DNA from: Parvibaculum sp.
GTDB taxonomy: Bacteria > Pseudomonadota > Alphaproteobacteria > Parvibaculales > Parvibaculaceae
Direction of reading: 5' to 3'
Assembly: GCA_019635955.1 (NCBI GenBank)
Contig: JAHBYL010000010.1
Location: 1 to 64,000 of the forward strand
Length of the DNA: 64,000 nt
This document shows positions 1 to 64,000 of this stretch, in pieces. The notes beneath the pieces are model-generated. The model made no database searches. It had not been told where the DNA came from and was given only the letters and a program-made list of their open reading frames with translations. Both the position numbers and the translations under genes were made by a program. Within the stretch, counting starts at the first letter, position 1. Each line of letters begins with the position of its first letter.

Positions 1-66
1 GTCGATTTCGAGAAGCTCGTGGAACAGGAACATGAAGTCTTCCACGGGGGCCTTGTAGCTCGGCAT
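1..66 (-). CDS. acyl-CoA dehydrogenase, N-terminal fragment (runs off the left edge)
   Basis: Only the first 22 codons are inside the window. The start ATG occupies 66-64 on the minus strand, and the peptide begins MPSYKAPVEDFMFLFHEL. This opening is typical of a subfamily of long (about 590-600 residue) acyl-CoA dehydrogenases found with beta-oxidation and DMSP-type genes. The FAD-binding and catalytic regions lie outside the window, so the assignment rests on the N-terminal signature alone. The 204 bp between this start and the next gene at 271 should hold its promoter. Confidence 0.65.
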   Translation of the reverse strand, partial: MPSYKAPVEDFMFLFHELLEID

Positions 67-270
67 GGGGGCGCTCCTTCAGCTTTACATTATTGTCAGT
101 AAGCGGGGCGAAATATGGCCGAGCCTTGCTCATTTGTCGAGCGCAACGCAAGGGAAAGCGCTCTGCTGCATGAGAAGAGGCACGGAGTCCAACTCCGCGA
201 AGTTAGGCCGCGTTATTTGTGCTGTATCGAATTTTTTGGCGGAAGGCTTTGCGTTCGGGGCAGGCCCGCC

Positions 271-756
271 TCATGCCTCCGGCATCCCGAAATCGAGTCC
301 CATTACCGCCATGTCGATTTCCGCTTCGTCGCTCGAGAGCGGCACCACGAGGGCGTGGAAGCCGACATACTCCCTTTCAAGCCAGTAGAGCGTGCCCGTG
401 AAGGCGAGCGGCATGCGCGTTTCGAGGAGGCGTGTCATCAGCACGACCGAGCCCTCGATGGCGGGCGGCGAGAGGAGTTCGCGCATCCGCTTGCCGGTGC
501 GCTCGCCGCCCATCACTTCCACAAGCCGCGTGCCGACGAGGCGGTAGCGCCAGTCGAGCGGGTCGCGCAGCACATCGACCAGCGCGATATGCGGCAGCAG
601 GTGGCGGAGCTCCCCGGGGTCGACGTCGCCGCGCGAGGGCAGCGCGCCTTCCTTCGCCTCCTGCTTCGCGAGCCACCAGGCATGAAGCGTGGCGAGCTTC
701 GGCGGCAGCGCGGCCAAGTCCTCAAGCGGGCGGAAGGCCGTCACATTGTTCAGCAT
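271..756 (-). CDS. PAS_5-type (PF07310-like) single-domain protein
   Basis: A 161-residue cytosolic protein with no signal peptide or membrane segment. The motif order LHAWWLAKQ, LPHIALVDVL, DWRYRLVGTRL and GERTGKRMREL is what I know from the alphaproteobacterial PAS_5 family, a stand-alone PAS-like sensory fold of unknown ligand. No output domain is attached, so it would have to act through a partner or be a small-molecule sensor. The ATG (756-754) overlaps the end of the upstream exported-protein gene by 7 bp, which suggests translational coupling. A second member of the same family lies at 46404-46934. The function is unknown. Confidence 0.75.
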   Translation of the reverse strand: MLNNVTAFRPLEDLAALPPKLATLHAWWLAKQEAKEGALPSRGDVDPGELRHLLPHIALVDVLRDPLDWRYRLVGTRLVEVMGGERTGKRMRELLSPPAIEGSVVLMTRLLETRMPLAFTGTLYWLEREYVGFHALVVPLSSDEAEIDMAVMGLDFGMPEA

Positions 757-1214
757 GGCCGGTAGCCCTCCGCGCTCATGCAGCCCGACGCATCGCCGCG
801 GGCGCGTTGGGACCAGATGGTCCAGAGGTCCTGCAACCGTTCCTCCATCGCGCCCGCGCGGGCGATCGTGTCGCGGGCGCGCTCGCGCTCGGGCGTGACA
901 TTTCCGGTCTTCGGGTTTCCTTTCGCGCCGATGCGGTCGCGCTGGGCGGCTTCGGTCATCATCCGGCGGACTGTGGCGAGGCGGGCGCCGAGGTCGTCGC
1001 GCCGCGCGGCGGCCTCGCCTGAGTTCCCGCTCTCGAGCGCTGCTTCCGCTTCCGCCATGGCGGTTTGCGTTTCACCGATAAAGGCGAGCGCCGCCGCGTG
1101 ATCCGCCGCGCTCATCGGGGCGGGGCGGGCGCCGGCGCTGCCCGCCAGCATGATCGTGCCGATGGCAAGATGCGCGGCGGCAAGAAGGATCGCCATTGGC
1201 CGTCCGAGAAGCAT
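750..1214 (-). CDS. hypothetical exported protein with signal peptide
   Basis: A 154-residue protein that I do not recognise. The N-terminus (MLLGRPMAILLAAAHLAIG, then a small-residue stretch ending AGA-R) looks like a Sec signal peptide cut near residue 28. The mature part is Ala/Glu/Arg-rich and predicted helical (MAEAEAALES, RRDDLGARLATV, RARDTIARAG) and contains two late cysteines. I prefer the ATG at 1214 because GAGGGGAAGG lies just upstream. The frame is open back to 1298, but that would add 28 residues before the signal peptide. It overlaps the start of the PAS_5-type gene, so the two probably form an operon. Confidence 0.6.
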   Translation of the reverse strand: MLLGRPMAILLAAAHLAIGTIMLAGSAGARPAPMSAADHAAALAFIGETQTAMAEAEAALESGNSGEAAARRDDLGARLATVRRMMTEAAQRDRIGAKGNPKTGNVTPERERARDTIARAGAMEERLQDLWTIWSQRARGDASGCMSAEGYRPC

Positions 1215-1385
1215 TCCCGCCTTCCCCTCTATCACCGTTTGCCGGGCGCCCCATCCGAGGCCTTTCCGGTCCGCAGATGAACAGCGGCTGGTTTTCATCT
1301 GAACCGGGAATGGCGCTTCCCCGCAAGGCCAAAATGCCTAGACTGCCGCCATCTTCAATCACCGCACGTTCCAGCGAGACCCGAC

Positions 1386-1832
1386 ATGCCCGATACATAC
1401 GCCCCCGAAAAGCGCTTCGACGACGAGGCCGGCAAGGACGGCCTCGGCCAGTCGCTCGGCATCGTCCGTACACTGTATATGGACGCCGAAAAGGGCTGCG
1501 CCGCGATCGAGGTCGAGGCCGAGATGCGCATGTGCCATTCGGGCGGCGTGGTGCAGGGCGGTTTCGTCATGGGCTGGATCGATGCGGCCATGGCGCGGGC
1601 CGCCATGTGCGTCACGAATTTCGAGCAGACGCCCATGTCGCTCGAGATCAAGGTCTCCTTCTTCGCGCCGGCAACGCCCGGCCGCCTCGTCGCCGAAGCC
1701 TGGATCGAGCGGCGCGGCCGCTCCACCATGTTCGTCGAAGGCAATCTCAAGAATGCCGATGGCGTCATTGTCGCGAAGGGCACATCCACGATTCGGATGG
1801 TGCCGCTGATCGATATGAGCAAGAAGAAGTAG
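1386..1832 (+). CDS. PaaI-type hotdog-fold thioesterase
   Basis: A 148-residue protein with the hotdog thioesterase pattern: a central MCHSGGVVQGGFVMGWIDAA segment (the HGG-type turn followed by the long helix), then LEIKVSFFAPATPGRL and a final beta strand IVAKGTSTIRM. Family members hydrolyse acyl- or aryl-CoA esters in the cytosol. The HGG His/Gly signature is present in a variant form (SGGVVQGG), with Gln and Asp available as catalytic acid or nucleophile support. It stands alone, divergent from the exported-protein operon, and the 171 bp between them holds both promoters. The substrate cannot be deduced. Confidence 0.8.
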   Translation: MPDTYAPEKRFDDEAGKDGLGQSLGIVRTLYMDAEKGCAAIEVEAEMRMCHSGGVVQGGFVMGWIDAAMARAAMCVTNFEQTPMSLEIKVSFFAPATPGRLVAEAWIERRGRSTMFVEGNLKNADGVIVAKGTSTIRMVPLIDMSKKK

Positions 1833-1836
1833 CTGC

Positions 1837-1957
1837 GGCACAAGCACTTCTTCTCACCCTTGTTCACACAAATTGTTGCGCGAAAGACACGCGCCGCGAC
1901 GATCGGTGCATCGCGCGGCTCTTCCCATAATTTCATGTTGCGAAAAGTGCTTGTGCC
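1837..1957. repeat. 13-bp exact inverted repeat flanking about 95 bp
   Basis: GGCACAAGCACTT at 1837-1849 is repeated as its exact reverse complement at 1945-1957. The repeat starts 4 bp after the thioesterase stop codon and ends 133 bp before the outer-membrane protein start. The enclosed sequence has no reading frame I can support. It could act as a long-range hairpin that terminates the thioesterase mRNA, or be the ends of a small degenerate element. No U-tract supports simple termination. Confidence 0.45.
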
Positions 1958-2090
1958 ACAAGGCTTTCTTCAATTGCGGCGACAATCGGGCAGGAAGCGG
2001 GCGCCGCTTTTTCTTGCGCGAATGCAACAGGTCGAACATCTTGTCGGCGGGTGAAGGGGGCCTTGGACATTCTCTCAACGAGGCTCATGA

Positions 2091-2633
2091 ATGAAAAACG
2101 CAACACGACTTCTCTGCACAGCCGGGCTCGCGATGGGTCTCGCCGGTTTTGCCACGGGCGCGGCAGCGCAGTCCGGTCAGGGCACCACGGGTCAGGGCAC
2201 GCTCTACAACCAGACGGCATTCCAGACCGGCCTTTATGTCGGTGGCGGTCTCGGCTGGGGCTGGTCGCGCAATGACGACGACTGGACCTGGCGCGGCATG
2301 GCCGGCTGGCGTCTCAATCAGTATCTCGCGGTGCAGGCTTTCTATGCCGATCTCGCCGACATCTCCGTCGGCGGCGTGACCGACAGCGTCGACACCTATG
2401 GTGCGGAGCTTCTCGTTTCCTTCCCGGTCGCGAACAATGTCGCGCTCTACGGCAAGGGCGGTCTCCACAATTACGACGATGTCGGTTCGGGCCGCGAGCT
2501 TTCCTGGCTCGGCGGCGCGGGCGCCGATTTCGCGGTGTCGAACAACATGTCCGTCCGTACCGAATGGACGCATTACGATCTCGATTCAGACCGGGTGAAC
2601 GAGCTCAGCGCGCAGCTCGTCTTCTCCTTCTGA
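2091..2633 (+). CDS. small outer-membrane beta-barrel protein (OmpA/Omp25-like fold)
   Basis: A 180-residue exported protein. Residues 1-26 form a clear Sec signal peptide ending GAAA-Q. The mature part alternates amphipathic strands (LYVGGGLGWGWSR, WTWRGMAGWRLN, YLAVQAFYADLADI, NVALYGKGGLHNY, MSVRTEWTHYDL) and ends in the aromatic outer-membrane signal LVFSF, as in eight-stranded barrels of the OmpA/Omp25/Opacity class. No C-terminal peptidoglycan-binding domain is present. It is expressed alone and is followed by a strong hairpin at 2657. The precise role (structural or porin-like) is not visible. Confidence 0.8.
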   Translation: MKNATRLLCTAGLAMGLAGFATGAAAQSGQGTTGQGTLYNQTAFQTGLYVGGGLGWGWSRNDDDWTWRGMAGWRLNQYLAVQAFYADLADISVGGVTDSVDTYGAELLVSFPVANNVALYGKGGLHNYDDVGSGRELSWLGGAGADFAVSNNMSVRTEWTHYDLDSDRVNELSAQLVFSF

Positions 2634-2656
2634 TCCGAGGGGAAAGTGTGGGGAGC

Positions 2657-2694
2657 GGCCGCTTCGCGAATTCGCGAAGCGGCCGTTTCGTTTT
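2657..2694. terminator. Rho-independent terminator, 28-nt perfect palindrome
   Basis: GGCCGCTTCGCGAA at 2657-2670 is followed immediately by its exact reverse complement at 2671-2684, then GTTTCGTTTT. It ends the outer-membrane protein transcript. It also lies just past the stop of the convergent enoyl-CoA hydratase gene, so it may serve both strands. Confidence 0.85.
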
Positions 2695-3503
2695 CAGCTG
2701 TTCGTGTAGGCGGGCTTGCGCTTGCCGAGAAAGGCCGAGATGCCCTCGCGGAAATCGCTCGTTTGCGCGCAGAGGATCTGGTTCCGGTCCTCCATCGCCA
2801 CGGCCGCTTCGAGGCTTCCCGCATCGACCGACATGTTGAGGCATTCCTTGGTGAGGCGCAGGCCTAGCGGCGAGGTCGTCAGCATCTCCTCGATGTAAGG
2901 CGCGGCCGCCTCTTCGAGCTTCTCGTCCGGCACCACTTCCGAAACAAGGCCCACGCGCGCGGCGCGTTCCGCATTGATGAAGCGGCCGGTCATCATCAAT
3001 TCGCTCGCAACCGAAACGCCGACAAGCCGCGGCAGGAAGTAGCTCACGCCGATATCGCAGGCGGAAAGCCCGATGCGGATGAAGGCGGCGTTCATGCGCG
3101 CGCTCGTTCCCGCAATGCGGATATCGGAGGCAAGTGCCAGCGCGAAGCCGCCGCCGCAGGCCGGCCCATGGATGAGCGAGACGATCGCCTGCGGGCAGCG
3201 GCGCATGCGCATCACGATCTCGCTGATGCGGCGCTGCGCGACGAGGCCCGATTGCGGGCTGCCGCTTGTCGCGTCGGCATCCGGCCTGTTCGAGCGTTCC
3301 TTGAGGTCGAGCCCGGCGCAGAAGGCGCGGCCCGCGCCCTTCAGCACGACGATGCGGACGGAATGGTCCGTATAGAGCCTGCCGAAATAATCCTGCAGCT
3401 CGTCCACGAGTTCGGGGTTCATCGCGTTGAGCGCGTCCGGGCGGTTCAGCGTCACCCAGTCGACCGCGCCTTCCTTCTTCACGATGAGCGTCTTGTAGGC
3501 CAT
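2694..3503 (-). CDS. enoyl-CoA hydratase/isomerase family protein
   Basis: A 269-residue crotonase-fold protein. The oxyanion-hole motifs are present: GAGRAFCAGLDL (about residues 55-66) and HGPACGGGFALALASDIRIA (about 112-131). In place of the usual two catalytic glutamates it has Ala/Phe and Asp around NAAFIRIGLSACDIG, so hydratase activity is uncertain and an isomerase or thioester-hydrolase role is possible. The length matches the family. The ATG at 3503 follows GGGAGAGACGAC. It is not in an operon; neighbouring beta-oxidation genes suggest a role in degrading branched or unusual acyl-CoAs. Confidence 0.85.
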   Translation of the reverse strand: MAYKTLIVKKEGAVDWVTLNRPDALNAMNPELVDELQDYFGRLYTDHSVRIVVLKGAGRAFCAGLDLKERSNRPDADATSGSPQSGLVAQRRISEIVMRMRRCPQAIVSLIHGPACGGGFALALASDIRIAGTSARMNAAFIRIGLSACDIGVSYFLPRLVGVSVASELMMTGRFINAERAARVGLVSEVVPDEKLEEAAAPYIEEMLTTSPLGLRLTKECLNMSVDAGSLEAAVAMEDRNQILCAQTSDFREGISAFLGKRKPAYTNS

Positions 3504-3582
3504 GTCGTCTCTCCCTTTTCCGGTTTCTTTGGGAGAGAGCCTAGCCCGTGGCGGGCGCCACGCAACTGACGCAGCGGCGGGC

Positions 3583-3921
3583 TCAGCCGATATGCGCTTC
3601 CATCTCCTGCTGGATCGCCAGCGGCAGGTCGAGCCAGCGCAGCGCCAGCGCGCCGCCGGGGTCGAGCCGCATCACCTCCGCCGCGAAAGAGAGGCGCCGC
3701 CTGTCGTTTGCCCAATAGAGATGGCCGCTCAGGATATTGCCGATGGCGACGGCCTCGGCGAAGCCCTCGATGCAGGCGCCGCCCGCCGACCAGTCGCGCG
3801 CCTTGTGGGCATAGCCGCCGATCTCGACCATCAGTGTGGGCGAGGCAGAACGCGCGGCATGGCGAAGCTCCGGCATGTCGCTACCGCGCAACTGGTCGAG
3901 CAATCTCGAGATGAAGGACAT
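3583..3921 (-). CDS. PilZ-like domain protein
   Basis: A protein of about 112 residues with the later half of a PilZ fold: DWSAGGACIEG (a form of the D/NxSxxG box), then VAIGNILSGHLYWANDRRRLSFAAEVMRLD. The N-terminal RxxxR c-di-GMP motif is represented only weakly (RHAARSASPT), so c-di-GMP binding is not assured. ATG 3921 is preferred because GCGAGG precedes it; a TTG at 3984 would add 21 residues. It is divergent from the DUF6165-like gene, with a 167-bp spacer. Confidence 0.55.
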   Translation of the reverse strand: MSFISRLLDQLRGSDMPELRHAARSASPTLMVEIGGYAHKARDWSAGGACIEGFAEAVAIGNILSGHLYWANDRRRLSFAAEVMRLDPGGALALRWLDLPLAIQQEMEAHIG

Positions 3922-4088
3922 CGGCCTCGCGATTTTCGCGGCTTCGGGAAGGAAGATTTTCAGCGCCGGAGGCCCTCTCCGCAAGGATTTATTCGGGGCT
4001 GGGGAGGGCAGGTGCGTCCGCCATGGATGACACGGAGCCTCGCCTTGCGCTATAGCAGGCGGGTTTCGTCACATTGGCCGGAGCCGAC

Positions 4089-4496
4089 ATGTCCCAGAAA
4101 GAAGCCAAGCCCGTCATGATCGAGGTCGGTCCCGGCGAGCTTATCGACAAGATCACCATTCTGAACATCAAGTCGGAGCGCATGTCGGATGCGGCGAAGC
4201 TTGCCAATGTGCGGCATGAGCTTGCGGTGCTCGAAGAGGCGCGCAAGGCCAATCTCGCCGACAGCGCGGAGCTGCGCCGGCTCGAAGGCGAGCTCAAGGC
4301 GGTCAACGAGGCGCTCTGGGTGATCGAGGACGATATCCGCCAATGCGAGGCGGACAAGGATTTCGGCCCGGCCTTCATCGAGCTTGCGCGCTCGGTCTAC
4401 AAGCAGAACGACAAGCGCGCGGCGATCAAGAAGGAGATCAACCTCCTCACGGGATCATCCATCATCGAGGAAAAATCCTATACCGAGTTCGAGTGA
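4089..4496 (+). CDS. DUF6165-like conserved protein
   Basis: A 135-residue cytosolic protein with the conserved opening VMIEVGPGELIDKITILNIKSER, then two long helices rich in Glu/Lys/Arg/Leu (residues about 40-95) and a conserved end FIELARSVYKQNDKRAAIKKE. I know this as a family of unknown function often found beside glycosyltransferases; I cannot assign a biochemical role. ATG 4089 is chosen over the in-frame TTG at 4074 because the conserved core starts after it. Its last 19 bp overlap the end of the convergent GT9 gene, so both mRNAs have complementary 3' ends. Confidence 0.7.
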   Translation: MSQKEAKPVMIEVGPGELIDKITILNIKSERMSDAAKLANVRHELAVLEEARKANLADSAELRRLEGELKAVNEALWVIEDDIRQCEADKDFGPAFIELARSVYKQNDKRAAIKKEINLLTGSSIIEEKSYTEFE

Positions 4497-5446
4497 GCGC
4501 CGATCCGGCTGATCGCTTCCTCATAGACGCGGTCGACGGCGAGCGCCGACAGGTCGGTGACCTCGATAGCGCCGAAATTCTCGCGGACGATGCCGGTGCG
4601 CTCGGCCGGCATATGCGAGCCGAAAAGCGCGAGACCCGGCGTGCCGAGATGGGCGGCCAGGTGGCTCGGTCCCGTATCGTTGCCGATCACGAAGCGCGCG
4701 CGCTTCAATATGCCCGCAAGCGCCATCCAGTTCGTCTTCTCGATGCAGATGCCGGGGATCGACCTTGCAAGCTCGATTTCATCGGGCCCCGGCGCCAGCA
4801 CGATTTCATGTCCTGCCGCGATCAAGCGTTCCGCCAAGGCCGCATAATGCGGCCAGCGCTTTTGCGGGTGGCGCGCGGAGCAGCCCGGCACCAGCACGAT
4901 ATAAGGCTTTGTCACGCCCGCCTTTTCGAGAAGGGTACTCACGTCCCCTGCAAGCCATGAGACGTCGGGTGCGCGCGTGTGGCGGATGGCGAGGCCTGCA
5001 TCCTCGAGCTGGCCTGCCAGCCGGTCGAGCGTGCGGATTTTCTTCGGATCCTTCGCGCGGTGCGGATGGCTGCAGCCCCTCGCCGTGCCGGACCAGCGGC
5101 AATCCTTCAGCATCCAGCGGTAATAGAAAGCCGTGCGCGGCGAATTCTGCAGGTCGTAGACCATGTCGAATCCGCGTCCCCGCAGGGTCTTTCTCAATGC
5201 CAGCATCCGGTCGAGGCGCCAGCGCGGCGCACGCTCATCGACCATCACCTCGTCCACATGAGGGCAGCGTTCAAGGAGCGCGCGATAGGGTCGGGTGGTG
5301 AGAATGGCGATGAAGGCAGCCGGATGGTTTTCGCGGATGTCGCGCAGCGCGCCATCCGCCTGGGTCACGTCGCCGAAGGCGCCATGCTTGATGACGAGAA
5401 TGGTTTTCGCATCGGCTGCGAAGGCGGCATTGGCGGCTTTGGTCAT
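4478..5446 (-). CDS. glycosyltransferase family 9 (heptosyltransferase-like)
   Basis: A 322-residue GT9 protein with the double Rossmann layout. The N-terminal half starts TILVIKHGAFGDVTQADGAL (acceptor loop), and the C-terminal half has LVPGCSARHPQKRWP, then ARFVIGNDTGPSHLAAHLG, the ADP-sugar-binding signature of heptosyltransferases. Such enzymes add heptose or other sugars to the lipopolysaccharide core at the inner face of the cytoplasmic membrane. No other LPS genes are nearby except the convergent DUF6165-like gene. The donor sugar is not determinable. Confidence 0.85.
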   Translation of the reverse strand: MTKAANAAFAADAKTILVIKHGAFGDVTQADGALRDIRENHPAAFIAILTTRPYRALLERCPHVDEVMVDERAPRWRLDRMLALRKTLRGRGFDMVYDLQNSPRTAFYYRWMLKDCRWSGTARGCSHPHRAKDPKKIRTLDRLAGQLEDAGLAIRHTRAPDVSWLAGDVSTLLEKAGVTKPYIVLVPGCSARHPQKRWPHYAALAERLIAAGHEIVLAPGPDEIELARSIPGICIEKTNWMALAGILKRARFVIGNDTGPSHLAAHLGTPGLALFGSHMPAERTGIVRENFGAIEVTDLSALAVDRVYEEAISRIGAHSNSV

Positions 5447-5469
5447 CGCGGCGCGGTTTCCGGTCTGCT

Positions 5470-6192
5470 CTAGAGACGTCCGCCGCGCCAGATCACGCGA
5501 CCGATGATCTTTACCCTGCCAAGCGCGTCCGGCTCAATCTCTTCGGCGGGATAGCGCGCGGCATTGTCGCTCGACACGGTCACGCCGCCGTCGATCCTCA
5601 CCTGAAGCCGCCTCACCATCAGCGCGCCGCGGCTCGCAAGCACATGAATGCCGCTGCCGCGCAGTTTCGGTTCGGATATGTCGGCGAGCAGCAGGTCGCC
5701 CGGGGCGATCGTCGGCAGCATGGCATCGTCCGGCGCCTCGATGGCGATCAGCTTTGCCGGTTCCGCCTTCAAGTCCCGCTCGATGAAGTCGCGGCGGAAG
5801 GAAAGGGCCTCGAACAGCGAGCGGTCTTCCGCCGTCATGCGCCGCCCGGCCTCATCTTCCAGGGTCCGGAGTGTGAGGCGCGGCACAAGAACGTGCCGTC
5901 CGTCGCCGCCGAGTTCGCCCCGCCCGAGGTCGCGGGCTCCCAGTTCGGAGAAGCCGGCGGGCCTTCCGTCGGGCGCCTCTTCGCTGGCGCGCATCGCCCC
6001 TTCGCCCGTCAGCACCCAGTTGATATCGAAACCCTCCGAGGAGAGGCGGGCGAGGACATGGGCGTTGGGCGAGGCGTTTTCGAGCTCGTAATTCTGCCAG
6101 GTCGTGCCGGAAACACCGACCCGGCGTCCCATGTCCTTTTGCGAAAGACCAAGGAACTTGCGTATTTCGCTGAGGCGAAGGGGGACGGTCAT
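5470..6192 (-). CDS. XRE-family regulator with a degenerate S24/LexA-type C-terminal domain
   Basis: A 240-residue protein. Residues 5-65 are a helix-turn-helix (IRKFLGLSQKDMGRRVGVSGTTWQNYE) followed by the NWVLTGEG motif common in phage-type repressors. Residues about 148-240 are an S24 fold (PTIAPGDLLLADI, then GIHVLASRGALMVRRLQ, then VSSDN). The usual GDSM serine is alanine (residue 157, DDAMLP), and the usual K of the VKRLQ motif is arginine (residue 194, MVRRLQ). Self-cleavage is therefore not expected. ATG 6192 is preferred; an in-frame GTG lies at 6201. Several dyads lie directly upstream, so autoregulation is likely. Confidence 0.85.
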   Translation of the reverse strand: MTVPLRLSEIRKFLGLSQKDMGRRVGVSGTTWQNYELENASPNAHVLARLSSEGFDINWVLTGEGAMRASEEAPDGRPAGFSELGARDLGRGELGGDGRHVLVPRLTLRTLEDEAGRRMTAEDRSLFEALSFRRDFIERDLKAEPAKLIAIEAPDDAMLPTIAPGDLLLADISEPKLRGSGIHVLASRGALMVRRLQVRIDGGVTVSSDNAARYPAEEIEPDALGRVKIIGRVIWRGGRL

Positions 6193-6251
6193 TTGCCACA
6201 CCGGCCCGAAAGGCCCGGTTTTCCGCCTTTATGTTCGAGAAACGACCTGAC

Positions 6252-6316
6252 CAAGAAGATTAAGTCCGAATACCAAGAAATCTTGTTGACTAATGCAAAG
6301 ATATCTTTGTATCTTG
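6252..6316. promoter_or_regulatory. cluster of CAAGA/TCTTG-type dyads, candidate operators and promoter
   Basis: Between the S24-type regulator start and the tRNA lie CAAGA at 6252, the dyad CAAGA-AA-TCTTG at 6274-6285, a perfect 14-nt palindrome CAAAGATATCTTTG at 6296-6309, and TCTTG again at 6312. TTGACT at about 6286 could be a rightward -35 element overlapping these sites. The arrangement looks like repressor operators. Binding by the adjacent regulator is inferred, not shown. The rest of the 270-bp gap (6317-6462) holds no gene I can support. Confidence 0.55.
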
Positions 6317-6462
6317 TGCCTAGCCGCTACCAACAAAGTTATACCAGTGGGGGGTCTAATGCGCCAATCGAAGCCTTGCCCAGTGAAGGTGCTTTCCGTC
6401 CGTGTTGGTGGCAGTGGGCCTTGCCGGACGCCGGTTTGCGCCGGTCGCGGCTCGCAGGGAGA

Positions 6463-6539
6463 TGGTGACCCCGGCGCGATTCGAACGCGCGACCCCAGGA
6501 TTAGGAATCCTGTGCTCTATCCAGCTGAGCTACGGGGCC
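6463..6539 (-). tRNA. tRNA-Arg (anticodon CCT)
   Basis: A 77-nt cloverleaf on the minus strand. The acceptor stem GGCCCCG pairs with CGGGGTC (one G-T pair), the D-arm GCTCAGCTGGATAGAGC is standard, the anticodon arm CAGGA-TTCCTAA-TCCTG gives anticodon CCT (codon AGG), and the T-arm contains GTTCGAATC. The discriminator base is A and the CCA end is encoded (6465-6463). The 259 bp on its far side (6540-6798) contain no supportable gene, only an A/T-richer stretch at 6660-6720 that probably holds the response-regulator promoter. Confidence 0.97.
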
Positions 6540-6798
6540 ATCCCGACAGGGACGCGCGCCGCACCGGCGAGGCCCCCATGTGCCGCGCAACCTACGTCAG
6601 GTCCGCGGGGGCCGCAATCACCGGGAGGTCAAGGACTCGCGGGAGAATTTTGCCTTCCGCAATGATTAGGTCTAAATGTGTAGTCATACGCTCAAAGGTT
6701 GATATGGGTTGTATGATTCATCTTTCGGCTTGCTCGAGGCACCGCGCGGCATCTGCCGGGCCTGACAGCCTGTTTCGCTGCAACAGCGGGAGGCTGTG

Positions 6799-7452
6799 AT
6801 GCGCATTCTTGTCATGGGCGAGCAGCCAATCTTCTGCGAAGGGCTTTCCTCCATAGTGAACCGGCTTTATCCCGGTTGCGATCTCAAGCTCGGCGCAGGT
6901 CTGCGCAATGCGGCGCTGGCCGGCGGAAGCGATTATTCTCTCGCGCTTGTCGACATCGGCAATCCGACGGCACCGGCGGAACTCGATGCGCTGGCGGATT
7001 TCGCCTCGCGGACCAGTGCGCGCATCGTTGTGTTCAGCGATCGCCTGTCGCCCGGCTTCGTGCGCGATGTGATGGATATCGGCGTTGCCGGGTTCATTCC
7101 GAAAACGCTTGGCGTCAATCTCGCCGAAAGCGCGCTCCGTCTCGTCGAAATGGGCGGTCGATACGTCCCGGACATATTGCTCGCCCCTCAGGTGGAAGGT
7201 TTCGCCGAAGCGCCGCATTCCTTCGCCGCGGCGAGCCACCACAAGCTCACGCCGCGCCAGCGGGATGTGCTCGCCGAAATCGGAAAGGGCCGGTCGAACC
7301 AGGAAATTGCGCGCGTGCTCGGCATTTCCATCGCGACCGTCAAACTGCACGTCAATGCGATCCTGCAGGCGCTCGGCGTCCGCAACCGGACGGAAGCGGC
7401 GATCATTGCGCTTCGTGCGCAGGACTTGCGCACAGAGGAGGCGCCGGGCTGA
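6799..7452 (+). CDS. NarL/FixJ-type LuxR response regulator
   Basis: A 217-residue protein with an N-terminal receiver (1-120) and a C-terminal LuxR helix-turn-helix (about 150-205: LTPRQRDVLAEIGKGRSNQEIA, ISIATVKLHVNAILQALGV). The phospho-acceptor is Asp52 (LALVDIG) and the conserved lysine is in GFIPKTL. The acidic pocket usually written DD is here MGEQ, so one acid is missing and metal binding may be weak. ATG 6799 has GGGAGG five bases upstream; GTG 6796 is too close to it. No histidine kinase is adjacent. Its stop overlaps the next gene by 4 bp. Confidence 0.85.
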   Translation: MRILVMGEQPIFCEGLSSIVNRLYPGCDLKLGAGLRNAALAGGSDYSLALVDIGNPTAPAELDALADFASRTSARIVVFSDRLSPGFVRDVMDIGVAGFIPKTLGVNLAESALRLVEMGGRYVPDILLAPQVEGFAEAPHSFAAASHHKLTPRQRDVLAEIGKGRSNQEIARVLGISIATVKLHVNAILQALGVRNRTEAAIIALRAQDLRTEEAPG

Positions 7453-8411
7453 GCAAGCTGGGTCCAGGGCGCGTTCCTTTCGGGTGTCGCGGCGCGAAGG
7501 GGCTTCTCCTCGCGGCGTTCACGGCATGGCTTCTTTCGCCGATCTTCATTTCCACTTCCGGCAAGGCAGCGGACGATACTTCTGCCGCAGCGCAGGAGCG
7601 CACTGCGCCCGGCGCCGTTCTCCCCGATGAAGGCTGCCGGCTCGAGCAGGGAGAGGCCGCGGTCGTAACCGGTATTGTCGATGGCGATACGGTGGTCCTC
7701 GACGATGGGCGGGAAGTGCGCCTCAAGGGTATTCAGGCGCCGAAGCTGCCCCTCGGGCGCGCAGGCTTCGAACCATGGCCGCTCTCCGGCGAGGCTAAGG
7801 AGCGGCTGACGGAAATGGCCGAGGGCGAGACCGTTTCGCTACGCTACGGCGGCGCCAGGCTGGACCGCCATGGCCGTGTGCTCGCGCACGCCTTTGTCGC
7901 GCGCGCTGGCGGAGAAGTCTGGCTGCAGCAAGCGATGCTGAATGAGGGGCTCGCCCGGGTCTATACCTTTCCCGACAATCGGGCCTGCGCGGAGCAGCTT
8001 CTCGCCGCCGAACGGCAAGCGCGGTCGGCCGGCCTGGGCATATGGCAGGATCCGTTCTATGCGATCCGCGATGGGTCCGATGTTGCCGGCCTCAACCGGC
8101 ATGCCGGCCGGTTCGAACTCGTTGAGGGTAAAGTGCAACAAGCGGCGCTTGTTCGTGGCCGGCTCTATCTCAATTTCGGCGAAGACTATCGATCGGACTT
8201 CACGGTGACAGTACAGGAGCGCGACGTTAGGCTTTTCCGGAAGGACGAATCATGGGTGGCGCTGCTTGAGGCGGAAGGTGGAACGGCGCCATCGCTTGAG
8301 CGCCTGGCGGCGCGGACCATCCGGGTGCGCGGCTGGATTGGCCGGAACAATGGACCGGAAATTGTCGTCACACATCCCGAGCAGATCGAGTTTCTCGACA
8401 GGCAGGACTGA
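7449..8411 (+). CDS. exported staphylococcal-nuclease-like (SNase) domain protein, probably catalytically altered
   Basis: A protein of about 320 residues. After a hydrophobic leader (GLLLAAFTAWLLSPIFI) comes an SNase fold at residues about 70-190 (GIVDGDTVVLDDGREVRLKGI, DRHGRVLAHAFV, LNEGLARVYTF, GLGIWQDP), then a roughly 130-residue C-terminal domain with OB-like strands. Compared with staphylococcal nuclease, Arg35 (here Arg91) and Arg87 (Arg143) are kept, but Glu43 is Lys (QAPKL) and Asp40 is Gln. There is no ATG, GTG or TTG at the 5' end. The best start is CTG 7449, overlapping the TGA of the response regulator, with GAGGAGG upstream. Translational coupling is likely. Confidence 0.7.
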   Translation: MSKLGPGRVPFGCRGAKGLLLAAFTAWLLSPIFISTSGKAADDTSAAAQERTAPGAVLPDEGCRLEQGEAAVVTGIVDGDTVVLDDGREVRLKGIQAPKLPLGRAGFEPWPLSGEAKERLTEMAEGETVSLRYGGARLDRHGRVLAHAFVARAGGEVWLQQAMLNEGLARVYTFPDNRACAEQLLAAERQARSAGLGIWQDPFYAIRDGSDVAGLNRHAGRFELVEGKVQQAALVRGRLYLNFGEDYRSDFTVTVQERDVRLFRKDESWVALLEAEGGTAPSLERLAARTIRVRGWIGRNNGPEIVVTHPEQIEFLDRQD

Positions 8412-8417
8412 CACGTG

Positions 8418-9929
8418 ATGCCGCATGCCGGAGCCACACGGGTTTCCGCCCGGATGTCATTCCCGATCCGGGGGACGATCCGCTCATTCCTCGCATGCGC
8501 GGCCGCCATGGCAGGTTTCCTTGCGCTTGCGGCCTGCACGACCAACCCGGCCACCGGCGCGCGCCAGATCACACCGATCATGTCGCCTGCTGACGAGGCG
8601 AGAGCGGGCGCCGAGCTTCATCCCAAAATTCTCAAGGCCTTTGGCGGCGCCTATGGCGATGAAAAACTCGGGGCCTATGTAGCGGGCGTCACCTCGCGGA
8701 TCGTCCGCGCGACGAACCGGCCCGATGAGCCCTATCGCGTGACGGTTCTCGACACGCCCGCGATCAACGCCTTTGCGCTGCCGGGCGGCTATGTCTATGT
8801 CACGCGCGGGTTGATTGCGCTGGCAAACGACGAAGCGGAGCTCGCAAGCGTGATCGGCCATGAGATCGGTCATGTCGCTGCGCGCCACTCGGCGCAACGC
8901 CATACGGCGGCGGTCGGCACGTCCATTCTCGGCGCTGTGCTCGGGGCCGTGGTTGGCAGCCAAGCCCTCAATCAGGCTTTCGGACTTGGCGGGCAGGGTT
9001 TCCTCGCCAATTATTCCCGCGACCAGGAATATGAAGCCGACATGCTCGGCATCCGTTATCTCGCCGGCGCAGGGTACGATCCCTATTCGGCTGCGGATTT
9101 TCTTGAATCGATGGGCGCGAACGAGGCGCTCGAAGCGAAACTTCGCGGCGTGCAGCGCGACGGTACTCAGACGAACTGGCTCGCCAGCCATCCAGCGACA
9201 CCCGCGCGCGTCGAGGCAGCGCTCGCCCATGCGCGCGAGACGGGCATTCGCCCGGGCGGCGGCGCGCGCGACAGGGATACTTTCCTCTCCGCCATAAACG
9301 GCATGCTTTACGGCGACAATCCTTCGCAGGGCATTGTCCGGGACAGGCTGTTCATCCATCCCGAACTCCGCTTCGCCTTCGAGGCGCCGCCCGGGTTCGT
9401 CATCGTCAACGGCGCCACCGCCGTCACGATGCAGGGTCCCGAGCGGTCGATTGCAAAGTTCGATATGGGAAAGAAGGCGCCGGGCGACGAGATCGGCAGC
9501 TATCTGAGCGGCACCTGGGCGGCCGGTGTGCGGATCGGCGCCGTCGAGCGGTTCACCATCGACGGCATGAAGGCTGCTGCGGCGCCGACCCGGATCGGCG
9601 ATCACGATGCGCGTCTCGTCGCCGTCGAGTTCTCGCCCGATCAGGTGGGCCGTTTCATCCTCGGCACCCTGCCGCAAAGCGGAGCGAAATATATGCCTGC
9701 CCTGCAGCAAACGGCGCGGAGCTTCCGCAGGATTTCGGCGGCAGAGGCCAAGGCGGTGAAACCCCTGCGGCTGCGTCTCGTCACTGCGCGGTCGGGCGAC
9801 AGTATTGCATCGCTTTCGCAGCGTATGATCCATTCGGAGCACAAGGCCGACCGGTTCAAGGTCCTCAACGGCCTCATCTCCGGCGAACAGATCGTCGCGG
9901 GACGGCGCTACAAGGTCATCACCGAATAG
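8418..9929 (+). CDS. M48-family metalloprotease lipoprotein with LysM-like C-terminus
   Basis: A protein of about 503 residues. A signal peptide ends with the lipobox LALAAC, so the protein is lipid-anchored to a periplasm-facing membrane. The M48 domain follows, with zinc motif HEIGH (in VIGHEIGHVAARH) and the third-ligand region NYSRDQEYEADMLGIRYL. It resembles BepA/LoiP-type quality-control proteases of outer-membrane assembly. The last 50 residues (LVTARSGDSIASLSQRM, VLNGLISGEQIVAGRRYKVI) look like a LysM peptidoglycan-binding repeat. ATG 8418 (also GTG 8415) gives a long n-region; ATG 8454 gives a more usual signal peptide. It is the third gene of the run from 6799. Confidence 0.85.
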   Translation: MPHAGATRVSARMSFPIRGTIRSFLACAAAMAGFLALAACTTNPATGARQITPIMSPADEARAGAELHPKILKAFGGAYGDEKLGAYVAGVTSRIVRATNRPDEPYRVTVLDTPAINAFALPGGYVYVTRGLIALANDEAELASVIGHEIGHVAARHSAQRHTAAVGTSILGAVLGAVVGSQALNQAFGLGGQGFLANYSRDQEYEADMLGIRYLAGAGYDPYSAADFLESMGANEALEAKLRGVQRDGTQTNWLASHPATPARVEAALAHARETGIRPGGGARDRDTFLSAINGMLYGDNPSQGIVRDRLFIHPELRFAFEAPPGFVIVNGATAVTMQGPERSIAKFDMGKKAPGDEIGSYLSGTWAAGVRIGAVERFTIDGMKAAAAPTRIGDHDARLVAVEFSPDQVGRFILGTLPQSGAKYMPALQQTARSFRRISAAEAKAVKPLRLRLVTARSGDSIASLSQRMIHSEHKADRFKVLNGLISGEQIVAGRRYKVITE

Positions 9930-9932
9930 GAA

Positions 9933-10826
9933 TCAGGCGAGGAGGCCTGCTTCCTCCGGATCCGGAACGCGGTCGAGAAGCGCGCGGCGCATCTTCTTCA
10001 GCGCAGCATGCTCGATCTGACGAACCCGTTCCTTGGAAATGCCGAGTCGCTCGCCGAGCATCTCGAGCGTCACCGCCTCGTCGCGCAGCCGCCGTTCCTT
10101 GATGATGGTGAGTTCACGCTCGCTCAGGGTCTCGAGTGCCTCGCCGATCCATTTCGAGCGCCTCTCGCTGTCATGCGATTCCATCACTTCCTCGTCGGGA
10201 AGCTGGCGATCGCAGGTCAGGAGGTCCTGCCACTCTACCGTGTTCTCGGTCGAGGCTTCGCTCACGGGCGTATTCAGCGAGCGGTCGCCCGCCATCAGCC
10301 GTGCGTCGATCGCTTCCACATCTGCAGTACCGACGCCCAGCCGCTTCGCGATGAAGATGCGGTCGTCTTCCGTCAGGTGCTGGCGCGTGCCGTTGTCGAT
10401 CAGGCTGCGCAGGCGCCGGAGATTGAAGAAGAGCGACTTGTGCGCCGCCGTGGTGCCCGTGCGCACGATAGACCAGTTCCGCAGGATGTAGTCCTGGATC
10501 GCGGCTCTGATCCACCATGTCGCATAAGTCGAAAAGCGGACGCCGCGCTCCGGCTCGAAGCGCGCAGCTGCCTGCATCAGGCCGACATTACCTTCCTGAA
10601 TGAGGTCGCCATAGGGCAGGCCGTAGTTGCGGAAGCGCGTCGCCAGCGAGATGACGAGCCGCATATAGGCGCGCGTCAACTCGTGCAGCGCGTGCTCGTC
10701 CCTGTCATGTTTCCAGCGCCGCGCAAGGTCGAACTCCCGCTCCTCGTCGAGGAGCGGCACCGTCATTGCGCGCTTCATGAAACGGCGATTGGCCCGCTGT
10801 GTCTCAGGAGTGTCCATATGTACCAC
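9933..10826 (-). CDS. rpoH: RNA polymerase sigma factor RpoH (sigma-32 type)
   Basis: A 297-residue sigma-70 family protein with regions 2 to 4. Region 2 includes YGDLIQEGNVGLMQAAARF and FSTYATWWIRAAIQDYILRNW. The RpoH box KSLFFNLRR sits at residues 130-138, and region 4 is TLEMLGERLGISKERVRQIE. This box marks heat-shock sigma factors. Alphaproteobacteria often carry two or more RpoH copies, so this may be the general or a secondary one. GTG 10826 has AAGGAGG nine bases upstream; ATG 10817 is the alternative. It converges with the M48 gene, the two stops being 3 bp apart. Confidence 0.93.
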   Translation of the reverse strand: MVHMDTPETQRANRRFMKRAMTVPLLDEEREFDLARRWKHDRDEHALHELTRAYMRLVISLATRFRNYGLPYGDLIQEGNVGLMQAAARFEPERGVRFSTYATWWIRAAIQDYILRNWSIVRTGTTAAHKSLFFNLRRLRSLIDNGTRQHLTEDDRIFIAKRLGVGTADVEAIDARLMAGDRSLNTPVSEASTENTVEWQDLLTCDRQLPDEEVMESHDSERRSKWIGEALETLSERELTIIKERRLRDEAVTLEMLGERLGISKERVRQIEHAALKKMRRALLDRVPDPEEAGLLA

Positions 10827-10965
10827 CCGTTCACTCCTCCTTCTTACGGCGCAAAGGCAAGGCTGGACCATGCCCCGCACCTCGTTTTCAATTCGTCCTT
10901 CCTGCTGTAAAAACCGCCGAGCTGATCAGATGTTCCTTTTCTTTCCGTGATTTAAAGGTGGAAAC

Positions 10966-10995
10966 AAAAAAGCCCGGCGTTTCTGCCGGGCTTTT
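10966..10995 (-). terminator. Rho-independent terminator of carD
   Basis: Stem AAAAGCCCGGC (10968-10978) and GCCGGGCTTTT (10985-10995) with a 6-nt loop. Read on the minus strand it ends in a run of six T. It follows the carD stop at 11019 and insulates rpoH from it. Confidence 0.9.
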
Positions 10996-11018
10996 CGGTA
11001 ACGTCTGCGTGAGGCAGG

Positions 11019-12074
11019 TCAGGCAGCCTCGCTGCTGCTCTCCTCACCGTCCTTTTCCGCCTTGTCGCGCTTCCCGGTTCCCTGCAGGGCCTGTTCCACG
11101 CGCTGGATGGCTGCGTCCTCGCCAATCCGCTCCACCGCGGCGACTTCGCGCGCCATGCGGTCGAGTGCGGCTTCATACAGCTGACGCTCGGAATAGGACT
11201 GTTCCGGCTGGCGCTCGGAGCGATAGAGGTCGCGCACCACTTCCGCAATCGAGATCAGATCGCCGGAGTTGATCTTCGCCTCATATTCCTGCGCGCGGCG
11301 GCTCCACATGGTGCGCTTGATCCGGGCGCGGCCACGCAGCGTCTCGATCGCGGAGTCGACGACACCTGCGTCGGAGAGCTTGCGCATACCAACGGCATTC
11401 GCCTTGTTGGTCGGAACGCGCAGCGTCATCTTTTCCTTGTCGAAATTGATGACGAAGAGCTCGAGCCTGTGCCCGGCGACTTCCTGCTCCTCGATTTCGA
11501 GAATCTGGCCGACGCCATGGGCCGGGTAAACCACAAATTCCTTGGCCTTGAAGTTCGGCTTCGGCGCGGCGGGTTTTGCCGGCTCTGCTGCCTTCGCCTT
11601 CGGGGCTTCGGCCTTTGCCGCCGGCTTCTGGGGAGCCGCCTGCTTCTCGGGCGCAGCCTTTTCCGCCGCCGCCTTGGTCGCTTTCTCGGCGCGGCTCTTC
11701 GCCGCCGCCATCAGCTTGCTCGCCGCATTGCTCGGCCGCGTGCCGAGCTTCTTCTCGGCAGCGGTTTTCTCGGCGGCCTTCTCAGGCGCGGGTTTGGCTG
11801 GTGCGGCTTTGGCCTTCGGCTTCGCAGCAGGTTTTGCCGCGGCCTTGCCGGCGGCGGGTTTCGCGGCGGCCTTGGGCGCTGCCTTCGCTTTCGCGGGAGC
11901 CTTGGGCTTGGCGGCGGGTTTTGCAGCAGCCTTGCTCTTCGGCGCCGCCTTGGCCGGCTTCGTCTTGGCCGTAGCGGCCGTTGCGCGGGCCTTGGCCACC
12001 GGCTTTGCCGCCGCGGCTTTCGTCTTCGCCGCCGCGGGCTTCGACTTGGGGGACTTCGTGGTTTTGCTCGCCAT
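11019..12074 (-). CDS. CarD-family transcriptional regulator with a 173-residue Lys/Ala/Pro tail
   Basis: A 351-residue protein. Residues 174-351 form a complete CarD_CdnL_TRCF module: the RNA-polymerase-interacting N-lobe (FVVYPAHGVGQILEIEEQ, FVINFDKEKMTLRVP) and the helical DNA-contact part (KRTMWSRRAQEYEAKINSGD, AEVVRDLYRSE). CarD/CdnL proteins stabilise open promoter complexes. Residues 1-173 are low-complexity KAP repeats of the histone-H1/AlgP type (AKPAAKPKA and similar), unusual for a protein family normally about 160-200 residues long. ATG 12074 is chosen because MASKTTK begins the tail and AGGTAGAG precedes it. Confidence 0.88.
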   Translation of the reverse strand: MASKTTKSPKSKPAAAKTKAAAAKPVAKARATAATAKTKPAKAAPKSKAAAKPAAKPKAPAKAKAAPKAAAKPAAGKAAAKPAAKPKAKAAPAKPAPEKAAEKTAAEKKLGTRPSNAASKLMAAAKSRAEKATKAAAEKAAPEKQAAPQKPAAKAEAPKAKAAEPAKPAAPKPNFKAKEFVVYPAHGVGQILEIEEQEVAGHRLELFVINFDKEKMTLRVPTNKANAVGMRKLSDAGVVDSAIETLRGRARIKRTMWSRRAQEYEAKINSGDLISIAEVVRDLYRSERQPEQSYSERQLYEAALDRMAREVAAVERIGEDAAIQRVEQALQGTGKRDKAEKDGEESSSEAA

Positions 12075-12534
12075 CGTCTCTACCTGTACCCAGCCTTTCT
12101 CAATTCCAAAGGCCGGAAGAAGGACATGAATCTTTCTCACCGGCTTCGCGTTTCATTTTCCACCCAGGCTGCCTCGAGCCTCGCCATCGCAAGGGCCCGG
12201 CCGGACTTGCGCCCGCGCCCGACACTCCCCTCCCGAGTACGAAGACCACAGCCAGCCCCTGCGACATTGCGGGACGGCCGGTAGCCCGGCGCAGCTTAAG
12301 ATCGCCGCCTTTCCCTCCGGGCTATGTCAGCAACCTTTTTACACCCGGACGGTAAGCTCTCTTCCGGCCGGAGCAGCGCTGTAAGCGGAAATTTTCAGTG
12401 CGACATATATAGCACAGAATCCCCGCCTTTGGAAGGCAGGGCGCGAAAAGGATAGTTAACACAGGGGGATAGGGCGAAATCTTCGCAGATTTCTGCGGCT
12501 TTCCCGGGTTCCGGCGTGCCGGAATGGACCAGGT
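12075..12534. other. 460-bp gap carrying the carD leader and promoter
   Basis: No reading frame here is convincing. On the minus strand a TATATATG stretch (around 12402-12410) could be a -10 element, which would leave a carD leader of about 320 nt. The imperfect dyad TTCCGGCCGGA lies near 12361. CTTCGCAGATTTCTGCGG (12480-12497) just past the fdxA stop forms a short hairpin, but no strong U-tract follows, so termination of fdxA is uncertain. Confidence 0.35.
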
Positions 12535-12873
12535 TCAGTCGCCCTCGCCGGGCTCGGGGCTGAAATGCCCGTCGAACTTGCCGCTGACACCCTGCCACTC
12601 GTCGGCATCGGCGGGCGGGTCCCGCTTTATGGTGATATTCGGCCACTTGGAGGCATATTCGGAATTGACCTCGAGCCACTTCTCGAGCCCCGGCTCCGTG
12701 TCCGGCTTGATGGCCTCGGCGGGGCATTCCGGCTCGCAGACGCCGCAGTCGATGCACTCGTCGGGGTGGATGACCAGCATGTTCTCGCCCTCGTAGAAGC
12801 AATCGACGGGGCAGACTTCCACGCAATCCATGTATTTGCAGCGGATGCAGGCTTCGGTCACGACATAGGTCAT
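12535..12873 (-). CDS. fdxA: ferredoxin FdxA (7Fe, 3Fe-4S/4Fe-4S)
   Basis: A 112-residue protein. The Cys pattern [17 protein letters not shown] (N-terminal, 3Fe-4S type with the first motif loosened) followed by [12 protein letters not shown] gives a seven-iron ferredoxin of the Azotobacter FdI / FdxA class. The C-terminal 50 residues ([20 protein letters not shown]) are the usual extension of the alphaproteobacterial form. It transfers single electrons in the cytosol; the partner is unknown. ATG 12873 has GGAGACTGCG upstream. It follows TerB on the same strand, and in related genomes fdxA commonly precedes carD, as here. Confidence 0.95.
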
Positions 12874-12934
12874 CGCAGTCTCCAGTAGCGCGGCGGTCTG
12901 GCGCCGTCACTTCGATCGGGTTTCCCCGAACCTC

Positions 12935-13399
12935 TCAATCCTTCCGGGGCAGCACGCCCAGCCTGGCCATCACGCGCTGGCGCGCTTCGCCCGACAGACG
13001 GTCGGGAACGTATATCAGGCCGGCAACGCGCCGCAACAGATTGGCTTCGTAGTCGTCGAGAACACCGTCGGAATAGACGACTTCCCACATTCTCTCGATC
13101 AGCTGAACCCGCTCGTCCTCGCTATAGGCCCGCTTTACCGATTGGGTCCAGCGGTGAAGGTCGAGGGTTTCGGCTTCTTCCGTCTTCGCCGCCTCGATCA
13201 GCGCGCTCACTTCCTCCGGCGCGAGATCGAAGCATTCGCTCACGATCCGGCGGATCGTCTCCTTTTCGTCGGAGCCGAAATCCGCATCGGCCGTCGCCGC
13301 GCGCACGAGAAGCGCCACGACCGCGACACGCAGATCTTCCGCTTCGTCGCGTTGTTCCTCGGCCGCGCCGAGCAGGAAGGATTTGATCTTGGTCAGCAT
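12935..13399 (-). CDS. TerB-family protein
   Basis: A 154-residue soluble helical protein. The acidic metal-site motifs of TerB are visible: ATADADFGSDEKETI (about residues 35-49) and VVYSDGVLDDYEANLLRRVAGLI (about 106-128). Members are linked with tellurite resistance and general envelope stress, but stand-alone copies like this one have no proven role. It lies between the S4 protein and fdxA, all on the same strand with gaps of 56-61 bp, so co-transcription is plausible. Confidence 0.85.
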   Translation of the reverse strand: MLTKIKSFLLGAAEEQRDEAEDLRVAVVALLVRAATADADFGSDEKETIRRIVSECFDLAPEEVSALIEAAKTEEAETLDLHRWTQSVKRAYSEDERVQLIERMWEVVYSDGVLDDYEANLLRRVAGLIYVPDRLSGEARQRVMARLGVLPRKD

Positions 13400-13455
13400 C
13401 GAAATTTCACTTACAGCGCGCGGCGATGATTTTCAACCACGCAGAAAGTTGTGAA

Positions 13456-13845
13456 TTAGTCGTCTTTCGTGAGCGCGTCGATGGAGCGGCGGTCCTTCTT
13501 GGTTGGCCTTCCCGTTCCGGGTTCGCGGCTACTCGGCGCTCCTTCTTCCCGCCTGGGTGCCGGGATGGGCGGGTCGAGGTCTTCATACAGGGCGCGCGCT
13601 TCAGGTGCCGGCCCCCGGCGAACGGGCAGGGCGAGAACCTTCACGACGCGGATATGCGGTCCGAGCGGGAAGGTGAGAACATCGCCCGGCCGCACCAGCC
13701 GGCTTGCCTTGCCGATGCGCTCTCCGTTGAGGCGGAGCTTGCCGGTTTCGACGAAGCCGCTTGCGAGCGACCGGCTTTTCAGGAAGCGCGCCTGCCACAG
13801 CCAGCGATCGATGCGTTGACCCGGCTGGCCGGTTTCCGCGCTCAT
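13456..13845 (-). CDS. S4-domain RNA-binding protein (Hsp15-like)
   Basis: A 129-residue basic protein. Residues 10-60 are an S4 RNA-binding domain (QRIDRWLWQARFLKSRSLA, LNGERIGKASRLVRPGDVL). The remaining 60 residues are a Pro/Arg/Glu-rich tail. The nearest described relative is Hsp15 (HslR), which binds stalled 50S subunits; the heat-shock link fits the nearby rpoH but is inference. The start lies 4 bp past the stop of the helicase gene, implying one transcript. Confidence 0.85.
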   Translation of the reverse strand: MSAETGQPGQRIDRWLWQARFLKSRSLASGFVETGKLRLNGERIGKASRLVRPGDVLTFPLGPHIRVVKVLALPVRRGPAPEARALYEDLDPPIPAPRREEGAPSSREPGTGRPTKKDRRSIDALTKDD

Positions 13846-13849
13846 ATCG

Positions 13850-16800
13850 TCAGCTGGTCCGGTTGCGCTCTTTCAGGATGGCAAGCTTGGCGAAGGGCGA
13901 ATCCGGATCGGGTTCGCGGTCGCGAGGCTTCGGCTTGCTGAAGCCATAGTCGCGCGGCTTGTCATGCTTGGCATCCCGGCGCGGCGGCTTGCCGCCATGA
14001 CGATGCTTGTTGTCCTGCTTGCGGCCTTCGTGCTTGCCACCCTCATTGCGGCGTTCGCCTTCGCGGCGCTCGCCCGGCTGTCCCGGCGCGGCGGCTTCGG
14101 TGCGATTGCGGTCGCGGCGGGGCTTGCGGTTTGCCTCGCCTCCGTGACGGCGGCGCGAGGGGCGCCAGATTTCCATCTCGACGGGTTCGGCAGGCGGTGC
14201 TTCCACCGCTGCGGCTTCCGCGCTGCCTTCCTGCGGCGCAGCTTCGGCTTCCGGCTCTGCAACCGCTTCGGCTTCCGGCTCTGCAGCCGCTTCGGCAGCT
14301 ACAGGTTCTTCGGCCACAGGTTCTTCCGTCACGGCCTCGGGCGTCGCCTCTTCTTCTTCCGCGGGTGGTGCGTCCGCTGCGGGCGCTTCCGCCGCGGGCT
14401 CGGCGGCAGCGGGTGCTTCCGCAACAGGGGCCGCCGGCGCGGGCGGCACGATCTTTTCGACCTGCGAGCGATAGCCGAGGCCGCGAAGCAGGCCCGCGAA
14501 TTCCTCGCCCGAACAGCCGACAAGCGACATCAGGTCCGGCGTCACCACGAAGCCGCCATTATAGGCGCGGGATGCGATCACCGGGCGAATGAGATCGGCG
14601 ACGCGCTCCAGCATGTCGAGGCGCACGGCGCGCGTCCCGCAAACGCGGAAGCCCAGCGCGGCATAGAAGCCTTGGGGCGCGGCAGGTTCCGCCGGAACCG
14701 AGGTCAGGCCCGGTGCGGGCGCGGCGGGCAGGCCCGCGAAGGGCTCATCGGCATCCTTGCGGGCGAGCGCCCAGAGCGTGAGTTTCAGACGCGCGGGTGC
14801 GGGCTTCAGCAGCGCCGGAATGAAAACGGAATAGGCCCCGAAGCGTACGCCATGCTTGCGGAGCTGGCCGCGTGCCGCCTGGTCGAGGGAGCGGAGATCG
14901 TCGGCCACGGCTTCGCGCGCAAGCGTGCCGAGATTCTCGACAAGCTGGAAGGCGATGCCGCGCGCCAGTCCTTCGATATCGGTTGCATCGCGCAGCGCAA
15001 CGAGCGGCGCAAGAACCTGCGTCACATGCATCTTCAGCCATGCGTCGAGGCGGGACTGCACGGCTTCCTTCGCGGGTCCATGAAGTTGCTCGCCGGTGAT
15101 GAGCTCCACGCGCGGCTGAAGAATATTGTCGCTGCCCCGGAGTTCGGCGACCGGGTGCCCGGCCCAGACAATGCGGCCATGTTCCGACAGCGCAATGTCG
15201 GCGTCGGGCGCAGTCGTCAGGCGTTCCGCGCGGGAGGCGATTTCGGAGACCAGCGCCTGGTCGGCGGCGGCGCGGAGAACCCGGGCCTGCTCGCCGTCCG
15301 CGCGGGGATCCGGCACAAACACAAAACCTTCGAGATGGCCGGCATACTCGCCTTCGACCAGTACTTCGCCATCGCCATTTACAGCCGCCATAAGATCCTC
15401 GTTCTGGCGCAGACGTTTCATCAATACGCTGGTGCGCCTGTCGACAAACCGCTGCGTCAATCGCTCGTGAAGCGCGTCGGACAGCCTATCCTCTATATTA
15501 CGCGCGCGCTCCTGCCAATGCGCAGGATTGTGCAGCCAATCCGCCCTGTTTGCCACATAGGACCATGTCCGCATATGTGCGAGGCGCGTGGCAAGCACAT
15601 CGATGTCGCCATCGGAACGGTCGAGCTTGCCGATCTGGCGATCGAGCCAGTCATCGGGGATGCGTCCGGGCGTATCACCGCCCGGTTCCATCAGGAAGAG
15701 ATAGAGCCGGGCGAGAAGCGAGGCATGCTCGCTGGCGAGCGTCTTGCGGAAGTCGGGCACCTGCGCCACTTCCCAGAGGCGGCGGATCGCGTGGGGCGCA
15801 CGGGCAAGGGCGGCGATTTCCGGCATCCGGCTCATGCGTTCGAGCGCCTCGAGGTCGTCTGCGGTCTGCGCGCGCATCAGGCCCGGTCTGCCGGGCGGCG
15901 CCTCGAGGCTGCGTATCAGGGCCTGAACCGAGGTGAAGTCGAGATGCGGATTTCGCCACTGGAAGACGCGTTCCGGTTCGAACTGATGGTTCTCGATGCG
16001 TGAAATGACGTCTTCAGGGAGAGCGGCGGCATCGCCTGTCGTGCCGAAGGTGCCGTTGTTCATGTACCGGCCGGCGCGGCCCGCGATTTGCGCGAGTTCT
16101 GCAACGCCGAGAGGGCGCAGGTGGCGGCCGTCGAATTTCTGCGTGGAGGCAAAGGCGACATGGTCGACATCCATGTTGAGGCCCATGCCGATTGCGTCCG
16201 TGGCCACGAGAAAGTCCACTTCGCCCGACTGGTAGAGCGCCACCTGTGCGTTGCGGGTGCGCGGGCTCAAGGCGCCCATCACCACAGCCGCACCGCCGCG
16301 CTGGCGGCGGATCAGTTCCGCGATCGCGTAAACCTGATCGGCGGAGAAGGCGACGATCGCCGACCGGCGCGGCAGCCGCGTGATCTTTTTCGAGCCGGTC
16401 CATGAAAGTTCCGAAAATCGCGGCCGGCTCACGAAGCGCGTGTCGGGCAGGAGTTTCTGGATCAGGCTGCGGACGGTTTCCGAGCCGAGCATCATGGTCT
16501 CGGAGCGTCCGCGCGATCGCAGCAGGCGGTCGGTGAAGGTGTGGCCGCGTTCGCGGTCGGCTGCGAGCTGGATTTCGTCGATGGCGAGGAACTCGACCTC
16601 GCGGTCGAGCGGCATGGCCTCGACGGTGCAGACATAATAACGCGCCGAGGCAGGGAGGATTTTCTCTTCTCCGGTAATCAGCGCGACGGCCCGCGCGCCT
16701 TTCGCTTTCACGACCCTGTCATAAACCTCACGGGCGAGAAGCCGGAGCGGCAGGCCGATCATGCCGCTCTCATGCGCCATCATCCGCTCGATGGCGAGAT

Positions 16801-16906
16801 GCGTCTTGCCCGTATTGGTCGGCCCGAGCACGGCCGTGATGCGGCGGCGCTCCGCGATGCCGTCGCGCAGTCTTTCGTCGGGAGAATGAAGGGGGCCGGT
16901 ACTCAT
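13850..16906 (-). CDS. SUV3-like DExH RNA/DNA helicase with acidic and basic C-terminal tails
   Basis: A 1018-residue protein. The N-terminal two-thirds match the SUV3/mitochondrial-degradosome helicase type: Walker A GPTNTGKTH (residues about 27-35), DEIQ box, SGEVDFLVATDAIGMGLNMDV and QIAGRAGR (motif VI). After residue about 800 come an Ala/Glu/Pro-rich stretch (EEPVAEEPVA repeats) and then an Arg/Lys/His-rich end (RRDAKHDKPRD). Such tails are common in RNA-processing proteins and may bind nucleic acid or a nuclease partner. The repetitive DNA at about 14230-14340 encodes the acidic tail. Confidence 0.9.
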   Translation of the reverse strand: MSTGPLHSPDERLRDGIAERRRITAVLGPTNTGKTHLAIERMMAHESGMIGLPLRLLAREVYDRVVKAKGARAVALITGEEKILPASARYYVCTVEAMPLDREVEFLAIDEIQLAADRERGHTFTDRLLRSRGRSETMMLGSETVRSLIQKLLPDTRFVSRPRFSELSWTGSKKITRLPRRSAIVAFSADQVYAIAELIRRQRGGAAVVMGALSPRTRNAQVALYQSGEVDFLVATDAIGMGLNMDVDHVAFASTQKFDGRHLRPLGVAELAQIAGRAGRYMNNGTFGTTGDAAALPEDVISRIENHQFEPERVFQWRNPHLDFTSVQALIRSLEAPPGRPGLMRAQTADDLEALERMSRMPEIAALARAPHAIRRLWEVAQVPDFRKTLASEHASLLARLYLFLMEPGGDTPGRIPDDWLDRQIGKLDRSDGDIDVLATRLAHMRTWSYVANRADWLHNPAHWQERARNIEDRLSDALHERLTQRFVDRRTSVLMKRLRQNEDLMAAVNGDGEVLVEGEYAGHLEGFVFVPDPRADGEQARVLRAAADQALVSEIASRAERLTTAPDADIALSEHGRIVWAGHPVAELRGSDNILQPRVELITGEQLHGPAKEAVQSRLDAWLKMHVTQVLAPLVALRDATDIEGLARGIAFQLVENLGTLAREAVADDLRSLDQAARGQLRKHGVRFGAYSVFIPALLKPAPARLKLTLWALARKDADEPFAGLPAAPAPGLTSVPAEPAAPQGFYAALGFRVCGTRAVRLDMLERVADLIRPVIASRAYNGGFVVTPDLMSLVGCSGEEFAGLLRGLGYRSQVEKIVPPAPAAPVAEAPAAAEPAAEAPAADAPPAEEEEATPEAVTEEPVAEEPVAAEAAAEPEAEAVAEPEAEAAPQEGSAEAAAVEAPPAEPVEMEIWRPSRRRHGGEANRKPRRDRNRTEAAAPGQPGERREGERRNEGGKHEGRKQDNKHRHGGKPPRRDAKHDKPRDYGFSKPKPRDREPDPDSPFAKLAILKERNRTS

Positions 16907-17257
16907 GATCGAAGGCGCACCTTCCGCGCAATTCGGGCCGGAAGCAAGGCCGGCTCCATTAACCCTTGGCGAATTAACGATCGGAATATTGGGCGAACGA
17001 ACCGGGTCCGAATCGGTGACCGTGTCGTTTTCCGGCTTCGTTCACGGCTAAATCTTGTGTCTGGTCAACGGCTTAGGCAGACAAATCGTTAACGCGGAAA
17101 TTTTGTCGCGCCTTCCCCAGCGTCGCCGGGCCTCGTCGGGAAAGCTCCGGGTGCGCGGCCTTTAAGAAACTGGACCGCTGTCTATAGTGATCCCATCGAT
17201 ATCTCAAAACATCCTCCGGGCCGGTTGCGGATCACGGAGGGCAGAGGGAGGCTTTCC
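16907..17257. other. 351-bp divergent intergenic region
   Basis: It separates the helicase and acyl-CoA dehydrogenase starts. It is A/T-richer than its surroundings, with TTAACC at 16959, TTAACG at 16974 and GTTAACGC at 17089. CTATAGTGATC at about 17182 may be the -10 part of the dehydrogenase promoter. No open frame or RNA gene is supported. Confidence 0.35.
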
Positions 17258-18550
17258 ATGGATTTCAGGATTCCAAAAGAGATCACGGACTATCTCGCCG
17301 TTCTCGACGATTTCATCGAAAAGGAAATCAAGCCGCTTCAGGCGCAGGACGACAATGAGCGGTTCTTCGACCATCGCCGCGAACATGCGCGCACCGATTG
17401 GGACAATGAAGGTCTGCCGCGCCACGAGTGGGAAGCGCTTCTGGGCGAAATGCGCCGCCGCGCCGACAAGGCCGGACATTTGCGCTTTGCGCTGCCGAAG
17501 GAATATGGCGGCAAGGACGGCAGCAACCTCGCCATGGCCGTGATCCGCGACCATCTCGCGGCCAAGGGTCTCGGCCTTCACAACGATCTTCAGAACGAAA
17601 GCTCGATCGTCGGCAATTTCCCGACCGTGCTCATGTTCCGCGATTTCGGCACGGACGAGCAGAAGAAGACCTTCATCAAGGGCTCGCTCGACGGCTCGAT
17701 CCGCGTGGCCTTCGGCCTTACGGAGCCGGATCACGGTTCGGACGCGACATGGATGGAAACCTCGGCAAAGCGCGAGAAACGCGACGGCGTCGATGGCTGG
17801 CTCATCAACGGCCAGAAGATGTGGAACACCGGGCTTCACGTCGCGACGCATGATTTCGTGTTCGCGCGCACCAGCGGCAAGCCCGGCGATGCGCTCGGCA
17901 TCACCTGTTTCATCGTGCCGATGGATACGCCCGGCGTGCAGGTCGAGGAATATCTCTGGACCTTCAACATGCCCACGGACCACCCGCGCGTTTCGTTCAC
18001 CAATGTCTGGGTGCCGGAGGGCTCCTATCTCGGCGATCCCGAGCGGGGTCTCGAACTCGCGCAGCATTTCGTGCATGAGAACCGTATCCGGCAGGCGGCC
18101 TCCGGCGTCGGCGCGGCGCAATACTGCATCGAGGAAAGCGTCGCCTATGCCAAGAAGCGCAAGCCCTTCGGCAAGCCGCTCGCATCGAACCAGGCGATTC
18201 AGTTCCCGCTGGTCGAGGCTCATACCGAATGCGAGATGATTCGGACCTTCATCTACAAGACGGCGTGGGAAATGGACCAGATGTCGAAGCCCGATGTCGC
18301 CAAATATCTCTCGGACCGGGTTTCGATGTGCAACTACCGTGCGAACCGTCTGGTCTGCCAGGTGGCGGACCTTGCGATGCAGGTGCATGGCGCCATCGGC
18401 TATTCGCGGCACAAGCCCTTCGAGCACATCTACCGGCATCACCGCCGCTACCGGATCACGGAAGGTTCGGAGGAGATCCAGATGCGCAAGGTGGGCGGGC
18501 ACCTGTTCGGCTTCATCGGATCGAACAGGCCGGCAAAAGCCGCCGAGTAG
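17258..18550 (+). CDS. acyl-CoA dehydrogenase
   Basis: A 430-residue flavoenzyme catalysing alpha,beta-desaturation of an acyl-CoA with electrons passed to ETF. The FAD-binding segment AFGLTEPDHGSDATWMET, the mid domain NGQKMWNTGLHVATH, and the C-terminal signature HGAIGYSRHKPFEHIYRHHRRYRITEGSEEIQ are present. The final part contains the glutamate that acts as base in most family members. ATG 17258 has GGGAGG seven bases upstream and starts the conserved MDFRIP; an in-frame TTG at 17225 is unlikely. It is a single-gene unit. Confidence 0.92.
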   Translation: MDFRIPKEITDYLAVLDDFIEKEIKPLQAQDDNERFFDHRREHARTDWDNEGLPRHEWEALLGEMRRRADKAGHLRFALPKEYGGKDGSNLAMAVIRDHLAAKGLGLHNDLQNESSIVGNFPTVLMFRDFGTDEQKKTFIKGSLDGSIRVAFGLTEPDHGSDATWMETSAKREKRDGVDGWLINGQKMWNTGLHVATHDFVFARTSGKPGDALGITCFIVPMDTPGVQVEEYLWTFNMPTDHPRVSFTNVWVPEGSYLGDPERGLELAQHFVHENRIRQAASGVGAAQYCIEESVAYAKKRKPFGKPLASNQAIQFPLVEAHTECEMIRTFIYKTAWEMDQMSKPDVAKYLSDRVSMCNYRANRLVCQVADLAMQVHGAIGYSRHKPFEHIYRHHRRYRITEGSEEIQMRKVGGHLFGFIGSNRPAKAAE

Positions 18551-18575
18551 GTTTGCGGAATTTCGGGGAAGGCCG

Positions 18576-21008
18576 TCACGCTCCCGGCGTGGCGGTCTTT
18601 TTCGTATCCGGGCCCCAGACAAGCCGCCACCCGGGCAGGGTCATGGTCGCGGTCGTGCCGCTTCCGAAATCGCTCTGCAGGCAGAAGCTGCCGCCATGCA
18701 TTTCGATAAGCGACTTCGTGATCGGCAGACCGAGGCCTGTGCCGCCATGCTGCCGTGCGCTGGTATCGTCGACCTGCCCGAACGGCTCCAGCACCTCTTG
18801 CAGCTTGTCCGTCGGGATGCCGATGCCGTTGTCGCGCACTGTGAGGACGAGTTCACCCTGCGCCGACAGTTCCACACCAAGGTCGATACGGCCGCCTTCC
18901 GGCGTGAATTTCGCGGCGTTCGAAAGGAGATTGAGCATCACCTGCCGCATGGCGCGCTGGTCGGCGTTCAACTTCGGCATCTGATGCGGCAGGGTAAGGT
19001 CAACGGTCTGCTTCTTTTCGATCGTGCGGGCACGCATCATTTCGATCGACCAGCGCAACACTTCGGCGAAATCTATCTCTTCATCCTCGATCGCGTAGCG
19101 GCCCGCCTCGATCTTCGAGATGTCGAGAATATCGTCGATGACATTGAGGAGATGACGGCCGCTGTCCTGGATGTCGTTCGTATATTCGATGTAGCGCTCG
19201 GTGCCGAGCGGGCCGAACATCTGCTGGCGCATTATCTCCGAGAAGCCGATGATCGCGTTCAGCGGCGTCCGCAGTTCATGGCTCATATTGGCGAGGAACT
19301 TCGTCTTGGCGCGATTGGCGAGTTCGGCGGCCTCGGTCGCGCGCTGCAGGTTCTCCTCCGAACGCCGCCGCTCGATGGCGATGCTGCAGAGGTGGGCGAC
19401 GCCCGCGAGGTAGTCGTTTTCCCATGCGCCGGGTTCGATGGCGGCCGGAAAGTAAAGCGCGAAGGAGCCGATCACACTGCCGTTCCGCGACACGATAGGC
19501 TGGAACCAGAGCGACTGGATGTCTGCCTTGCGCATATAGGACGATACGTACTCGCCATGCTGCTCGTCCTGCAGGTTGGTGACGACGATGCGTGTGCCGG
19601 CCATGGCGGCCTGGCCGAAGAACCCGTCCTTCTCCTGACGCCAGAATTCGCTGATCCAGCCTTCGAAATCGTCCGGCAGGTTCGGCGCAGCGCTGGTCAC
19701 GAGATCCCTGCTGCCGTCGAGCAGGAAGACGGCGGAGCGTGCACCGGGATTCGTTTCCTCCGCACCGAGCGCGAGCCGCGACATCACTTCCGTCAGCGGT
19801 TCGCCCGTGGCAAGCGCCTGCAAGACCTGGAACTGGCTGCGCTGCTCCGTTTCGGCCCGTTTTCTCTGCGTAATGTCGCGCAGGTTGATGACGTAGCCGC
19901 GAACGTTTTCATCGTTCAGCAGGTTCGTCAGCGTCGCCTCGATCCAGATCGTCGAACCCTGATAGTCCGGCACGACCAGCTCGTAGCTATGGGTCGTCGT
20001 TCCGCTTCCGGCTGCGGTCGCAACGCCGAGCACTTCGCTGCGCTGCTGTTCGGTCAGGAAGGTGAGGCTGTTCATGCCGATCAGTGCTTCGGGCTGGAGC
20101 CCGATCTTCGCCGCGGCGGGTGAAGCATATTGAATGACGGCGTTCTCGTCGGTGACGAGCACCACGTCGAAGGCGTTTTCGACAAGCGCGCGGAAGTGGT
20201 GTTCCCTGCGCTGCAGCTGGTCGTTTGCTTCTTCGGCCTGACGGCGCGCCGCTTCGGAGAGGTCGCGCGCATGGCCGAGATCGCGGATCAGGTCGGCATT
20301 GCGAAGCCTGAGTTCCAGCGTTTCTTCCGCTGCTTCACGTTGCTGCTGGGCGAGACGGAGGAGATAAAGATAGGTCGGCACGCAGGCGAGGCCCAGCGCG
20401 AGATATGTCGTCTCCCATGTCGAAATGCAGACGCCGACGACGCCTGCCATGATCGGCAGCGAAACGGAGAGCGTTATGGGCCTCACGTGATAGGCGGTCT
20501 GGGACGCCATCACCGCATGCACGACGAAGACCATGAGGATGGCGAAATTCTGGAGGTCGCCGCCCGCGTTCCAGAACAGCGGGAAAAGTCCGAGCCAGAC
20601 AAGGTTCATCATCCAGTAGCGGAGGGTCGTGGCCCGGATCCAGCCCTCGGCGCTGTCGGGCGCGACGCCTGCGCCGAAATAGCGGTTCTGATAGGCGTAA
20701 TACTCGATATGGATGGCGAGGATCGTGAGCCACCAGAGCGCCACGGCCCAGAGAGGTGCAGCAGGCGTGAAAATCAGCGCAAGGACGCCGCTGATCAGCG
20801 GAAAGAAGATCGGCAGCACGCGATAGGAAAGCATGATCGCGTGGAAGAGCTCGAGCCGAACGGAAGGGTCGCGGCGCCCGGCGGAGCCGGCCGCGGGTAT
20901 GATCTCGTCCGAGCTATGCCCGTGCACGCTGGCCAGAGCCTTACCCTCGCTCCCTATGAATCGATCGTGTGTTGCGCGGAGGCTCCTCCCGAATGGACCT
21001 CCGACCAC
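18576..21008 (-). CDS. membrane-bound PAS/GAF sensor histidine kinase
   Basis: A protein of up to 810 residues. Residues about 58-215 hold six hydrophobic segments. A PAS domain follows (about 270-390: FRALVENAFDVVLVTDENAVIQYASPAAAKIG), then a GAF-like domain (about 400-545) and a HisKA/HATPase core with H-box SHELRTPLNAIIGFSE, N-box NLLSNAAKF, G1 DNGIGIP and G2 GGTGLGL. All catalytic boxes are intact. It has no receiver domain and no adjacent response regulator, so its partner is unknown. The start is uncertain: GTG 21008 is the longest choice, and a start nearer the first membrane helix is possible. Confidence 0.9.
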   Translation of the reverse strand: MVGGPFGRSLRATHDRFIGSEGKALASVHGHSSDEIIPAAGSAGRRDPSVRLELFHAIMLSYRVLPIFFPLISGVLALIFTPAAPLWAVALWWLTILAIHIEYYAYQNRYFGAGVAPDSAEGWIRATTLRYWMMNLVWLGLFPLFWNAGGDLQNFAILMVFVVHAVMASQTAYHVRPITLSVSLPIMAGVVGVCISTWETTYLALGLACVPTYLYLLRLAQQQREAAEETLELRLRNADLIRDLGHARDLSEAARRQAEEANDQLQRREHHFRALVENAFDVVLVTDENAVIQYASPAAAKIGLQPEALIGMNSLTFLTEQQRSEVLGVATAAGSGTTTHSYELVVPDYQGSTIWIEATLTNLLNDENVRGYVINLRDITQRKRAETEQRSQFQVLQALATGEPLTEVMSRLALGAEETNPGARSAVFLLDGSRDLVTSAAPNLPDDFEGWISEFWRQEKDGFFGQAAMAGTRIVVTNLQDEQHGEYVSSYMRKADIQSLWFQPIVSRNGSVIGSFALYFPAAIEPGAWENDYLAGVAHLCSIAIERRRSEENLQRATEAAELANRAKTKFLANMSHELRTPLNAIIGFSEIMRQQMFGPLGTERYIEYTNDIQDSGRHLLNVIDDILDISKIEAGRYAIEDEEIDFAEVLRWSIEMMRARTIEKKQTVDLTLPHQMPKLNADQRAMRQVMLNLLSNAAKFTPEGGRIDLGVELSAQGELVLTVRDNGIGIPTDKLQEVLEPFGQVDDTSARQHGGTGLGLPITKSLIEMHGGSFCLQSDFGSGTTATMTLPGWRLVWGPDTKKTATPGA

Positions 21009-21065
21009 CTTCCGGTTTATCGGAGGGGGGTAAAGTTTCCCTGAATGGGCGCGTCTGGAATGACA

Positions 21066-21096
21066 AAGGCCCCCGCCGTTTCCGGGCGGGGGCCTT
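21066..21096 (-). terminator. hairpin terminator of the Sel1 lipoprotein gene
   Basis: The 12-bp GC-rich stem AAGGCCCCCGCC (21066-21077) pairs with GGCGGGGGCCTT (21085-21096) around a 7-nt loop. The minus-strand T-tract is short (TTT), so it is strong but possibly not complete. Confidence 0.75.
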
Positions 21097-21120
21097 GCGG
21101 TCCATTAACCAGGAAATTCC

Positions 21121-21813
21121 TCAGTAGGGATTGGGCATGGATCTGATTTCGGGTCTTGCGGCCGGGGGACGGCGTCCCTCCACGGCACAGCTCGACAGCA
21201 CCCGCTGGTCGGGCTCGCTGCTGGCGGACCAGTAACGCGGGATCCAGTTCGAGGCGAGCTGCTCGGATCGTGCATTTTCCTCACTTGTCAGGACGCCGCG
21301 GAAATCCTCCGCGACCGTAAGGTCGGGCTGAACGCCGAGAGAGAGAAGGCGGGCATTGCGGCTGTAGAGACGAGCCCATTTGGCGCCCTCAACCGGATTC
21401 CGCTCCACGCCCTCGCCCTGCAGGTAGAGCCGCGCCAGCATTTTCTGCGCGTCCGCCCAGCCCGCATCCGCCGCCCGGCGCACCCATTCGGCGCCTTCTG
21501 CGGCCTCTCCGGCTGCTATGTGGCACTGGCCGAGCGCCGTCTGTGCGCCTTCATAGCCCTGGCCGCGATAGGCAAAGCAGGTGAGTACGTTCAACGTGTC
21601 GTCGTTGCAGTCGCCCGAGGCTGCGCGGCTCACGGCCCGCGCATAAAGCGTGCCTGAAGGGTCCTGCTCGGCGAGGGTCGGGATCACACGGCCATCGGCA
21701 TCGCGCTTGCGCGCCGCGCCGCCGCCGCTGCAGGCGGTAATCGCCAAGGCCGCCGCGCAGAGAATGACGAGGAGACCGGCCCTGGAGCCGGCATGAATAC
21801 TACTTACGGTCAT
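21121..21813 (-). CDS. Sel1-repeat lipoprotein
   Basis: A 230-residue protein. The signal peptide ([16 protein letters not shown]) ends in a lipobox with Cys at about residue 26. Residues about 95-165 carry tetratricopeptide-like Sel1 repeats ([54 protein letters not shown]). Sel1 repeats mediate protein interactions, and lipoproteins of this kind sit in the periplasm. The rest ([12 protein letters not shown] and onward) is not recognisable. ATG 21813 has AGGA five bases upstream. Confidence 0.8.
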
Positions 21814-22139
21814 GTTTCCTGGATTTCCCCACAATTTTACTTCCGCGCGAGGCGCGCTTGCCCGTACCCGGCCCCACTCTACTGGGCCCGGAGGCGGATT
21901 TGCACCGCCAATATGCTCGCCAAGGCGGGGCATTTCGCTTTCCGCTCCGTTTTCTCCGCGCCGCCAAAGCCCGGGCACCGCCGGTGACGCAACGAAATTG
22001 CGGGCTCGCGGGCCCTTCCTTCAGGCGGTTTGACCGGGCTTCCGCCTTCCCGGATACTCCGCGCGATTTTTGGGGCCTTTGCGCCGCCATGCTAGGCTGC
22101 CGCAGGCAAAATTCCGTCAATTCCGTGAGTAGAGAGACG
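21814..22139. other. 326-bp divergent intergenic region upstream of the mutase
   Basis: It contains the promoters of the Sel1 lipoprotein and methylmalonyl-CoA mutase genes, GC-rich stem-forming sequence (for example GGAGGCGGATTTGCACCGCC at 21890-21909) and AGAGAGACG just before the mutase ATG. No cobalamin riboswitch box or reading frame was identified. Confidence 0.35.
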
Positions 22140-24296
<2,157 letters not shown>

Positions 24297-24337
24297 CTGC
24301 CACGGAATTCGGCACGTCTCAAAACTGCACAAGAAAT

Positions 24338-24377
24338 GGCCCTCACTGCGTCAAAAGCGCGCTGAGGGCCGGTTATT
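24338..24377 (+). terminator. probable terminator of the mutase gene
   Basis: GGCCCTCA at 24338-24345 pairs with TGAGGGCC at 24363-24370, with a further GCG/CGC inner pair, followed by GGTTATTCTT. The U-rich tail is imperfect. Confidence 0.5.
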
Positions 24378-24577
24378 CTTGCAACCTCTTTCACGCTGCA
24401 CTAATTCCCCGCGCGAAGCGTTCGGCCAAAGAGCCGGCCGGCGAGGCACGCGTCCTGCTCGACGATCTCTGAGCGACGCCCATGGGCCTCGACCGGCATT
24501 GCCGTGCCCTCCCGATGTGGAAACCGGGAACACACGGCGCCGCAGATGATCATTGCTGAGAGATCTCTGGAGGTGCG

Positions 24578-24826
24578 ATGAGCGCCGGAGAAAATATTGC
24601 GCGGTCACCGCGCCAGCGTCTTGGCGAGACGAGCGAAGCCGGATCGAACGATCCGGCCGAGAAGCAGCGCGTCTATTACGAGATGCTTTCCGAGCGTCTG
24701 GAATCGCTCCTGAGCGAGATTGAGGAATCCGGCACCGCGCCCGATGACGATCTCGTGGTCCGGCTTCGCGCGCTTCACAAGGAAGTCGCGCCCAAAGCCA
24801 AGACGAAGTCGCGCCGCACGCGCTGA
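24578..24826 (+). CDS. small hypothetical protein
   Basis: An 82-residue charged, mostly helical protein (YEMLSERLESLLSEIEESG, then LVVRLRALHKEVAP) with a basic end (KTKSRRTR). No domain is recognised and no signal peptide is visible. A good ribosome-binding site (TGGAGGTGCG) and codon use like its neighbours support it being real. It converges with the DUF3108 gene, the two stops being 10 bp apart. Confidence 0.6.
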   Translation: MSAGENIARSPRQRLGETSEAGSNDPAEKQRVYYEMLSERLESLLSEIEESGTAPDDDLVVRLRALHKEVAPKAKTKSRRTR

Positions 24827-24836
24827 CGGCGTTTCC

Positions 24837-25688
24837 CTATTTCATCGCCGTGTCGATGCCGACGGCCCGGTCGCGCGGGTCGTGGCGCAATTTCACGACA
24901 TCCATCACGGCTGCGCCGATCGGCGTTCTCAGCTGAATCCGCACAGGGATGTAGAGGTCTTCTCCCTCGATTTCGGCGAGCCAGATTTGCGTGTTATCGC
25001 GCTGCTGCAGCATGGTGGTGAACTTGCCCTTCCGCATGCCGGTGCGCGGATTGACATGGACCGAACAGACGATGGCGTTGCCGCTATACCCCTCGTTGCG
25101 GGTCGTCACTTGATCTTCGCGGTCATAAGAGAGCTGCAGATCGTAGCGCCTCTTGCCGTCGAAGACGGGAATGCGCCTGTCGCAAGGGTTGCCGCCCGCG
25201 GCGACGGGGAGCAACAGCGCGCTGATCGGATCGACGGCGTTGCGCCGCTCGAAGGGCAGGACTTCCTCCAGATCCTCTTCGGGCGGATCGAAAACCGGCG
25301 TCGGCAGGCCCGATGCGTCATAGGTGATTTCGCGGTGCTTCACCGTGCCCTTTTCGTCGGAGACGAAGGCAAAGCGGGAGGGCCGCAAGCCGCTCTGGGC
25401 AAGCTCGCCCTCGCTCGTCATGTTCCACTTCGCATTGTAGAAGCGAGCCGGCATGCCCGCGATGCCGAGATGGCTCTTCACGAAATAGCCTTCATCCGTC
25501 AGCGCGGCGTCGATCGAGCCTTCAGCCGCCATGAAGCCGCCGATATAGATCGTGTAGTCGGCGCTGATGTTCGGCGCCGGCGCCGGGTCTTCGGCCGGAT
25601 CGGTGGCCGCGGGCGCCGTGGCGGCGGAGAGCAGCAGAACGGTGCCGAAAACAGCGCCGCCGGCGAAAATATGTTTGCTGAGTGCCAA
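24837..25688 (-). CDS. DUF3108-containing exported protein
   Basis: A 283-residue protein. A signal peptide ends near ATAPA-A (about residue 28). The mature part begins YTIYIGGFMAAEGSI and follows the DUF3108 pattern of long antiparallel strands (SHLGIAGMPARFYNAKWNM, LPVAAGGNPCDRRIPVFDGKRRYDL). The two cysteines in the second half may form a disulphide. Its function is unknown; in other alphaproteobacteria I associate it with the L28 neighbourhood, as here. The start is TTG 25688, with GAGG about ten bases upstream. Confidence 0.75.
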   Translation of the reverse strand: MALSKHIFAGGAVFGTVLLLSAATAPAATDPAEDPAPAPNISADYTIYIGGFMAAEGSIDAALTDEGYFVKSHLGIAGMPARFYNAKWNMTSEGELAQSGLRPSRFAFVSDEKGTVKHREITYDASGLPTPVFDPPEEDLEEVLPFERRNAVDPISALLLPVAAGGNPCDRRIPVFDGKRRYDLQLSYDREDQVTTRNEGYSGNAIVCSVHVNPRTGMRKGKFTTMLQQRDNTQIWLAEIEGEDLYIPVRIQLRTPIGAAVMDVVKLRHDPRDRAVGIDTAMK

Positions 25689-25834
25689 GTCAGGTCACCT
25701 CGCTCATTCAGCGTTATGCCTGCGGCCATGATCGCGGATGGTGCCTGAACCCGGGATGAACGAGGCCCGTTCCGCTGGGTCAGGCTGCGCGAAGGCTGGA
25801 CGGACCCCTTGCGGCCAAGTATGCAACTGGAAGC

Positions 25835-26878
25835 ATGAGCGGAACAGAGAAAAAGCAGGCGATTCGCCGTTCCTATAGCCGGGACCTGCCGGATGCCGGG
25901 GCGCTTGCCCAGGGCATTCGCGAGGGCAGCCGGACGGCGCTTGCCCGGGCCATAACGCTCGTCGAATCGTCGCGTTCCGATCATCAGGAAATCGCCCAGA
26001 AGCTCCTTGCCGAGCTTCTTCCGGATACGGGCAGGGCCGTGCGCCTCGGCCTTTCCGGCGCGCCGGGTGTCGGCAAATCGACCTTCACGGAGGCTTTCGG
26101 GCAATATCTGACGGGCGAGGGGCTCAAGGTCGCGGTGCTCGCCATCGACCCGTCCTCCGCGCGGACCGGCGGCTCGATCCTCGGCGACAAGACGCGCATG
26201 GAGCTCCTCGCGCGCAATCCCGATGCCTTCATCCGTCCCTCGCCCTCGGGCGGCACGCTTGGCGGCGTCGCGCGGCGGACGCGCGAGGCGATGCTGCTGA
26301 CGGAAGCGGCGGGCTATGAGGTCGTGATCATCGAGACAGTCGGCGTCGGCCAGTCCGAAACGGCGGTCGCCGATATGGTGGACATGTTCGTCCTGCTGCT
26401 CTCGCCGGGCGGCGGCGACGAATTGCAGGGCATCAAGCGCGGCATTATGGAACTTGCGGACCTGATCGTGGTCAACAAGGCCGATGGCGACCTGATCCCC
26501 GCCGCGAGGCGCGCCCAGATCGAATACAAGACGGCGCTTCATCTGATGCGCCCCAAGAGTGCCCATTGGGTGCCGCATGTGCTGCTCGCCTCGGCGCTCA
26601 AGGGCGAGGGGCTCTCGGAGGTCTGGAAGTCGGCCTGCGACCATCGCGCGGCGCTCGATGCGGCAGGCGAGCTTGCCGGTCTCCGTGCGTCCCAGGCCAA
26701 GGCCTGGATGTGGACCGAGATCCGCGAAGGGCTTTTTTCGGCCCTGAAGGCGGACAAGCGGGCCGCCGCCCTTCTGCCCGAACTCGAGGCCGACGTCGCG
26801 GCGGGCAGGGCGACGCCGACGGCCGCGGCAAGGCGGCTTCTCGCGCTGGTCCTCAATCGGGAGGAAGGACCCCGATAG
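25835..26878 (+). CDS. meaB: methylmalonyl-CoA mutase-associated GTPase MeaB
   Basis: A 347-residue G3E-family GTPase that gates cobalamin loading and protects the mutase. Walker [10 protein letters not shown] at about residues 74-82, the ArgK-type [18 protein letters not shown] (switch I, magnesium site), [10 protein letters not shown] (Walker B/switch II) and NKAD (base specificity) are all present. The C-terminal dimerisation arm is kept. It lies downstream of the mutase but not adjacent, divergent from the DUF3108 gene. Confidence 0.95.
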
Positions 26879-26986
26879 GGCGGATTCGGGCCTTGACGGG
26901 TCCGGGCAGGCCTTTTATACGTGCGCGCCTGTACGGATTGCGCGGTTTTTCGCGGCAGTCCCCGTTTCTTTTGAAGGAAGTCCTCC

Positions 26987-27274
26987 ATGTCCCGCCGCTG
27001 TGAACTCTCCGGCAAAGCCGTGATGTCGGGCAACAATGTGAGCCATGCGAACCGCAAGACGCGGCGCCGGTTCCTGCCCAATCTCTGCCAGGTGACGCTG
27101 ATCAGCGACGCGCTCGGCCGTCAGGTCAGCCTGCGGATTTCGGCGCATGCGCTCCGCTCGGTCGAACATAATGGCGGCCTCGATCCCTTCCTCCTGAAGG
27201 CGTCGGACGATCAGCTCTCGGCCCGCGCGCTGAAGCTGAAGCGCGAAATCGCCAAGGTGCAGACGGCGGCCTAA
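26987..27274 (+). CDS. rpmB: 50S ribosomal protein L28
   Basis: A 95-residue basic protein starting [20 protein letters not shown], the standard L28 opening, with [19 protein letters not shown] and the final helical part expected of the alphaproteobacterial long form. It is part of the large ribosomal subunit. GAAGGAAG precedes the ATG. A classical terminator follows at once. Confidence 0.98.
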
Positions 27275-27293
27275 ACTATCGGGCCAAATGTTC

Positions 27294-27320
27294 AAAAAGG
27301 CGGCTTCGAGCCGCCTTTTT
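27294..27320 (+). terminator. Rho-independent terminator of rpmB
   Basis: AAAAAGGCGGCT (27294-27305) pairs with AGCCGCCTTTTT (27309-27320) around a 3-nt loop. The T-run is at 27316-27321. Confidence 0.93.
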
Positions 27321-27443
27321 TGTTGTCCGCCACGCCCGTGTGTTTCCGGTATTTACCGAAATTATCGAATCTGGGCCTGCAGGCTTCCGGGCGAGCGGGC
27401 GGGTCGCTAGACTTCCCGGCATTGCGTTCTCGGGGGAAGGTTA

Positions 27444-28124
27444 ATGCTGGATAGAGGGGTCGATCGAATTCCGGTCAGCCGGCCGGGAGTGTTTTCCCGG
27501 TTCGTCACGGCGGTCATCCGGCTCATTTTTCCGGTGATTGCGCTGGTCGCGAGCTTTGCGCTCGCCTTCTCGCTGCGCGACGAGCCCGTTCCCCAACTCG
27601 TCTTTCTCACCGACATCGATCCCCTTTTCGACACGTCTGACTGGATGAACTGGGGCTATATCGTCCTGCCGCTGGTCTTCTTCGTTCTCAACCTCACCAG
27701 CCGGCGTTATGGCGCGGCGCTCGCCCTCACAGCGTCGCTGCTTGCCTGGCTCCTGATCGCGGGCGGCATTGTCTGGCTTCTCCATGCCGGGCTGATCGAG
27801 GATTTCGAGGCGAGCTTTGCGCCTTACGCGCTTGCCGGTTCGTTTCTCGGCGCGATCGCCTTCGCCCAGCTCGTGAACATCCTACTGTTCGACTGGCTGC
27901 GCGGCATTCCATGGTGGAAGGCGCCATTTCTTGCGGCGCTTTTCGGCGGGCTTGCCTTTTCGGTGGTGTTCAATACGCGGCCCGCGCATGTCTGGGACAT
28001 GGAGCTGGGCGGACGGCTTGCCGTGGAGGCAGCGCTGCATTTCAGCTGGGCGCTTGCGCAGCTTCTCCCGACTTATCTTCTCCGTTCCGCGGTGCGCCCT
28101 CTTCCGGGATTCGGGGGAGCCTGA
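27444..28124 (+). CDS. VUT/YhhQ-like integral membrane protein
   Basis: A 226-residue protein with about five or six membrane helices. The pattern NLTSRRYGAALALTASLLAW and later AQLVNILLFDWLRGIPWWKAP, then LFGGLAFSVVFN, resembles the LTNRRFG and xLLDxxIFNxLR features of the VUT (YhhQ) family of queuosine-precursor and vitamin importers. The resemblance is by eye and partial, and no substrate can be named. GGGGGAAGG precedes the ATG. Its last 83 bp overlap the convergent gene at 28042, an unusually long antisense overlap. Confidence 0.5.
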   Translation: MLDRGVDRIPVSRPGVFSRFVTAVIRLIFPVIALVASFALAFSLRDEPVPQLVFLTDIDPLFDTSDWMNWGYIVLPLVFFVLNLTSRRYGAALALTASLLAWLLIAGGIVWLLHAGLIEDFEASFAPYALAGSFLGAIAFAQLVNILLFDWLRGIPWWKAPFLAALFGGLAFSVVFNTRPAHVWDMELGGRLAVEAALHFSWALAQLLPTYLLRSAVRPLPGFGGA

Positions 28125-29250
28125 CCTCGTTGCCGATTTTCGCCTCTCCGGCACCGCCGGGCAGGCGGAACATCAGCAGGATCGTGCGTTGAAGCGGGTT
28201 ATAATTGTTGTCCGAGATCATGTAGATCAGCAGGTCGCCGTTTTCGTCTGCGCGGACCGCAAGCCCTTCCATATTGTCGATGGAATAGCGCTGGCCGACA
28301 TTCACGAGAACGTCGCCGTCGAGAACGGCGCCCGGCGCAATATCGCCCGCCGCGATGCGCCGCAACTGCATGCCGACGCCCGCCAGCATCGAGTAGCGGC
28401 GCTCGAGAAGCAGAATGTCGCCATTCGGAAGACGCGCCATGTCGGTCGGCTTGAAGGGCGAATGCGGTTTCACGCCGAACCAGGCAATGTCGCGCCCCTT
28501 GGCGATGAAGCCGCGGATATTGCCGCGCGGATCGAGCGTGTCTTCGGTGATGGCAAGGATGCGCGGACGTGCGCCTTCCTCAGTGGCCGGGAGAAGCTCG
28601 ATCGATTCCAGGCCGCCATTCGAATTCAGCCTGCCGAAATGTCGCTGCGTGAGGAGCTGTTCGGGCTTTGCCTCGGCGCCCGAACGGGCGAGGTCGTAGC
28701 GCCAGATGCGGTGCGCGCGTTCAAAGCTCACATAGGCCCGGCCCATCAGCGAATCCGCGTCCGATGTGTCGACGACGAGACCCTCCGCATCGCCCAGCGT
28801 CTTGCTGCCGCTGATCGGTTTGCCGTCGAGGCCGAGCATCGGCGCCATGCGCGGCTCCGCAATGCCGGAAAGGCGGCCGCGTTCATCGTAGAGCACCATG
28901 GCGGTGAGCCAGTGACCTTCGTCGGAAACGGAAAGCAGCGTTGCTCCATCAGAACTTACGGCAAGGCCCGACCAGCCGCCGAAATCCTTGTCGGTCGAGG
29001 TGATCTCGATACCGCCTGCCCAGTGGAGCTCGCCGGTCTTCATTTCCGTCCGGTCTTCCGGATTCCAGAGGACGGACCTCGTCGACACTTCGATATTGCG
29101 TGTGGCCGCTCCTGCGTCCGGCGCGAGGGTAAGCAGCGCGACCGCAAGGCAGCCGATCAGGACGTGGTTCAAAGCGCGATACGCAATACGCAATCCGGTC
29201 ACCTTACCGTTCGGAATATCCGGGCCCCCCGGGCGCCGGCGAGGCATCAT
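28042..29250 (-). CDS. exported esterase-like activity of phytase family protein (PF13449-like)
   Basis: A protein of about 400 residues with an N-terminal signal region (LIGCLAVALLTLAPDAGAA). The mature part looks like a beta-propeller of the esterase-like-phytase family: GGWSGLAVSSDGATLLSVSDEG, DAEGLVVD, SIELLPATEEG, FKPTDMARLPNGDILLLERR, NMEGLAVRADENGDL. Substrate and activity are unproven in this family. The start is uncertain (ATG 29250 or 29247, GTG 29271). The gene's 3' end overlaps the VUT-like gene by 83 bp. Confidence 0.75.
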   Translation of the reverse strand: MMPRRRPGGPDIPNGKVTGLRIAYRALNHVLIGCLAVALLTLAPDAGAATRNIEVSTRSVLWNPEDRTEMKTGELHWAGGIEITSTDKDFGGWSGLAVSSDGATLLSVSDEGHWLTAMVLYDERGRLSGIAEPRMAPMLGLDGKPISGSKTLGDAEGLVVDTSDADSLMGRAYVSFERAHRIWRYDLARSGAEAKPEQLLTQRHFGRLNSNGGLESIELLPATEEGARPRILAITEDTLDPRGNIRGFIAKGRDIAWFGVKPHSPFKPTDMARLPNGDILLLERRYSMLAGVGMQLRRIAAGDIAPGAVLDGDVLVNVGQRYSIDNMEGLAVRADENGDLLIYMISDNNYNPLQRTILLMFRLPGGAGEAKIGNEVRLPRIPEEGAPRNGEDKSGEAAQAPS

Positions 29251-29289
29251 ATCGGTGTGGAGCGGCGGCACAAGGAAGGAGGTCCGGTT

Positions 29290-30711
29290 TTATTGGGCTT
29301 CCTTCAGATGAAGCCGGTCGAGGCCGAGAAGGCCGCGCCGCGTCCAGCGCCAGAGCATCATGACGGAAACGGCGGCAAGCCCTGTCGCCAGACCGAGCCA
29401 GATTCCCGTTCCCGCGAGTTCCATCGGGAAGGCAAGCAGCACCCCGGCGCTGAGACCGATCAGCCAGTAGCCGATTGCGGCATAGATCATCGGCATGCGC
29501 GTGTCCTGAAGGCCGCGCAGCATGCCGGCTGCGATCACCTGCGCGCCGTCGAAAATCTGGAACAACGCCGCTACCGCAAGAAAGGAGACCGCGAGACGGA
29601 TGACATCTTCATTGCCCGGAATGCGGGGATCGAGGAAGACGCCGATCAGTGTCTCCGGAAGCAGAATCATGACAAGCGCCATGAGCCCCATGAATGTCAC
29701 ACCCAGGGTGAAGGGCGTCCAGCCGGCGCGCGTGATGGCGTCGCGATCTCCCGCCCCGAAGGCGAGACCCACACGCACCGTCACGGCTTGCGAGAAGCCG
29801 AGCGGAACCATGAAGGTGATGGCGGCGATCTGCAGCGCGATCGAATGGGCGGCGAGCGCCGACGCGCCGAACAGCCCCATGAGAAGCACGGCGGCGTTGA
29901 AGACGAGAACCTCGAAGGCGAGCGTCATGCCGATGGGCAGGCCGAGCCGCCAGATGTCGCGGTAGCGCGCCCAGTCCGGACGCCAGAAGCGGCCGAAGAT
30001 GTAATAGCGGCGGAAGCGCCGGTCGAGGGACACCACAAGTCCGAGCGCCGACAGCATGAAGATGCCTGTCAGCACGCTGCCGAGGCCCGCGCCCTGTAGT
30101 CCGAGTGCAGGCGCGCCCAGATTGCCGAACATCAGGCACCAGTTCGCGAAGGCGTTTACCGGGATCGCGAGGAAGCTGATGACGAAGGCCCAGCGGGGCC
30201 GTTCGAGCGCCGAGATGAAGATGCGCAGAACCACATAGACGAAGGCGGGCAGCAGCGCCCATTGCAACGCGCGCGTGTATTCTGCCGCAAGTGCGGCGAG
30301 TGCAGGCTCCTGTCCGAGAAAAACGAGAAGAGCCTCCGTGTTCCAGAGGACGAACCAGAAGGGCAGGCAGAGCGTCGCTCCCGCCCAGATGGCCTGCCGG
30401 ATCGTGCGCCGCACTTCGCGCACGGCATGGCGGCGGCGGCCGAGCTCTGCAGCGGCGAGCGGCGAGGCGGCCGTGACGAGACCGATGCCGAAGATCATCA
30501 TGGCGAAATAGAGGTTCGAGCCGAGCGCGCCGGCAGCCAGCGCCTGCGGTCCGAGCCAGCCCATCATGATGACGTCGGTCGCGTTGATCGCCACCTGCGA
30601 CAGGTTCATCGCGATCAGCGGCAAGGCGAGCGAAAGCGTCGCCCGGACTTCAGAAGTCCAGAGGCGCCGGTCCCGTCCCTGTGTTGCGCGCGAGGCGAAC
30701 ATTGCAGCCAT
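29290..30711 (-). CDS. MATE-family multidrug/sodium efflux transporter
   Basis: A protein of about 473 residues with twelve hydrophobic segments in two pseudo-symmetric halves. It opens with SLALPLIAMNLSQVAINATDVIMMGWLG, the NorM-type first helix. The second half repeats the pattern from YRDIWRLGLPIGMTLAFEVLVFN. It lies 12-70 bp behind the MFS gene depending on its start, so the two are likely one transcript. ATG 30711 or 30702 is favoured; TTG 30765 has its SD too close. Confidence 0.9.
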   Translation of the reverse strand: MAAMFASRATQGRDRRLWTSEVRATLSLALPLIAMNLSQVAINATDVIMMGWLGPQALAAGALGSNLYFAMMIFGIGLVTAASPLAAAELGRRRHAVREVRRTIRQAIWAGATLCLPFWFVLWNTEALLVFLGQEPALAALAAEYTRALQWALLPAFVYVVLRIFISALERPRWAFVISFLAIPVNAFANWCLMFGNLGAPALGLQGAGLGSVLTGIFMLSALGLVVSLDRRFRRYYIFGRFWRPDWARYRDIWRLGLPIGMTLAFEVLVFNAAVLLMGLFGASALAAHSIALQIAAITFMVPLGFSQAVTVRVGLAFGAGDRDAITRAGWTPFTLGVTFMGLMALVMILLPETLIGVFLDPRIPGNEDVIRLAVSFLAVAALFQIFDGAQVIAAGMLRGLQDTRMPMIYAAIGYWLIGLSAGVLLAFPMELAGTGIWLGLATGLAAVSVMMLWRWTRRGLLGLDRLHLKEAQ

Positions 30712-30777
30712 TCCATGCAGCAGAAGAAAAGCCGCGCAGGATATTCGCGCCGCGATAAAGCTCAAGCCTTCTTTTCA

Positions 30778-31974
30778 TCATTCCGCTTCCGGTTGCTTCG
30801 CGCGCATCCGCGCGATGATCGGGAAGGGCAGATAGGCGAGGAAGATCAGCACGACGGCTGCGATCAGCCCATGCGGATCCCAGAGCTGCATCGCAAAGCC
30901 CGAAAGCGGCGCGCCGATGAGCGCGCCCGTACCCCACATGGCGGTCGTGAAGGCGCTTGCACCTGCAAGCTCCGAACCGCGAAAGCGCTCGCCGACCAGC
31001 ACCATGCCGAGCGTGAATATGCCGTTTGCAAGACCAACCACGAGAAAGAGGGCGATGGCGGTGTGGAGAAAATCCGGCATGGCGAAGGGAAGGATCAGGT
31101 AGCCGAGGACTGTCGCCGCAACGAGACCGATCAACAGGTTCATGCGGTTCACGCGATCGGCGACGATGCCGATGGCAGGCTGCATCAGAATGGCGCCGAG
31201 CGAGGCAATGGTGAGCAGTAGCAGGCTCGTCTCCTCGATCATGCCGACGCGGATTGAGTAGATCGGGAAGAAGGTCACGAGGGATTCCTCCGCCGCCGCA
31301 TAGAAGAAATTGGCGAGCAGCGCCGCAGGGGCCACCCAGATCAGCCGCCAGAGCGGCGCCGATTTCTCGGAAGCCTCGAAATGATTGCGGCTCCGGTCGG
31401 CGGTGATGACGATGGCGGCGGTGGCGACCATCAGCCCGCCGCCCAGGAAGAAGGGTTCGACGCCCGTGCCGATCGCGACGAGCATGGTCGGCCCGAGCGC
31501 GAAGCCTGCGGCAGCGGACGCGCCATAGATGCCGACGATGCGGCCGCGCCGTTCTTCGGGCGCCAGCGCATTGATCCAGGCTTCGCTCGTCGCCCAGAGA
31601 AGCGTGCCCGCGCTGCCAAGCAGGAAGCGGAGCGGAAACCAGGCATAGAGGTTGGCAAAGAGGCCCATCAGCAGGAAGGAGAGGCCGGCCAGCAGCAGGC
31701 CGAAGAACATCACATTGGCCGGGCCGAAGCGGCGCATGATCCGCGGGGCGAGCGGCGAGATGAAGAAGACAGGGGCGGCTTGCGCGGCCGCCGAAAGTCC
31801 AATCATGCCGGGCTCTACGCCCTGCCGGGCCAGAATCAGCGCGGTCAGGGGGAAAGCGATGCCCATGGAAAGGTTCACCATGCCCATTGAGACGATGGCG
31901 GCGGCGAGGCTGCGCTTGTGGCGGGGCTGAACGCCGGACAGGCCGCTGGAGGGGGGCGAGGCGGATTCGGTCAT
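30778..31974 (-). CDS. MFS transporter
   Basis: A 398-residue transporter with twelve predicted helices. GFALGPTMLV and RIVGIYGASAAAGFALGP resemble the motif C of drug-proton antiporters, and RFLLGSAGTLLWATSEAWINALAPEERRGRIVGIYG resembles the sugar/YcaD-type MFS proteins. ATG 31974 has AAGGA eight bases upstream. It is divergent from the SufR-like regulator and probably controlled by it. The substrate is unknown. Confidence 0.88.
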   Translation of the reverse strand: MTESASPPSSGLSGVQPRHKRSLAAAIVSMGMVNLSMGIAFPLTALILARQGVEPGMIGLSAAAQAAPVFFISPLAPRIMRRFGPANVMFFGLLLAGLSFLLMGLFANLYAWFPLRFLLGSAGTLLWATSEAWINALAPEERRGRIVGIYGASAAAGFALGPTMLVAIGTGVEPFFLGGGLMVATAAIVITADRSRNHFEASEKSAPLWRLIWVAPAALLANFFYAAAEESLVTFFPIYSIRVGMIEETSLLLLTIASLGAILMQPAIGIVADRVNRMNLLIGLVAATVLGYLILPFAMPDFLHTAIALFLVVGLANGIFTLGMVLVGERFRGSELAGASAFTTAMWGTGALIGAPLSGFAMQLWDPHGLIAAVVLIFLAYLPFPIIARMRAKQPEAE

Positions 31975-31980
31975 GGGAGC

Positions 31981-32050
31981 CATCCTTGTTGGATGGCGAA
32001 TAAATAATCTATATTGTTTATATAAAGAAGTAGGCGCCCCGGCGGGCGCC
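31981..32050. promoter_or_regulatory. AT-rich divergent control region with dyads
   Basis: This A/T-rich island in GC-rich DNA contains TATAT-TGTTT-ATATA (15-nt dyad, 32010-32024), CATCC-TTGTT-GGATG (31981-31995) and the stem GGCGCCC-CGGC-GGGCGCC (32033-32050). It lies between the MFS start and the SufR-like regulator start. The dyads are plausible operators; that this regulator binds them is inference. Confidence 0.45.
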
Positions 32051-32121
32051 AAGCCATTGGTGCCGTTGGCTTATGTGGCGATGCTGCGAGTTGGCAAATC
32101 CGGCGCGAGGACATTCGGCTC

Positions 32122-32748
32122 ATGCATGGCACGGCGGATCGCATCCTGAACCTGCTGAAGCGCAACGGTCCGCGCACCGCCGAGGCGCTTGGCGCCTCGC
32201 TGTCCATGACGGGTATGGGCGCGCGGCGGCATCTCGAGGCGCTGGTGCGGGAGGGGCTTGTGGTCTCGTTCGACCGGGTGGCGGGTGTCGGCCGGCCGAA
32301 GAAATACTGGAAGCTGACGGAGAAGGGCCATCTGCGCTTTCCCGACGCCCATGCCGAACTGACGGCAAAGCTCATCGGAGATGTTCGCCGGATTTTCGGC
32401 GAAGAGGGGCTCGACCGGCTGATCGCCGAGCGCGAGCGCGACATGCAGCAGGGCTATGCCGCGGCGATGCAGGGCAGGAACGGGCTTGAGGCGCGTGTCC
32501 TCGCGCTTGCCGAGATGCGCACGCGCGAGGGGTACATGGCGCGGGCGGAGCGGGACGGCGAGGGGATGCTGCTCATCGAGGATCACTGCCCGATCTGCGC
32601 AGCGGCGGAAACCTGCCAGAGTTTCTGCCGCTCGGAGCTTTCGATCTTCCGCATGGTGCTCGGCCCCGAAGCCACGATCGAGCGCACCGAGTATCTGCTC
32701 GAAGGCGGGCGGCGCTGTGCGTATCGGATCGGCGTGAAGAAGGACTAG
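32122..32748 (+). CDS. SufR-like (COG2345-type) winged-helix regulator with Cys cluster
   Basis: A 208-residue protein. Residues 1-75 form a winged helix ([34 protein letters not shown], then [13 protein letters not shown]). The C-terminal domain ends with [14 protein letters not shown] and a later Cys (RRCAYRI), five cysteines in positions typical of the SufR/iron-sulphur-binding class. It may sense iron-sulphur or redox state. It is divergent from the MFS gene. Its stop overlaps that of convergent cobT by 4 bp. Confidence 0.82.
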
Positions 32749-34667
32749 CGGACGGCCTTCGCCGCGCCGCGCGCCGAGAGCGGCTGACGCTTCGGCGTGT
32801 CCTGGCCGCGCGCCTTCAACTGGCCGCGGCGGAGCGTCGTCTCGTCGTCGAAAAGTTCGGCGAGCTTCTCCGTCATCGCGCCGCCCAGCTGTTCGGCATC
32901 GACGATCGTGACCGCGCGGCGGTAATAGCGCGTGACGTCATGGCCGATGCCGATGGCGATGAGTTCGACGGGCGAACGCGTCTCGATCTGTTCGATGACG
33001 CTGCGCAGATGCTTTTCGAGATAATTGCCGGCATTCACCGAGAGCGTCGAATCGTCCACCGGCGCGCCATCCGAAATCACCATCAGGATGCGGCGCTGTT
33101 CGGGGCGGCCGAGCAGGCGGTTATGCGCCCAGATGAGCGCCTCGCCGTCGATGTTTTCCTTGAGCAGGCCTTCGCGCATCATCAGGCCGAGATTGCGGCG
33201 TGCGCGGCGCCAGGGACTGTCGGCGGACTTGTAGATGATGTGGCGGAGATCGTTCAGCCGGCCGGGCTGCGCAGGCTTGCCGTCGGCGAGCCAGCGTTCG
33301 CGCGACTGGCCGCCCTTCCAGGCGCGGGTCGTGAAGCCGAGAATCTCGACCTTCACATTGCAGCGCTCCAGCGTGCGCGCGAGAATGTCGGCGCACATGG
33401 CGGCAACCGTGATCGGACGGCCGCGCATCGAACCGGAATTGTCGAGCAGCAGCGTCACCACCGTGTCGCGGAAATTCATGTCGTGCTCGACCTTGAAGGC
33501 GAGCGGCTGCATCGGATCGACCACGGCGCGGGTGAGGCGCGCCGCATCGAGAATGCCTTCCTCGAGGTCGAATTCCCAGGTGCGGTTCTGCTGCGCGAGG
33601 AGGCGCCGCTGCAGCTTGTTCGCCAGCCGCGAGACGACGCCCTGCATCTGCTGCAATTGCTGGTCGAGATATTGCCGCAGCCGCGTCAGCTCATCGATAT
33701 CGCAAAGATCTTCGGCGGCGATGATCTCGTCGAATTGCGGCGTGAAAATCTTGTAGGAGGGCTGGCGGTTACGGTCGTCGCCCTGCTGGTTCGGGCGCCA
33801 GGGCTGATTGCCGTCGCTCGTCTCGTCCGTGTCGCCATCCATCGGCGTGTCGTCGGATTCGACCTCGACGGTCTGCTCGTCGCCTTCCTCGCCTTCGCCT
33901 TCGGAATATTCCACCTGTTCGGCCGAGGCGCCGTCCGGCTGTTCCGCCTCGCCGGACTGGCTTTCATCGGAGCTTTGCTCGCTGTCGCCTTCCTGATCTT
34001 CCGCATCGTCGGAAGACTGGTCCGGCGCCTCGCCAAGCTCGTCGCCCATGTCGAGGTCGACGAGGATGTCGCGTGTGGCGCGGGCAAAGGCCGCCTGGTC
34101 GTCGATCAGTTCATGCAGGCGGGCGAGGTCGGGTCCTGCCTTGTCCTCGATCCAGCCGCGCCATTGCTCGACGAGCTTCTCGGCGGCGGGCGGCGGTGCT
34201 TCGCCCGTCAGCCTTTCGCGCACGATCATCGCCACGGCTTCGGACAGCGGCGCTTCCTCGCGGGAGGAGATGCGGTCATAGCCGCGCGCGGCGCAGCGTT
34301 GCTCGAGAGCGGCGGTCAGGTTCTGCGCCATGCCCTTCATCTGGTTGGCGCCGATTGCCTCGCAACGGGCCTGCTCCACAGCATCGAAGACGGCGAGTGC
34401 ATTGCCGCCTTCCGGCTGCAGGTTCGCATTCACCTTCTCGTCGTGATGGGCAAGGCGCAGCGCATAGGCATCCGAAACGCCGCGAACCTGCGCCACTTCT
34501 TCCGGCGGCAGGGTACGGCTCGGCATGGGCAGGCGCGCGCGCAGGCCGCGCAGGCCCGGCGCTTCCGTTCCGAAAGTGACGTTGAGCTCCGGCTGCTCGG
34601 CAATCGTGCGCATGGTGAGGCTCAGCGCACGCTTGAACGGCTCGACGGGGCTTTCCTTGGACTTCAT
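32745..34667 (-). CDS. cobT: cobaltochelatase subunit CobT
   Basis: A 640-residue protein. Residues about 215-290 are a strongly acidic linker ([17 protein letters not shown]), as in characterised CobT. The C-terminal von Willebrand A domain holds the MIDAS motif DNSGSMRG and DGAPVDDST. With CobS and CobN it inserts cobalt into hydrogenobyrinic acid a,c-diamide in aerobic B12 synthesis, CobS-CobT forming the AAA+ chaperone ring. cobN is not in this window. It follows cobS with a 28-bp gap. Confidence 0.96.
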
Positions 34668-34709
34668 GCGATGCCGAACCGCCCCTGCGGGGCGGCCTCA
34701 TTCCAGGGG

Positions 34710-35681
34710 TCAGGCGACCTTGATGTTGATGGCCGAGTCCGGCAGGTCCTGGCCGAAGCAGCGCTGATAGAACTCGGCAACAGTCGCGCGTTCGAGTTCA
34801 TCGCACTTGTTCAGGAAGGTCACGCGGAAGGCGAAGCCGACATCGCCGCCGAAGATGCGCGCATTCTCCGCCCAGGTGAGCACGGTGCGCGGGCTCATCA
34901 CGGTCGAAACATCGCCATTGATGAAAGCCGAACGGGTGAGGTCGGCGACACGGACCATCGCGTCGATCGTCTTCCTGCCTTCCTCGGTGTCGTAGCTCTT
35001 CAGCTTCGACAGCATGATGTTCACTTCTTCCTTGTGCGGCAGGTAGTTCAGCGTGGTCACGATGTTCCAGCGGTCCATCTGGCCCTGGTTGATCTGCTGC
35101 GTGCCGTGATAGAGGCCCGACGTATCGCCGAGGCCGACCGTGTTCGCCGTGGCGAAGAGGCGGAAGGCCGGATGGGGGCGGATGACGCGGTTCTGGTCGA
35201 GCAGCGTCAGCTTGCCCGAGGCTTCGAGCACGCGCTGGATCACGAACATCACGTCCGGGCGGCCGGCATCGTATTCGTCGAAGACGAGGGCGACGGGGTG
35301 CTGCAGCGCCCAGGGCAGGATGCCTTCGCGGAATTCGGTAACCTGCTTGCCTTCCTTCAGGACGATGGCGTCCTTGCCGACGAGATCGATGCGGCTGATA
35401 TGGCTGTCGAGGTTGATGCGGATGCAGGGCCAGTTGAGGCGCGCGGCCACCTGTTCGACATGGGTCGACTTGCCGGTGCCGTGATAGCCCTGAACGATCA
35501 CGCGGCGGTTATAGGCAAAGCCCGCCAGCAGCGCGATGGTGGTGTCCCGGTCGAAGAGATAGTCCGGGTCGAAATCGGGGACATACTCGTTCGGCTCCGA
35601 GAAGGCCGGCACTTCCATGTCGATGTCGATCTTGAAGACCTCGCGGACATTGACCTTCTTGTCCGGGAGATTGTCCGACAT
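34710..35681 (-). CDS. cobS: cobaltochelatase subunit CobS
   Basis: A 323-residue MoxR-like AAA+ ATPase. Walker [14 protein letters not shown] at about residues 65-77, Walker [10 protein letters not shown], sensor [12 protein letters not shown] and the conserved opening [15 protein letters not shown] match CobS. It provides the ATPase of the cobalt-inserting complex. ATG 35681 gives the length closest to the known enzyme; ATG 35705 would add 8 residues. The 165-bp upstream gap carries no visible cobalamin riboswitch. Confidence 0.95.
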
Positions 35682-35846
35682 GCCGTTTCTCGCTTCGAAG
35701 CTCATCCTGGGCCTACTTCCGTACTTGAGAGGTTCGGAGCCGGATCGCACGTTCCCGGCTCCATCGAAATTCATATGGCCGCACGCTTCCGGGCCTTGTA
35801 CCGCCCTATGGGACGAGTAACGGGCCTGCCTTCGCCGCTGCCGCCG

Positions 35847-36530
35847 TTAAGAGCAGTAGCCGCTTTTCCGGAGGTAATCGTAGGCCTGAATGACCTTGCG
35901 CAGACGCTCCTCGGCAGACCTGTCCCCGCCATTGGCGTCCGGATGGTGCCTTTTTACAAGTTCCTTATACCGTGCCTTGATCTCATTCAAGGACGCGGAA
36001 GCAGGCAGGTCCAGCGTGTCCAGCGCCTGCTGCTCAAGCGCCCGGGGCTTCCGCCGGGTTTCCCGCGGTTCCGGGCTCTCCGGCCGGGCCTCATCGCCAA
36101 AAAAGCCAAAGCTGTCGCGAAAAGGCGATCCCTGCCGGAGGCGGGAGGCGAAGGGCGATCCGAAGGCGGCCTTGGCCGCGTTCACGCCAAGCCCCCAGGT
36201 CGGGCGGTGGCCGGTCAGCGCCTCGCGCTGGAAGGCGGCGACATCGGCATCGCTCATGCCCTTGAAGAAATCGTAGCTCTGGTTGAACTCGCGGATGTGA
36301 CTTTCGCAAAACCAGCTGTACTGGCCGGAGGCACCGGCATCGAGAGGGCCTGCCGGTGCTGCGGGGTTGATGCGGGGCGCCCGGAAGCGTCCCTGTTCCC
36401 TGCATCCTGCCCATTCGCAGCGCTTCGGCGCCTCCTCGCGCATCATGCGGCGGACATGCGGCGGCTGTTCCACGCCGCGCTGCTTGCGAGGGGCGATCCT
36501 GATGGAATCGAAATATTTCGAGGTCGGTTT
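35847..36530 (-). CDS. J-domain protein (DnaJ-like, C-terminal J domain)
   Basis: A 227-residue protein. The J domain is at the C-terminus (residues about 170-227: LPASASLNEIKARYKELVKRHHPDANGGD), with the HPD motif that stimulates DnaK. The N-terminal part begins with the conserved KYFDSIRI stretch, includes CEWAGCREQG (two Cys, possibly metal) and FCESHIREFNQSYDFFKG. No ATG is available there; GTG 36530 starts the conserved region, while TTG 36563 would add 11 residues. It is divergent from bolA, as in many alphaproteobacteria. Confidence 0.85.
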   Translation of the reverse strand, partial: KPTSKYFDSIRIAPRKQRGVEQPPHVRRMMREEAPKRCEWAGCREQGRFRAPRINPAAPAGPLDAGASGQYSWFCESHIREFNQSYDFFKGMSDADVAAFQREALTGHRPTWGLGVNAAKAAFGSPFASRLRQGSPFRDSFGFFGDEARPESPEPRETRRKPRALEQQALDTLDLPASASLNEIKARYKELVKRHHPDANGGDRSAEERLRKVIQAYDYLRKSGYCS

Positions 36531-36616
36531 CACGTTCAAATTATGGGTTGGCTCGACGTGCAAAACAAGGAAGCATGCGCCTCTTCGGGTTAACGAACAA
36601 AGTAACGGATTTCTCC

Positions 36617-36901
36617 ATGGCGGTCGCCGAGACTATCAGACGCAAGCTCGAACAGGCTCTCTCGCCGGTGACCCTGGAAATCGTGGACGAGTCCCATCTC
36701 CACAAGGGCCATGCAGGCCACCGGCCCGAAGGCGAAACGCATTTCAGGGTGACGGTGGTCTCCAGCGCTTTTTCCGGACGCTCGAGGGTCGAGAGGCAGA
36801 GGCTCATCATCTCTGCGCTCCGGGAGGAAATGGGACATCCCATTCACGCGCTGTCGATGAAGGCGTTGACGCCGGAAGAGGCGGCGGGTTCCGCCAACTA
36901 G
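36617..36901 (+). CDS. bolA: BolA-family protein
   Basis: A 94-residue protein with the BolA fold: IRRKLEQALSPVTLEIVDESHLHKGHAGH, then GETHFRVTVVSSAFSGRSRVERQRLI and the conserved IHALSMKALTPEE. The conserved histidines near HKGHAGH and HALS are ligands of iron-sulphur clusters shared with monothiol glutaredoxins. It acts in iron-sulphur trafficking or iron regulation. ATG 36617 starts the family core; an in-frame ATG at 36575 would add a non-homologous extension. Confidence 0.93.
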   Translation: MAVAETIRRKLEQALSPVTLEIVDESHLHKGHAGHRPEGETHFRVTVVSSAFSGRSRVERQRLIISALREEMGHPIHALSMKALTPEEAAGSAN

Positions 36902-36910
36902 ATTGGCGCC

Positions 36911-38191
36911 CTATTTTTTCGGATGACGCTCGGGCGTGACGCGAAGCTGCGCGATCTGGTTGCGCTGGCGGCGCAAAATCTCGAAGCGGAAGCCATGGAA
37001 GGTGAAGGTCTGCCCGATATCGGGAATCGTCCGCGCCTCGTGGATCACGAGGCCCGCAACGGTCGTCGCTTCGTCATCCGGCAAGGACCAGTCGAAGGCG
37101 CGGTTGAGGTCCCGGATCGGCACCGAGCCGTTGACGACGACGCTGCCATCGGCTTGGGCGCGGACGCCCGCCACTTCGAGGTCGTGCTCGTCCGAAATAT
37201 CGCCGACGATCTCTTCCAGAATGTCTTCAAGCGTGATGAGGCCCATCAGCACGCCATACTCGTCCACCACCAGCGCGAAATGCGACTTCTGCTTGAGGAA
37301 GGCATTGAGCTGATCCTGCAGGGTGGTCGTGTCCGGTACGAACCAGGGCTTGAAGGCAAGCGCCGGAATGTCGATCGCGTCGGGGCGCCAGCCAGCGCTC
37401 GAAAGGGCGCGCAGAAGCTCCTTGGCGTGAAGCACGCCCACGATGTTTTCCTGTTCGTTGCGCCATAGCGGGATGCGCGTATGGGGGCTTGCAAGCGCCT
37501 GGGCGATGATTTCCGAGTTCGGCTGGCCGGCATCAATCATGATGATGTTCTTGCGGTGAACCATGATGTCGCTGACTTCGAGGTCGCGCAGGTCGAGGAT
37601 GCCGCCCAGCATGTCACGGTCGATCTTTACGACCGAACCTTCGTGATGGTGAAGGTTGATGGCGCCACGCAGTTCTTCGTGAGCGGAGAGAACCTGCTGC
37701 GTGTCGTCCACATTCAGGCCGAAAATGCGGAAGGTGTTGCGGACGATGAACTGCACCGCGGCTGTCACGGGGGCGAAGAGGAAGATGATGAGCCGCAGGG
37801 GCTGCGAAACGGCGAGCGCGACGCGGTCCGTGTTCGTTATTGCAAATGTCTTCGGCGCGACTTCGGAGAAGATGAGAACAACGGCCGTCATCACCAGCGT
37901 CGCGTAGACGACGCCAGCATCGCCGAAGAGGGCAAGGAAAAGACTTGTCGCCAGCGCCGAGGCAAGAATGTTGACGAGATTGTTGCCGAGAAGGATTGCG
38001 CCGATCAGCCGCTCGCGATCATCGGTGAGCCGCAGCACGACGCGCGCCCTCCGGCTTCCTTCTTCGGCAAGACGATGCATCCGCGCGCGCGAGGCGGCGG
38101 TCAGCGCAGTTTCGGAGCCGGAGAAGAACGCCGAAAGAACGAGCAGCAACACAATGGCGCCGATAATGGCGCCGAGCCCGAGCGAAACCAT
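36911..38191 (-). CDS. CNNM/HlyC-CorC family transporter with CBS pair
   Basis: A 426-residue protein. Four N-terminal membrane helices form a DUF21 domain (residues about 5-180: LVLSAFFSGSETALTAASRARM, ILLGNNLVNILASALATSLF, FSEVAPKTFAI). Next come a CBS pair (about 200-325, VSDIMVHRKNIIMIDAG, ALVVDEYGVLMGLITLEDILEEIVGDI) and a CorC_HlyC domain (about 340-425). These proteins are linked with magnesium/cobalt efflux. It is 2 bp downstream of aroB on the same strand, so it is co-transcribed with aroK-aroB. Confidence 0.9.
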   Translation of the reverse strand: MVSLGLGAIIGAIVLLLVLSAFFSGSETALTAASRARMHRLAEEGSRRARVVLRLTDDRERLIGAILLGNNLVNILASALATSLFLALFGDAGVVYATLVMTAVVLIFSEVAPKTFAITNTDRVALAVSQPLRLIIFLFAPVTAAVQFIVRNTFRIFGLNVDDTQQVLSAHEELRGAINLHHHEGSVVKIDRDMLGGILDLRDLEVSDIMVHRKNIIMIDAGQPNSEIIAQALASPHTRIPLWRNEQENIVGVLHAKELLRALSSAGWRPDAIDIPALAFKPWFVPDTTTLQDQLNAFLKQKSHFALVVDEYGVLMGLITLEDILEEIVGDISDEHDLEVAGVRAQADGSVVVNGSVPIRDLNRAFDWSLPDDEATTVAGLVIHEARTIPDIGQTFTFHGFRFEILRRQRNQIAQLRVTPERHPKK

Positions 38192-38193
38192 GG

Positions 38194-39312
38194 TCAGGCG
38201 GGCTCCCTCTCCCGCAGAAGATCACGCAGCGCGGCAGGATCGACGTCGCGCGTGATGAATGCCTCGCCGATGCCGCGGGCGAGGATGAAGGTAAGCTTGC
38301 CGTCCACGACTTTCTTGTCCTGTCCCATCAGCGAGACGAGCGTGTCCGCATCGGGCAGGCCGCCCGGCACGTCGGACAGACGGTTAGGAAGGCCTGCGCG
38401 CTCAAGGTGGCTGCGCACGCGGACCGCATCCTGACGCGGGCAGAGGCCGAGCCGCGCCGAAAGTTCGAAGGCGAGCGCCATGCCGATGGCGACGCCTTCG
38501 CCGTGGACGAGGCGGTCGGAGAAGCCGGTTGCCGCTTCAAGAGCATGGCCAAAGGTGTGGCCGAGATTGAGGAGCGCACGCACGCCGCCCTCGCGTTCAT
38601 CTGCCGCAACGGTTGCGGCCTTCGCCTCGCAGCTCTTCACGATGGCATGAATGCGCGCTTCGATGTCGCCCTCTTTGAGCCTGTCGAGATTGGCTTCCAG
38701 CCAGTCGAAGAAGTCGCGATCGCCGATCAGCCCGTATTTCACGACCTCGGCATAGCCGGCGAGGAATTCCCGCATGGGCAGCGTTTCGAGCGCGTCCGTA
38801 TCGGCGAGCACGAGGCGCGGCTGATGGAAGGCGCCGGCGAGGTTCTTGCCGTGCTTCGTGTTGATGCCGGTCTTGCCGCCGACCGAACTGTCGACCTGCG
38901 AGAGAAGCGTTGTCGGAATCTGCGCGAAGTCGACGCCGCGCCGCAGGATCGAAGCGGCAAAGCCCGTCAGGTCGCCGATCACCCCGCCGCCCAGCGCGAT
39001 CACGAGATCGCCGCGCTCGATGCTCTCGCCGAGCAGCCATTCAGTCACGCGCTCGAGTTCGGCAAAGCTCTTCGTGCCTTCGCCCTGCGGCAGCACCAGC
39101 GCGGAGTGGCGGATGCCCGCCGCATCGAGGCTCTTTTCGAGTGCGGGCAGATGGAGCTTCGCCACGGCGTTATCCGTCACGATGGCGACGCGCTGGCGGC
39201 GCAACAGCGGCTTCAGATGCGTGGCGGCATCGGCGATCAGGCCGCGGCCGACGAAAATGTCGTAGGTGCGGTCGCCGAGATCGACGGTGACCTTGCGGGG
39301 AGCATCAGTCAT
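38194..39312 (-). CDS. aroB: 3-dehydroquinate synthase
   Basis: A 372-residue enzyme converting DAHP to 3-dehydroquinate, the second step of the shikimate pathway. NAD-binding GGGVIGDLTGFAASI, metal and substrate ligands TTLLSQVDSSVGGKTGIN, and NLGHTFGHALE (zinc histidines) are all present. The start overlaps the aroK stop by 8 bp, so translation is coupled. Confidence 0.97.
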   Translation of the reverse strand: MTDAPRKVTVDLGDRTYDIFVGRGLIADAATHLKPLLRRQRVAIVTDNAVAKLHLPALEKSLDAAGIRHSALVLPQGEGTKSFAELERVTEWLLGESIERGDLVIALGGGVIGDLTGFAASILRRGVDFAQIPTTLLSQVDSSVGGKTGINTKHGKNLAGAFHQPRLVLADTDALETLPMREFLAGYAEVVKYGLIGDRDFFDWLEANLDRLKEGDIEARIHAIVKSCEAKAATVAADEREGGVRALLNLGHTFGHALEAATGFSDRLVHGEGVAIGMALAFELSARLGLCPRQDAVRVRSHLERAGLPNRLSDVPGGLPDADTLVSLMGQDKKVVDGKLTFILARGIGEAFITRDVDPAALRDLLREREPA

Positions 39313-39913
39313 TTTTCTGTCCGGCGCGTGCGGCGCGGAACTCCTTCAGCTTGCAGATGATCTCCTCGACGACCGCTTCATGCGGGCCTTCGAGGCTTTC
39401 GATCGTGATGTCCGCTTCCGCGTAGACGGGATAGCGCTCGTCGATCAGTCTCTTCATCGTGGCGCGCGGATCGCCATTCTGGAGAAGCGGGCGGTCGCCG
39501 CGTTTGCCGACGCGCTTCATCAGCGTTTCGAGATCGGCCTTGAGCCAGATCGAGATGCCGCGGGCCGCGATGTTGGCGCGGGTGAGCGGATCCATGTAGG
39601 CCCCGCCGCCTGTTGCGAGAACCTGCGGCCGGCCCGCGAGGAGGCGGGCGATCACCCGCTGCTCGCCTGCGCGGAAGGCGGCTTCGCCGCGCCTTTCGAA
39701 AATCTCCGGGATGGTCTCGCCCGCCGCTTCCTCTATTTCGGCATCGGCATCCACGAATGCAAGGTCGAGGCGTTTGGCCAGGCGCCGGCCCACCGTGGTC
39801 TTGCCGGCGCCCATCAGGCCGACCAGCACGATGGAGCGCTCCTCAAGCGGCACCGGAGAGAGCGTCTCGACCGCTTCTGCGTCCGCAATCATCGTTTCCG
39901 TGTCGCTCCTCAT
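39305..39913 (-). CDS. aroK: shikimate kinase
   Basis: A 202-residue enzyme that phosphorylates shikimate. Walker A GLMGAGKTTVGRRLAKRL, the substrate-binding DADAEIEEAAG, the arginine-containing FRAGEQRVI, and GGGAYMD are present, with the RPLL lid motif later. ATG 39913 gives the usual extra 25-30 residue N-terminus of alphaproteobacterial enzymes; the frame is open upstream to 40030 but lacks homology. It is first in the aroK-aroB-CNNM operon and divergent from the small gene at 40188. Confidence 0.95.
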   Translation of the reverse strand: MRSDTETMIADAEAVETLSPVPLEERSIVLVGLMGAGKTTVGRRLAKRLDLAFVDADAEIEEAAGETIPEIFERRGEAAFRAGEQRVIARLLAGRPQVLATGGGAYMDPLTRANIAARGISIWLKADLETLMKRVGKRGDRPLLQNGDPRATMKRLIDERYPVYAEADITIESLEGPHEAVVEEIICKLKEFRAARAGQKND

Positions 39914-40187
39914 TGGCCCTTCCGGTCCATTGGCCGCTCCGGGGCCGCGCCGGGGCCGTTCTGGCGGTCTTAACCTTGTTGCCCTAGTCTCCGGCCGGAA
40001 CTCCGAGGCAAGACGGCTATGGTAGCCCAATTGTTGCCGGGGTTGCAGTCTTGCCGGGGCTGTAGATAAGGCTTTCGGAGCGCCGCGTCGCGCCCAAATT
40101 TCGCCGCAAGCGGGCCCTAAAGCTCAGACTCTGTTCCGGCGGCATGAACCCGAAGGGTCCCATGAAGGCCCCAGAAGAGGAAATATC

Positions 40188-40331
40188 ATGAGCCGTGCTA
40201 CTGGCTTTCTCGTCATTGCCGCCGTTGTGGTGGCGGTTTTCGCGGGCGGGCTGTTTTATCTGGACCGGGCTGTGGAGCCGCAGGCCGGATCGGTGGAGAA
40301 GGTTCTCCCGAATGACCAGTTTCCGCGCTAA
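40188..40331 (+). CDS. 47-residue single-span membrane peptide
   Basis: A short gene preceded by AGAGGAAATATC. It encodes 47 residues: a basic start (MSRATG), one clear membrane helix (FLVIAAVVVAVFAGGLFYL) and a short polar end (EKVLPNDQFPR) ending in TAA at 40329-40331. The last 20 bp overlap the ATG of the next gene, so the two are probably translationally coupled. No family is recognised. Confidence 0.7.
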   Translation: MSRATGFLVIAAVVVAVFAGGLFYLDRAVEPQAGSVEKVLPNDQFPR

Positions 40332-42258
40332 GCCCGGCAGGCGGTCCCTCGCCGCCGGATTTGCGCTGGCCGCCTTGCTGTCGCCGGTGGCGGCGCCGCT
40401 TTCGGCCCAGGAAACGAATGTCCTGCAAGCGCCGGCCGGTGCGACACCCACGGGCCCCGGCCCGCAGAATCTTGCCGACCCTCAGGCGTCCGGCGCCGAA
40501 GGCCCCCGGCGCATCGTGCCTCCCGGCTATGGCGCCACCTATCCCGGTCCGGCGCCGGCCGCAGGACCGGAAGAGCCGACCCAGTTCTTCCCGAGCGGCA
40601 GCCAGCCCGTCGAACCCAGTGTCCAGACTCTGAGCGCCATTCCAGGCCAGCGCGGCAGCGGCATCGAGATGGGCACCCTCTCGGGCGTCGATGCCTCCAC
40701 CTCGGGGCTCCTCAGCCCGCAACAGGGCGGCTTCGGACCGGATATGTGGCGCGGCGCCTCCCGGGCCGATATCGACAGCTATCTCGCGCGGCTGCCCGTG
40801 CCCGGCGCCTCGCCGGTGATGAACGACCTCGCGCGCCGCCTTCTGTTGACGGGCGCGCAGCCTCCCTCGGGCGGCGGCACCTCGCTTCATGCGATGCGGA
40901 TCGACCGGCTGATTGCCGCGGGCCACACCCAGGCGGCCCTCGAACTCGCCATGGCCGCGGGCAATGAGCGCCCGCCCGCCGTCGCCGCCGGGCTTGCCCG
41001 GGCCGCGCTTGCGCAAGCCGATGAGCGGCTCGCCTGCGAGGCGCTGAAGGACATTCCCCCCGGTCGCGATCCGGCGCATGACGCTATGTCCGCCTTTTCG
41101 GTCAAGCTCAGCACCTATTGCCAGATTGCGGCGGGCAATACGGAGATCGCGAGCCTCACGCTCGATCTCGCGCGCGAAGAAGGCATGGACGATGCGCTTT
41201 TCTACTCGCTGGCAAGCGAGGCGGCGCTCGGCATCGTCCTGCGCGCGCCGGAGCCGAACGGCCTCAGCATCATGAATTACGCCTTCTACAAGCTCGCCAA
41301 ACGCGAGCTTCCGGCAGACGCGGTTGAAATTTCGGAGCCGGCGCTGCTGCCCGCCTTTCTCGACGACGCCTCCATTTCCGACGAGATGAAGGTGGTGGCG
41401 GCGGAGCGCGCCGCTTCATACGGCCTGATCGACGGTCGCTCGCTTGCCGCCTTCTATTCGCGGCCGAGTTTCACGCCCGAGCAGATGGCTGGGCTTCTGA
41501 CTTCCGATATTCCCGAGCCCTCGCCGCTTCGCCGCGCGATGATCTTCCAGGCGATCGGCAATGCGGTGGCGGCGGATGAACGGATGCAGCTTTTCCGGCT
41601 CGCCTTCGCGACGGCGGAATCGGCCGGTCTCTATTATCCGACGATCGAAGCGCTCTATCCCGATCTCGAGGCGCTTGCGCCGTCTGACGCCCTGCGGCCG
41701 ATGGCGCCGGCCGCCGTGCGGGCTTTCATCGCGCTTGGCGAGCGGAACAAGGCGCAGGAGTGGCTTTCGCTGATGTCGTCCGGCGGGCAGATGCTCGGGC
41801 GCGACCTGCGCGAGCTCGAAGGGCTGATGCGCATCGCAAGCGGCTCGCCACAGGCCTTCGATAGTGCGAAAGTATCGGCAGAGATCGCGAGCGATCTGAA
41901 ATCCGGCGTCGCGCAGACACGCGCCTATGCGGCAAGCGAGGCGATGCTGCTCGAGGCGCTCGGGTTCCAGCTCAATTCCGTTGTTTGGGACGCGCTGCTC
42001 GATGCCCGCGGTGCACTTTCGGGCCATGTGCCGCCTGAAGCGTTACTGAATCAGTTGAACGCATCGAGCCAGAAGGGATCCGTCGGCGAGACGGTCATGA
42101 TCGCGCTCGATGTCATGGGGGGGAAGGAAGCAGGCTCCGTGCACCCGCGCGCGGCGGCGCAAGCCGTGTCGAGCCTGAGAACGGTCCGGCTCGAAAGCGA
42201 GGCGCGGCGCCTTGCTCTGGAGGCCCTCATGGCGCGGAGCAGCGCCGGTCGCGGTTGA
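40312..42258 (+). CDS. large exported helical-repeat protein, function unknown
   Basis: A 648-residue protein. Residues 1-33 form a signal peptide (RRSLAAGFALAALLSPVAAPLSAQ). Residues 35-150 are Pro/Gly/Ala-rich, and the rest is a chain of amphipathic helices that resembles TPR or alpha-solenoid repeats (HTQAALELAMAAGNERPPAVAAGLARAAL). I know proteins of this type between aroK and xerD in other alphaproteobacteria but no function. It is 17 bp upstream of xerD. Confidence 0.75.
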   Translation: MTSFRAKPGRRSLAAGFALAALLSPVAAPLSAQETNVLQAPAGATPTGPGPQNLADPQASGAEGPRRIVPPGYGATYPGPAPAAGPEEPTQFFPSGSQPVEPSVQTLSAIPGQRGSGIEMGTLSGVDASTSGLLSPQQGGFGPDMWRGASRADIDSYLARLPVPGASPVMNDLARRLLLTGAQPPSGGGTSLHAMRIDRLIAAGHTQAALELAMAAGNERPPAVAAGLARAALAQADERLACEALKDIPPGRDPAHDAMSAFSVKLSTYCQIAAGNTEIASLTLDLAREEGMDDALFYSLASEAALGIVLRAPEPNGLSIMNYAFYKLAKRELPADAVEISEPALLPAFLDDASISDEMKVVAAERAASYGLIDGRSLAAFYSRPSFTPEQMAGLLTSDIPEPSPLRRAMIFQAIGNAVAADERMQLFRLAFATAESAGLYYPTIEALYPDLEALAPSDALRPMAPAAVRAFIALGERNKAQEWLSLMSSGGQMLGRDLRELEGLMRIASGSPQAFDSAKVSAEIASDLKSGVAQTRAYAASEAMLLEALGFQLNSVVWDALLDARGALSGHVPPEALLNQLNASSQKGSVGETVMIALDVMGGKEAGSVHPRAAAQAVSSLRTVRLESEARRLALEALMARSSAGRG

Positions 42259-42275
42259 GTGAAGAGGTGAGTTGA

Positions 42276-43235
42276 ATGTCGAAAGAGTCACGGTCGCACC
42301 GGCATCACATCGATGCCTTTCTGGAAATGCTCAGTGCCGAGCGCGGCGCGGCGCGCAACACGCTCGATGCCTATGAACGCGACCTGAAGGACTTTGACGG
42401 GTTTCTGACCTCGCGCGGCCGCGCGCTCGATGCGGCGACGACACGCGACATCCGCGACTATCTCGAAGGGCTGACGGACCAGGGCCTCTCCGCCTCGACG
42501 GCGGCGCGGCGGCTCTCTGCCCTTCGTCAGTTTCACGGATTTCTTTTTGCCGAGGGCGTTCGCAAGGACGATCCCTGCGGCTCCATAGAAGGACCGCGCC
42601 GCGCACGGCCCCTGCCCAAGACATTGTCGGTGGAAGAGGTCGACGCGCTTCTTGCTGCCGCCCAGCGCGCCGAAGACGGACGCACGCAGGAAGAGGCTGT
42701 GCTCGCCTACAAGCGCGCGCGGCTTGTCTGCCTCATGGAAGTTCTCTATGCGACGGGCCTTCGCGTCTCCGAACTTGTCGGCCTGCCGCTGACGGCGGTG
42801 CGCGGCGAGGAGCGTTTCCTTGCCGTGAGCGGCAAGGGCGGGCGCGAGCGCCTCGTGCCGCTGTCCGAAACGGCGCGGGCGGCGATCGACGCCTATCTGC
42901 CGCTCAGGACCATGCGGCTCGGCGATCATGTATCGCCATGGCTATTCCCCTCACGCGGACGGCAGGGCCATTTGACGCGGCACCGTTTCGCGCAATTGCT
43001 GAAGGATCTCGCGATCTCCGCCGGGCTCGATCCGACGCGGGTGTCGCCGCACACGCTGCGGCACGCCTTTGCAAGCCATCTTCTCGCGAACGGTGCCGAT
43101 CTTCGCGCCGTGCAGCAGATGCTCGGCCATGCCGACATTTCCACGACGCAGATCTATACGCATGTGCTGGACGAGCGGTTGAAGGATCTCGTGCAGACGC
43201 ATCACCCGCTTGCCAAGAAGGGCAAGGCGTCCTGA
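42276..43235 (+). CDS. xerD: site-specific tyrosine recombinase XerD
   Basis: A 319-residue recombinase. The N-terminal SAM-like domain covers about residues 10-100. The catalytic residues are Arg in ATGLRVSELVGL, Lys in VSGKGGRERLVPL, HxxR in HTLRHAFASHLL, His in MLGHADISTTQIYTH and the nucleophilic Tyr in that last motif. It resolves chromosome dimers at dif with XerC. It lies after the large exported protein rather than in a mobile element, so it is the housekeeping enzyme. Confidence 0.93.
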   Translation: MSKESRSHRHHIDAFLEMLSAERGAARNTLDAYERDLKDFDGFLTSRGRALDAATTRDIRDYLEGLTDQGLSASTAARRLSALRQFHGFLFAEGVRKDDPCGSIEGPRRARPLPKTLSVEEVDALLAAAQRAEDGRTQEEAVLAYKRARLVCLMEVLYATGLRVSELVGLPLTAVRGEERFLAVSGKGGRERLVPLSETARAAIDAYLPLRTMRLGDHVSPWLFPSRGRQGHLTRHRFAQLLKDLAISAGLDPTRVSPHTLRHAFASHLLANGADLRAVQQMLGHADISTTQIYTHVLDERLKDLVQTHHPLAKKGKAS

Positions 43236-43239
43236 ACCG

Positions 43240-44136
43240 CTAGAGTTGCACGCGCGTCAGCTTGTCCGGATTGCGCATGGCATAGATCGTCGTGATGCAC
43301 CCGCCGTCCACGGCGAAGGTCACGACCGTTTCGAGCTTTTCATCCACCAGCAGAAGAAGCCCCGGCTCGCCGTTCACAAGCGCCGGGCGCAGGGTCATCA
43401 AGCCCTTCGCCTTCCTTGCGACGCCGAGAAGGAAACGGCTCACATTCTCAGAGCCGTAGAGCGGGTTGAGGGCGGCGATCACCTTGCCGCCACCGTCTGA
43501 ATAGAACACGACATCCTCGCTCATGCATTCGATCACGGCCTGCGGATTGGCGGCGGCAATGGCGCTGCCGAGCGCCGTGGCAAGCCGGCGGTGTTCACGG
43601 GCGTCCGCATTGAAACGGGGATGGGCGTCGCGTACGCGCTTGCGCGCCCGGCTCACCGTCTGGCGGCAGGCGGCTTCCGATTTGCCGAGCAGGGCGGCAA
43701 GCTCGCCATAGCCATAGTCGAACGTCTCGTGCAGCAGAAAGGCCGCGCGCTCTTCCGGTGAAAGCCGTTCGAGCATGTGCAGCAGCGCGATCGAGATATC
43801 GTCGGCAAGGGCCACGCGATCCTCCGGAGAAGCGTCCGGCGCATCCGCGAGTTCGACGATCGGTTCGGGCAGCCAGGGGCCGACATATATCTCGCGCCGG
43901 GCGCGAGCGCTTCTGAGCTGGTCGATACCGAGCCGCGCAACCGTCGTGACGAGCCAGGCTTCGAGATTGCGGATGCCCGCCCGATCCGTGTTCTGCCAAC
44001 GCAGCCAGGCTTCCTGCACCACATCCTCGGCATCGGCGACGGAACCGAGAATGCGATAGGCGACCTTGAAGGCGCGCGCGCGATGTTGTTCGAACGCCTC
44101 CTCGCCGAATGCCTGGTCTGTGTCGTTCTTGTTCAT
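43240..44136 (-). CDS. ECF41-type sigma factor with SnoaL-like C-terminal domain
   Basis: A 298-residue protein. Sigma region 2 (RAFKVAYRILGSVADAEDVVQEAWLRW) and region 4 (YGELAALLGKSEAACRQTVSRARKRV) are joined by a linker carrying WLPEP. Residues about 175-298 are a SnoaL-like domain with the class motifs DGGGKV and NPDKL. In ECF41 factors this C-terminal domain, not an anti-sigma protein, controls activity. ATG 44136 overlaps the stop of the CMD gene (ATGA). It is the last gene of a three-gene operon. Confidence 0.92.
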   Translation of the reverse strand: MNKNDTDQAFGEEAFEQHRARAFKVAYRILGSVADAEDVVQEAWLRWQNTDRAGIRNLEAWLVTTVARLGIDQLRSARARREIYVGPWLPEPIVELADAPDASPEDRVALADDISIALLHMLERLSPEERAAFLLHETFDYGYGELAALLGKSEAACRQTVSRARKRVRDAHPRFNADAREHRRLATALGSAIAAANPQAVIECMSEDVVFYSDGGGKVIAALNPLYGSENVSRFLLGVARKAKGLMTLRPALVNGEPGLLLLVDEKLETVVTFAVDGGCITTIYAMRNPDKLTRVQL

Positions 44137-44681
44137 GCCGCTTCCCTCGGGCGCGCTTCGGACGTCACGCCGCCGATCACCACGCGCTGGCAGGTCTGAG
44201 CATAGCCCATGGCGCGCTTCAGGGTGGGATAGGAGCGGGTATTGGCGACGGCGAAGGCAATCTCGGCGAGACCGGCCTTGCCCCAGCGCCGCTCGACCTC
44301 GGGGCGCAGGCCTTCCGCCTGAATGTCCCGGGTCGCAACCGCATAGGCGAATTCATAGGCAAGGCGATTGTCGTCATTGAGGTCTTCGACGGCGCCTGTT
44401 GCGGCTGCGCGAATGACCTCGGGCGCGACGCCGGCCTTCAGCGACAGGTTCACGGCGATCTGGACGCAGGGACCGCAATCTTCCGCGCGGACAGCGGCGA
44501 GGCCCGCGACGCTGTAGACCTCGAGCGGCAGCGCCTCCGAATAGTGGTAGAGCGAGGAGGCAATCGCGAAGCGCCAGAAGACGCCGGGCGAGCCAGCGTG
44601 AATGTCGCGCATATAGTCTGCGCTCTGGCCGGTCATCCTTTCCTGAAAGGCGATGAGGCGGCGGGCAATGAATCCGAACAT
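44133..44681 (-). CDS. carboxymuconolactone decarboxylase/AhpD-like protein
   Basis: A 182-residue helical protein with redox motif CGPC (in VRAEDCGPCVQIAVNLSLKAGV), typical of the AhpD/CMD superfamily. Such proteins are the customary partner (the C of the COE set) of ECF41 sigma factors. The motif suggests a peroxidase-like or disulphide-exchange activity, though no substrate is known. ATG 44681 has AGAAAGGAGA upstream. It follows the membrane protein gene by 24 bp and overlaps the sigma gene. Confidence 0.88.
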   Translation of the reverse strand: MFGFIARRLIAFQERMTGQSADYMRDIHAGSPGVFWRFAIASSLYHYSEALPLEVYSVAGLAAVRAEDCGPCVQIAVNLSLKAGVAPEVIRAAATGAVEDLNDDNRLAYEFAYAVATRDIQAEGLRPEVERRWGKAGLAEIAFAVANTRSYPTLKRAMGYAQTCQRVVIGGVTSEARPREAA

Positions 44682-44705
44682 GGTGATCTCCTTTCTTTCT
44701 TCAGC

Positions 44706-45119
44706 TCAGTGGGTTTTCGGGGCGCACCACCAGGCGAGCGCGGCCGCGATCACGGGCGGCGCGAACACGCCGGGGAGGTCGATCAACAGGTGAGAAAGCG
44801 GAAGCCGCGCCGCGGCTATGTCCCAGACATGCAGGAGGGCATGGAGGGTGAGATAGAGCGTCACGGCGCCGAGCAGCGGCAGGGCGGCGGAAGGCCAGCG
44901 GATTGCCCCGAGGCTGAGAAGCCCCAGCATCAGATAGGCGCAGCCGATATCGCGCACGAAATGCGGGTTGTAGGGGCCCGTATTGGGGACGCCGGCTACG
45001 CTCGCATACCAGCCTGCGGGATCGGCAAGCATCCAGAGTCCGTTGCCGAGCCAGATTACGGCGAATAGGCCAAGGGCGGCCGTCTTGAGAGGCGGGTGGC
45101 GAAGGGCGCTCGGGGGCAT
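44706..45119 (-). CDS. small integral membrane protein of the ECF41 operon
   Basis: A 137-residue protein with about four membrane helices (AALGLFAVIWLGNGLWML, IGCAYLMLGLLSLGAIRW, LPLLGAVTLYLTLHALLHVWDI, FAPPVIAAALAWWC). It is not recognised further; a DoxX-like relation is possible. ATG 45119 has AAGGAG seven bases upstream. It is the first gene of the operon, just behind the ECF41 promoter, so it is probably a regulated target. Confidence 0.7.
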   Translation of the reverse strand: MPPSALRHPPLKTAALGLFAVIWLGNGLWMLADPAGWYASVAGVPNTGPYNPHFVRDIGCAYLMLGLLSLGAIRWPSAALPLLGAVTLYLTLHALLHVWDIAAARLPLSHLLIDLPGVFAPPVIAAALAWWCAPKTH

Positions 45120-45154
45120 CAAGGGCTCCTTGGGTTGTGGCTTTCCTCCCCGAA

Positions 45155-45181
45155 GACGAGGCAGGGGGCCTGTTTGTGACA
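45155..45181 (-). promoter_or_regulatory. ECF41-type promoter TGTCACA-N16-CGTC
   Basis: Reading the minus strand, TGTCACA (45181-45175) is followed by exactly 16 bases and CGTC (45158-45155), which is the published ECF41 consensus as I recall it. It lies 36 bp upstream of the membrane protein ATG and so would drive all three genes, including the sigma factor itself. Confidence 0.85.
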
Positions 45182-45354
45182 GGCCGGGGCCGCGCTGCGG
45201 GAAGCGCAGGAATCCGCCGATTCCTCATATGCAACGGCAGGTTGACAAGGGCGCGGGGGCGGGCCAGTGTGCCGCGCACTTGCATATGAGGGGGCCCCTC
45301 GAGGCCCATGGCCGGTTCCGCCCGTGGCGGTCCGCGGGGAGTATCCGGGACGCA

Positions 45355-46314
45355 ATGCATACCTATCTCGACTTCGAGAAGCCGATAGCCGAACTGGAAG
45401 GCAAGGTGCAGGAGCTCCGGCTCCTCGCCCAGGACGATCCGTCGGTCAGCATCGGCGACGAGGTTGCCAAGCTGGAGCTCAAGGCGGCCCAGCTCCTTCA
45501 GGACACCTACAGCTCGCTTACGCCCTGGCAGAAGGTTCAGGTGGCGCGGCATCCGGCGCGGCCGCATTTCCTCGATTACGTCGAGAGGCTGGTCGAGGAT
45601 TTCACACCGCTGGCCGGCGACCGCGTGTTCGGCGAGGACGCGGCGATCGTCGGTGGCATCGGCCGGTTCCGCGGCCGCTCGGCCATCTTCATCGGCCATG
45701 AAAAGGGCTCGGACACGAAGGGCCGCATCAAGCACAATTTCGGCATGGCGAAGCCCGAGGGCTATCGCAAGGCGATCCGCCTCATGGACATGGCGGAACG
45801 CTTCCAGATTCCGGTGGTGACGCTTGTCGATACGTCGGGCGCCTATCCGGGCATGGAAAGCGAGGAGCGCAGCGTCGCCGAGGCGATCGCGCGGTCGACG
45901 GATCGCTGCCTCTCGCTCGGCGTGCCTCTCGTCTCGGTCGTGATCGGTGAAGGCGGCTCGGGCGGCGCGGTGGCGCTGGCCTGCGGCAACCGCGTGCTGA
46001 TGCTCGAGCATTCGATCTACAGCGTGATCTCGCCCGAAGGAGCGTCGTCCATCCTGTGGCGGAGTTCCGACAAGGCCAAGGATGCGGCGACGGCCATGAA
46101 GATTACCGCGCAGAACCTGCACGAGCTCGGTGTGATCGATCGTGTATTGCCGGAGCCCGTGGGCGGCGCCCATCGCGAACGGAACCAGATGATCAAGGAA
46201 GCGGGCGACGCCGTGGCCGAAGAGCTCAAGGGGCTCGAAAAGCTCGATGCCGACTCGCTCCGCCGCACCCGCCGCGAGAAATTTCTCGCCATGGGACGTC
46301 TCGGGTTGTCCTGA
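45355..46314 (+). CDS. accA: acetyl-CoA carboxylase carboxyltransferase subunit alpha
   Basis: A 319-residue protein that with AccD transfers the carboxyl group from biotin to acetyl-CoA, the committed step of fatty-acid synthesis. It opens with MHTYLDFEKPIAELEGKV, then GRFRGRSAIFIGHEKG, TLVDTSGAYPGMESEERSVAEAIAR, and the oxyanion-hole stretch IGEGGSGGAVAL. The ATG at 45355 starts the conserved region. It is divergent from the ECF41 operon and is a single-gene unit. Confidence 0.97.
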   Translation: MHTYLDFEKPIAELEGKVQELRLLAQDDPSVSIGDEVAKLELKAAQLLQDTYSSLTPWQKVQVARHPARPHFLDYVERLVEDFTPLAGDRVFGEDAAIVGGIGRFRGRSAIFIGHEKGSDTKGRIKHNFGMAKPEGYRKAIRLMDMAERFQIPVVTLVDTSGAYPGMESEERSVAEAIARSTDRCLSLGVPLVSVVIGEGGSGGAVALACGNRVLMLEHSIYSVISPEGASSILWRSSDKAKDAATAMKITAQNLHELGVIDRVLPEPVGGAHRERNQMIKEAGDAVAEELKGLEKLDADSLRRTRREKFLAMGRLGLS

Positions 46315-46403
46315 TCCTGCGACGCGCGCGATTCACTTGCCGTTAAGCATGATTGCCTAGAACTTAGCCTGTCGTTCCGGTTCTCACCGCGCCAGGACAG
46401 GTC

Positions 46404-46934
46404 ATGCTTGCCGAGCCAGATGTGTTGCAGACTGCAGGTGCCCGAACATTCTTCGGTTACTGGGACAGTCTGCCGAAGCGGGACTTCGTTCCCGACCGGG
46501 GCGATTTCAGCCCGGGCCGCATTGCCGCGTTGATGCCGGCAGTGACCATTCTCGAAGTTGTCTCGGACGATCTCATCCTGCAGCGTCTCACCGGTACGGC
46601 GGTTTGCCGCGCGCTCGGCTTCGACCCGACCGGCAGCAATACGCTCGATCTCATGCAGCCGCAGATCCGGCCCGATTATCTCAACTTGATCAGGCATCAG
46701 ATTTCGACGCCTTGCGGCCGATGGAATCTCATTCGCAGCCGCCGCGAGAATCTCATCGAGCGCGTGGAAGTGCTGACGCTGCCCATGCGCCATTCCCCAT
46801 CCGGACGCTGGATGATCATTTCCTATTTCGGCACGCTGGAATCTCTCGTCTACGATCCGGGCCCTTACGAAATTCTCGGTTACGAGAATACGAGCTGGAT
46901 CGATATCGGCGCGGGCGTTCCCGCCCGCATCTGA
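46404..46934 (+). CDS. PAS_5-type single-domain protein
   Basis: A 176-residue protein of the same family as 271-756. It has FFGYWDSLPKRDFVPDRGDFSPGRIAALMPAVTILEV, ILQRLTGTAVCRALGFDPTGSN and, near the end, MPMRHSPSGRWMIISYFGT in the places where the other copy has LPHIALVDVL and VVPLSSD. No output domain is fused. Its ligand and role are unknown. Its stop directly abuts the stop codon of the convergent SLC13-type gene. Confidence 0.75.
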   Translation: MLAEPDVLQTAGARTFFGYWDSLPKRDFVPDRGDFSPGRIAALMPAVTILEVVSDDLILQRLTGTAVCRALGFDPTGSNTLDLMQPQIRPDYLNLIRHQISTPCGRWNLIRSRRENLIERVEVLTLPMRHSPSGRWMIISYFGTLESLVYDPGPYEILGYENTSWIDIGAGVPARI

Positions 46935-48710
46935 TCAGGTCCAGATCAGCAGGATCGCGGGCACGGCGACAAGCGTCACCACGATCTCGAGCGGCAGACC
47001 GAGCCGCCAGTAGTCCGAAAACTTGTATCCCCCCGGTCCCATGACGAGTGTGTTCGACTGATGTCCGATCGGGGTCAGGAAAGAGCAACTTGCTCCGATC
47101 GCGACCGTCATGAGGAAAGCGTCGGGGTTCACATCGAGTGCCTGGGCGATCGCGATGGAGATCGGCGCCATGATGAGTGCGGTCGCGGCATTGTTGATGA
47201 TGTCGGTGATCGCCATGGTGACGACGAGAAGCAGCGCGATCAGCGCCCAGAGCGGCAATGTGCCGGCAAGCCCGACGATGCTTTCCGCGATCAGGCGGTC
47301 GGCGCCCGTGTTCTGCAATGCCTGACCGACCGGGATCATGGCACCGAGCAGCACGATGATCGTCCAGTCGATATGCCGGTAGAGATCGCGCAGCGGCAGG
47401 ATACCGGTGAGAAGATAGAGAACGATGGCGGCCAGAAATGCGACGGCGATGGGCAGCACACCCGTCATGGAAAGGCCGATGGCGCCTGCGAAAATCGCAA
47501 AGGCGATGCCGAGCTTCCGGCCGCCGCCGAGCCGCAGCCCGCGCTCGGGCAGCGGCAACAGGCCGAGTTCACTTGAAAGAGCCGGATCCTGATCCTCCGC
47601 CGTCTGCAACAGGAGAACGTCGCCGGTCTGAAACCGCACATTATGCAGGCGGCCGCTGATCGGCTGTCCCCGCCGCGCTACGGCGAAAAGCTTGTAGCGT
47701 CCCTGCGACATGCGCGTCAGCGTCCGCGGCCCGAAACCCGCAAGGGCGGAATTCGGCCCAACGATCGCTTCGGAAAGGCGCAGGTCGGCGCTCTTGATCT
47801 CCGCATGCTCTTCTTCGCTGGAAGGGATGAGCTCGAGACCGTGCTTGTCGAGCAGATCGCCGAGATCGGCCGGATCGGCGCGCAGGATGAAGATGTCGCC
47901 GGCTTCGATGGGCTGCCATGACTCAGGCCGCGTCAGCTGCCCGTCGCTGCGGACCCGCGCCGCGAGAGTTATGTCCTCGCCTGTCGCAAGTTCGAGATGC
48001 GTCACGCGCTTTCCGGCAAGCGGGCTCTTCTCGCCCACCTTCACCTCGATCACATATTCCTCGATGCTGAACATTTCTTCGGGCGACGCGCCGCCCTTGC
48101 GCTCGCGGGGAATGAGGCGCCAGCCGCCGAGCGCAATGAAGAGGATGCCGATGATGGCGACGGGAAGCCCGACCCAGGCAAAATCGAACATGCCGAACGG
48201 GCCGTCGCTATAGCTCCCCCGGAAACTCGCAATGATGATGTTGGGCGGTGTGCCGATCAGCGTGATCATGCCGCCGAGCATGGAGCCGAAGGCGATCGGC
48301 ATGAGAATGATCGCGGCGGGCCTTCCCCGTTCCGCCGCCGTGGCAAGCGCCACAGGCAGCATGACAGCCAGCGCGCCTACATTGTTCATGAAGGAGGAAG
48401 CGAGGGCGACGACGGCGGTCATGATGCCGATATGACCGGTCGTTGTGCGCGTGAGGGGCAATATGCGCTGCACCACCACATCGACGAGGCCGGAGCTGCG
48501 CAAGGCTTCCGACACGACGAGAACCGCCGCCACGGTGATGACGGCGGGGTGGCCGAAACCGGAAAGAATCTGGTTCGGGCCCACAAGGCCTGCCAGGGAC
48601 ACGGCGATCAGGGCGATCAGGGCCACAACGTCATGGCGGAAGCGGCCCGATGCGAAAAGCACGAGCGCGAGCACCAGGATGCCAAAGGCCAATCCCTGAT
48701 CGAGCGTCAT
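46935..48710 (-). CDS. SLC13-type (DASS) permease with two TrkA-C domains
   Basis: A 591-residue protein. Two sets of membrane helices (residues 1-200 and 400-591) surround two RCK_C/TrkA-C regulatory domains (about 215-370: EVKVGEKSPLAGKRVTHLEL, EAIVGPNSALAGFGPRTL). The repeats SFMNNVGALAVMLPVAL and TDIINNAATALIMAPISIA hold the SNT-like sodium and substrate motifs. It belongs to the group that includes dicarboxylate, sulphate and possibly other anion transporters. It starts inside the stop of epoxide hydrolase 1, so it is coupled to it. Confidence 0.87.
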   Translation of the reverse strand: MTLDQGLAFGILVLALVLFASGRFRHDVVALIALIAVSLAGLVGPNQILSGFGHPAVITVAAVLVVSEALRSSGLVDVVVQRILPLTRTTTGHIGIMTAVVALASSFMNNVGALAVMLPVALATAAERGRPAAIILMPIAFGSMLGGMITLIGTPPNIIIASFRGSYSDGPFGMFDFAWVGLPVAIIGILFIALGGWRLIPRERKGGASPEEMFSIEEYVIEVKVGEKSPLAGKRVTHLELATGEDITLAARVRSDGQLTRPESWQPIEAGDIFILRADPADLGDLLDKHGLELIPSSEEEHAEIKSADLRLSEAIVGPNSALAGFGPRTLTRMSQGRYKLFAVARRGQPISGRLHNVRFQTGDVLLLQTAEDQDPALSSELGLLPLPERGLRLGGGRKLGIAFAIFAGAIGLSMTGVLPIAVAFLAAIVLYLLTGILPLRDLYRHIDWTIIVLLGAMIPVGQALQNTGADRLIAESIVGLAGTLPLWALIALLLVVTMAITDIINNAATALIMAPISIAIAQALDVNPDAFLMTVAIGASCSFLTPIGHQSNTLVMGPGGYKFSDYWRLGLPLEIVVTLVAVPAILLIWT

Positions 48711-49930
48711 TTACCCGCCGTTCCGGAGGTGATCCCCATATCGCGGAACGCATCGCGCACGTCGTCGGCAAAGAGCTCGGGCTCCTCCATTGCCGCAAAA
48801 TGCCCGCCACGGTCCATCATGCGCCAACCCACGATATCGTAACTTCGTTCCGCCCAGCTGCGCGGCGTGTCGGGCAGCGTGTCGATGGGGTATTCGGAAT
48901 AGGCGGTCGGCACCCTCACCCTTTCGCCGGGCTTGAGAAGCGCCGAGCCCTCGGCGGGGCCTGCCTTGTAAAGCGTGTTCGCGGAATTGATCGTGCCGGT
49001 AAACCAGTAGATCGAGAACTGGGTGAGTATCGTGTCGAAGGGAAAGCGCGCGATCATGCCTTCCATGGTGTCGGTCTTGTCGGTATCGCCGAGGCGGTAA
49101 TATTTGTCCGCCAGCCAGCCCGCAAGGCCGGCGGGGCTGTCCGTCACGGCAAAGGCAAGGGCCATCGGCTTGGTGGACTGGATGGAGCGGTAGCCTTCCT
49201 CCTGCCGCCACCATTTCTGCATTTTCGCGATCCAGTGGCCTTCCTCCTCGCTCACTGGCTGCTGGCTCTCATGCTTTAGATGGGGCCGGAGCGGCAGCAT
49301 GGTGAGGTGAATGCCCATCAGGCTGTCGGCATGCTGGAGGGCGAGGCGCGAGGTGACGAAGCTGCCCCAGTCGCCTGCTTCCGCCGCATAGCGGTCGTAG
49401 CCGAGCACCTCCGTCATCAGGCGGTGCCAGAGATCGGCAATTTTCGACGGGCCGATCGGAATTCGCGGGAGCGACGAGAAACCGTAGCCAATGAGCGAGG
49501 GCACGATCACATCGAAGGCCGGGCCTTGCTTGCCGTATTTTTCCGGATGAGCGAGCAGGTCCACGACGTCGAGAAATTCGCGGAAGGTCGACGGCCAACC
49601 ATGCGTGAGGATGAGCGGAACGGGGTTGTCGCCCGAGCCGCGCTCATAGATGAAGTGGATCGTGTGATCCTCGCCCTCGTCATCCGTCAGCGTCGCGCGA
49701 TATTGCGGAAAGCGGTTGAGCTTTTCTTCCTGCGCGCGCCAGTCGAAATCGTCGCGCCAATACTCGACCAGACGCTCCATATAGGAGAGGTTCGTGCCGT
49801 AGTCCCAATGTTCGTTGCCGAGCGGTTCGTTCGGGAAACGCGTTGCGCCCAGACGGCGCTTCAGATCGTCGATCTCGCCATCCGAAACGCGGATGGAGAA
49901 AGGATCGGCGGGGACGATGCGATGGGTCAT
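48707..49930 (-). CDS. epoxide hydrolase (EHN domain, alpha/beta-hydrolase), copy 1
   Basis: A 407-residue protein. An EHN domain (residues 1-110) leads into an alpha/beta-hydrolase: oxyanion motif LTHGWPSTFREF (HGWP), nucleophile in AEAGDWGSF (Asp) and the histidine in DRGGHFAAMEEPE. It resembles juvenile-hormone-type and microsomal epoxide hydrolases and would open an epoxide to a diol. The residues expected for catalysis are present. It sits 7 bp behind copy 2, with which it shares about the same layout but modest sequence identity. Confidence 0.9.
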   Translation of the reverse strand: MTHRIVPADPFSIRVSDGEIDDLKRRLGATRFPNEPLGNEHWDYGTNLSYMERLVEYWRDDFDWRAQEEKLNRFPQYRATLTDDEGEDHTIHFIYERGSGDNPVPLILTHGWPSTFREFLDVVDLLAHPEKYGKQGPAFDVIVPSLIGYGFSSLPRIPIGPSKIADLWHRLMTEVLGYDRYAAEAGDWGSFVTSRLALQHADSLMGIHLTMLPLRPHLKHESQQPVSEEEGHWIAKMQKWWRQEEGYRSIQSTKPMALAFAVTDSPAGLAGWLADKYYRLGDTDKTDTMEGMIARFPFDTILTQFSIYWFTGTINSANTLYKAGPAEGSALLKPGERVRVPTAYSEYPIDTLPDTPRSWAERSYDIVGWRMMDRGGHFAAMEEPELFADDVRDAFRDMGITSGTAGK

Positions 49931-49937
49931 GGCGCGC

Positions 49938-51128
49938 TCAGCCTTTCACCTGGTTGACGAAGGCGAGAACGTCGTTGGCGAAGACTTCGCCGGTCTCGAG
50001 GGCGGCAAAATGGCCGCCGCGCTCGAAGTCGGTCCAGCGGACGATGTTGTATCCCTTTTCCACCATGCTGCGCGGCGGGAAGACGAGAAACTCCTTCGGG
50101 AAGTTCGCGATGCCGGTGGGAATCTCGACCTTCGTTCCCGGCGCCATGTTGGTGCCGCCTTCCTCGAACATGCCGCGATAGAACCAGGTCGCCGTGCCGA
50201 ATGTATCGGTCACCAGATAGATCATGATGTTGGTGAGGAGCTGCTCCTTGGTGAAGGCATTCTCGATGTGCTCCTTGCCGTCCTTGCCGCGCCGGTCGGA
50301 CCAGCCGTGGAATTTCTCCGTGATCCAGGCGGCGGCGCCGACGGGGCTGTCCATCATCGCGTAGGAGAGCGTCTGCGGTTTCGTCATCTGCAGGCGCAGA
50401 TAGGCGCTTTCGAGTTCGAACGTCATGGCGGCGCCCGCCGCCCATTTCTGCTCTTCCTCCGTCTCCGGAAGGACCGACGGGCGAACGCCCCACATATTGA
50501 GATGCACGGCCTTGCAGCCGCCACCCTTGGCGGTGGAATGATTATAGGCAAGCCAGCCGGAGACGACCGAGCCCCAGTCGCCGCCCTGCGCGATGTAGGT
50601 GCCGTAGCCGAGCACATCGCGCATCAGCTTGTCCCAGAGCGCCGCCGTCGCTTTCGGACCGAGAGGTTTTTTCGGTTTGCCGGAGAAGGCATAGCCCGGA
50701 AGCGAGGGCGCGACGACGTTCACGCCGTCTTCCGCCTTGCCGCCGAACTTCTCGGGATGGGCGAGGCGCTCGATGACGCCGTAGAATTCGAAGACCGAGC
50801 CCGGCCAGCCATGTGTAAGGATGAGGTTTTCCGGATTGGCGCCCGAGCCCTTCACATGAATGAAGTGGACCTTCTGGCCGTCCACCTCGGCGTGGAACTG
50901 CGGAAGGGCGTTGAGCTTCTTTTCTGCCGCGCGCCAGTCGAACTTCTCCGTCCACCAGGCGCACAGCTCCTTCATGTAGTCCATGTCGGCGCCATAGGCC
51001 CAGCGGTCGCCGCCCGGCGCGATCTCGGGCATGTCGCCCCATTCATAAGCGCGGACCTTGGCGAGAATGGCATCAAGCTTCCCTTGCGGAACGTCGATGC
51101 TGAAGGGCGTCGGTTTCGTGGCGGACAT
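49938..51128 (-). CDS. epoxide hydrolase (EHN domain, alpha/beta-hydrolase), copy 2
   Basis: A 396-residue paralogue of 48707-49930, upstream in the same operon. Its catalytic motifs are LTHGWPGSVFEF, QGGDWGSVVSG (nucleophile Asp) and FERGGHFAALETGE (His). The lid segment (about residues 215-300) differs from copy 1, so the two could accept different epoxides. The operon order is copy 2, copy 1, SLC13 permease. The opposite gene across the 143-bp divergent spacer is a Spinster-like MFS transporter. Confidence 0.9.
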   Translation of the reverse strand: MSATKPTPFSIDVPQGKLDAILAKVRAYEWGDMPEIAPGGDRWAYGADMDYMKELCAWWTEKFDWRAAEKKLNALPQFHAEVDGQKVHFIHVKGSGANPENLILTHGWPGSVFEFYGVIERLAHPEKFGGKAEDGVNVVAPSLPGYAFSGKPKKPLGPKATAALWDKLMRDVLGYGTYIAQGGDWGSVVSGWLAYNHSTAKGGGCKAVHLNMWGVRPSVLPETEEEQKWAAGAAMTFELESAYLRLQMTKPQTLSYAMMDSPVGAAAWITEKFHGWSDRRGKDGKEHIENAFTKEQLLTNIMIYLVTDTFGTATWFYRGMFEEGGTNMAPGTKVEIPTGIANFPKEFLVFPPRSMVEKGYNIVRWTDFERGGHFAALETGEVFANDVLAFVNQVKG

Positions 51129-51271
51129 CTGGGCCTCTCCCTGTGGGGCTTATCATTGCCGGGGATTATGGCAGGGGAATGCCGCGCCGCAAGCAAACCC
51201 GGGAGATTGCGGGCATCCGCAGGCGTCTCTAGAGTTTGACAAAACAAATACGAAAGCGAGAGGGGAAACGA

Positions 51272-52636
51272 ATGGCCGAAGCAGCGGCGGCAAAAGACGG
51301 GGTGCCGGGAACCCTGTCACCGGCATACAGGCGATATGCGCTGACGATCCTCGTGCTCGGCTACACGTCGAGCCATGTGGACCGCAACATCATGGGCATT
51401 CTGCTCGAGCCCGTAAAAGCGGATCTCCTGCTGACCGACACGCAGCTCGGTTTTCTTTCCGGCATCGCCTTTGCGATCTTCTACGCAACGCTCGGCATTC
51501 CGATCGCGCTTGTCGCCGACCGCGGCAACCGGCGCAACATCATCGCCTGGGCGATTGCGATATGGAGCGGCATGACCGCCGTTTGCGGCCTCGCGCAGAA
51601 TTTCTGGCAGCTTGCGCTTGCGCGCATCGGCGTCGGCATCGGCGAGGCGGGGTCGAGCCCGCCTTCGCATTCCATGATCGCCGACATGTATGCGCCGGAG
51701 GAGCGCGCCAGCGCCATGGCGATCTATTCGCTCGGCGTCTATTTCGGCGTGATGATCGGTTTCCTTGTCGGCGGCTGGGTCGCGGTCTGGTATGGCTGGC
51801 GCGCCGCCTTCTTCGTGGTGGGCCTGCCGGGCCTCATCCTCGCGCTCATCGTGCGCTATACGCTGGTCGAGCCGCCGCGCGGCGGCGCCGATGGTATTGC
51901 GCCCGAAAAGCACGACACGCCGCTCAATTTCCGCACCGGCCGGGTGATCGTGAAAGAGGGCTTCAGCCATCTCTGGCGCACGGCGGCGGCGCGCCATGTC
52001 GTGATCGGCGTCACCATCACCTCCTTCGTCGGTTATGGCGGCGTGATGTGGGGACCGGCCTTCCTGATCCGCACGCATGGCATGTCGATCGGCGAAGTCT
52101 CGACCTATCTCGCCGTCATGGTCGGCATCATCGGCGGCCTCGGCGCCTATTTCGGCGGGCGGTTGACGGACAAGCTCGCCGCAAGAGATGTGCGCTGGAA
52201 CACATGGGTCGTCGCCTGGGCGAAGATCGCGGTGGTGCCTTTCATCGTGGCCTTCTATCTGACGGACAATTGGCCGGCCTTCTATATCGGCAATCACGGC
52301 GTCTCGATCCTCTGGGTCATCTATATCCCGATGGCTTTTCTCGGCGCCTTCTATCTCGGGCCGTCCTTCGCAATGATCCAGACATTGACGCCGCCTGCGA
52401 AGCGCGCGCTCGCCTCGGCCGTGATGCTCTTCATCATCAACATCATCGGCCTCGGCTTCGGCCCGCAATTCGTCGGCATCCTGTCCGACTTCTTCAACTA
52501 CACGCTCGGCATGGGCAATCAGTCGCTGCGCTGGGCGCTGTTCGGCACGGCGATGCTGAATGTCTGGGCGGCGGCGCATTACTTCCTCGCCGGCCATCAT
52601 TTGAAGAAGGCGGGTTCGGCAGGGCACAGGGCCTGA
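51272..52636 (+). CDS. Spinster-like MFS transporter
   Basis: A 454-residue protein with twelve predicted helices. The family traits are VDRNIMGILLEPVKADL (DRxxM-type first loop), FYATLGIPIALVADRGNRRNIIAWAIAIWSG, and RIGVGIGEAGSSPPSHSMIADMYAPEERASAMAIY. Relatives move lipids or organic anions, and this one is divergent from the epoxide-hydrolase operon, so a common substrate is plausible but unproven. ATG 51272 has GAGAGGGGAAACG upstream; a TTG at 51236 is less likely. Confidence 0.88.
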   Translation: MAEAAAAKDGVPGTLSPAYRRYALTILVLGYTSSHVDRNIMGILLEPVKADLLLTDTQLGFLSGIAFAIFYATLGIPIALVADRGNRRNIIAWAIAIWSGMTAVCGLAQNFWQLALARIGVGIGEAGSSPPSHSMIADMYAPEERASAMAIYSLGVYFGVMIGFLVGGWVAVWYGWRAAFFVVGLPGLILALIVRYTLVEPPRGGADGIAPEKHDTPLNFRTGRVIVKEGFSHLWRTAAARHVVIGVTITSFVGYGGVMWGPAFLIRTHGMSIGEVSTYLAVMVGIIGGLGAYFGGRLTDKLAARDVRWNTWVVAWAKIAVVPFIVAFYLTDNWPAFYIGNHGVSILWVIYIPMAFLGAFYLGPSFAMIQTLTPPAKRALASAVMLFIINIIGLGFGPQFVGILSDFFNYTLGMGNQSLRWALFGTAMLNVWAAAHYFLAGHHLKKAGSAGHRA

Positions 52637-52655
52637 CGTTCACGTCGCACAAAAG

Positions 52656-52690
52656 AAAAGAGCCGCACTCGAAAGTGCGGCTCTTTTTAT
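52656..52690. terminator. bidirectional Rho-independent terminator
   Basis: AAAAGAGCCGCACT (52656-52669) and AGTGCGGCTCTTTT (52674-52687) form a 14-bp stem with a 4-nt CGAA loop, followed by TATTTT on the plus side and an A-run on the other. It ends both the Spinster-like MFS transcript and the convergent secA transcript. Confidence 0.95.
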
Positions 52691-52706
52691 TTTGCCCAAC
52701 GAGCGA

Positions 52707-55427
52707 TCAGATCGCGCCGTGGCAATGCTTGAACTTCTTGCCCGAGCCGCAAGGGCAGGGCGCATTGCGCGAGACCTTGCCCCAGGTGCGCGGGTCGTTC
52801 GGGTCCACGGCTATACCCGGATCGTTGCGCACCGTGCGCTGAAGCGTCTCGCCATCGGCCATCTCATCCTCACCCGTCATGGGGTCGGTGTGATGGGCAT
52901 GCATTTCCGGCAGCTGTTCGTCTTCGAGCCGCGGCGCCTGTTCGCGCGTGACGAACTGGGCGACCGAGAGCTGGCGCGACACGTCCTCGCGCAGCCTTGC
53001 AAGCAGGCTTTCGAAAAGCTCGAACGCTTCGGACTTGTATTCGTTGAGCGGATCGCGCTGTGCATAGCCGCGCAGGCCCACCGCCTGGCGCAGATGATCG
53101 AGCATCAGCAGGTGGTCGCGCCAATGATGGTCGAGCGTCTGGAGGAGCACCGCCTTCTCGACCTGGCGCATGAGATCGGGGCCGACCTGCGCGGCCTTGG
53201 CCGCCATGTAGCGGTCGGAGGCGGAGCGGATGCGCTCGCGGATTTCCTCGTCGGCAATGCCTTCTTCCTCGCCCCATTCGACGATGGGAAGGTCGAGGTC
53301 GAGCGTCTTCTGCACCTCTTCCTTGAGGCCCGCGAGGTCCCACTGCTCGGCATAGGCCTTTTCGGGGACATGCTTTGCCACCAGATCGTCGATGACCTGG
53401 TTGCGCATGTCGTCCACCGTCTCCGACACATCTTCGGCGCGCATCAGTTCGATGCGCTGCTCGAAGATCGCGCGGCGCTGGTCGTTCATCACATTGTCGA
53501 ATTTCAGCAGGTTCTTGCGGATGTCGTAGTTCCGCGCTTCCACCTTCTGCTGCGCCTTTTCGAGCGCCTTGTTGATCCAGGGGTGGACGATGGCTTCGCC
53601 TTCCTCGAGGCCGAGCTTCTGCAGCATGCCGTCCATGCGGTCGGTGCCGAAGATGCGCATCAGGTCGTCTTCGAGAGAGAGGTAGAATTTCGAACGGCCG
53701 GGGTCGCCCTGACGGCCCGAGCGGCCGCGAAGCTGGTTATCGATGCGGCGGCTTTCATGCCGCTCGGTGCCGATCACGTAAAGACCGCCGGCGGCAAGCG
53801 CTTCGGCCTTCTTCGCTTCGACATCGGCGCGGATTTCCTCCGTCTTGCGGGCAAGCGCCGCCGGGTCCTCGATGCCCGCCGTCTCGTCGGCGATGCGCAT
53901 TTCAAGATTGCCGCCGAGCTGAATGTCCGTGCCGCGGCCCGCCATGTTGGTGGCGATGGTGACGGCGCCGGGAACGCCCGCCTGCGCCACGATATGCGCT
54001 TCCTGCTCGTGGTAGCGTGCGTTCAGCACCTTGTGCTTCACCTTCTTCTTTTTCAGCAGTTCGGCGAGCGTTTCGGATTTCTCGATCGAGGTCGTGCCGA
54101 CGAGAACGGGCTGGCCGCGCTTCTCGCATTCCTCGATCTCGACGATCATCGCCTCGTATTTCTCGCGCGCGGTCCGGTAGACCTCGTCGTCTTCGTCCAC
54201 GCGGGCGACCGGCTTGTTGGTCGGGATCTCGATCACCTCGAGGCCGTAGATGTCGCCGAATTCCGTCGCTTCCGTCAGCGCCGTGCCGGTCATGCCCGAG
54301 AGCTTCTCGTACATGCGGAAATAGTTCTGGAAGGTGATGGAGGCAAGCGTCTGGTTTTCCGGCTGGATCTGCACGCGCTCCTTGGCTTCGAGCGCCTGGT
54401 GCAAGCCGTCGGAATAGCGGCGGCCCTCCATCATGCGGCCGGTGAACTCGTCGATGATGACGACCTTGCCTGCCTTGACGATGTAGTCCTTGTCCTTCTG
54501 GAAGAGCTTGTGGGCCCTGAGCGCGTTGTTCACATGATGAACGATCGAGATGTTCTCGATATCGTAGAGGCTGCCCTCCGCAAGGATGCCGCGTTCCCTG
54601 AGAATCTGTTCGATGCGCTCGTTGCCGTCTTCGGTGAGGTTCACCGTGCGCTGCTTCTCGTCGAGTTCGTAGTCCTCGTCGCTGATCAGCGGAATCACGT
54701 CGTCGATCGAGAGATAGAGGTCCGACTTGTCGTCGAGGGGGCCTGAAATGATGAGCGGCGTGCGCGCCTCGTCGATCAGGATCGAGTCCACTTCGTCCAC
54801 GATGGCGAAGTGATGACCGCGCTGGACCATTGCGGCCAGCTGATACTTCATATTGTCACGCAGATAGTCGAAGCCGAGCTCGTTGTTCGTCGCGTAGGTA
54901 ATGTCGGCGGCATAGGCCTCGCGGCGCTGGTTGTCGTCGAGCCCGTGCAGGATGACGCCCACCTCGAGGCCGAGGAAGCGATGCACCTGGCCCATCCATT
55001 CCGCGTCGCGCTTAGCCAGATAGTCGTTCACGGTGACGATGTGGACGCCCTTGCCGGGCAGCGCGTTCAGATAGGCGGCAAGCGTCGAGACGAGTGTCTT
55101 GCCTTCGCCGGTCTTCATTTCCGAGATATTGCCCTCGTGGAGCACCATGCCGCCGATGAGCTGGACATCGTAATGGCGCTGGCCGAGCGCGCGCTTGGCC
55201 GCTTCCCGGACGGCTGCGAAGGCCTCGGGCAGGAGTTCGTCGAGCGTGGTTCCGCCCGCGAGCCGGGCGCGGAACTCGACGGTCTTTGCCTTCAGGGCCT
55301 CGTCGCTAAGGGAGGCCATATCCGCTTCGAGCGCGTTGATCGCGTCGACGCGGGCTTTGTATGCCTTGATCTTCCGGTCGTTGGAGGAGCCGAAAAGACG
55401 CTTGGCGAGCGCGCCAAAGCCTGCCAT
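52707..55427 (-). CDS. secA: preprotein translocase ATPase SecA
   Basis: A 906-residue Sec motor. Walker A is [13 protein letters not shown] (about residue 104), [19 protein letters not shown] follows, the helicase-like motifs appear at [13 protein letters not shown], and the C-terminal zinc-binding tail [14 protein letters not shown] is complete, so SecB binding is expected. ATG 55427 starts the known [13 protein letters not shown] opening; the frame runs further upstream without homology. The 289 bp up to the isomerase gene hold divergent promoters. Confidence 0.97.
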
Positions 55428-55716
55428 CAGGTCAAATTCCTCTTGCGGTGCGCCTCCGATGTAAGGGGGCATACCATGCTTGTCAATCGAACGAGGCACC
55501 CCCGTAGCGCCCGGAGAGCCGAGCGAAACCGCCGGATTTCGTCCATTTCCACCTTGGGTAGGCCCGCTCTGTGGCGCTTGTGTGGCTCACGGGCGCTCGC
55601 CATTATGGCCCGCCCAAATTCTGCCGCTTCGTGCCGGTTGTCTCGGGCCGTTTGCAAACGCCCATGGCGGCATTTGGCCGCTGCCTGCTTCTGGTTTCAA
55701 AAGGAAGGATCGTCCC

Positions 55717-56597
55717 ATGCCCTTGCCCGCCCGCCTTTTCGCCGTTCTGGCGCTGGCCATGCCGCTTCTCGGGCCAGGGGGCGCGTCCGCCCAGGGGGCG
55801 CGTCCGCCCAGGAGGAGGTTGCCGATGAAGTCGTCGCGACCGTCGACGGCACGCCGATCCGCTATTCGGACCTCTCATTCGCGGATGAGGAGTTGAGCGC
55901 GGCGCTGGCCCGGCTCGAGCCCAATGCCCGGTTCCAGTTCCTGCTCGGGCACCTGATCGACCGGCGGATCGTGGCGCTTGCCGCCGAGAAGCAGAATGCG
56001 GGCGACGATCCGGCGGTGAAGCGGCGTCAGGAATATTTCAACGAGAAGGCCCTGCGCGACTTCTACTGGGTTCAGCTCATGCAGGACCGGGTGAGCGATG
56101 AATCCGTCCGCGCCTGGTATGACAAGAATATTGCATCCGCGCCGCCCGAGCAGGAGGCGCATGCGCGCCACATCCTGGTCGATACGCAGGAACAGGCGGC
56201 GAAGATCGCTGCCGAGATCGCAGGCGGCAAGAGCTTTGAGGAAGCCGCCAACGAACATTCGAAGGATGGCAGCGGCGCCGATGGCGGCGATCTCGGCTGG
56301 TTCAGCAAGGAAGACATGGTCGAGCCCTTCGCGAATGCCGTCTTCTCGATGGAGGCGGGAGATATTTCCGCCCCCGTCCAGTCGCCCTTCGGCTGGCATC
56401 TGATCGAGGTCATCGCCTTCCGCAAAATGGAGAAGCCGAGCTTCGAGGAAGCGGAGGAAGACATCTTCCGTCTGCTCGCCCGCGAAGAGGGGCAGAAGCT
56501 CATGGAAAGTTTGCGCAAGGACGCAAAGATCGAGATTATCGGCGTCGGCGAAGCAGCACCGTCGGGCGGACGTCCGCAGATCGTGCCGCAGGAATAA
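55717..56597 (+). pseudogene. parvulin-type peptidyl-prolyl isomerase, frame broken by a 17-bp duplication
   Basis: Starting at ATG 55717 (AAGGAAGG upstream), the frame encodes a signal peptide (MPLPARLFAVLALAMPLLGP, GGASAQ) and then runs out of frame at the duplication 55774-55807, ending at 55896. From there frame 3 continues through the whole mature protein: an N-terminal SurA-like part, then the PpiC rotamase (HARHILVDTQEQ, DGGDLGWFSKEDMVEPF, SPFGWHLIEVI) to a stop at 56597. Removing one 17-bp unit restores a 287-residue periplasmic isomerase. The rest of the sequence shows no further damage, so a recent mutation, sequencing error or slippage site are all possible. Confidence 0.8.
55774..55807. 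repeat. 17-bp tandem duplication in the isomerase signal-peptide region
   Basis: The unit CCAGGGGGCGCGTCCGC appears twice in direct succession (55774-55790 and 55791-55807), followed by a partial third copy CCAGG. Its length is not a multiple of three, and each unit contains a run of five G. It sits at the end of the signal-peptide coding region, where GGASAQ would be encoded. Confidence 0.95.
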
Positions 56598-56628
56598 TCA
56601 TCGGAACGCGTGGCAGGCGGAGCGGCGT

Positions 56629-58074
56629 ATGGCGGTCAGGAAAAGTGCGAAAGTTTCGGTGAAGCCGAAGCGCAAGGTCAGCGGCAAGGCCAAGGCGAAG
56701 CCGCACAGCAAGGCGAAGCAGAGCCGCGCAAAGCGCAAGGTCGCGAAGGCGAAGAAGCCCGTTGCCGCCGCTCCGAAGGCAGCGGCGCCGGCGAAAGCGA
56801 GCCGCAAGGCGGCAAAGAAGCCGGTGAAGAAGGCCGCAGCCAAGGTTTCGCCGCTCGCGCCGAAGACCTATGCGAAGCTTCCGCCCGTCGGCGGCGTCCT
56901 GCTCGGCACTGCCGAGGCGGGCATCAAGTATAAGGGCCGGACGGATCTTCTCGTCGCCAGAATGGCGGAAGGCACGCAGGCCGCCGGCGTCTTCACGACG
57001 TCGAAGACAGCTTCCGCGCCCGTCGAATGGTGTCGCAACAGCCTCGCCGAAGGCGGCGAGGGCAGGATGCTCGTCGTCAATTCGGGTAATTCCAACGCCT
57101 TTACCGGCAAGGCGGGCGTGGCGACGGTCAAGGCGACGGCGGCGGCCGCCGCGCAGGCCGGTAATTGCCGCCAGAAGGACGTGTTCATCGCCTCGACCGG
57201 CGTGATCGGCCAGCCGATGGACCCCGAACCCGTGGTGAAGGGCATCGAGACTGCGCTCGCCTCCGCCTCCGAGGACAAATGGAGCGATGCCGCGCGCGCC
57301 ATCATGACGACCGACACCTATCCGAAGCTTGCAACGCGCAAGGTCAGGGTGGGCGGCGCGGAAGTCACGATCAACGGCATCGCCAAGGGCTCGGGCATGA
57401 TCGCGCCCGACCTTGCCACCATGCTCGTCTTCATCTTCACCGATGCGGCAATCCCGGCGAAAATCCTGCAGACCCTGCTGTTGCTCAGCGTGCGCGACAG
57501 TTTCAACGCCATCACGGTCGACAGCGACACATCCACATCCGACAGCGTGCTCGTTTTCGCGACGGGCGCCGCCATGAAGGACGAGGCTCCGGTCACCCGC
57601 GCGAGCGATCCGCGGCTGCGCGAGTTCCGCGCCGCTTTCGACGATCTGATGCTCGATCTGGCACACCAGGTCGTGAAGGATGGAGAGGGCGCGACGAAGT
57701 TCATCCGCATCGCGGTGGCGGGCGCGCAAAGCCACCAGGCGGCGCGGCGCATCGGCATGGCCATCGCCAATTCGCCGCTCGTGAAAACCGCGATCGCGGG
57801 CGAGGATGCGAATTGGGGCCGGATCGTCATGGCGGTCGGCAAGTCGGGCGAGGCGGCGGATCGCGACAAGCTCGCCATCCGCATTGGCGGCGTCGATGTC
57901 GCAAAGAGCGGCATGGCGGTTCCGGGCTATGACGAAACCCCGGTCGCGAAACACATGAAGGGGTCCGATATCGGCATCGAGGTCGATGTCGGCGTCGGCA
58001 AGGCGTCGGCCACGGTCTGGACCTGCGATCTCACCTACGAATATATCCGCATCAATGCGGATTACCGGAGCTGA
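56629..58074 (+). CDS. argJ: glutamate N-acetyltransferase/amino-acid acetyltransferase ArgJ with basic N-terminal tail
   Basis: A 481-residue protein. The ArgJ core starts near residue 74 (SPLAPKTYAKLPPVGGVLLG) and includes the autoproteolysis site DLATMLVF, with the nucleophilic Thr at 264, and SGNSNAFTG. It transfers acetyl between ornithine and glutamate in the arginine pathway. Residues 1-73 are Lys/Ala/Pro/Arg-rich (KAKAKPHSKAKQSRAKRKVAK) without homology to ArgJ. The upstream isomerase is on the same strand with a 31-bp gap, and no better internal ATG is seen before the core. Confidence 0.92.
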   Translation: MAVRKSAKVSVKPKRKVSGKAKAKPHSKAKQSRAKRKVAKAKKPVAAAPKAAAPAKASRKAAKKPVKKAAAKVSPLAPKTYAKLPPVGGVLLGTAEAGIKYKGRTDLLVARMAEGTQAAGVFTTSKTASAPVEWCRNSLAEGGEGRMLVVNSGNSNAFTGKAGVATVKATAAAAAQAGNCRQKDVFIASTGVIGQPMDPEPVVKGIETALASASEDKWSDAARAIMTTDTYPKLATRKVRVGGAEVTINGIAKGSGMIAPDLATMLVFIFTDAAIPAKILQTLLLLSVRDSFNAITVDSDTSTSDSVLVFATGAAMKDEAPVTRASDPRLREFRAAFDDLMLDLAHQVVKDGEGATKFIRIAVAGAQSHQAARRIGMAIANSPLVKTAIAGEDANWGRIVMAVGKSGEAADRDKLAIRIGGVDVAKSGMAVPGYDETPVAKHMKGSDIGIEVDVGVGKASATVWTCDLTYEYIRINADYRS

Positions 58075-58084
58075 TCTCTTTGCG

Positions 58085-58103
58085 CGGAATTAACTAAATT
58101 CCG
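58085..58103. promoter_or_regulatory. short dyad between argJ and mutT
   Basis: CGGAATT-AACTA-AATTCCG is a perfect 7-bp stem with a 5-nt loop, 11 bp after the argJ stop. It is A/T-rich and has no U-tract, so it could be an operator or a weak terminator. The 85-bp gap contains nothing else notable. Confidence 0.35.
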
Positions 58104-58159
58104 AAGCAATGTCCCTTCAGGCCGGTAGCGGCAGAAATCCTTAACCAATAGGCGCAAGC

Positions 58160-58594
58160 ATGGACGACAAGCGCGGGAGCGATGCGGGCGGGCCGAAGCG
58201 GCTCGTACTCGTCGCGGCTTGCGCGCTTGTCGATGCCGATGGGCGGGTGCTGATTGCCCGCCGTCCCGAGGGCAAGCCGCTGGCGGGCCTTTGGGAGTTT
58301 CCGGGCGGAAAGGTCGAGGCGGGCGAGACGCCCGAGGCGTGCCTCATCCGGGAGCTCAAGGAAGAACTCGGCATCGACGTCGCGAAGGCCTGTCTTGCGC
58401 CGCTGACCTTCGCGAGCCACGAGTATGAGACGTTTCACCTGCTGATGCCGCTTTATGTCTGCCGGCGTTGGGAAGGCGAGGTGAGGGCTCTCGAGGCACA
58501 GGCGCTGCAATGGGTACGCCCGGCACGGCTCCGGGATTATCCGATGCCACCCGCGGACGAACCGCTGGTGGCGGTTCTGCGCGACCTTCTGTGA
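58160..58594 (+). CDS. mutT: 8-oxo-dGTP diphosphatase (MutT-type Nudix hydrolase)
   Basis: A 144-residue Nudix protein. The complete Nudix box [24 protein letters not shown] is at about residues 48-71, preceded by GLWEFPGG and followed by [15 protein letters not shown], as in MutT. It would remove 8-oxo-dGTP from the nucleotide pool. It follows argJ on the same strand, as in other alphaproteobacteria. Confidence 0.9.
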
Positions 58595-58620
58595 GGGCCG
58601 CGCCCGGGAAAGGGACGGCC

Positions 58621-58803
58621 ATGAAGGGTGTAGCGAAGTTTCTGCGAAGCTTTGTCCGGAAGGAAGAAGGCGCGACCGCCATCGAATATGCGTTGATTGC
58701 GGCCGGCATTTCGCTCGTCATCATCGTTGCCGCCAATTCGATCGGCACGGCGCTCAATACATCCTTCTATGCGAAGATTGTGGAAGGCCTCGCCTCGCTC
58801 TGA
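58621..58803 (+). CDS. Flp/Fap-type pilin
   Basis: A 60-residue type IVb prepilin. The processing site is G-ATAIEYALIAAGISLVI: a basic leader (MKGVAKFLRSFVRKEEG) cut before A, with Glu at +5 and the hydrophobic helix typical of Flp pilins. No tad assembly genes, prepilin peptidase or second pilin are within the window. ATG 58621 is used; the frame upstream overlaps mutT and is not homologous. Confidence 0.9.
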   Translation: MKGVAKFLRSFVRKEEGATAIEYALIAAGISLVIIVAANSIGTALNTSFYAKIVEGLASL

Positions 58804-58806
58804 GGC

Positions 58807-59694
58807 TCAGGCCTTGCGTTCCGTGCTGCCCAATGCGTCCGCAAGCCGCGCTTCGGCGCTGCCGGGCCGAAGCGGCTTCTGCTGGCTTTCATGCGGCGCC
58901 CATCCCGTCGCGATGACAATGTCGAAGGTCGCGGGCACGCGCCCGTCCGGCAATCCGAACTTCTCCCGGTAGATTTCCATGGCCCGCATCAGCGTCGCCC
59001 GCCGGAGCGGCGTGCGCCGCCGCTCCGTCATGACGTTCGTTTCGCCCATGCCGCGCAGGTCCGCGAGCAGGCGGATCGGATTGCGGTAGCGCACGGTCAC
59101 GCGGTCCGTATCGGCGACCGGCAGGGCGAAGCCCGCGCGCTGCAGCAGCCCGCCAATGTCCCTCAGGTCGGCAAAGGGCGCGACGCGCGGCGAGAGCCCG
59201 CCCTCCATCTCGATTTCCGCCGCCGCGAAGGACTGGCGGAGTTCCGTCAATGTCTCGCCACCAAAGATCGCCGCCATGAAAAGCCCGTCGGGCTTCAGCG
59301 CCCGGCGAATCTGGATAAGCGCGCCGGGCAGGTCGTTCGCCGCATGGAGGGAGAGGATGCTCGTCACGAGATGGAGGCTTGCCGGAGCGAAGGGCAGGGC
59401 CTCTTCGTCTGCCACCATGCGCGGGCCGGGCGCTTCGGCGAGCATGGATAGCGACATGTCGGCGGAGACAAGGAGGCCGATCTTGTCGGCGCCGATCCCT
59501 TCTCCGGCGATGGCCCGGGCAAGCGAGCCGCCCCGCGCGCCGAGATCGGCCGCTACGGGGAAACTCCGGTTTGCGGCGGCGATCCGCCCTGCAATGTCGT
59601 CGGCGGCCCGGCGCACCAGGAAATCGAACTCGCCGAACCCGGCCGCCGCACGGTTACGCCGCTGCCGGAGCAGCGTGCGGTCGAAAATAGTCAT
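58807..59694 (-). CDS. SAM-dependent methyltransferase (BioC/NDUFAF5-like)
   Basis: A 295-residue class I methyltransferase. The SAM-binding part includes VAADLGARGGSLARAIAGEG (motif I), LLVSADMSLSMLAEAPGPRMVADEEALPF and LVTSILSLHAANDLPGALIQIRRALKPDGLFMAAIFGGETL, the last segment close to the FGxxTLxELR signature of the NDUFAF5/BioC-like family. Its substrate in bacteria is not established. ATG 59694 is chosen; an ATG at 59715 is an alternative. It converges with the pilin gene and is divergent from comF. Confidence 0.85.
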   Translation of the reverse strand: MTIFDRTLLRQRRNRAAAGFGEFDFLVRRAADDIAGRIAAANRSFPVAADLGARGGSLARAIAGEGIGADKIGLLVSADMSLSMLAEAPGPRMVADEEALPFAPASLHLVTSILSLHAANDLPGALIQIRRALKPDGLFMAAIFGGETLTELRQSFAAAEIEMEGGLSPRVAPFADLRDIGGLLQRAGFALPVADTDRVTVRYRNPIRLLADLRGMGETNVMTERRRTPLRRATLMRAMEIYREKFGLPDGRVPATFDIVIATGWAPHESQQKPLRPGSAEARLADALGSTERKA

Positions 59695-59811
59695 GTGTGT
59701 GTCGGGGGCTGGCATGGCGCGCATCATGGGTGCGCGGGCCCGATCCCGCAAGGCCGGAGCGGGCGCTCCCGATCTCGTGCTAGGCTTCCACCGATATCGG
59801 GGGAGAAGCGG

Positions 59812-60585
59812 GTGGCAACCGGCGGCTTTACGGCATTTCTCGGCGCGGCGCGGGCGGGGTTTTCCCGCTTTGCCGATATCGCCTTGCCGCCGCTCTGCCT
59901 TGCTTGCGGGGAGGCGGTTTCCGAACATGCGACCGTCTGCGGATCGTGCTGGCGCGAAATCGACTTTCTGGAACGGCCCTGGTGCGCCGTCACGGGCGTC
60001 CCTTTTCCCTTCGAGGCCGGGGAAGGTGCGGTGAGCGCCACGGCGATCGCCTATCCGCCGTCCTATGCGCGGGCCCGCGCCGTGATGCGCTATGACGATC
60101 TCGCGGCGCGGCTCATCCACCGCTTCAAATACAGCGACCGGATGGAGGCGGCGCCGGCCTTTGCCGGATGGCTCGCCCGGATCGGCGCCGACATCCTGCC
60201 TCATGCCCATATCGTTGCGCCGGTGCCTCTCCATCGCCGGCGGCTCTTTTCCCGCCGCTTCAATCAGTCGGCGGAGCTTTCCCGCGCGCTGGCGCGGCGC
60301 TCGGGGCTCGTCTACATGCCGGAGCTCCTCCAGAGGGTCCGCGCCACCCGGCCCCAGGTCGGGCTTTCGGGGGACCAGCGGCGCCGCAACGTGAAAGGCG
60401 CCTTTCGTCTTTCGCCCGGCGGCGACGCGGCGGTCAGGGACCGGCATGTGGTGCTGGTGGACGATGTGATGACCACGGGCGCCACGGCGGAAGCCTGCGC
60501 CCGGGTGCTGGTTCAGGCCGGGGCGGCGGAGGTTTCCGTGCTTTGTCTTGCCCGGGTTGTACCGGCGGGCGGGGCCTCTATATGA
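59812..60585 (+). CDS. ComF-family phosphoribosyltransferase-like protein
   Basis: A 257-residue protein. An N-terminal four-cysteine zinc knuckle (CLACGEAVSEHATVCGSCW) precedes the PRTase-like domain with VPLHRRRLFSRRFNQSAELSRAL and the PRPP loop VVLVDDVMTTGATAEA. It is needed for natural transformation in some species, elsewhere unassigned. GTG 59812 has GGGGGAG eight bases upstream; an upstream frame to 59695 lacks homology. Confidence 0.88.
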   Translation: MATGGFTAFLGAARAGFSRFADIALPPLCLACGEAVSEHATVCGSCWREIDFLERPWCAVTGVPFPFEAGEGAVSATAIAYPPSYARARAVMRYDDLAARLIHRFKYSDRMEAAPAFAGWLARIGADILPHAHIVAPVPLHRRRLFSRRFNQSAELSRALARRSGLVYMPELLQRVRATRPQVGLSGDQRRRNVKGAFRLSPGGDAAVRDRHVVLVDDVMTTGATAEACARVLVQAGAAEVSVLCLARVVPAGGASI

Positions 60586-60643
60586 TGGAGAGAGATATTT
60601 CAGGCGTTTACGCCATTTTCTGGTTTGTTTCCGGAGTACCGCC

Positions 60644-60901
60644 ATGGCGGATGTGACGATCTATACGACCATGCTCTGCCCCTATTGCTTCAGGGCGAAA
60701 GGGCTCCTCGAGAAGAAGGGCGTCTCCTTCACCGAGATCGATGTGGGCATGAATGCCGACAAGCGGAAGGAAATGATGAGCCGGGCGCATGGCCGCCATA
60801 CGGTGCCGCAGATTTTCATCGGCGAGGCGCATGTCGGCGGTTGCGACGATCTTTACGCGCTCGATGCGGCCGGCAAGCTCGACGCGATGCTTGCCGCCTG
60901 A
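60644..60901 (+). CDS. grxC: glutaredoxin 3
   Basis: An 85-residue dithiol glutaredoxin with active site CPYC (TTMLCPYCFRAKGLLEKKG), the cis-proline in HTVPQIFIG and GGCDDLYALDAAGKLD. It reduces disulphides with glutathione. ATG 60644 has CGGAG upstream. It is followed after 6 bp by the nitrilase-type gene, so they are likely co-transcribed with comF. Confidence 0.96.
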   Translation: MADVTIYTTMLCPYCFRAKGLLEKKGVSFTEIDVGMNADKRKEMMSRAHGRHTVPQIFIGEAHVGGCDDLYALDAAGKLDAMLAA

Positions 60902-60907
60902 CGATCC

Positions 60908-61771
60908 ATGACAAGGCCCTCATCCAGATTCACCGCTGCCTGCGTCCAGATGCGCAGTTCGATGGATGTCGCTGAGAATGTGGCCTCCGCCTCGGCGCTC
61001 ATCTCCCGGGCGGCGGCGGAGGGCGCCGGTTTCATCGCGACGCCGGAAATGACGTCTCTGCTCGTCTCGAAGGCGCAGGATCTTTTCGGCAAGGTGCGCG
61101 AGGAGAAGGACGATCCGGCGCTCGAGGCATTTCGCACGCTCGCGGCCGAGAAGCAGGTCTGGCTGCTGATCGGCTCGATTGCCATCCGCCTTTCCGCCGA
61201 GAAGGTGGCGAACCGCTCCTTCCTTCTCTCGCCCTCTGGCGAGATCGTTGCGCGCTACGACAAGATCCACATGTTCGATGTCGATCTCGCGGGCGGCGAA
61301 TCCTATCGTGAGAGCAAGAATTACGAAGCGGGGCGGGAGGCCGCCCTCGTGCGGCTGCCATGGGGGAGGCTCGGCCTCACCATCTGCTACGATGTCCGCT
61401 TTCCGCATCTCTACCGCACGCTGGCGCAAGCGGGCGCCGATTTCCTCGCCGTGCCCGCCGCCTTCACCAAGCAGACAGGCGAGGCGCATTGGCACACGCT
61501 TCTCAAGGCGCGGGCGATCGAGACTGGCTGCTTCGTGATGGCGCCCGCCCAGGGCGGCAAGCATGAATGCGGGCGGGTGACCTATGGCCACAGCCTCATT
61601 ATCGCGCCATGGGGCGAGATCGTCGCCGAAGCCGCGCATGACGAGCCCGGCGTGATCCTTGCCGAGATCGATACGGCGCTCATTGCCGAAGCGCGCGGCC
61701 GCGTGCCTTCGCTCGGCCATGACCGGGGTTTCGGCCTTCCGGCCATCGATGCGCCAAGGCAGGCGTCATGA
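60908..61771 (+). CDS. carbon-nitrogen hydrolase (Nit1/Nit2-like amidase)
   Basis: A 287-residue protein with the Glu-Lys-Cys triad: Glu in ATPEMTSL, Lys in YDKIHMFDVD, Cys in LTICYDVRFPHLYR. Close relatives include the deaminated-glutathione amidase and omega-amidase Nit proteins, which repair metabolic by-products. It overlaps the DUF1178 gene by 4 bp (ATGA), and this pair with grxC is common in alphaproteobacteria. Confidence 0.9.
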   Translation: MTRPSSRFTAACVQMRSSMDVAENVASASALISRAAAEGAGFIATPEMTSLLVSKAQDLFGKVREEKDDPALEAFRTLAAEKQVWLLIGSIAIRLSAEKVANRSFLLSPSGEIVARYDKIHMFDVDLAGGESYRESKNYEAGREAALVRLPWGRLGLTICYDVRFPHLYRTLAQAGADFLAVPAAFTKQTGEAHWHTLLKARAIETGCFVMAPAQGGKHECGRVTYGHSLIIAPWGEIVAEAAHDEPGVILAEIDTALIAEARGRVPSLGHDRGFGLPAIDAPRQAS

Positions 61772-62196
61772 TCCGTTACGCACTTTGCTGCGACCGCGAC
61801 CATGACTTCGATGGCTGGTTCGCCTCGTCGGAAACATTCGACCGGCAGCTTGCCGCGGGCGAGATCAGCTGTCCGCATTGCGGCAGCCCGGATGTGAGGA
61901 AGGCGCTGATGGCGCCAAACATCGCCAAGGGCGCAGGCCGGAGCGGCGGCGCCGATACGCCGGCTGAGATCGCGCACAAGATGAGCATGATGATGCTCGC
62001 GCTCAAGAAACATGTCGAAGAGAATTGCGACTATGTGGGTGACGCATTTGCCGAGGAGGCGCGCCGCATCCATTACGGCGAGACAGAGCATCGCGACATC
62101 TATGGCGAAACGACACCCGAGGAAGCGCGCGAACTGATCGAGGAAGGCGTCGAGGTCGCGCCTCTTCCTATCCTGCCGCGCGGAAACGCGAACTAG
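61768..62196 (+). CDS. DUF1178 family protein
   Basis: A 142-residue protein starting MIRYALCCDRDHDFDGWF, with CPHCGS at residues about 35-40 as part of a zinc-ribbon-like arrangement (CC, CPHC), then a long helix and a conserved end FAEEARRIHYGE. Its function is unknown. It is the last gene of the comF-grxC-nitrilase-DUF1178 run. Confidence 0.9.
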   Translation: MIRYALCCDRDHDFDGWFASSETFDRQLAAGEISCPHCGSPDVRKALMAPNIAKGAGRSGGADTPAEIAHKMSMMMLALKKHVEENCDYVGDAFAEEARRIHYGETEHRDIYGETTPEEARELIEEGVEVAPLPILPRGNAN

Positions 62197-62247
62197 GCAT
62201 CCGGCTTCCCTTTCAAGAGTCGCGAAGACTGCTGAAGGAAGGAGGCT

Positions 62248-63639
62248 CTACGACGCCACCCCGAATACATGCCTGAGATGCGGATTGAGAAACTTGCCCT
62301 CCGGGTCGAGGGTCTCGCGCATTTCGAGAAAGTCCCGCCACTTCGGATAGAGGCTCGCGAAATCCTCCGCTTTCAGCGTGTGGAGCTTGCCCCAATGCGG
62401 GCGGCCTTCATGTTTCCGGAAGATCGGTTCGATTGCGGTGAAGTAGGGCGTGTAGTCCTTTTCGTGATAGCGATGCACCGCGATCGAGCAGCTTTCGCGC
62501 TTGTAGAACGGGCTCAGCCAGATGTCGTCGGGCGCCACCGTGCGGAATTCGATGGGGAAGAAGACCTCGATATTGTTGTCTTCTATGGCCGCGATGATCT
62601 CGCGCAGGGCCTGCGGGCCTGCCTCGCGCGGCAGGTGATATTCCATCTCGTTGAAGCGCACGTTCCGCTCGGTCGAAAGCGTCTTGTGCGAGAAGTCGAC
62701 GCGCTCCTCGGGCTCCATGCCGCCGAGGATCGTCTGGATCACCCAGCGCCGTGCGGATGGCGCCCAGCCGAGCCAGTCCTGCAACTGCTGCAACTGGCGC
62801 AGTCCATCATCGTCTTCATTCACGGGCTCTGGGGTTTCCGCCTCGTCGGTCAGGTCGTTGACGATGCCGATCGTCATTCCCGAATAGGGAATGTAGTAGA
62901 ATTCGAAGTTGCGGTGCTTCGTCCACAGCTCCGGCGCTGCTTCCAGCATCTCCTCGACGGGCGCGGTCCATGTGCGGCGTTTCAGCTTGTAGAGCGGCCG
63001 CGCGGACAGGGTCGTCTCCGTCACGATGCCAAGCGCGCCGAGCGAGACGCGCGCGGCCTGGTGAAGGTCGGGCGTCTTCGCCGCATCGATGTCGAGCGCA
63101 TTGCCCGACGCCGTCATCAGCCGCATGCCCGCCACGAAAGTCGAGAGCGAACCGATATCGGAGCCCGTGCCATGCGTGGCGGTCGAGATCGCGCCGGCTA
63201 TGGTCTGCTTGTTGATGTCGGGCATGTTGTCGAGCGCGAGGCCGTTGTCGGCGAGAAGCGCGCCCGTCGCGCCGAGCCTTGTGCCCGCCTTGAACGTCGC
63301 GCGTCCTGCCGCCGGGTCTGCGGATACGAGACCGCTCATGCGATCGAGCGAGAGAAGCGTCCCCTCCGTCGGCACAAGGCCGGAGAAGGAGTGGCCCGCA
63401 CCGACGGCGCGGACCGGCGTTGCGCTGCCCGTGACGATCTTCGCGAGTTCGGCCTCATCGGACGGCGCGATGCGCACGGAAGGCGTGCAGCTCTGTCCGC
63501 CGGACCAGTTCTTCCAGGGAATGACGCGCTTGCCGGGTTCGTCGGCGAAAGCATGAGCGATCGCGCCGGGGATGGCGCCCGTCGCGGCGAGGGCAGAGGC
63601 GGAGGCCGCATATTGCAGCAGGCGGCGGCGCGACATCAT
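62248..63639 (-). CDS. Tat-exported FAD-linked aldonolactone oxidase-like dehydrogenase
   Basis: A 463-residue protein. It has a twin-arginine signal (SRRRLLQYAASASALAATGA), then an FAD_binding_4 domain (VRAVGAGHSFSGLVP, NMPDINKQTIAGAISTATHGTG) and a C-terminal ALO domain with the family HWGK motif (RPHWGKLHTL). Relatives oxidise sugar lactones such as galactono- or gulonolactone. Its ATG overlaps the stop of the cytochrome c gene (TGATG), so the cytochrome is probably its electron acceptor in the periplasm. Confidence 0.85.
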   Translation of the reverse strand: MMSRRRLLQYAASASALAATGAIPGAIAHAFADEPGKRVIPWKNWSGGQSCTPSVRIAPSDEAELAKIVTGSATPVRAVGAGHSFSGLVPTEGTLLSLDRMSGLVSADPAAGRATFKAGTRLGATGALLADNGLALDNMPDINKQTIAGAISTATHGTGSDIGSLSTFVAGMRLMTASGNALDIDAAKTPDLHQAARVSLGALGIVTETTLSARPLYKLKRRTWTAPVEEMLEAAPELWTKHRNFEFYYIPYSGMTIGIVNDLTDEAETPEPVNEDDDGLRQLQQLQDWLGWAPSARRWVIQTILGGMEPEERVDFSHKTLSTERNVRFNEMEYHLPREAGPQALREIIAAIEDNNIEVFFPIEFRTVAPDDIWLSPFYKRESCSIAVHRYHEKDYTPYFTAIEPIFRKHEGRPHWGKLHTLKAEDFASLYPKWRDFLEMRETLDPEGKFLNPHLRHVFGVAS

Positions 63640-64000
63640 CACGGTTGTTCCCCTTCTTCGTTCCCTTCGCCCGCAGCCGAAGGCGCGGCCATGAAATGCG
63701 TCAGCGCAAGAAAGTCGTCCGCATCGCATTCGATGCACTGGCCGAGCGGAGGCATGCCGTTGAAGCCGTTCACGATATTGTCGAGGAGAACCTTGTCGCC
63801 CTTGGCGAGGCGCGGCGCCCAGGCCATGGTGTCATGCGTTCGCGGCGCGCCCGTCGCGGGGTCTTCGTGACAGGTCTTGCAGCTATGGGCGTAAAGCTCG
63901 GTCCGCGCCTCGTCGAGCGTCACGGCGGCCTGCGTCGGGGGCTCTTCGCCGCAGGCTGAAAGAGCCACGGCAAGACATGCAAACGCAATGGTCCGTCCAG
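63639..64000 (-). CDS. cytochrome c5-like lipoprotein, 5' end outside the window
   Basis: At least 119 residues are visible. The readable N-terminus is a signal segment (TIAFACLAVALSAC) with a lipobox, so it is likely a periplasm-facing lipoprotein. It has one haem motif CKTCH, Met ligand region GFNGMPPL and the CIEC pair typical of cytochrome c5. It lies upstream of, and is coupled to, the lactone-oxidase-like gene. The start codon lies right of position 64000. Confidence 0.85.
   Translation of the reverse strand, partial: GRTIAFACLAVALSACGEEPPTQAAVTLDEARTELYAHSCKTCHEDPATGAPRTHDTMAWAPRLAKGDKVLLDNIVNGFNGMPPLGQCIECDADDFLALTHFMAAPSAAGEGNEEGEQP

Follow-up and report, generated by a model that had tools for sequence, protein, structure and literature searches.

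A 17-bp tandem duplication that disrupts a parvulin gene in a Parvibaculum draft genome looks like an ordinary mutation or a local assembly slip rather than a genetic switch

In a stretch of 64,000 nucleotides from a Parvibaculum sp. genome (the window), the gene of an exported parvulin-type PPIase (PpiC type) is interrupted by a tandem duplication of 17 bp, which shifts the reading frame exactly at the boundary between the signal peptide and the mature protein. This raises the question whether the repeat is a device, that is, a phase-variable switch or a site of programmed frameshifting, or whether it is a recent null mutation or an error of sequencing or assembly. The evidence compiled here favours an ordinary, recent mutation (or a slip of the local assembly) over a genetic switch, and both a switch and a programmed slip are unlikely. 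The features of the locus are as follows:

52707-55499, minus strand: secA, the divergent neighbour, intact (Pfam)
55717-55896, plus strand: 5' frame of the disrupted gene, with the ATG, the signal peptide MPLPARLFAVLALAMPLLGPGGASAQ, an out-of-frame tail and a premature stop (59 aa by translation)
55774-55790, plus strand: first copy of the 17-bp unit CCAGGGGGCGCGTCCGC (Tandem Repeats Finder and genome search)
55791-55807, plus strand: second copy of CCAGGGGGCGCGTCCGC, absent from all relatives examined
55803-56597, plus strand: mature part of the parvulin-type PPIase, 264 aa plus stop, with the PPIC-type domain (Pfam and comparison with the nearest relative, G002)
55808-55812, plus strand: CCAGG, a partial third copy, which bordered the single unit before the duplication (CCAGG-N12-CCAGG)
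56629-58074, plus strand: argJ, the downstream neighbour, intact (Pfam)

The gene starts with the ATG at 55717, which is preceded by AAAAGGAAGGA, and ends at 56597. The frame of the signal peptide (MPLPARLFAVLALAMPLLGPGGASAQGARPPRRRLPMK...) runs into a stop at 55896 after 59 residues, and the frame of the mature part (SAQEEVADEVV...) is open up to the stop at 56597. The exact duplication occupies 55774-55807, and the 17-bp period continues over 55774-55812. Tandem Repeats Finder described the array with a period of 17, 2.3 copies, a match of 100% and a score of 78, and it reported no other 100%-match array with a period of at least 13 in the 64-kb window. A perfect tandem pair of 17 bp would hardly ever occur by chance, and CCAGGGGGCGCGTCCGC is found nowhere in the 3.26-Mb assembly beyond its two tandem copies. 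Without one unit, the open reading frame comprises 864 nt and encodes 287 aa, exactly the length of the intact gene of G002. Repeat finder and translation thus bear out two statements of the original prediction, namely that the unit is present twice and shifts the frame, and that removal of one unit yields a 287-residue exported PpiC protein; its positions and calculations are correct as well.

The identity of the product is clear from Pfam, which assigned a PPIC-type domain (PF13616 with 84.2 bits at a cut-off of 22.5, PF00639 with 81.5 bits at a cut-off of 21.7) and, also above its cut-off, PF13145 to the mature part. The mature sequence is related to SurA, PrsA and HP_0175. Like PrsA, SurA and Helicobacter HP_0175, the protein would combine a signal peptide, an N-terminal region and one PPIC-type PPIase domain, but unlike these proteins the copy in the window has been separated by the frameshift from the signal peptide that precedes it. 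Alternative starts for the mature frame offer no convincing way around the break: they are limited to an ATG at 55605, which lacks an evident ribosome-binding site and whose product would be without a signal peptide, and to TTGs that are weak or far away. Upstream of ppiC, the stretch 55571-55630 around GGCGCTTGTGTGGC...CATTATGGCC is strongly conserved across diverged relatives and may be a candidate promoter region of the gene, judged by conservation of the sequence; a sigma-70 scan of the upstream region yielded no consensus match.

Is the disrupted state shared with other genomes? The named relatives are metagenome-assembled genomes (MAGs) of Parvibaculum or Parvibaculaceae, and a contig scan gave no second genome of the same species. 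The nearest relative, G002 (JAHBYJ010000001.1, Parvibaculaceae MAG ACE_PRO21), has 95% DNA identity over the locus. Its gene (...CTCGGGGCAGGGGGCGCCGCCGCCCAGGAGG...) contains a single unit and encodes an intact protein of 287 aa (MPLPARLFAVLALAMPLLGAGGAAAQEEVADEV...), with the same start and signal peptide as the gene in the window, and in frame. In all other relatives that hold the 5' end, signal peptide and mature part likewise lie in one frame, which is broken here by the 17-bp shift. Of 28 loci scanned, that of the window alone has a tandem repeat at this junction. Among 26 other genomes of the genus, three had no match, each of them at most 79% complete, and the sole match in a plasmid collection was partial, with 69% identity, to a sequence from Methylobacterium. 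Since the relatives have a single in-frame copy, the duplicated state is derived and private to this assembly.

The mature part is 98% identical to that of G002 and differs from it at 21 of 792 nt, with a dN of 0.008 and a dS of 0.095. The resulting dN/dS of about 0.09 implies that the mature frame was under strong purifying selection until recently and that the break is recent. An old pseudogene is ruled out by this ratio together with the intact mature frame; the gene is intact in all relatives, and Pfam verified that secA and argJ are intact, so that these parts of the original prediction also stand.

It should be noted that the surroundings of the duplication are unusually similar to G002. 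Between 55623 and 56167, the only differences are a 1-nt indel at 55659 and the changes within the unit, which leaves roughly 530 bp of ppiC and its upstream region otherwise identical; about 19 substitutions would be expected over the tract at the mean divergence of the window of about 3.6%. This near-identity suggests that the tract has recently been shared between the lineages by recombination, as far as sequence comparison can tell. Further tracts nearly identical to G002 are located at 35807-37151 and 6760-7758. The changes within the unit comprise the duplication and three substitutions (at 55774, and CG versus GT), the CG/GT change being folded into gaps by BLAST and visible in the MAFFT alignment. 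The probability that three random substitutions all fall within those 22 bp is about 7e-5, a value calculated post hoc. This confinement to the unit is compatible with a single complex event at the site, with conversion of a short patch, or with an erroneous consensus in either assembly. The serine codon of the window genome is that of two further relatives, G021 and G010, so that some of the change may have occurred on the side of G002.

How could the second unit have arisen? The single-unit ancestor, CCAGG-GGGCGCGTCCGC-CCAGG, would have had two 5-bp homologies 17 bp apart at the signal-peptide end of the gene, and replication slippage between the two CCAGG motifs would yield a second 17-bp unit. 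Border homology of at least 5 bp is found for 0.75% of random 17-bp duplications in the window, and on this ground we infer slippage between the two motifs. The site is nevertheless not special, since microhomology is common: the window contains 3302 pairs of at least 5 bp with a period of 8-40. An inverted repeat within the unit (GGGCG-CGTC-CGCCC) is short but could promote slippage; the predicted fold of the stretch containing the unit was no better than that of shuffled DNA. The flanking homology (CCAGG-N12-CCAGG) and the single-copy ancestral state in relatives are what is expected of a microhomology-mediated duplication. Similar cases are fission yeast ssp1, where microhomology-mediated tandem duplications arise inside coding genes (reviewed in PMC13207564), and lrp of Xenorhabdus nematophila, in which spontaneous tandem duplications of 26-116 bp occur among diverse mutations (PMC6786866). 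In these genes, as in ppiC, a short coding segment is doubled head-to-tail and the gene is disrupted, and ssp1 shares with ppiC the few bp of microhomology at the borders. Unlike those cases, the ppiC duplication is known from one genome only, and there is no observation of reversion or of a mixed population.

Taken together, the most probable reading, held with reasonable though not high confidence, is a recent, private slippage duplication of 17 bp that has probably caused a loss of function of the parvulin gene. The duplication is inferred to be a true mutation of the sampled cells that would abolish export as well as synthesis of the mature isomerase; loss of one unit could revert the gene, as is true for any two-copy tandem repeat. 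Of the possibilities listed in the original prediction, the recent null mutation is therefore favoured: the gene is otherwise that of a normal exported PpiC protein, it was under selection until recently, and it is intact in the relatives.

The competing explanation that survives best is an artefact, in which contig or read ends that overlap by 22 bp were joined on the 5-bp CCAGG, or the consensus is wrong, and the real gene is normal with one unit. Joining on the shorter overlap instead of the 22-bp overlap would give exactly the 39-bp array, the assembly has draft status (201 contigs, with 86.8% completeness and 5.4% contamination), the duplication is missing from every relative, and the substitutions relative to G002 are clustered at the same site. 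However, ordinary reads can span a 39-bp array, both units contain the same genome-specific bases, unlike two joined strain variants, and contigs C1 and C2 are free of N runs. In addition, coding frameshifts were not in excess in about 202 kb. An artefact is thus a minority explanation, unlikely but deserving some weight.

The last argument is based on an indel survey of two contigs, C1 and C2, of which about 202 kb could be compared with G002 by alignment, with frame breaks recognized from the codon phase of substitutions on either side of an indel, a procedure that needs enough substitutions per gene. The total was 87 indels in 59 clusters, three of which were consistent by phase with a coding frame break in this assembly. 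One (C2, 71311, outside the window; about 7312 in locus L055) is a 5-bp tandem duplication (CCGTT) in the short gap between two genes that we take to be ispG and prfA, and a second (C1, 129368) lies between presumed pyrH and tsf genes, both being intergenic by the gene calls; at the third (C1, 70607), open reading frames end and start in both genomes. No coding frameshift besides that of ppiC was confirmed among the 59 clusters, and a generally raised level of frameshifting is ruled out for these two contigs.

Further length differences from G002 lie inside the window. An 11-bp tandem repeat of 2.5 copies at 39932-39958 has a 10-bp insertion relative to G002 at 39945, just upstream of the likely start of aroK. 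A 24-bp array of about 2.3 copies (GCTTCGGCTTCCGGCTCTGCAACC) at 14241-14296, within the minus-strand open reading frame 13850-16906, differs in length from G002 by 42 bp at 14273, a multiple of three, and is thus an in-frame variable repeat. In a minus-strand open reading frame of 490 aa (44701-46173), for which Pfam gave no match, a 1-nt indel at 45151 alters the frame of G002, so that it may be G002 that carries the break.

Much less probable than an artefact is phase variation, in which cells of a population would switch the exported foldase off by gaining a 17-bp unit and on again by losing it. The ppiC array shares with the contingency loci based on simple sequence repeats the position early in the coding frame and a unit that is not a multiple of three, and deletion of one of the two perfect direct copies could restore the frame. 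Moreover, the microhomology duplications in coding genes of fission yeast are described as reversible (PMC13207564). In contrast, contingency loci contain many copies of a unit of 1-6 bp, in a multi-copy or hypermutable repeat that is variable or conserved in relatives, whereas ppiC has just two copies of a 17-mer in an array that is conserved in no relative; the relatives lack a tandem repeat at the site and never have more than one unit. The gene encodes a housekeeping-type periplasmic foldase and is neither a surface nor a restriction gene. The variation of Xenorhabdus lrp is also instructive: it was formerly taken for phase variation, and its duplications showed no complete reversion to a functional lrp sequence (PMC6786866). 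Hence the suggestion of a phase-variable gene has found no support, and the comparison of the relatives' loci revealed no sign of use as a switch. A recently born switch, in which one-unit cells would export the foldase, two-unit cells would not, and slippage at CCAGG would keep both forms, is, if anything, slightly more improbable still.

A programmed or compensatory -1 frameshift on the second G5 run, which would produce the full-length protein with six additional residues (GGASAQ twice), is barely credible. In its favour, the two frames overlap without a stop codon, and at G GGG GCG (heptamer at 55794) the GGG codon in the P-site could pair again after a shift to the -1 frame. However, the A-site would be mispaired, and a strict and a relaxed search of the zero frame from 55717 to 55896 found no canonical slippery heptamer of the form X XXY YYZ. 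The RNA downstream is no more stable than shuffled sequences (z = +0.83 in a fold model without pseudoknots), and the arrangement is neither present in nor needed by any relative. With canonical heptamer, unusual downstream structure and conservation all absent, the proposed -1 slip finds no support. An equally negligible chance attaches to the proposal that a unit with a true length of 18 nt lost one G in sequencing, leaving a gene in frame with six extra residues. Each unit does have a G5 run, but G002 likewise has 17 nt and a G5 run in its single unit, so that a plain duplication gives 17 + 17 with no lost base, and the two units of the window are identical to each other.

The locus is mainly a cautionary case: relatives are the best yardstick for a repeat that breaks a frame in a single draft genome, and here they have one intact copy. 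Judging from gene content, loss of the foldase may possibly be tolerated, since a PPIC-type domain is encoded by two more genes of the same genome (on contigs C35 and C1), as was also found in the five relatives searched. If the duplication is real, the allele to be sought in population data is known, and the locus would show clearly how a micro-duplication of the slippage type can inactivate the gene of a conserved exported foldase, here in an environmental alphaproteobacterium that retains two more genes with a parvulin domain.
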